Virus record (IMG/VR): IMGVR_UViG_3300034523_000028
Coordinates: 1 to 22,654 of that record
DNA from: a virus
DNA length: 22,654 nt
Direction: 5' to 3' (one strand)
Position numbers and translations under genes: made by a program. The notes beneath the pieces are model-generated. The model was given only the letters and a program-made list of their open reading frames with translations. It searched no databases and was not told the DNA's origin. Shown piece after piece: positions 1 to 22,654 of the stretch (position 1 is the first letter of the stretch; every line of letters starts with the position of its first letter).

Positions 1-1
1 T

Positions 2-214
2 CGTTTAATTAAAGACGATAAGTTTAAAAAGTTGGTGCAGTCTATTAAAGACTTTCCAGAAATGTTAGAAAAACGCCCTATTGTTTGCGTAACTGATACA
101 GATGGTATGTTATATCCACTTGGAGGTAATATGCGACTAAAAGCCCTACAAGAATTGAAATTTAAAGATATTCCAGATACTTGGATAACAATGGCAGACG
201 ATTCGAATATTTAA
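2..214 (+). CDS. ParB-like nuclease-domain protein, N-terminal part (cut at left edge; ends at an in-frame TAA)
   Basis: The reading frame is already open at base 2, so the true start lies outside the window. The 70 visible residues fit a ParB/sulfiredoxin-fold domain: a helix around LVQSIKDFPEML, a strand RPIVCV, and the motif GGNMRLKAL, which matches the conserved GxxR-x-x-A signature of ParB domains. The frame stops at TAA (212-214). The next codons in the same frame read QKKEFTIKDN and continue into the following open frame, which is what I recall from intact phage homologues, where a Glu would sit at the TAA. I therefore read this and the next feature as one gene interrupted by a nonsense codon. 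Phage ParB-like proteins often lie beside terminase or DNA-modification genes. What this one does is not shown by the sequence. Confidence 0.75.
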   Translation, partial: RLIKDDKFKKLVQSIKDFPEMLEKRPIVCVTDTDGMLYPLGGNMRLKALQELKFKDIPDTWITMADDSNI

Positions 215-244
215 CAAAAAAAAGAATTTACGATTAAAGATAAT

Positions 245-673
245 GTGGGTTTTGGCGAATGGGATTGGGACACTTTGGCTAATGAATGGGATGCAGAGGA
301 TTTGGATAAATGGGGGTTGGATGTGCCAATCGAAAAAGAATTAAACGAAGAAGATTTATTTGATATTGAAATTCCATTTTACACGCCATCTGAAATACAG
401 CCAAAGATAAATGAATTAGCTAATTTAGATAAAACAAAAACTCTTATTAAAAAAATTGATTTATTGAAAATAGACAATGAATTAAAAGAAATTTTGAAAA
501 TACGAGCGTCATTTTTTACTGATTTTAATTTTCAAAAAATAGCAGATTTTTATTCAAAACAAAATAAAGATGTCAAAGAAATATTTGAAGATTTAGGAAT
601 GGTGATTTTAGCACCTAAAGAGGCACTTAAAAAGGGATTTATTGAATTGTCAGAAAATGTTTTTGAATTATGA
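245..673 (+). CDS. C-terminal part of the interrupted ParB-like protein
   Basis: This continues the ParB-like protein in the same frame after the TAA at 212-214. The first possible start after the stop is GTG at 245, but homology-like sequence already begins at 215, so the GTG is a reinitiation candidate rather than a natural start. The segment opens with VGFGEWDWDTLANEWD and GLDVP, a Trp/Asp-rich stretch that I associate with the region just after the ParB fold in Bacteroidota phage proteins. The rest (residues about 40-142) is helical and Lys/Glu-rich and has no recognised catalytic motif. Its stop overlaps the start of the next gene (ATGA at 670-673), so the two are probably translationally coupled. 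It could be a live protein made by reinitiation or readthrough, or a decaying pseudogene half. Confidence 0.6.
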   Translation: MGFGEWDWDTLANEWDAEDLDKWGLDVPIEKELNEEDLFDIEIPFYTPSEIQPKINELANLDKTKTLIKKIDLLKIDNELKEILKIRASFFTDFNFQKIADFYSKQNKDVKEIFEDLGMVILAPKEALKKGFIELSENVFEL

Positions 674-1464
674 TTTTCTACGTTTTAAGTATCCAAGAAA
701 AAAAATACAATAAAACCGTTCGGTATTTAGAAAAAAGGAATTTTGATTATAAAGTTTTAATCCCAGATTGTTTAGAAAGTAATATTTCAGAAAGCTATAA
801 TGATAAAGCAATAATTTACGATACTGAATTATGTAAATCTTATGTAGATTTTTGCGGAACTAATATTGAAAACGGAGCAGCAGTTGGAAGGGTTGCAAGT
901 ATTTTTGAAGCTCAAAAAAGTGGAGGGATTAGTGTTTGTTTAGATGACGATTATGGGGGTGGATTAACTGCAAGCAAGCCATTAAATCAATACAATAAAC
1001 AAAGGTTAATTTATGTTATTGAAAAATTACACGAAATGACTTTGGAAACAGGAATTGTATTTGGAGGTTACAGTGGTGGAGCAATGCCTCAACCTTATAA
1101 AAGAAATATAATGCAGGTTTGGATAATGGATTTTAAATGGAATTTATTAGATTTAAATATGATATTAAATGAAGACGTAAATTTTTCAATAAGTAAATGG
1201 CATAGAGGAATTGCAAATTTTGGTTTAGCAACTATTTTAAGAAGTAATGCACAAACAGCTGAGATGGATAAAATAGATGGAAATACGAAACATATTTATG
1301 CAACTGATAGAAGTTACAGAAAGTCGTTTGGAAGTGTATTACAAGACCCAAATAATGCTAAATTAACTATAAACAGACATAATACAAAAAGAGGTGCTTT
1401 ATGGCATCACAAAATTAGTTGGATTAAATTAGCACCAAAAATATTGGACAATGGCGTACGATAA
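670..1464 (+). CDS. Putative GT-A glycosyltransferase, GREB1/TET-associated (TAGT)-like
   Basis: A 264-residue protein with a plausible GT-A layout. It has an N-terminal strand (MIFYVLSI), a helix-strand unit ending in KVLIPD, and VCLDDDYGGG at residues 89-98, whose D92-D93-D94 could be the metal/nucleotide-sugar DxD motif. A second acidic motif, NEDV, is at 167-170, followed by a Trp/His/Arg-rich C-terminal half. The LDDD plus ED arrangement recalls the glycosyltransferases found with TET/JBP enzymes and ParB-like proteins in phage base-modification operons. That family call is from memory and is moderate only. It overlaps the ParB-like gene by 4 bases and the small terminase gene by 14. No TET/JBP dioxygenase or thymidylate synthase homologue is visible here, so the acceptor (modified base or protein) is unknown. 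Confidence 0.55.
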   Translation: MIFYVLSIQEKKYNKTVRYLEKRNFDYKVLIPDCLESNISESYNDKAIIYDTELCKSYVDFCGTNIENGAAVGRVASIFEAQKSGGISVCLDDDYGGGLTASKPLNQYNKQRLIYVIEKLHEMTLETGIVFGGYSGGAMPQPYKRNIMQVWIMDFKWNLLDLNMILNEDVNFSISKWHRGIANFGLATILRSNAQTAEMDKIDGNTKHIYATDRSYRKSFGSVLQDPNNAKLTINRHNTKRGALWHHKISWIKLAPKILDNGVR

Positions 1465-1822
1465 AAAGAAAATATTTGAACAGGCTAAAGATGCAATAGT
1501 AAAACATAAACTATTCTTTGTAGAGGATATTGTGGCGTTTTTGCCATGCGACAAAACAACTTTCTATCGCTTTTTTGAACCTGAAAGCAACGAATGCAAC
1601 GAACTAAAAGAATTACTTAACCAAAATAGGACAGAGTTAAAAGTTTCTATGCGTTCAAAATGGTATAAGTCAAATGCACCAGCACTTCAAATGGCTTTGA
1701 TGAAATTAATTTGTTCTGATGAGGAGCGTAAAAAATTAAGCATGACGCATACTGATGTAACGACAAACGGCAAAGAAATAAAACTTCCACCGTTTATGAA
1801 AGCTAATGATAGCCAATCCTAA
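1451..1822 (+). CDS. terS: Terminase small subunit
   Basis: A 123-residue protein directly upstream of the large terminase. The N-terminal half is a helix-turn-helix-like DNA-binding region (about residues 5-40, with FLPCDKTTFYRFF as the likely turn and recognition helix). This is followed by a helical segment containing ALQMALMKLICSDEERKKLS and then TDVTTNGKE, a pattern I recognise from small terminase proteins of flavobacterial phages. Small terminases recognise the packaging site on concatemeric DNA and load the large subunit. Its start overlaps the glycosyltransferase by 14 bases and its end overlaps terL by 17, so the three are probably co-translated. The call rests on position plus family pattern. 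Confidence 0.8.
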   Translation: MAYDKKKIFEQAKDAIVKHKLFFVEDIVAFLPCDKTTFYRFFEPESNECNELKELLNQNRTELKVSMRSKWYKSNAPALQMALMKLICSDEERKKLSMTHTDVTTNGKEIKLPPFMKANDSQS

Positions 1823-2960
1823 CTTTGATTACTTACACGATAAGATTAACGAGCAACGAATAATCCTTTTGCAAGGCGGTACACGGAGCGGAAAGACTTA
1901 TGCTACTATTTACTTTTTAATTGACTTCTGTTTGCTTTATACTGGGATGGAAATAGACTTGGTACGTGATACTTTCACGGCATTAAAAGCAACGGCATGG
2001 AAGGACTTTAAAGACGTTTTGTTAAGTTTGAATTTATACCATGATAAATTTCACAATAAGACAGACCACACCTACGAATTAAACGGCAACACGATAAGCT
2101 ACTACGGTGCAGATACTCCCGACAAGATACACGGACGAAGCCGAGATATACTTTGGATTAACGAGGCTCACCAATTCCCACAGGAGACAATAGACCAACT
2201 ATTCCCTAGAACTAGACATCGTATCATTTGCGATTATAACCCAGCATTAGGCTTAGAACATTGGCTTGACCAGTACATCGAAAAATACCCTCCCTTAATC
2301 ACAACCTACAAAAACAATCCTTTTTTGACCCAATCACAAATAGAAGATATTGAAAGTAGACAGCATAATGATTATTGGTGGAAAATATACGGTAATGGCG
2401 AAAGAGCTACAAGGCAGGGCGCAATCTTCACCAACTGGACTACAGGCGAATTTGATAATAGCCTACCTTATGTCTATGGTCAGGATTATGGATTCGCAAT
2501 TGATCCGACTACATTAATCAAAGTAGCAGTTGATAAGGTTAATAAAAAAATTTATGCACATGAGGAACTATATGAAGTTGGTAAATTAGGAACGGATGAC
2601 ATATATAACAGAAATAAACAATTGATAGCCAAACAAACCGATTTAATCATTGGTGATAGTCATGGGCAACAAAATAGATTAGTCGAGGATTTAAGACGAA
2701 AGGGTTTGAACATACAGGAGAGTAACAACTATTGCAAGGGTGCTAGCGAAATGATACCGACTGCAACTGACTATCAAATTGTAATTACATCGACTAGCCA
2801 CAACCTTCGAAAAGAATTTAGTAATTTTGTATGGAATGATAAAAAGGCTGGTATTCCAGTAGATGCCTTTGACCATGCTATTGCAGGCTTATTATATGCT
2901 TTGGCTTTCTTTCATCAAGAAAAAAAATATAACAAAGTTTCAAAAAAGAGTTTAATTTAG
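1806..2960 (+). CDS. terL: Terminase large subunit (ATPase-nuclease packaging motor)
   Basis: 384 residues, close to the usual 400-450. The ATPase domain shows Walker A as GGTRSGKT at residues 24-31 and Walker B as ILWINE at 115-120, with E120 as the likely catalytic carboxylate. The RNase H-like nuclease domain follows, with acidic residues in GQDYGF (D227), GDSHGQ (D284) and the final AFDHAIAGLLYAL (D356-H357). The arrangement resembles the PBSX-type/Terminase_3 group. The enzyme drives DNA into the prohead at the portal and cuts the concatemer. It starts inside the 3' end of terS (17-base overlap) and is followed 4 bases later by a small gene. Portal and capsid genes do not follow it as they usually would; they lie about 13.7 and 9.6 kb downstream. 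Confidence 0.95.
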   Translation: MIANPNFDYLHDKINEQRIILLQGGTRSGKTYATIYFLIDFCLLYTGMEIDLVRDTFTALKATAWKDFKDVLLSLNLYHDKFHNKTDHTYELNGNTISYYGADTPDKIHGRSRDILWINEAHQFPQETIDQLFPRTRHRIICDYNPALGLEHWLDQYIEKYPPLITTYKNNPFLTQSQIEDIESRQHNDYWWKIYGNGERATRQGAIFTNWTTGEFDNSLPYVYGQDYGFAIDPTTLIKVAVDKVNKKIYAHEELYEVGKLGTDDIYNRNKQLIAKQTDLIIGDSHGQQNRLVEDLRRKGLNIQESNNYCKGASEMIPTATDYQIVITSTSHNLRKEFSNFVWNDKKAGIPVDAFDHAIAGLLYALAFFHQEKKYNKVSKKSLI

Positions 2961-2964
2961 ATTT

Positions 2965-3186
2965 ATGGATAAAATAGATTTAAGAGCCTACAGCCAAAAA
3001 GAAATAGATGAAAAGTATAACCAAGTTTTAGAAATGGTTAGGAATGGTGAGCAAATTAAATCAGCTATCAAAAAAGCAAATATAGGAGACAAAACATTTT
3101 ACAAGAGGATTTCACCAAGTCAATTAGCTGAATTAAAATTTGAAAAGAATTTAAATACCAAATATTCTTTTAAAAAACTGTACTAA
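2965..3186 (+). CDS. Small HTH-like protein of unknown role
   Basis: A 73-residue, Lys-rich protein 4 bases after terL. The middle, MVRNGEQIKSAIKKANIGDK followed by TFYKRI, looks like a helix-turn-helix of the Hin/terS type (residues about 24-50). This suggests a DNA-binding accessory, possibly an extra small-terminase-like protein or a regulator. I do not recognise a named family. It closes the terminase transcription block; a new promoter-like region follows. Confidence 0.6.
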   Translation: MDKIDLRAYSQKEIDEKYNQVLEMVRNGEQIKSAIKKANIGDKTFYKRISPSQLAELKFEKNLNTKYSFKKLY

Positions 3187-3189
3187 AGA

Positions 3190-3199
3190 TTTTAGCCAT
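3190..3199 (+). promoter_or_regulatory. Upstream promoter box TTTTAGCCAT (copy 1)
   Basis: The ten bases TTTTAGCCAT end 31 bases before the TTTG of the -7 box at 3231. The identical ten bases at 11376-11385 also end exactly 31 bases before a TTTG, at 11417. Equal sequence and equal spacing at two operon heads suggest a binding site for a phage late activator or repressor, around -49 to -40. Function is inferred. Confidence 0.45.
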
Positions 3200-3226
3200 A
3201 TAAAATAAACAAACCTAAATTAGATT

Positions 3227-3234
3227 TACATTTG
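3227..3234 (+). promoter_or_regulatory. Bacteroidota -7 promoter element TACATTTG, probably leaderless
   Basis: TACATTTG matches the Bacteroidota -7 consensus TAnnTTTG exactly. It is followed by CATT and then the ATG at 3239. With normal geometry for this box, the transcript would begin at about that A, giving a leaderless mRNA for the tail operon. I see no -33 TTG at the usual distance, so an activator may replace it. Confidence 0.55.
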
Positions 3235-3238
3235 CATT

Positions 3239-3652
3239 ATGTATAGCGATTTAGTAGATATAATTAGGACAGCCTCCAATGAGGTTAACCCAGAAGGGTC
3301 ATTTTATCATGGCAGGGTTTCAGACGTTAATCTGAATAGTCCTATGCTTTCATTGCCTCAAATTAGATTATATCCTGTTACTATGATTGTTAATGGCGGT
3401 GTAGATAATGTACCTAACTGCTTACTTTCATTTATATTCCAAGATTCACCGCATGAAGATACTGAAGGTCGAGAAGAAATACTCTACAATGCTGATACTT
3501 TAGCAAGGCGGTTTAAAAACAATTTAGAGCAAAAGAATTATGAACTAACCAATTTTAGAGTTGAGCCGTTTATTCAATTGTTTTCAGCTGTTACAAGTGG
3601 AGTGAACGTTTCATTTACCATTAACTATAAATCGAGTAAAGTATGTTTATAG
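3239..3652 (+). CDS. Putative tail terminator/completion protein
   Basis: A 137-residue protein opening the tail operon. It has an N-terminal helix (MYSDLVDIIRTASNEVN), then LPQIRLYPVTMIV, an acidic loop with QDSPHEDTEGREEI, a long helix around ADTLARRFKNNLEQ, and closing strands (VSFTINYKSS). This helix-sheet-helix-sheet plan and the position beside a gp10-like protein fit tail terminators that cap the tail tube and join it to the head. The start is the ATG directly after the -7 box. Its stop overlaps the next gene by 10 bases (3643-3652). The family call is from pattern and position, not from a diagnostic motif. Confidence 0.55.
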   Translation: MYSDLVDIIRTASNEVNPEGSFYHGRVSDVNLNSPMLSLPQIRLYPVTMIVNGGVDNVPNCLLSFIFQDSPHEDTEGREEILYNADTLARRFKNNLEQKNYELTNFRVEPFIQLFSAVTSGVNVSFTINYKSSKVCL

Positions 3653-4131
3653 AAGATATATTAGAAAAGTTTGGCATCACAGCAACGGAGGCGTTGGTTA
3701 ATGCAATTAAGACTAAGCTAATCGAAAGGCAGGGCGCAAGCGGTAGCTTTAGAAGCGTAGTTAATGCAAGTGGGCGTTTAGCTGATTCAATTGATTATGT
3801 AGTGACTGGATCAAGATTAACCATAAGAGGAAATGACTATATTTATTATTTAGAAAACGGTAGAAAAGCCGGCAAAAGACCACCAAAAGATGTAATAAGA
3901 AAATGGATTGATGATAAGGGCATAGTTCCACGTGATAACATTAGTAAAGATAGTTTAGCTTTTTTAATAGCTCGTAAGATGGGCGAAGAAGGTTCGACAA
4001 TCTACAAGGCAGGCGGTTCTGATTTAGTTTCTGGAATATTTAATGACCAATTTGTTGACAGCTTGCAATCTGAATTTATGAATTTATTAACAGTGGAGAT
4101 TGAAAGCGAGATTTTAAAATTAGTTGCATAA
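3643..4131 (+). CDS. HK97 gp10-like head-tail joining/neck protein
   Basis: 162 residues. The diagnostic part is DYIYYLENGRKAGKRPP (residues 65-81), followed by IRKWIDDKGI. This Y-x-x-x-L-E-x-G-R plus P-P-x-x-x-I-x-x-W pattern is common in HK97-gp10/minor tail joining proteins. An N-terminal helix (FIEDILEKFGITATEALVNA) and a helical C-terminus flank it. These proteins sit at the neck and help attach the tail to the filled capsid. The stop shares its last base with the next gene's start (TAATG at 4131). It is separated from the portal and capsid genes it would be expected to accompany. Confidence 0.7.
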   Translation: MFIEDILEKFGITATEALVNAIKTKLIERQGASGSFRSVVNASGRLADSIDYVVTGSRLTIRGNDYIYYLENGRKAGKRPPKDVIRKWIDDKGIVPRDNISKDSLAFLIARKMGEEGSTIYKAGGSDLVSGIFNDQFVDSLQSEFMNLLTVEIESEILKLVA

Positions 4132-4937
4132 TGAGTAAAGTATATACACTAAAAGAACGACCAGCTAATTGGAGTAGCGCACATGATTCGATTCGTTATG
4201 TATTTGATTTACCTACCGAAAATATAATATTCGTTGGTGATACGGATGGATATGCAGGAATTTTATTAGCAGGTCACTTTATGGGAACCTCAAATGTATT
4301 AAGTGCAGGTGATTTAATATATATCGACACAGCTCCATACATTGGAGTTCACGTGGTTAAGGAAGTAGATCCAACTGGATTGCCATTTTACATTTTAGAA
4401 ACAAAATATATAAGTACAATTACTTTAACTGGCAAAGCAAAATTTGCAACGACACAAGAGTGGTTTTTATACACAGGGTTGACCACAGCTGAAAAGTTTG
4501 ATGGTAGAGAATACGATTATAAACTTAGTGGAGTGCTTAATATGGTTTGCGGTGTCGATGGATTTATGACAATTGACGTTGCTAAATTTGTAGCATCAAG
4601 TTTTGATTTGCCAACTCCTATGCTCGATTCAATAGATTTGCAAAGTGATCTATCTTATAATTTAATAAATGCTTATCGACTATGCAGGCCTACAGCTTAT
4701 GATTTTATTGGATATGCTTTGAATAGCTCAATAACAAGTGAAGAATTAAACGCTAAATTCATAGGTCAGTATAAAGCTTTAAAAGAAGTTGATAACGTTA
4801 TATATTCAAACGCTATGAATTTTGCAAGCATCTTTACTCCATTTAATGAATTAAAAAGTTATTATGTCAAACCAATTGTGGACACTTCACTTGATAGCGA
4901 TTCTTTCAAATCCGACTTTATAAATATAAATAAATAA
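4131..4937 (+). CDS. Tail-region structural protein of unknown role
   Basis: 268 residues, beta-rich at the N-terminus (ANWSSAHDSIRYVFDLP, then several short strands through about residue 110) and more helical at the C-terminus. The opening P-A-x-W-S-x-A-H-x-x-I pattern recalls a group of Bacteroidota phage proteins starting with 'PAYNPI'-like sequence and found among tail genes. No enzymatic motif is visible. Overlaps with the neck gene upstream (1 base) and a 2-base gap to the next gene place it in the tail operon. A baseplate or tail-tip component is the most likely role, but this is inference from position. Confidence 0.5.
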   Translation: MSKVYTLKERPANWSSAHDSIRYVFDLPTENIIFVGDTDGYAGILLAGHFMGTSNVLSAGDLIYIDTAPYIGVHVVKEVDPTGLPFYILETKYISTITLTGKAKFATTQEWFLYTGLTTAEKFDGREYDYKLSGVLNMVCGVDGFMTIDVAKFVASSFDLPTPMLDSIDLQSDLSYNLINAYRLCRPTAYDFIGYALNSSITSEELNAKFIGQYKALKEVDNVIYSNAMNFASIFTPFNELKSYYVKPIVDTSLDSDSFKSDFININK

Positions 4938-4939
4938 TC

Positions 4940-5566
4940 ATGTCAGTATTAACAAAAACCGCCCTTAAATCAGCAATAACATCAGCATTTGCCACCAGTG
5001 TGGTCAATACCGATGTAATCACTCAACTCCATAATGTAGTGGATAGCTATGAAGATTTTATTGCTAGCTTAACCCAATCGCAAATAAATGCTTTAACTCC
5101 TATTGTTAGTCAAATTGTATTCAATACAGACTTAGGACAGCTTCAATATTACGATGGATCACAATGGCAATCATTAGCTAGTACAAGCGATGCAATAATG
5201 AGCGTTACTAGAACCCTTACAAGTGCTGAAATATTAGATTTGTTTACCACTTCAATTGAATTAATACCAAGTCAAGGACTTAATAGAGTAATAGTTCCTA
5301 TTCAACTTATATATCAATATACTTTTGTGGATGAAGCCTATGATACCGATGGAAATGATATTGAAATAAAATTAGGGGAGGCTGTAATAACTACTATTGC
5401 AGATACAGTTTTAGAAAGTGCATCTGATTTAATCGGCACATCAGCAATTGGAGCGGTAACACTAATAGACAATCAGGAGCTAATTATAAAAAATAGTACA
5501 GCCAATCCAGTTGATGGAGATGGAACTTTAACGGTAACAATTTATTATAGAGTAATTTCAATTTAA
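4940..5566 (+). CDS. Tail structural/fibre-like protein
   Basis: 208 residues. An N-terminal helical region (residues 1-50) leads into IVFNTDLGQLQYYDGSQWQS (residues 58-77). This is the short 'FNTxxxxLQxYDGxxW' module that recurs in phage tail fibres and in Bacteroidota surface proteins with trimeric fibre folds. The rest is beta-rich with alternating hydrophobic residues and Thr/Ser/Asp, ending in TVTIYYRVISI. A tail-tip or short fibre role fits this and the flanking genes. The stop overlaps the next start by one base (TAATG). Confidence 0.5.
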   Translation: MSVLTKTALKSAITSAFATSVVNTDVITQLHNVVDSYEDFIASLTQSQINALTPIVSQIVFNTDLGQLQYYDGSQWQSLASTSDAIMSVTRTLTSAEILDLFTTSIELIPSQGLNRVIVPIQLIYQYTFVDEAYDTDGNDIEIKLGEAVITTIADTVLESASDLIGTSAIGAVTLIDNQELIIKNSTANPVDGDGTLTVTIYYRVISI

Positions 5567-6348
5567 TGCCAATTACACACCTTAATAATGCACCTGTGAT
5601 ACTCGATATAGAGTACGCATGGGATTTGCCACAGGGCTTGGCAATAGTGTACGCAATCCCTATTAATTACGGATTTGGTAAGGTGTTAACAGATAATGGA
5701 ACTTTGACCGATGTGAATACTTATGGTCCTTTACCGAGCGGTGTAGTTTTGCAAACTGATATAACTGGAAGCGTAGTTAATGTTTTGGTTTCTCTTTTTT
5801 GCCCGATAGGTTTTTATGTGATTAGCCTATTAGATGCAGACGGTAATGAGTACTTAATTAGACTTAGGGTTTCTGAATTTTCATTTTTCGGCTCAAATGA
5901 ATATTATCCACAGGCCGAGATAGTCAATAATTGTGGCACGAACTTTAAAGGTATTAACATTGTTTGGCTAACTAAACAAGGCGGATGGGATAACTTTTAC
6001 TTTACTGGCAAACGCTACATATACGATACAGAAAGCGAAGCTAACAAAACATTTATTGATTCAAATAGGATTCAAAGAAAGTTTGAGAATGGCACTACTT
6101 ATAAAGGGGTCACAGTTAGCACTGGAGTTATTGACTTAAATCAAAACAAAAAATTAGAGTCTTTAATGACCGCAATACAAGCGTTTTATTATGATGAGGA
6201 TATTCCATTCTATTATGGATGGAACGCAAGATTTACGCCTATTATATTCGATTCTAATGACCTTATAGTATTAGATTCTAATGAAAGGAATTTAACTAGG
6301 CTATTTAGATTTAGAATTGCTCAAAGTGTAAACATTCAAAGTCAGTAA
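5566..6348 (+). CDS. Putative distal tail (Dit-like) protein
   Basis: 260 residues, beta-rich. The second half holds WLTKQGGWDNFYFTGKRYI, which resembles the 'GGW-x-x-F-x-F' strand pair of tail proteins in Bacteroidota phages. It ends with a long helix (KKLESLMTAIQAFYYDEDIP) and a strand-rich tail (RLFRFRIAQSV). The gene lies directly before the large 679-residue tail-tip protein, the normal place for a distal tail protein. It overlaps both neighbours by one base. The Dit label is positional inference; I see no sequence motif that proves it. Confidence 0.45.
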   Translation: MPITHLNNAPVILDIEYAWDLPQGLAIVYAIPINYGFGKVLTDNGTLTDVNTYGPLPSGVVLQTDITGSVVNVLVSLFCPIGFYVISLLDADGNEYLIRLRVSEFSFFGSNEYYPQAEIVNNCGTNFKGINIVWLTKQGGWDNFYFTGKRYIYDTESEANKTFIDSNRIQRKFENGTTYKGVTVSTGVIDLNQNKKLESLMTAIQAFYYDEDIPFYYGWNARFTPIIFDSNDLIVLDSNERNLTRLFRFRIAQSVNIQSQ

Positions 6349-8387
6349 TGAATGTCAGCCTATATATATTAGGTCAGCTTGCTGATATAGAGCCTCAAGA
6401 CTTGAAAGGAGAATATAACCTTGCTAATGTCGGTGATTTAAGTAAACGCTTAGGCTCGAAAACGAATCAGTTTACTTTGCCACCAACTGCAAACAATCAA
6501 GCTATATTTGAGAATGCAAACCAAACTTTGAGTAATACGGGTTTACCTTACATTATGATACCTTGCCAACTATTGTGCGATGGAGTAGATATGAGGTTTG
6601 CTAAATTAATTTTAAATTCTAGTGGCGATTATGGATTTAAGGTTACTTTGTTCGACACGTCAGCTTCTTTTTTTGATTTGATAAAAGGTAAAAATCTAAA
6701 AGATTTAAATTTAAGGAATTTAAACCACCATTGGAATTTAGATAGTTTGCCATTGTTTGATGACTACAATAATCCATTAACTTATGCAGTTACAGATTGC
6801 CAAGTTGATAGCCCTAATGATGCTTTTCCAGATAATAGTTCAAGCATATTTTTGGGTGTTTTATTGCCTATGGTAAATGAAAACTATTTAATTGAAAAGA
6901 TAGTAAATGAAAGAGGTTACACACTAGATAATAAAGTTTTAAATGATGGGTACTTTGAGGATAGAAAGCCTGTGATTCCTGTTAGCGTCAATCAAAATAT
7001 AATAGACGATGACCATGATAGATATATAGGGTTGTTTAGTTTAGAAAATCAATTATACGCACCTCCATTAAATACAGCTCCATATCAATGGAAGTTACAA
7101 TCGATATTAAGACAAAATCAAAGGTATTGGGATGCGGAGAATTGCCCTATAAATAAGCTATATTGGATGATTCCAGATAAATCAACCATAAAATTTAAGT
7201 TGAGGTTTGAGGTTAAAGATAGCACACACATAAGCACAATAGGAACATACAACTTTTATTGGGGCAATTGGAATACTTATGGCAATATAGGGCTAGAAGG
7301 ATTTAGTTTTGTTCGTGTTACAGACCAATGGACATTAAAAGAAGTTACTGCAACTATAAACATAACAGGTTCAATAGATAACGCAACAAATGGGTTTTAT
7401 ATATACGGTGATTATCCAGTCCCTAGTGATTTAGAATTTAGGAATGCGACTGTGGAAATATTAGAGGCGAATAAATACGGATATGATTCAGAACCTAATA
7501 TTGTATGGGATAATCCGATAACAATTTATGACCCAAGAAATGTATATAATTACTTAACAATTGCGAACAGCCTACCAAAGCTAACACAAGCTGAATTTTT
7601 AAAACAATACTCGTTAAAATATGGTTCAATAATACTGGTTAATGATTATAAAAAAACTGTTACTATAAGACCATATAAAGACATTTTTAATTTATGGAAT
7701 AGCGAAGATTGGAGCGGACTTGTAGACTATACCGATAAACCTGAAATACTTTATCAAGTTGACAAAATAATTGGGGAGTATTTATATGGCAATAAAATGG
7801 AGCAAGACCCAACAACAACACAACCTTACCCAAAACCAATAGGAACTGATTTGATTATTGATTTAGGCAATGTGGTTAAGTCTGATAAATTAGAATTAAA
7901 ATATGATGCAACTAGAATTATTCAAAAACCATTTACTAGCTACACAGCTGAAATAGCACATATACCAACGTTTGAAAGTTATGGTTATATTGGTAGTGAT
8001 AAAACGGTATGCTTAATGATGCGAGAGCAAACTGGAGCGTTTGAATATAAAGATGAAGCCGTTACAACTATTAATACAAACACTTACACAACGATAGACA
8101 ATAGGCACTTTACAACCTACTTTATTGAAAGTGCAAACGTGTTTAACTTAGGATTTGCTAATGATTTATTTAATGTTTTTTATGCAACAATTTCAAAAGC
8201 AATTAATGACAAACCAATAATAATAAAGTGTTTCATGAGATTAGGAATTGATAAAATAGCTAATTTCAGTTGCGAAAATCCTGTGTACATAAAAGAATTA
8301 GATGGGTATTATATCGTTAACAAAATAGTGACTTCCTTAAATACTAATGATAGCGCGGAGGTTGAACTAATTAAAATTAAATTATAA
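6348..8387 (+). CDS. Large tail-tip/hub (Tal-like) protein with possible carbohydrate-binding insert
   Basis: 679 residues. The N-terminus (VSLYILGQLADI, then LSKRLGSKTNQFTLPPTANN ending near residue 50) matches an opening I associate with tail-hub proteins of Bacteroidota phages. A central section (about 250-375) is rich in aromatic beta strands, with FYWGNWNTYG and a run resembling a jelly-roll carbohydrate-binding module. The C-terminal third (about 395-679) again looks like a hub domain (LPKLTQAEFLKQYSLKYG, a long beta section, then DGYYIVNKIVTSLN). The likely role is the tail tip that contacts the host surface. No peptidase or lysozyme motif is seen. One-base overlaps on both sides tie it to its neighbours. 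Confidence 0.55.
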   Translation: MNVSLYILGQLADIEPQDLKGEYNLANVGDLSKRLGSKTNQFTLPPTANNQAIFENANQTLSNTGLPYIMIPCQLLCDGVDMRFAKLILNSSGDYGFKVTLFDTSASFFDLIKGKNLKDLNLRNLNHHWNLDSLPLFDDYNNPLTYAVTDCQVDSPNDAFPDNSSSIFLGVLLPMVNENYLIEKIVNERGYTLDNKVLNDGYFEDRKPVIPVSVNQNIIDDDHDRYIGLFSLENQLYAPPLNTAPYQWKLQSILRQNQRYWDAENCPINKLYWMIPDKSTIKFKLRFEVKDSTHISTIGTYNFYWGNWNTYGNIGLEGFSFVRVTDQWTLKEVTATINITGSIDNATNGFYIYGDYPVPSDLEFRNATVEILEANKYGYDSEPNIVWDNPITIYDPRNVYNYLTIANSLPKLTQAEFLKQYSLKYGSIILVNDYKKTVTIRPYKDIFNLWNSEDWSGLVDYTDKPEILYQVDKIIGEYLYGNKMEQDPTTTQPYPKPIGTDLIIDLGNVVKSDKLELKYDATRIIQKPFTSYTAEIAHIPTFESYGYIGSDKTVCLMMREQTGAFEYKDEAVTTINTNTYTTIDNRHFTTYFIESANVFNLGFANDLFNVFYATISKAINDKPIIIKCFMRLGIDKIANFSCENPVYIKELDGYYIVNKIVTSLNTNDSAEVELIKIKL

Positions 8388-10981
8388 TGGCACAAGCAGA
8401 AATATTCACCATAAACGTACAGCCGATAGTTGACCAAATGAAAGTTTTGGGCGTGGCTATTGGTCAAACAAAAGACCAGTTGGCATTGCTAACCGATGAA
8501 GAAAAAAAGACAACCGATGAAGGCATTGCTTTAACAACAACTTTAAAAGCACAGCAAAAAGAGTATAATAGTTTGAGTACGGTTGTGACAAATCAAAAGA
8601 GTGCCGTTAATGAGCTTGGCAAAGCAACAAAGGCCAATACCGATTTAATGGATTTAGAAAGTAATTCAATAGCCACAAATCGTAAACTTTACAATGCTTT
8701 ATATGGTGAAATAGTAAACACAACCGCTGCAACGGATGCAGAAAGAAAAGCACTTGATAAAAAAATTGAAACAGCAAAGAAAGTAAATGACAGGCTTAAA
8801 GAGCAAGAAAAAGCATTAGGAGATACAAGGCGAAATGTTGGTAATTATGCTGAAAGTTTACAATCTGTTATTGGAGGTCTTACAAGTGCAATCCCAGCTA
8901 CAAAAGGTTTTGGAGCGGCTCAACAAGGAGTTAATATGGTATTGTCAGCAAATCCTATTGGCGGTGTTATTACTTTACTGTTTGCTTTAAAAGAAATTTT
9001 TAGTTCAAATGCAATGGTTGCCGACCAGCTTACATTTGCTTTGGATGGGATTAATAAAGCCTTCCAATTTGTCATAGATGTAATAGTTGATACAGTTACT
9101 AACTTCGATAAACTAACGACTGCAATATCTAATCCTTTTGCATTCTTTGGCAAATTAGGAAAAGGTGCATTACAAGCTGGCAAAGATGGTTTTGAAGCTT
9201 CTAAGCAATTAGATGAATTAACGGGAAGTATTGGGGCTTCTACTGTTGCAATTGAAAAAAATGGTTTAGCTATTGAAAAAAATACAACTATTTTGAGAAA
9301 TACCAAAATGGATATTGATGCAAGGAAAAAAGCCGCTCAAGAAATTATAAGATTAGAAAATGAAAATACTGAAAAACGAGTTGCAAATGCGACAGCTGAA
9401 TTTAATGCTGAAAAATTAAAACTTAAAAATAAACAGCTATCTGGCGAAGAGGTGCAAAGATTGGGTTTATTAGAGGCTAAAATTGAAAAAGCAAGGGCAG
9501 ATGGAGTAGGTAGCATTCGTAAGGCTGAAATAGAAAACTATAAAATTCTTTATGGTGAACAAGAAGAATTGGCAAAAAAGAATGCTGAATTATTAAAACA
9601 ACAAAGAGAAAAAGAAGCGCAGGAATTAAAGCAGTATAACGCTCAAATATTATCATTACAAGATGAATTTCAAAAAAGTGAAAGAGAAAGATTAGAAGAT
9701 TCATTTGTTAAAAAAGCATCTTTAATAAAAGGCACAAATGAAGAAGAAAAAAAACTGATAAAAGATATTAATGACGCCAAGATTAAAGCCCTAGAAAAGT
9801 TTGATGAAGATGATAGAAAACGTATTAAGGATGCAGAAGATAAAAAAACTCAAGACCAAATAGCAAGGGATGCAGAAACTTTCAATAAACAAGTTGCATT
9901 AAATGAAAAGCTATTACAAAACGATTTAGACTTAGTTGATTTGAGTGAAGCTACTGAAAAAGAAAAGGCAAAAAGGAAATTAGATATTCAAATTACTTTT
10001 CTTGAAAAACAACTTGCTTTAACACGTGCTTTTTTTGGCGCTGATGGAGTTATAACTGAAGAAGAAAAAGCTGGTATAAAAGCTATTGAGAATGCTTTAG
10101 CTAAACTTAGAAAAGAAGCAAGCACACCAACAGACAAAACAGTTGCAGAGGCTTTAGGAATAGACCCAGACGAAATGCAAAAAGCTTTGGGTTCTTTAAA
10201 TGCTTTACAAGGAATATTCTCAAACTTTGCATCTATTGTTGATTCTGTTTATGATAGGCAAATTCAAGATATAGACGATAAAAAAGAAGCTGAAATTAGA
10301 GCCGTTGAAGAAAGCGGAGCTAGTGAGGAAAGCAAGCAAAAGAAAATAGAAGCTTTGAATAAAAAGTATGCTATGGAGAAATACAATCGTGAAAAAGAAG
10401 CGTTTTTTGTTTCTAAAGCTATACAATTAGTACAGGCTACAATAGCCACTGCAGTTGCAGTTATACAAGGTTTGCAAGCTGGCTTATCACTAGGACCAGC
10501 GGGGATTGCATTAGGACCAGCTTTAGCAGCTGCCGCTGGATTAGCAGGCGCAGTTCAAATAGGATTAATTGCATCCCAAAAACCACCACCGCCACCAAAG
10601 TTCGCAAAGGGTGTTATTGGTTTAAGAGGTCCTGGAACTTCAACAAGCGACAATATAGATGCTAAGTTATCAAGAGGTGAAAGTGTAATGACTGCAAAGG
10701 CTACCGAGGCATTTTCAGACCAATTAGCTATGATGGAGTTAGCAGTTGGTAATAAACCAAACTATCAATTTGGGAAGGGTAGGTTTGCCACAGGGTTTAT
10801 ACCTACAACAGATGGCGGATTTAGTGCAAGGCAAACGGCTCAAAGCTCTTTGAATAGCGTTGCAATGGCTGAAACTGTTATTAGTGCAGTTAGATCAATA
10901 CCACCGCCAGTACTTGAATATTCAGAATTTACAAGATTCACGAATGGAGTTAATAAGTCGGTTCAAGTTAGTGAGCTTTAG
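8387..10981 (+). CDS. Tail tape measure protein
   Basis: 864 residues. Long Lys/Glu/Ala-rich coiled-coil stretches cover about residues 25-150 and 290-600. A hydrophobic helix region sits near 160-205, and a longer Ala/Gly-rich hydrophobic region near 672-730. The segment TRRNVGNYAESL (about 147-158) and the C-terminal FAKGVIGLRGPGTSTSDNI followed by AKLSRGESVMTAKAT are typical of tape measure proteins in this phage group. The protein sets tail length; at about 0.15 nm per residue, 864 residues would give a tail near 130 nm. It is unusual in being the last tail gene, after the distal-tail genes instead of before them, and its stop faces a convergent reverse-strand gene 3 bases away. Confidence 0.9.
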   Translation: MAQAEIFTINVQPIVDQMKVLGVAIGQTKDQLALLTDEEKKTTDEGIALTTTLKAQQKEYNSLSTVVTNQKSAVNELGKATKANTDLMDLESNSIATNRKLYNALYGEIVNTTAATDAERKALDKKIETAKKVNDRLKEQEKALGDTRRNVGNYAESLQSVIGGLTSAIPATKGFGAAQQGVNMVLSANPIGGVITLLFALKEIFSSNAMVADQLTFALDGINKAFQFVIDVIVDTVTNFDKLTTAISNPFAFFGKLGKGALQAGKDGFEASKQLDELTGSIGASTVAIEKNGLAIEKNTTILRNTKMDIDARKKAAQEIIRLENENTEKRVANATAEFNAEKLKLKNKQLSGEEVQRLGLLEAKIEKARADGVGSIRKAEIENYKILYGEQEELAKKNAELLKQQREKEAQELKQYNAQILSLQDEFQKSERERLEDSFVKKASLIKGTNEEEKKLIKDINDAKIKALEKFDEDDRKRIKDAEDKKTQDQIARDAETFNKQVALNEKLLQNDLDLVDLSEATEKEKAKRKLDIQITFLEKQLALTRAFFGADGVITEEEKAGIKAIENALAKLRKEASTPTDKTVAEALGIDPDEMQKALGSLNALQGIFSNFASIVDSVYDRQIQDIDDKKEAEIRAVEESGASEESKQKKIEALNKKYAMEKYNREKEAFFVSKAIQLVQATIATAVAVIQGLQAGLSLGPAGIALGPALAAAAGLAGAVQIGLIASQKPPPPPKFAKGVIGLRGPGTSTSDNIDAKLSRGESVMTAKATEAFSDQLAMMELAVGNKPNYQFGKGRFATGFIPTTDGGFSARQTAQSSLNSVAMAETVISAVRSIPPPVLEYSEFTRFTNGVNKSVQVSEL

Positions 10982-10983
10982 GA

Positions 10984-11160
10984 TTAATCTTCACTTTTCA
11001 ACTTCTCAATAATAGCCTCCCGAATAAACTTTGATTTGTCAGTGCCTTTAATCTTTACCATAGCTTCAAGTTGGTGAGTCCAATACTTATTTAAAACAGT
11101 GCGCTCCTGTTTATATAGCTTTTCTTTTTCATTTTTCTTTGGTGCGCCTTTATCTGCCAT
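10984..11160 (-). CDS. Small ribbon-helix-helix (CopG/Arc-like) protein
   Basis: A 58-residue reverse-strand gene: ATG complement at 11158-11160, TAA complement at 10984-10986. The N-terminus is basic (MADKGAPKKNEKEK), then ERTVLNKYWTHQLEAMVK could give the strand and first helix, and KGTDKSKFIREAIIEKL the turn and second helix of an RHH fold. The G-T-D-K-S-x-F-I-R-E-A-I segment is close to the classic CopG pattern. It would act as a dimer binding DNA, most likely as a repressor or as an antitoxin-type partner. It overlaps the 3' end of the upstream membrane-protein gene by 11 bases, so both come from one short reverse transcript starting beside the capsid operon promoter. Confidence 0.7.
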   Translation of the reverse strand: MADKGAPKKNEKEKLYKQERTVLNKYWTHQLEAMVKIKGTDKSKFIREAIIEKLKSED

Positions 11161-11362
11161 AGTTGTGCAAAGATTTAATTATTGAATAAGACGCTACGAT
11201 TACAAAGTACTTACCAACAACTGACCATTCAGAAAGGTTTAAGCTCCATTCAATTATTGATGTACAAAAGTACACAACAATAACAACTGCAATCATCACA
11301 GCCACGTTTATTGATAGGTTTATAAATTCTCGTTTACTTATTTGAAATCTTTTTTTAGCCAT
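11150..11362 (-). CDS. Small two-helix membrane protein (reverse-strand cassette)
   Basis: 70 residues: a basic N-terminus (MAKKRFQISKREF), a strong transmembrane helix at about 17-38 (INVAVMIAVVIVVYFCTSII), a short polar loop, and a second hydrophobic segment at about 47-63 (VVGKYFVIVASYSIIKS). No + strand gene covers this stretch, so it is not an overlapping shadow. It is the first gene of the reverse pair with the RHH protein. A phage-encoded inner-membrane protein outside the lysis cassette could be a superinfection-exclusion factor, a toxin controlled by the RHH partner, or a holin-like regulator. None of these is shown by the sequence. A second ATGGCTAAAAA copy lies 23 bases upstream of its start. 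Confidence 0.6.
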   Translation of the reverse strand: MAKKRFQISKREFINLSINVAVMIAVVIVVYFCTSIIEWSLNLSEWSVVGKYFVIVASYSIIKSLHNYGR

Positions 11363-11400
11363 AATTAATAATTGTTTTTAGCCATTAAAAATAATAATTG
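11352..11400. repeat. Imperfect tandem duplication across the reverse gene's start
   Basis: Unit 1 (11352-11374) and unit 2 (11375-11400) both begin TTTTTAGCCAT and both end AATAATTG; the middles differ slightly (units of 23 and 26 bases). The 10-base word TAATAATTGT is repeated at 66-75 and 92-101 of the same hundred. Unit 1 contains the start codon of the membrane-protein gene. Unit 2 carries a second ATG (complement 11383-11385) that opens MAKNNY and then stops. The duplication also supplies the upstream box used by the + strand promoter. Confidence 0.7.
11376..11385 (+). promoter_or_regulatory. Upstream promoter box TTTTAGCCAT (copy 2)
   Basis: Identical to 3190-3199, and likewise starting 41 bases before TTTG of the -7 element (here at 11417). 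A further copy at 11353-11362 is the matching part of the tandem duplication. It may bind a late regulator of the head and tail operons; the neighbouring RHH protein is one candidate. Function is inferred. Confidence 0.45.
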
Positions 11401-11412
11401 TAAATATATATA

Positions 11413-11420
11413 GATTTTTG
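11413..11420 (+). promoter_or_regulatory. Probable -7 promoter element of the capsid operon (GATTTTTG)
   Basis: GATTTTTG differs at one base from TAnnTTTG, and the C after it matches the other two promoters in the window. With the same geometry, the transcript would start near 11425, leaving a 4-base leader before the protease ATG. The match is weaker than at 3227 and 14273; the shared upstream box is the main support. Confidence 0.4.
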
Positions 11421-11428
11421 CACTAGAG

Positions 11429-12547
11429 ATGAAAAAAGAAATTCACATAAGCGGAGAGATTGGTTATAACTACACCTTAGAAACTTTGAATGGAGCTTTA
11501 AACGCTTTAGATTCAGAAGTTGTTGAATTGGATATTTATATCAATAGTGGCGGTGGTTCGGTTACGGAAGGGTTTGCGATATATGATAAGTTAATGACCT
11601 TACCATATACAGTTAATACAATCGTAAATGGGATGTGCGGTTCAATAGCTACTGTAATATTCCAAGCTGGGAAAAAAGGGAAAAGGAGGATGTACAAAAA
11701 TGCAGAGTTTTTTGTTCATAATCCTTTTTGGATGCCAAACTTCCCAGAAGCTATGGAGGCAAAAGACCTAGAGGCATTAGCGCAAGATTTAAAAAATGCG
11801 GAAAACAAAATAAAAAACTTTTATTCTGAAATCACTAGCAAATCAATTGAAGAGCTTACACCAATATTAGATAGGCAAACTACACTAACTGCAAATGAAG
11901 CGATAGAATGGGGCTTTGTTGATGAAATAGTAGGCGAAGAAATTGAAGCCTACACTCGCTACAGATTAGTAGCATACTTTGATAAAAAAACAATAAACAA
12001 TAAAATGGAAAATCAAAAATTAGAAACCGAATTGACTGGTATTAACAGAATACTAGCTCAAATTAAAAGCCGTTTGTTCAAAAACAAAACAGCTGAATTA
12101 CAAGATGGCACAGTAATATACTTTGCTGAAGATGAAGTTAGCGTAGGGATTGTGCTTTACTTAGATGAGGCAATGGTTGAGAAAGTGCCAGATGCTGAAC
12201 ACTTATTAGCAGACGGCTCTATTGCTGTTACTGTTGATGGTGTTATAACTGAAATTAAATCAGTTGAAGATACTACCGAAGTTGATGCTTTGAAAGCTGA
12301 AGTTGAGGCATTAAAATCTCAATTAGAAGAGAAAGATGCTTTAGTTGCAAAACAAGAAACAATCTTAAATGAAACTAAAAGTAATGTAGAAGTTTTGGCG
12401 TCAAAAGTAAAAGCATTTGAAAACATGGTAGTGACTGGGAAAAATACAAAAGTAACAGGAACCCAAGCAAACCACAACTCAAACGTAGAAGCTCCAAAAG
12501 ATGCAATGTCAGCACTAAAAGCATTTAGAGATAAAAAAGTAAAATAA
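11429..12547 (+). CDS. ClpP-like (S14) prohead protease fused to a scaffold-like domain
   Basis: 372 residues. The N-terminal 180 residues are a ClpP-fold serine protease: INSGGGSVTEGFAIYD (39-53) forms the oxyanion and turn region, GMCGSIATVI (68-77) carries the nucleophile S72, AEFFVHNPFW (92-101) carries H97, and ILDRQTTLTANEAIEWGFVD (146-165) carries D148. The C-terminal half (about 193-372) has no protease motif and contains a coiled coil near 290-340 (VDALKAEVEALKSQLEEKD), as expected of a scaffold. These enzymes cleave scaffold and capsid precursors during prohead maturation. An in-frame ATG at residue 193 (12005) follows an A-rich stretch and could start a separate scaffold product. 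It sits directly before the major capsid gene, as is usual. Confidence 0.9.
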   Translation: MKKEIHISGEIGYNYTLETLNGALNALDSEVVELDIYINSGGGSVTEGFAIYDKLMTLPYTVNTIVNGMCGSIATVIFQAGKKGKRRMYKNAEFFVHNPFWMPNFPEAMEAKDLEALAQDLKNAENKIKNFYSEITSKSIEELTPILDRQTTLTANEAIEWGFVDEIVGEEIEAYTRYRLVAYFDKKTINNKMENQKLETELTGINRILAQIKSRLFKNKTAELQDGTVIYFAEDEVSVGIVLYLDEAMVEKVPDAEHLLADGSIAVTVDGVITEIKSVEDTTEVDALKAEVEALKSQLEEKDALVAKQETILNETKSNVEVLASKVKAFENMVVTGKNTKVTGTQANHNSNVEAPKDAMSALKAFRDKKVK

Positions 12548-12581
12548 ATAATTAAAAAATAAAATTTAAAAAAAAAGAAAA

Positions 12582-13589
12582 ATGGGAAATATAATCACCA
12601 CAATGCCAACTAACAACTCACTTGCTTATGAAGTAATGTTCGAGCCGTTAATTGAAGAAATCAAAGTAAACGCCTTGCCTTTCAACTATTATGTTGGAAA
12701 GATAGGCAGAGATATTTATCTCAAATCGCCAGCCGTATATGAGCCAACGCTAAAAACAACTTGCGGATGGAATTATGCAACTGGGAATGGTTTTGTAAAG
12801 AAAAACCTAAACCCAGCTGAACTTGACTTTTCACTTTCACAATGTTATTCAGTTTTGTTGAAATCTATTTATGGAGATGCTTTACCAAATGGAGCTAAAA
12901 AAGGTGACTTGACTCAAGTGCCAGAAGTTTTGGATTTCATAACTAGAGAGCAATTGAACAACGCTAACACTCAAATGTTGACTGCATTGTTTATGTCGGA
13001 TAAAACTTCAACAACAACTTGGTTAAGTGGAATTGATGGAGTGTTTGCAAAACTTTCTGCAGGTGTGGCTAATGTAGATGGAACAGTTGATGCTGGTTCT
13101 ATTACTAATACAGACCTATTGCCAGCTAATATCGAAGCTACTATGGATAAAATTTACCAAGCTCAAAGTGAATTATTGTTCAGACAACCTGATTCGGCAA
13201 AAGCATTTATTGTAACAGCTTCAATAGGTAGAGCTTGGAGACGTTATTTGCAAATCGGAACTGGTTTACAAAACGGTACGCCTGATAGAGCTTCAATTTT
13301 AAATGGCGTTTCTGATTTATCTTATAATGGCATACCAATTATAGAACTTTCTTTACTTGATAGCGCAATAGCAACTTATGATTCAACTGGTTCGCCGGCT
13401 TCAACAGTAAATCCACATAGAGCAATCTTAACAGTACCATCTAATCACGCTGTTGTTTTGGATGGCGAAGGGTTTATGGAAATTGAGCCTAGATATGATG
13501 CAGATGCAGATTTGTTGAAATCTAATTTATCAGCAATGATAGATTACACTTATGCTTTTGGTGACTTGAACGTAATTGCAGGATTCTAA
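12582..13589 (+). CDS. Major capsid protein (HK97 fold)
   Basis: 335 residues directly after the protease/scaffold gene. The sequence fits a phage capsid subunit: an N-arm with LIEEIKVNALPFNYYVGKIG, a spine helix region near 115-140 (EVLDFITREQLNNANTQML), a central domain with the strand-rich ILNGVSDLSYNGIPIIELS, and a C-terminal HAVVLDGEGFMEIEPRYDAD leading to beta strands (DYTYAFGDLNVIAGF). The gene has a 34-base, almost entirely A/T leader with no Shine-Dalgarno sequence, a common form for strongly translated Bacteroidota genes, and a GC-rich terminator directly follows it. Identity rests on synteny and overall pattern; the fold itself cannot be proven by eye. Confidence 0.85.
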   Translation: MGNIITTMPTNNSLAYEVMFEPLIEEIKVNALPFNYYVGKIGRDIYLKSPAVYEPTLKTTCGWNYATGNGFVKKNLNPAELDFSLSQCYSVLLKSIYGDALPNGAKKGDLTQVPEVLDFITREQLNNANTQMLTALFMSDKTSTTTWLSGIDGVFAKLSAGVANVDGTVDAGSITNTDLLPANIEATMDKIYQAQSELLFRQPDSAKAFIVTASIGRAWRRYLQIGTGLQNGTPDRASILNGVSDLSYNGIPIIELSLLDSAIATYDSTGSPASTVNPHRAILTVPSNHAVVLDGEGFMEIEPRYDADADLLKSNLSAMIDYTYAFGDLNVIAGF

Positions 13590-13601
13590 ACATTTATGGT
13601 T

Positions 13602-13625
13602 AGGGGGGTGGCGACACCCCTTTTT
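13602..13625 (+). terminator. Rho-independent terminator after the capsid gene, GCGA tetraloop
   Basis: The stem GGGGTG (13605-13610) pairs with CACCCC (13615-13620) around the tetraloop GCGA, a GNRA type. A-G-G on the left can extend the stem against the first Ts, and five Ts follow. It lies 13 bases past the capsid stop and before the tail tube gene. Read-through past it would set the capsid to tail-tube ratio. Confidence 0.85.
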
Positions 13626-13650
13626 CTAAACAATAAAAAAATAAAAAACA

Positions 13651-14223
13651 ATGAGCGCAGAAAATTGCATCCCAACCCTGAGAAGTATAGGGTTATCCTG
13701 TGAGGCGAAAAATGCCACAGCAGGTGTCAATAAAAGACTTTGGCTAACTACATTAAGTAGAATTGATAGCACTACTAAAGATTCAAATGGTTATGTTAAT
13801 ACACTTGTATTAGGCGAAGATTCATCATCTCAAGATTATAAGCTAATCACAATAACTGGAAAAGCATACACTCACAATGGAGCGTTTGAAGGCGTATTTG
13901 GTGACAATGTAAACCTAATTAAACACAATGCAACCGTTAAGATGTTTTGTGATACACCTGAAAAAAGAGATTTGGTTAAAAATCTACTTAATGAAGACGA
14001 TGTAGTTGTAATATATGAAACGGAAGCGGGCAATGTTGAAATTTATGGACTTGAAAAAGGTCTTGAAATGTCAGCACTAAGTGGAAGTACAGGAACTGCA
14101 CTACAAGATGACTTCGGTATCACAGCTACATTCAGCGGAGATCAATCATCTTTGCCAGATATGATGCTAGTTGGTGGCTCTTTAACGGCAACAATTGCAT
14201 ACTTAGACGTTATCACAGAATAA
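13651..14223 (+). CDS. Major tail tube protein
   Basis: 190 residues, mostly beta. The second half shows DVVVIYETEAGNVEIYGLEK then GLEMSALSGSTGTALQDDFG and ITATFSGDQSS, a pattern I recognise from tail tube proteins of Bacteroidota phages: a strand, then 'E-x-G-x-x-x-x-Y-G', then a Gly/Ser-rich loop, then 'ATFSG-D/E'. Monomers would stack as hexameric rings to form the tail tube. The leader is A-rich with no Shine-Dalgarno sequence. It stands in the capsid operon between two terminators, away from the tape measure gene that normally follows a tube gene, and no tail-assembly chaperone pair is evident beside it. Confidence 0.7.
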   Translation: MSAENCIPTLRSIGLSCEAKNATAGVNKRLWLTTLSRIDSTTKDSNGYVNTLVLGEDSSSQDYKLITITGKAYTHNGAFEGVFGDNVNLIKHNATVKMFCDTPEKRDLVKNLLNEDDVVVIYETEAGNVEIYGLEKGLEMSALSGSTGTALQDDFGITATFSGDQSSLPDMMLVGGSLTATIAYLDVITE

Positions 14224-14244
14224 ATGTGAATAAATACTTGAAAG

Positions 14245-14273
14245 AGCCTACCATTAATTTGGTGGGCTTTTTT
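14245..14273 (+). terminator. Rho-independent terminator after the tail tube gene
   Basis: AGCCTACC (14245-14252) pairs with GGTGGGCT (14261-14268) with one T-G wobble around the 8-base loop ATTAATTT. A run of Ts follows (14268-14273), and AAAG upstream can extend the stem against it. It ends the head operon 22 bases after the tube stop. Its T run reaches the -7 box of the next operon. Confidence 0.85.
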
Positions 14274-14280
14274 ATTTTTG
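14273..14280 (+). promoter_or_regulatory. Bacteroidota -7 promoter element TATTTTTG, probably leaderless
   Basis: TATTTTTG matches TAnnTTTG exactly and is followed by CGTT and ATG at 14285, the same N4 spacing as at 3227-3239. The predicted transcript starts at the A of the ATG. The box overlaps the terminator's T run by one base. No TTTTAGCCAT box and no clear -33 TTG lie upstream. Confidence 0.5.
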
Positions 14281-14284
14281 CGTT

Positions 14285-14563
14285 ATGCTATTAGATGAAA
14301 TAAAAGAAAATGTTTTAAATTATTCAATTGATAAAGTTGATATTAAACAACTTAATAAATATCATGAATTAGTTTATAATCAAGGAATAGATTTAAAGTG
14401 CCCAATGTGCATAACGGAGGCTTACTTTAGAATTTCAAAGTATTATCGTAAGCACATTAATGGAGATGAATATAAGAGAGTTACTTTATTGAAACTTGCT
14501 TTAGTGGAATTTGAGAAAGAGCAAAATTATGAATTGTGTGATTTTATAAAAAAACGTTTATGA
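14285..14563 (+). CDS. Small protein of unknown function with a CPMC motif
   Basis: 92 residues, first gene of the glycosyltransferase-portal operon. It is helical and charged, with an N-terminal MLLDEIKENVLNYSIDKVDI, then GIDLKCPMCITEAYFRISKY, where the C-x-x-C pair (C39 and C42) could be redox-active or bind metal if other ligands join, and a final helix ending in CDFIKKRL. I do not recognise the family. Its stop overlaps the next gene by 4 bases (ATGA at 14560). Position right after a tail tube gene would fit a tail assembly chaperone, but it lacks a frameshift partner and the sequence gives no support for that. Confidence 0.6.
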   Translation: MLLDEIKENVLNYSIDKVDIKQLNKYHELVYNQGIDLKCPMCITEAYFRISKYYRKHINGDEYKRVTLLKLALVEFEKEQNYELCDFIKKRL

Positions 14564-15207
14564 AAAAAACAATAATAACAAGGTCCCAAAATGAAAAGCT
14601 GTATAAAATTGCTAAATCATTTTTGAGTAGCGAAAACGAATTTATCCAATGTAAGCAGTTCAAAGGATTTGAAGGTGCTGTTAATTATTTAAAATGGATT
14701 TTTGAAACACAAAGCGGATGGGTTGTTAATGTAGATGAAGATTGCTTTATTGTAAATGAAAACCTAATAGACGTTTGTATTAATCAAATGAAGCGAAACG
14801 GGTGGGTATATGCAGGCGTTCCCGATGGAGGTGGATTAATTCCACATCGAAACAAATCTAAGTACACAGCAAACCCTTTTTTTAATATATTTAATGTGGA
14901 TGCCATTAAAGAAAAATATAATAGTTTTAATGATATTATAGACTTTGATCTGATTAAAGAAATAGAAGCTAACTATAATCTTGATGAGCCTTTTGCATGG
15001 CTTTTTTATTGGATGTTTAAAAACTTTTCATCAGCTGAATTTTCTGATATTGATAGCACCGATGGAACGTCTACAATAATAAATGTAAACAAAAAGCCTA
15101 TGCTGATTCACAGTTGGTATAGTAGAATGTACGATAAGGATGCAGACCAAACTGAAAGAATTAATAAATGTATTGAGTGGGCTATAATTCAAAAAATGCA
15201 GCCATGA
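14560..15207 (+). CDS. Putative GT-A glycosyltransferase 1
   Basis: 215 residues. It opens with a basic strand-helix unit (MKKTIITRSQNEKLYKIAKS), then a helix with FEGAVNYLKWIFE, and GWVVNVDEDCFIVNENLI (53-70), where D59-E60-D61 forms a DxD-type metal and sugar-nucleotide site on a hydrophobic strand. Further on, GWVYAGVPDGGGLIPH and a DEPFAWLFYWMF helix are consistent with an acceptor pocket, and the C-terminal HSWYSRMYDKDAD could supply a metal-binding His. This supports a GT-A fold, but I cannot place the CAZy family. It overlaps the gene before (ATGA) and the one after. Acceptor unknown: virion glycan, protein, or host cell-wall sugar. Confidence 0.6.
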   Translation: MKKTIITRSQNEKLYKIAKSFLSSENEFIQCKQFKGFEGAVNYLKWIFETQSGWVVNVDEDCFIVNENLIDVCINQMKRNGWVYAGVPDGGGLIPHRNKSKYTANPFFNIFNVDAIKEKYNSFNDIIDFDLIKEIEANYNLDEPFAWLFYWMFKNFSSAEFSDIDSTDGTSTIINVNKKPMLIHSWYSRMYDKDADQTERINKCIEWAIIQKMQP

Positions 15208-15815
15208 AAATAATAGTACCATACAGAAACAGACCCGAAAATTTAGAAGTATTTTTAAAAGAATATTCAGATTTTGATATACTTATTGTAGAACAAGAGG
15301 AAAGAAAGTTATTTAATCGTGGAAAACTTATGAACATTGGATTTAATGAGTGTAAAGATGATATAGTTTGCTTTCACGATGTGGATTTAATTGCTGAAAA
15401 TAAAGAAATTTACAATCAATATGTTGAGGGTGCAATCCATTTAAGTGGTTTATGTAGTCAATTTAACTATAAAAAACCTTATGCAGATTTATTTGGCGGT
15501 GTAGTTATGTTTGATGCTCTTTCATTTTTAGCTTGTAACGGATTTAGCAATAGCTATTGGGGATGGGGAGGTGAAGATGATGACCTCTACAAACGCACTA
15601 TATTAGCAAACGTAAAAGTAGATATGCAACTAAACAGATATAAGTCTTTAAATCACGAGAAACAGCCCATTACAGCCATGTATGATTCAAATAAGAACAT
15701 ACTTAAGCAAACGGATAAACTGTGGCAAAAAAGCGGTTTAAATTCGATGCGATACGAAATTATAGAACTGCAGAACATATCAGATAATATTCAAAAAATT
15801 AAAGTAAATTTATAA
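15204..15815 (+). CDS. Glycosyltransferase 2, GT7 (galactosyltransferase)-like
   Basis: 203 residues from the ATG at 15204, which overlaps the previous stop as ATGA. An upstream non-ATG start at 15177 would add 9 residues and is less likely. Motifs match the beta-1,4-galactosyltransferase (GT7) family: KIIVPYRNRPENLEVFL at the N-terminus, KLFNRGKLMNIGFNE (36-49), CFHDVDLI (57-63) with a D-V-D metal motif, and WGWGGEDDDLYKR (119-131), the GT7 acceptor/catalytic signature. A YKSLNHEKQP segment follows, with His151 as a possible metal ligand. It probably transfers a sugar from a nucleotide donor to a glycan or glycoprotein. Small, soluble, no membrane segment. Confidence 0.85.
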   Translation: MKIIVPYRNRPENLEVFLKEYSDFDILIVEQEERKLFNRGKLMNIGFNECKDDIVCFHDVDLIAENKEIYNQYVEGAIHLSGLCSQFNYKKPYADLFGGVVMFDALSFLACNGFSNSYWGWGGEDDDLYKRTILANVKVDMQLNRYKSLNHEKQPITAMYDSNKNILKQTDKLWQKSGLNSMRYEIIELQNISDNIQKIKVNL

Positions 15816-15831
15816 CCAAAATAATAATTAT

Positions 15832-16173
15832 ATGAGTGATTTTAAATTATGCAAATGGCAATTAAAAGATGGACTTTCTGAAATTGTTTTTAAAAATGAC
15901 AAAGGCACACGACTGTTAATTAATGAAGATAACATTAATGACGAGCTAGTGAAGATGGCTACCGATAAAGGAAAAGGTCACTGCTTTGTTGAGCGTAAAA
16001 TAGTTGAGTTAAAAAAAAAGCAATTTCAACACCAATACAAGCCTGTTACATCAACCTTAAACGAAGTGCCGACCGAAGAGAGCGATTCATTACCAGCTGT
16101 CGAGAACAAGCGGGTAGACTCTTTACAAGTGGAGAAAAAGAAAAAGGGCAGACCAGCCAAATCAAAAGAATAG
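15832..16173 (+). CDS. Small phage protein with a basic GRPAK tail (0-frame product)
   Basis: 113 residues. Residues 1-63 make a compact N-terminal domain (MSDFKLCKWQLKDGLSEIVF, then LLINEDNINDELVKMATDKG and GHCFVERKIVELKKK). The rest is low-complexity and charged, ending KKKKGRPAKSKE, an AT-hook-like basic tail. I associate this plan ('NxxDE' segment plus 'RGRPK'-type tail) with small proteins near head genes of Bacteroidota phages; function unknown. From 16021 to the stop, this frame overlaps the GT25 reading frame. At residues 61-63 the codons AAA AAA AAG form a slippery site, so residues 1-63 may also start a fusion with the glycosyltransferase. The preceding 16 bases hold no clear ribosome site. 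Confidence 0.75.
   Translation: MSDFKLCKWQLKDGLSEIVFKNDKGTRLLINEDNINDELVKMATDKGKGHCFVERKIVELKKKQFQHQYKPVTSTLNEVPTEESDSLPAVENKRVDSLQVEKKKKGRPAKSKE
16014..16020 (+). promoter_or_regulatory. Candidate -1 programmed frameshift site A AAA AAG
   Basis: The run of nine As (16011-16019) followed by G reads, in the upstream gene's frame, TTA AAA AAA AAG. The last seven bases form A AAA AAG, the E. coli dnaX-type slippery heptamer. A -1 shift continues as GCA ATT TCA into the open frame that encodes GT25. The preceding stop in that frame (TGA, 16005-16007) is upstream of the site, so the shift is productive. I see no strong downstream hairpin or upstream Shine-Dalgarno element. Polymerase slippage on A9 giving A10 would have the same result. 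Confidence 0.6.
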
Positions 16174-16664
16174 AAGCCGTTGATGGACTTAACTTAACAA
16201 GTCCTATACATGGAGTTACTAACTTTGAGTACGCCTGTTTGCAAAGTCATTTAAAAGCTTTGAAATGGGCTAAAAGCACTGGAGCCAAGCATGTAGCTAT
16301 ATTTGAAGATGACATTTTATTTGACAATGGATTTGCGCACAAATTAGAATACTATTTAAAACAAGCCCCCGATAATTTTTGTATCATGTATCTAGGCGGT
16401 TCCTTCGGTCGTAAACCACAACCGATGAACTTAGATTTTACAAAGCAAGTTATGACTTGGGGGGCTTTTGCTTACATTGTAAATTGTGATTATGTAGATG
16501 AATTAATTAATTCAATTTCTATGGCTAAAAAAATAACGGATGCTGTATATATTGACTTTCAAAATAAGTATGTTTGCATCAAGCCTATAAAGAAATTAGT
16601 TACACATCCTAAAGGGTTTAGCACTATAAAAAACAAAGACGTAGATTATAAGCATATAACATGA
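16020..16664 (+). CDS. Glycosyltransferase 3, GT25 family, reached by -1 frameshift from the upstream gene
   Basis: After the slip the frame gives 214 residues. ACYINLKRSADRRERF contains the characteristic GT25 N-terminal 'Y/VINLxRxxDRRERF' sequence. It is followed by IKRIEAVDGLNL, then ACLQSHLKALKWA and HVAIFEDDILF, the GT25 acidic E-D-D motif. Downstream, MYLGGSFGRKP, WGAFAYIVN and a final THPKGFSTI fit the family's C-terminal half. No ATG, GTG or TTG occurs in this frame between the TGA at 16005 and the N-terminal motif. The first usual start, TTG at 16239, would remove the first third of the domain. The predicted fusion with residues 1-63 of the upstream gene has 277 residues, with E159-D160-D161. 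Its stop overlaps the portal start (ATGA at 16661). GT25 enzymes add galactose or glucose to lipopolysaccharide or collagen-type acceptors. Confidence 0.8.
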   Translation, partial: AISTPIQACYINLKRSADRRERFITSCREQAGRLFTSGEKEKGQTSQIKRIEAVDGLNLTSPIHGVTNFEYACLQSHLKALKWAKSTGAKHVAIFEDDILFDNGFAHKLEYYLKQAPDNFCIMYLGGSFGRKPQPMNLDFTKQVMTWGAFAYIVNCDYVDELINSISMAKKITDAVYIDFQNKYVCIKPIKKLVTHPKGFSTIKNKDVDYKHIT

Positions 16665-17812
16665 ATTTAGCAAAAGTTTTTAGAAATCTTTTACCGAAAA
16701 CAAAGGAAAATAATAATGGTGGAAATAGCTATTATAAATTTGGGCACAATGATAATTTACCACTTGAATTAATAGAAGCCATCAACAATAGTGGTGTAGC
16801 TAAAAAATCATTAAAAAAATACAGCGACTATGTACAAGCGGATGGGTTCGTGAGTCCAATAGCTTCAAGTAAAATTGTGAATAATGAAACCAAAGAAACG
16901 GCAGATTTAATACTTAGAAAAATTGCTTTAGCATTTGCTTATTTTAATGGTGCTTTTTTGCACATAAAAAGAAATGGATTGGGATTAGTTGAGGCTATTA
17001 CATTATTTCCAAACCAAAAAATAAGACGTGGTTTAGATGGTAAAAGCTGGCTATACAACCCAACTATCGGAACTGATAAAGTAGAAAAAAACACATGGGT
17101 AAAGTATCAAAACTTTGTAGGCTATCAAGCAACTTTAGAAGATTTACAAGATAATATAATTGAATATGATGGTAATGGCGAAATATATTATTGTAATGAT
17201 GGTAACATATTCGATAGTTCTATTTATTCTTTGCCAGATTATTTAAGTTCAATAGAAGATATAAAAACATCGGCTGAAATATCCAAGATGGATTATGAAG
17301 CCGTTTTAAATGGCTTTGTTTTGGGTGGTGTAATGACCTTTGTAGGTGTTGATAATACTAGCGAAGATGAAAGTGGTCAAACCGAAGAAGATAGAATTTC
17401 GGATGGATTAACTTCATTTACAGGATTAAAGAAAAATTCAGATGGGTTAAGTTCAAGATTTGGTTTGCTTGTAAACTTTGTAAAAACGGCTGAGCAAGTG
17501 CCTACTTATACAGGCTTTGATCCTAAACCAATATTGGAGGCTAGTAATGCTAAAAGAGATATTATAGAACGTGCGGTTTGTAAGCTATGGAGCGTACATC
17601 CTGTGCTATTAGGATATTCTGAAGCGTCTGTATTAGGCAATGATAAAGCCATTCAACAAGCAATGGACATTTTAAAACAATCTGTTAATCCTATTCAACG
17701 AATAATTACTCAAATGTTTATTGACTTTTATGGCAGTTCTATTGACTGGACTATAAGTGAATTTGGAGTTAAAAAATTAATCATAAATACAACTACTGAC
17801 AATGCGCAATAA
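16661..17812 (+). CDS. Portal protein
   Basis: 383 residues, within the range for siphophage portals. It has an N-terminal NSYYKFGHNDNLPLELIEAI, then a helical stretch with LKKYSDYVQADGF, a beta-rich wing (about 90-190), an acidic clip-like segment near 235-250, and the C-terminal AKRDIIERAVCKLWSVHPVL, then LLGYSEASVLGNDKAIQQAM. That last part is a typical portal stem/crown helix region ('H-P-x-L-x-G' plus 'A-x-x-Q-A-M'). Portals form a dodecameric ring at one capsid vertex, where terminase docks. The gene starts inside the stop of GT25 and overlaps the next gene by 11 bases, which couples portal translation to the glycosyltransferase operon. It lies far from terL, which is unusual. Confidence 0.85.
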   Translation: MNLAKVFRNLLPKTKENNNGGNSYYKFGHNDNLPLELIEAINNSGVAKKSLKKYSDYVQADGFVSPIASSKIVNNETKETADLILRKIALAFAYFNGAFLHIKRNGLGLVEAITLFPNQKIRRGLDGKSWLYNPTIGTDKVEKNTWVKYQNFVGYQATLEDLQDNIIEYDGNGEIYYCNDGNIFDSSIYSLPDYLSSIEDIKTSAEISKMDYEAVLNGFVLGGVMTFVGVDNTSEDESGQTEEDRISDGLTSFTGLKKNSDGLSSRFGLLVNFVKTAEQVPTYTGFDPKPILEASNAKRDIIERAVCKLWSVHPVLLGYSEASVLGNDKAIQQAMDILKQSVNPIQRIITQMFIDFYGSSIDWTISEFGVKKLIINTTTDNAQ

Positions 17813-18440
17813 TGATTATCCATTTATTACAATAGTTGACATAAACACTCAATATGGATTTGTTTCTGCTCACACATTTCCATCTATAATTAATCCATTT
17901 ATAATTGATACACAAGAAAGCGATTTAGAGGCTAATTTATGCGCTAATTTAGTAGATGCAATAGAAGTGCAACTAAAACTTAATATAAAGCAGTGGAGTG
18001 CCACTAAAACGTATGCAATAGGAGACAAAGTTTTTTTTGATAATAGTTATTATATAGCAACTTCGGTAAGTACTAATGAAGCGCCTCCAACAAACAAATG
18101 GGAACTATTTGAGCTTATGAATTTTTGGCATCACTACGTTAAAAAGTTCTTGATTAGCGCAACTGTAAAAAATTATTTCCCATTCTTAGGTTCTAATGCA
18201 ACTCAATTTGGGTTAGAGCAATATAATCAAGAAGGATTTCAGCCAGTTAGCGATAAGACTAGAGCTCAAATATTAAATGCAATAACTTCACATAGTGGTC
18301 GTTATTTGACCAAGATAAAAACTTATGGCAAATCAGTTAATTGGACTTTTGATGGTGTTAAATATGAATGTTCAAATGAGTGCGAAGTAGTCAATACTAA
18401 AAGAGGTTTAAACTTTAGAATAATAGGAGCAAATGGATAA
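17802..18440 (+). CDS. Head-tail connector-like protein with a CBM5/12-like insert
   Basis: 212 residues directly after the portal, the usual place for a head-tail adaptor. The N- and C-terminal parts (about 1-62 and 105-212) are helical plus beta and look like one phage structural domain (MRNNDYPFITIVDINTQYGF; TKIKTYGKSVNWTFDGVKYE). Between them, residues 65-104 read WSATKTYAIGDKVFFDNSYY and continue IATSVSTNEAPPTNKWELF. This is the W-x(5)-Y-x-x-G-D-x-V ... P-x-x-x-x-W pattern of chitin/carbohydrate-binding modules of the CBM5/12 type. It overlaps the portal gene by 11 bases and the next gene by 8. The carbohydrate-binding role is inferred from the motif; the module could also serve as a protein-protein contact. 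Confidence 0.6.
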   Translation: MRNNDYPFITIVDINTQYGFVSAHTFPSIINPFIIDTQESDLEANLCANLVDAIEVQLKLNIKQWSATKTYAIGDKVFFDNSYYIATSVSTNEAPPTNKWELFELMNFWHHYVKKFLISATVKNYFPFLGSNATQFGLEQYNQEGFQPVSDKTRAQILNAITSHSGRYLTKIKTYGKSVNWTFDGVKYECSNECEVVNTKRGLNFRIIGANG

Positions 18441-18774
18441 AATACCTAAAAATACAGACCAATTAGTTACACTTAATCTTAATATAGATGGGGTTGTAAT
18501 TGACTATTCAGATGTAATAGATTTGCAAGTTATATTTTACCAAAAAAAAGACGATGTTTTGAGTTTTAAAAGTTTTGCAAACAATGAAGTTGATTTTGTA
18601 GGTAGCCCACCAACGCAAGCCGTAACAACTTTAAACAGACAATCAATTAACAAAGTACCTAATGGTCGTTTATATTGTCAAGTTGATGTTTACCTAACAA
18701 ACCCTGACTTTATAGATGGTAAAAAATTAACTATGACTGATATTTTAATTGGAGAATTAATAGACGTAGCATGA
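18433..18774 (+). CDS. Small beta-rich structural protein, role unknown
   Basis: 113 residues. Alternating hydrophobic strands dominate (LVTLNLNIDGVVIDYSDVID, DLQVIFYQKKDDVLSFKSF, RLYCQVDVYLTNPDF). This recalls the N-terminal beta domains of baseplate or fibre-attachment proteins such as BppU-type modules, but no diagnostic motif is present. Overlaps of 8 bases before and 4 bases after (ATGA) tie it to the connector gene and to the large tail fibre. It may be the adaptor that anchors the fibre, an inference from position. Confidence 0.5.
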   Translation: MDKIPKNTDQLVTLNLNIDGVVIDYSDVIDLQVIFYQKKDDVLSFKSFANNEVDFVGSPPTQAVTTLNRQSINKVPNGRLYCQVDVYLTNPDFIDGKKLTMTDILIGELIDVA

Positions 18775-20927
18775 TAGTTATAGATATAGACTTCACGACA
18801 AAACAAATAAGTGCAACTACGACAAATGATTTAACTTTAGGTACTGGAGGCGGTGGCGCAGGCGGTGGTGTAGAATCAGTAACAGGTGATTTAGTTAATA
18901 ATACAGACCCACTTAATCCGATAGTCAACACTCCTAGCCTAAATGAAGTGCTTGCGGAAAATAATGAAACAGATGGTGAGGATATTTTAATTACCGATGG
19001 CGATAAAATACTTTTAGACAACGGGGCTAATTTAAAAAAGGGTACAACCGATGCTGGGCTTGGAGGATCTAAAGGTATAGCATTAAGGTGTGCAGTTGAT
19101 TATGAATTAAAATGGGAGGCAGGTCGATTATACGTTATGGGTGGTGATGGCTTTACTATTCGAGAGGTCTCGCATAACTTCACAACTACACCAACTGTAA
19201 ATGATGACAATACTAAAGGATTTATAATCGGTTCAAGATGGATATTAGACGATGGCACTACTTATGAATGTACGGATGCAAGTTTAGGAACAGCGGTTTG
19301 GGTTGCAATTACAGCAGGCACAGTGACCTCAGTAGGTTTAACTATGCCAAGTGCATTTACGGTTGCAAATAGTCCTATAACTTCAAGTGGCGATATAGCG
19401 GTTACAGGTGCAGGATTAGTTAGTCAATATGTAAGAGGTGATGGAAGCCTTGCTAACTTCCCAGCGTCAACAGGTGGAGGGGCTTCACAATCATTTTATT
19501 TGAATGGTTCGGTAAGTCAGGGTACTTTTGGCGGAGTTGCATTTAAAGAAATGGATAGAGTACCAATTTTAGGCGCAGGAACTGATTTTACTATAAACAC
19601 AAACGGATATATTCAATCATTTATAACCGATGCAAATGTCCCAAACTTATTAGAGATACCAGCGGGAAATTGGAACTTTGAAACCTATTTTAGCGCATCA
19701 AGTGGAGGCGGTTCGCCTTCATTTTATCTTGAATTATACAAATGGAACGGAACGACATTATCTTTAATTGCGTCTAATTCAGCAACCCCTGAGGGCATCA
19801 CTGGAGGTACAGCAATAGATTTATATATAAGTGCTTTAGCAGTTCCACAAACAGCATTATTAGCAACCGATAGGCTAGCAATTAGGATATACGTAAACAA
19901 TAGCGGTCGCACGATTACACTCCATACGGAAAACAATCGCTTATGCCAAGTTATTACTACATTTTCAACTGGGATTACGGCTTTAAATGGATTAACTGAC
20001 CAAGTTCAAAATTTATCAGTAGGTACAAGCGGAACTGATTTTGCAATTAGTTCAGCAACAGGAACGCATACATTTAATTTACCAACTGCAAGCGCAGCAA
20101 ACAGAGGGGCTTTAAGTAGCGCAGATTGGACTACTTTTAATGGTAAACAAGATACTTTAGTAAGTGGTACTAATATTAGAACTGTTAACGGAAATACATT
20201 ATTAGGAAGCACAGATTTAGTAATAAGTGCATCACCATCTGGATTAACTGGTCAAATTCAATTTAACAATGGAGGGGCGTTTGGAGCTGATTCTAATTTA
20301 TTTTGGGATAATACCAATAAGAGATTAGGAATAGGAGCAACACCTGCAAGTACAGTAAGACTTGATGTAAGAGCACAGGGTAATTTATCCACTGATATTC
20401 CATTTAGAATTAGGAATGTTTTTAATAATGATGATATAGTTACAGTTCAAGCTACTGGTAGAGTTTTTTTTAGAACAAATAATTACGCATTTGATTTCTT
20501 TATAAGTGGTGGTAGTGGTGGTTGCTATTTAAACGCACATAACGGAGTTCTTTTTTTAAATGCTAATTCAACAACAGACTCACAGCTAGTTGTGAGGAGC
20601 AGTAGTGGTAATAAATGTGTAGATATTGGAGGCACTGGACTTGGAACTGGAACAAATAAGTTAGCTTTTTTAAACGGAACAGCTCCATCCACAAACTTAA
20701 CTGATGCTTTTCAGCAATACTCAGCCGACATTGTAGCAGGAAATGCTGCGCCACATTTCAGAACAGAGAATGGGAATGTTATAAAATTATATAGAGAAAC
20801 AACAGCAGTTGTTGCAGGAGCGTTTGTTGCTAATACCTCAGCAATAGTAGACGATTCAGCAACTTATGGAGGTTACACAATGGGGCAAGTAGTGGCGGCG
20901 TTAAAAGCACAAGGATTATTAGCATAA
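18771..20927 (+). CDS. Tail fibre protein (mosaic, probable receptor-binding)
   Basis: 718 residues. After a short N-terminal segment (1-20) comes a Gly hinge, GTGGGGAGGG (24-33), then repeated fibre modules: TVTSVGLTMPSAFTVANSPI (184-203) with YVRGDGSLANFP, later ALNGLTDQVQNLSVGTSG and ANRGALSSADWTTFNGK, and GQIQFNNGGAFGADSNLFWD with RLGIGATPASTVRLDV. These are modules that recur in phage and prophage fibres of many bacteria, so this gene looks assembled by exchange. It ends YTMGQVVAALKAQGLLA, a tail I associate with such fibres. No C-terminal peptidase chaperone motif is visible. It probably forms a trimer that binds a host surface polymer. Confidence 0.8.
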   Translation: MIVIDIDFTTKQISATTTNDLTLGTGGGGAGGGVESVTGDLVNNTDPLNPIVNTPSLNEVLAENNETDGEDILITDGDKILLDNGANLKKGTTDAGLGGSKGIALRCAVDYELKWEAGRLYVMGGDGFTIREVSHNFTTTPTVNDDNTKGFIIGSRWILDDGTTYECTDASLGTAVWVAITAGTVTSVGLTMPSAFTVANSPITSSGDIAVTGAGLVSQYVRGDGSLANFPASTGGGASQSFYLNGSVSQGTFGGVAFKEMDRVPILGAGTDFTINTNGYIQSFITDANVPNLLEIPAGNWNFETYFSASSGGGSPSFYLELYKWNGTTLSLIASNSATPEGITGGTAIDLYISALAVPQTALLATDRLAIRIYVNNSGRTITLHTENNRLCQVITTFSTGITALNGLTDQVQNLSVGTSGTDFAISSATGTHTFNLPTASAANRGALSSADWTTFNGKQDTLVSGTNIRTVNGNTLLGSTDLVISASPSGLTGQIQFNNGGAFGADSNLFWDNTNKRLGIGATPASTVRLDVRAQGNLSTDIPFRIRNVFNNDDIVTVQATGRVFFRTNNYAFDFFISGGSGGCYLNAHNGVLFLNANSTTDSQLVVRSSSGNKCVDIGGTGLGTGTNKLAFLNGTAPSTNLTDAFQQYSADIVAGNAAPHFRTENGNVIKLYRETTAVVAGAFVANTSAIVDDSATYGGYTMGQVVAALKAQGLLA

Positions 20928-20946
20928 AAAATATTAAATAAAAATC

Positions 20947-21261
20947 ATGGGATTAATTATTAAAGCAACAGAGGAAAAAAAGATTATAATTACAGGTACT
21001 GAAATTGAAGTGCCAAGTGTTTACGGAAGAATCGAATTTGCAGGAAGGGCAGACGGTAAAACTTTAGAGATAGCAGTTGCAACCTATGCTAGTAAATCGG
21101 CATTTGAAAGTAAAGCAAGTGCATTGTCTACAAATGTTCAGCAAGGTAGCTTTACTGTAGAGTTGAAAAAAGGAGAGTTACAAAGTATTGAAACATCTTT
21201 AGAATATGGTAAACAAGCATACGAGCAGTTAGGCTATACAGTTGAAATAAATTTAAAATAA
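20947..21261 (+). CDS. Small protein after the tail fibre, possible fibre accessory
   Basis: 104 residues, beta-rich at the start (MGLIIKATEEKKIIITGTEI, then VYGRIEFAGRADGKTLEIAV) and helical at the end (LQSIETSLEYGKQAYEQLGY). The position 19 bases after the fibre suggests a fibre assembly or tip partner. No known family is recognised. The leader AAAATATTAAATAAAAATC is A/T-rich without a Shine-Dalgarno element. Confidence 0.6.
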   Translation: MGLIIKATEEKKIIITGTEIEVPSVYGRIEFAGRADGKTLEIAVATYASKSAFESKASALSTNVQQGSFTVELKKGELQSIETSLEYGKQAYEQLGYTVEINLK

Positions 21262-21266
21262 CAATA

Positions 21267-21545
21267 GTGACATTCAAAGAATTTATAAATCAAACCTTGC
21301 TAACTTTTAGCACTCAAAAAAGCTATTTTTCATCTAAAAAAATAGAGCGATTTATATCTTTTACACTTGGGGTCGGTATGGTTTTTTTTTATTATTTGGG
21401 GCGTCAATTTTGTTGGAAATGTAGCGCAGAAATTGATGTAAATGACGTGCTAATATTATCGGGTTTGTTATTCACTTATGGAGGGTTCAATACGTTTCAA
21501 ATTGCTAAAGACAAAAAAACAGATAATGAAGTGGTGGAGGGATAA
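21267..21545 (+). CDS. Small membrane protein, holin candidate
   Basis: 92 residues from a GTG start. There are two hydrophobic segments: about 29-45 (FISFTLGVGMVFFYYLG) and about 58-76 (VNDVLILSGLLFTYGGFNTF), with a polar, Lys-rich N-terminus and a charged tail. Two membrane helices, size and position upstream of the endolysin fit a holin or a spanin-like partner. No ATG is available near the N-terminus in this frame, and the GTG lies 5 bases after the previous stop. Its 3' end overlaps the next gene by 20 bases. Confidence 0.6.
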   Translation: MTFKEFINQTLLTFSTQKSYFSSKKIERFISFTLGVGMVFFYYLGRQFCWKCSAEIDVNDVLILSGLLFTYGGFNTFQIAKDKKTDNEVVEG

Positions 21546-21897
21546 ATATAGTGAATTAGATGCTAAGCTAACGGATGCAATGGCATTTAATATATTTCAA
21601 ATCGGTGTTTGGGTTTGCCTATTTATATTTGTAATCACAAATTCAGTAGCTTATTTTTTGAATCAATATTTAGCAGAAAGAGCGTTTTGGTTTAGCTTCG
21701 ATATTGCATTAATTTGCTTTTCAATTCCATTTAGAAATAAAACTTGGGTCACAGAAAGTTTTTTTGCAATATCAATTTATAATTTGTGCGATGAAATTAT
21801 GGGCTTTGGAGCTTTATTGCAATGGTACGAGTTCCCAATGGCATTAACAGTAATACTATTTATATATTTAAAACATAAACAAGGATGGAAATTATAG
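21526..21897 (+). CDS. Multi-pass membrane protein of the lysis region
   Basis: 123 residues from ATG at 21526 (MKWWRDKYSELDAKLTDAMA). An earlier in-frame ATG at 21478 would overlap the previous gene by 68 bases and is less likely. Three to four hydrophobic segments are visible: about 20-42 (FQIGVWVCLFIFVITNSVAY), 50-66 (AFWFSFDIALICFSIPF), 75-90, and 98-114 (EFPMALTVILFIYL). The aromatic-rich, mostly non-polar composition suggests an integral membrane protein. It may be part of the host lysis or membrane-exclusion machinery. I do not recognise a family. The next gene starts inside its 3' end (13-base overlap). Confidence 0.6.
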   Translation: MKWWRDKYSELDAKLTDAMAFNIFQIGVWVCLFIFVITNSVAYFLNQYLAERAFWFSFDIALICFSIPFRNKTWVTESFFAISIYNLCDEIMGFGALLQWYEFPMALTVILFIYLKHKQGWKL

Positions 21898-22238
21898 GAA
21901 AATTTTTTTGGTTTATTAAAGTTATTGGTTTTGTTTTTCTTTGCTGGAAATATGGACTTAATGGCTTTAATAATTATAGTCTTGACTTTGATAATAACAT
22001 AGAAAGTGTGTTTGCATTTATTGCTGGCTCTGCTGTCGGCATAAGTGAAATATTCAATACCTATCAAAGTGATTTGACAGGGCTTTTTTTTTTGATGGTG
22101 ACCTCACTTTTAATCACAATTATAAAAGCATTGTTAACTGTGTTAATTACTTTTTACTTTACTAAGTTTTTAAAAAATCCACCAAAAAGTATTGAATGGA
22201 TTAAAAGTATATTTATAAAGAAAAAAAATAAAAGATGA
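21885..22238 (+). CDS. Membrane protein with basic tail, holin candidate
   Basis: 117 residues. Hydrophobic segments lie at about 5-25 (GKFFWFIKVIGFVFLCWKYG), 40-55 (ESVFAFIAGSAVGISEI) and 66-93 (GLFFLMVTSLLITIIKALLT onward). The tail is very basic (SIFIKKKNKR), as in many holins. It overlaps the previous gene by 13 bases and the endolysin by 4 (ATGA at 22235). Direct coupling to the lysozyme gene makes it the best holin candidate of the three membrane genes, though the family is not recognised. Confidence 0.6.
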   Translation: MEIIGKFFWFIKVIGFVFLCWKYGLNGFNNYSLDFDNNIESVFAFIAGSAVGISEIFNTYQSDLTGLFFLMVTSLLITIIKALLTVLITFYFTKFLKNPPKSIEWIKSIFIKKKNKR

Positions 22239-22654
22239 GTAGCATATTACAATTAGTAAAACACTTTGAAAGCCTTCACGATGGAAATTTAAAAGAAATA
22301 GGATTACAGCCTAAGCTTTGCCCTGCTGGCTTTTGGACAATTGGATATGGTCACGTGGTGATTAATCCTGTGAATAACAGACCATTTACACATACATCAA
22401 CGGCTAATGATGTTAAACCTTATTCATTAAAAAATGAAGCGGAGGCACTTGCTTTATTGGATATAGATTTTACAAAATTCAAAAGTCATGTATTAGCAAA
22501 TGTGAATAAAAAAATAAATCCACTACCTAGAGAAATAGATTCAATGGCATCGTTTGCATATAACGTGGGCGTTGGCAATTTTACCAAATCAACTTTATTA
22601 AGATTATTTAACAAAGGTGATAGGGCTGGGGCTTCATTAGAATTTATGAAATGG
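22235..22654 (+). CDS. Endolysin, GH24 lysozyme (cut at right edge)
   Basis: 140 residues are visible and the frame stays open to the window end. GH24 signatures are clear: HFESLHDG with catalytic E12, then LQPKLCPAGFWTIGYGH (24-40) with C29-x5-T35, and MASFAYNVGVGNFTKSTLL further on ('D-x-x-x-S-F-x-Y-N-x-G-x-G'). E12 and C29 are 17 residues apart, against 9 in P21-type enzymes, because a short loop (NLKEIGLQP) is inserted. The same loop occurs in lysozymes I recall from Bacteroidota phages. No signal peptide or SAR helix is visible, so export depends on a holin, consistent with the three membrane genes before it. It cleaves peptidoglycan between N-acetylmuramic acid and N-acetylglucosamine. 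Confidence 0.92.
   Translation, partial: MSSILQLVKHFESLHDGNLKEIGLQPKLCPAGFWTIGYGHVVINPVNNRPFTHTSTANDVKPYSLKNEAEALALLDIDFTKFKSHVLANVNKKINPLPREIDSMASFAYNVGVGNFTKSTLLRLFNKGDRAGASLEFMKW

Follow-up and report, generated by a model that had tools for sequence, protein, structure and literature searches.

In the IMG/VR virus record analysed here, a stretch of 22,654 bases that we call the window, a GT25 glycosyltransferase is apparently reached only as a fusion to the N-terminal domain of a short upstream protein, through a -1 change of reading frame at an uninterrupted run of nine As. Judged from the sequences compared, this arrangement is beyond chance: it recurs in 24 further loci from four clades, and the junction is the sole run of at least nine As in the window's coding sequence. 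We consider programmed transcriptional slippage on the A-run the probable source of the fusion. An earlier note had concluded that the enzyme is apparently made only by recoding, and this is borne out by conservation in the four clades, by selection on both frames and by the absence of any conserved start codon.

A GT25 frame without a start codon

The features of the locus are listed in Table 1. The GT25 frame is preceded by a TGA at 16005, and its translation from 16008 begins VKKKAISTPIQACYINLKRSADRRERF. We found, in agreement with the earlier note, that ATG, GTG and TTG are all absent between this stop and the conserved INLKRSADRR motif, and CTG is absent there as well. With a standard start, the longest ORF opens only at 16239 and so leaves out the N-terminus; gene callers will cut GT25 genes of this kind short or overlook them. 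The run of nine As followed by G stands where the GT25 frame opens, as the earlier note had also described, and a -1 shift there joins 63 upstream residues to 214 residues of the GT25 frame in a fusion of 277 aa, with GT25 residues onward from K-K-A-I-S-T-P-I and the first beta strand at I-Q-A-C-Y-I-N. The same 277-aa protein results from one A added to the RNA or from a ribosome slipping back by one. As the protein is identical by either route, mass spectrometry could prove the fusion and would not separate the two mechanisms.

Table 1. Features of the GT25 junction and neighbouring genes in the window
Feature	Position	Strand	Evidence or remark
Conserved 215-aa protein, same module	14560..15207	+	glycosyltransferase-like by eye only
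GT7-type galactosyltransferase (203 aa), ordinary ATG start, same module	15204..15815	+	PF02709, E=1.8e-22
0-frame ORF, 113 aa	15832..16173	+	ORF list; purifying selection as far as its own stop
N-terminal domain, 63 codons, common to short product and fusion	15832..16020	+	
GT25 open frame, -1 relative to the 113-aa ORF	16008..16664	+	PF01755; FEDD acidic motif
A9 slippage site	16011..16019, then G	+	A9 or A10 in 25/25 loci
Heptamer A AAA AAG, 0-frame register	16014..16020	+	window's clade only
Overlap read in both frames: tail of the 0-frame protein, N-terminus of GT25	16020..16173	+	
ATGA, portal start overlapping GT25 stop	16661..16664	+	in 23/23 loci reaching it, every clade
Portal gene, downstream	16661..17812	+	phrog_11226, E=6.5e-19

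The GT25 sequence matches Pfam family PF01755 (E=1.3e-11, 45.2 bits against a cut-off of 24), and matches above the curated cut-off were also obtained in all 12 relative contigs tested. Its structure model (pLDDT 80) has a GT-A fold whose first strand spans residues 8-14 of the -1 translation, and the best PDB matches are ColGalT1 and mimivirus R655; by sequence and fold together, its best relatives are the human collagen galactosyltransferase ColGalT1, mimivirus R655 and bacterial beta-1,4-galactosyltransferases. The AIFEDD motif is invariant in the GT25 of the relatives. A plausible role for the predicted enzyme, by analogy with mycobacteriophages, whose virion proteins are glycosylated (as cited in PMC12619734), would be modification of virion proteins or of surface glycans.

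The 113-aa protein, which is the expected non-recoded product, consists of a 60-aa beta-rich domain, a Lys-rich linker and a conserved C-terminal tail, KKKxGRPxKSK. AlphaFold models the N-terminal domain with pLDDT of about 84-87 at residues 11-50, placing strands at residues 9-11, 17-21, 27-31 and 52-54 and a helix at 37-45, from which a beta-beta-beta-alpha-beta core is predicted with fair confidence. No usable identity for this domain was found in Pfam, PHROG, PDB or fold searches; the best BFVD match is an uncharacterised phage protein (A0A6J5QQC0, E=2e-3). The description of this gene as encoding a head-region protein thus keeps the support of gene position and gains none from family or fold matches.

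Conservation of the junction in four clades

We searched IMG/VR with three queries, the GT25, upstream and portal proteins, and obtained 24 further analysable loci, all of the compared sequences being metagenome consensus contigs. The loci fall into four clades: W, the window's own; B (L012/L024, L023, L026, L031, L035); C (L019-L022, L025, L027-L030, L032-L034, L037); and D (L017, L018). Measured against the window, sequence identity in the other clades is about 54-57% for GT25 and 37-51% for the upstream protein. Gene order in representatives of each clade is capsid, a 190-aa protein, a protein of about 100 aa, the 215-aa protein, GT7, upstream protein/GT25 and portal, with one extra small ORF in clade C. 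One contig (3300034061_002014; L028 and L033) has a copy of the module at each end, the two GT25 sequences differing, and is probably a circular or chimeric assembly.

Comparison of these contigs shows that the A-run, the offset, the dual coding and the integrity of GT25 are all conserved. An uninterrupted A9 or A10 stands at the junction in 25 of 25 loci, with GT25 in the -1 frame each time, and a partial locus (L114) has A9 in the same context. Neither an in-frame fusion nor a homopolymer indel was found among the 25 loci, and in none does an NTG codon lie between run and GT motif; only in L035 does a TTG precede the run. Outcomes that the earlier note had named as contrary to recoding, an ATG-started GT25 or an A-run fusing the two genes in frame, were sought among the relatives and neither was found, and the viral contig scans returned no member of the group that has a GT25 with its own start or that lacks GT25. 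The codons around the run vary: besides the window's, the clades read CAA AAA AAA AGC/AAC, GAA AAA AAA AAT and GTC/ATC AAA AAA AAA GAC/AGC, so that the codon phase of the run differs between clades (2, 1 and 0). Where A9 has become A10 within a clade, a substitution (AGC to AAC) accounts for it and the total length is kept, and the first nine bases of the run have no variable site in any clade.

Beyond this group, INPHARED yielded only distant GT25 matches, in large phage genomes, and no relatives of the 113-aa protein or of the portal. A search of genome contigs likewise returned only distant GT25, and thus gave no host or prophage link. A distantly related phage GT25 (L038) is ATG-started, with its start 12 residues before the equivalent motif, which is the position where the A-run now sits in the recoded loci. 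This correspondence suggests that GT25 was an ordinary gene that lost its own start and came under the upstream ORF.

Selection on both reading frames

Variable sites were counted within clades by 0-frame codon position (1:2:3). Before the A-run they fall mostly at 0-frame position 3 (17:13:63), and after the 0-frame stop they fall at the third position of the GT25 frame (17:146:26), while in the two parts of the overlap they are split and reduced (2:8:6 and 4:9:21). These patterns place both frames of the overlap under purifying selection. By this measure GT25 is under purifying selection, the 0-frame protein is likewise selected as far as its stop codon, and the segment that separates run and motif is constrained in either frame. 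The KKxGRPxKSK tail of the 0-frame protein is also kept among the relatives.

Conservation and dual-frame selection together make several other explanations unlikely. GT25 could be translated as a separate protein from a non-AUG start at ATT 16023, ATA 16035 or ATC 16050, all present in the window, in which case the A-run would look like an A-rich upstream region. We regard this as very improbable, since no ATT, ATC or ATA position is conserved as a start: in place of ATT 16023, clade B has GTT or CTT and clades C and D have ATC or ATT, and in L023 and L031 the sole AT-N codon downstream of the run is the ATC of the INL motif. In the model, the first strand opens about five residues ahead of this ATC, the only conserved one, so that initiation there would leave the fold incomplete, and the linker between the A-run and the INL motif is itself constrained in the -1 frame (2:8:6). 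Glycosyltransferase genes with long homopolymers are a common setting for phase variation, and the run could be a contingency locus at which DNA indels from replication slippage toggle GT25 on and off; yet all 25 loci are off by one in the same way and no contig has an indel in the run, which makes this reading more improbable still. The least credible is that the offset is a sequencing or assembly error or marks a decaying gene. Homopolymers are error-prone and these are metagenomic contigs, but the same offset recurs across contigs of four clades, drawn from over 20 metagenomes, where error would be expected to give other offsets and none was seen, and the strong purifying selection on GT25 after the 0-frame stop speaks against decay. 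The cross-clade comparison refutes this explanation.

Possible mechanisms: polymerase slippage or ribosomal frameshifting

Two mechanisms could make the same fusion. Programmed -1 ribosomal frameshifting would proceed by tandem slippage of tRNA-Lys on A AAA AAG or A AAA AAA, as is known from dnaX and IS elements. Consistent with this, the offset is -1 in all loci and each has one or the other heptamer in register, which is unavoidable in any A9 and would let ribosomes slip in every clade; the window's clade has the classic bacterial heptamer A AAA AAG. Between clades, however, the heptamer is not conserved, and the A-run always exceeds the six to seven As that such slippage needs; the conserved feature across clades is a run of at least nine As whatever the codon phase. 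Compared with shuffled sequence, pseudoknot-free folding of the downstream RNA gave z of about -0.9 to +1.5 in 11 of 12 loci and -2 in L030, so that no unusually stable downstream structure was found in those 11. The dnaX-type frameshifting at A AAA AAG that the earlier note had proposed is disfavoured by both results, the heptamer being confined to the window's clade and stable downstream structure not being found. Of the two features whose conservation in relatives it had suggested checking, the overlap is kept and the heptamer is not.

Runs were also counted in the coding sequence of one genome per clade, with expectation taken from synonymous shuffling. Sense runs of A9 or longer total 5 against 12.8 expected, and four of the five are the junction site; outside the junction there is 1 against about 12 expected. 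Runs of A7 (38 against 42) and A8 (11 against 16) are little avoided, so avoidance is much sharper at nine As than at seven or eight. In-phase heptamers, however, also show mild avoidance (42 against 60), a point against polymerase slippage. In the window's coding sequence alone, 4.8 such runs were expected where only the junction occurs. In many bacterial genomes the avoidance of slippage runs likewise appears at nine As, and conservation of run length among homologues has been taken as a sign that slippage is used (PMC1088944). Two features by which transcriptional slippage is recognised, an A/T run of at least nine conserved without indels and avoidance of such runs elsewhere in coding sequence, are present here, with the qualification that the clades have common ancestry and their run lengths do not amount to four independent observations. 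The conservation of A9-10 in varying phase, the lack of unusually stable downstream structure in 11 of 12 loci and the avoidance of A9 elsewhere favour polymerase slippage. Weighed jointly on this sequence evidence, polymerase slippage comes out as the probable mechanism and ribosomal frameshifting as a tentative alternative, with little probability left for everything else together.

Under polymerase slippage, the majority of transcripts would carry the templated A9 and be translated in the 0 frame into the 113-aa protein. In a minority, host RNA polymerase would slip on the A9-10 and add one A (or 1+3n), and these transcripts would yield the 277-aa fusion of the 63-residue N-terminal domain with a complete GT25. 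With the slip as the sole route to the enzyme, enzyme and short protein would be made in linked amounts, and the domain they have in common could bring the enzyme to wherever the short protein assembles; most likely, as in other recoded pairs, an excess of short product over a rarer long one would then give a capped dose of enzyme tethered to its partner. Placing the slip at RNA polymerase and not at the ribosome is our inference, as are its efficiency and a targeting function for the N-terminal domain.

Two further sets of A9 runs were noted. Two clade B genomes have another coding A9 in the gene of a Cys-rich protein (MKKCKICK / MSEGKKCKVCK; L144:2182-2718 and L147:4337-4882), about 12 codons from its end; it is possibly a second slippage site, which would alter the C-terminus only. 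An intergenic A9 (12568-12576) lies just upstream of the window's capsid gene, and in clade D and L015 an A9 stands shortly upstream of the capsid ORF or in the corresponding position; such runs may be translation-initiation or promoter elements.

Gene neighbourhood and possible coupling to the portal gene

The window contains a tailed-phage morphogenesis operon, which encodes terminase, a tape-measure-like protein, proteins of the capsid region and the portal and includes a small glycosyltransferase module; GT25 lies beside GT7 within this head-gene operon. Together with GT25, the 215-aa protein and GT7 (14560-15815) make up a module conserved in every clade; for the 215-aa protein no Pfam or PHROG match was found. 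Elsewhere, towards the window's terminase end (670-1464), is a further possible glucosyltransferase (PHROG 842, E=2.7e-5). The large terminase is about 30% identical to those of Bacteroides and Parabacteroides phages and also matches many from Flavobacterium phages, which makes a host in Bacteroidota probable.

ATGA-type overlaps are common in the window's genome, another lying at 15204-15207. The overlap of GT25 stop and portal start suggests that ribosomes ending GT25 may feed the portal gene through ATGA. In Shigella spa13, the slippage-made extension overlaps the next gene and slippage changes its expression (PMC5009743), and the ATGA here would allow the same. With this precedent, coupling to the portal is worth considering: slippage may also set portal output, and portal translation may hang on ribosomes in the -1 frame.

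Comparison with known systems

Phage recoding has mainly been recorded for tail chaperones and coat-protein extensions. Our search of an open-access library found no earlier phage glycosyltransferase made by recoding, and nothing on point for transcriptional slippage combined with a phage glycosyltransferase. Here the recoded unit is a whole enzyme without its own start, apparently reachable only by slippage, and the arrangement persists in proteins that now share about 55% identity. Should polymerase slippage prove to be the mechanism, this would be a clear use of it by a DNA phage, and also a means of setting how much of a virion-modifying enzyme is made or where it is placed. More speculatively, and in our view doubtful as a whole, polymerase slippage in a DNA phage, conserved in four divergent clades, could tether a glycosyltransferase in set ratio to a small protein of the morphogenesis operon and deliver it to assembling virions, a Gag-Pol-like glycosylation in which slipped transcripts would also gate the portal via ATGA.

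The tail-assembly chaperone gpG/gpGT of lambda uses ribosomal frameshifting. It resembles the present locus in that a small product is accompanied by a rarer -1 extended product with a common N-terminus (PMC5009743). Chaperone genes lie just upstream of the tape measure gene, whereas our site has the GT7 gene on one side and the portal gene on the other, and the 864-aa tape-measure-like ORF starts at 8387; the product here is not a chaperone and its extension is an enzyme. Frameshift extensions of phage capsid and tail proteins (T3, A2, PSA; Ig-like domains) and retroviral Gag-Pol share with it that recoding adds a domain to a minority of the protein, and in Gag-Pol this carries an enzyme into the particle (PMC5009743). 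Here the extension is GT25 and not an Ig-like domain, and a virion location of the 63-aa domain is putative. With the GT25 family (ColGalT1, mimivirus R655, bacterial galactosyltransferases) the domain shares GT-A fold, sequence family and acidic FEDD motif, and differs in lacking its own start codon and in its N-terminal fusion by recoding. A likeness in mechanism would be to transcriptional slippage at A9 in Thermus dnaX, IS elements and Shigella spa13 and mxiE, where about nine As are conserved and one gene yields alternative C-termini (PMC5009743; PMC1088944); the present case, in which slippage is predicted from sequence, differs in coming from a tailed phage and in having as its extension a whole glycosyltransferase domain.
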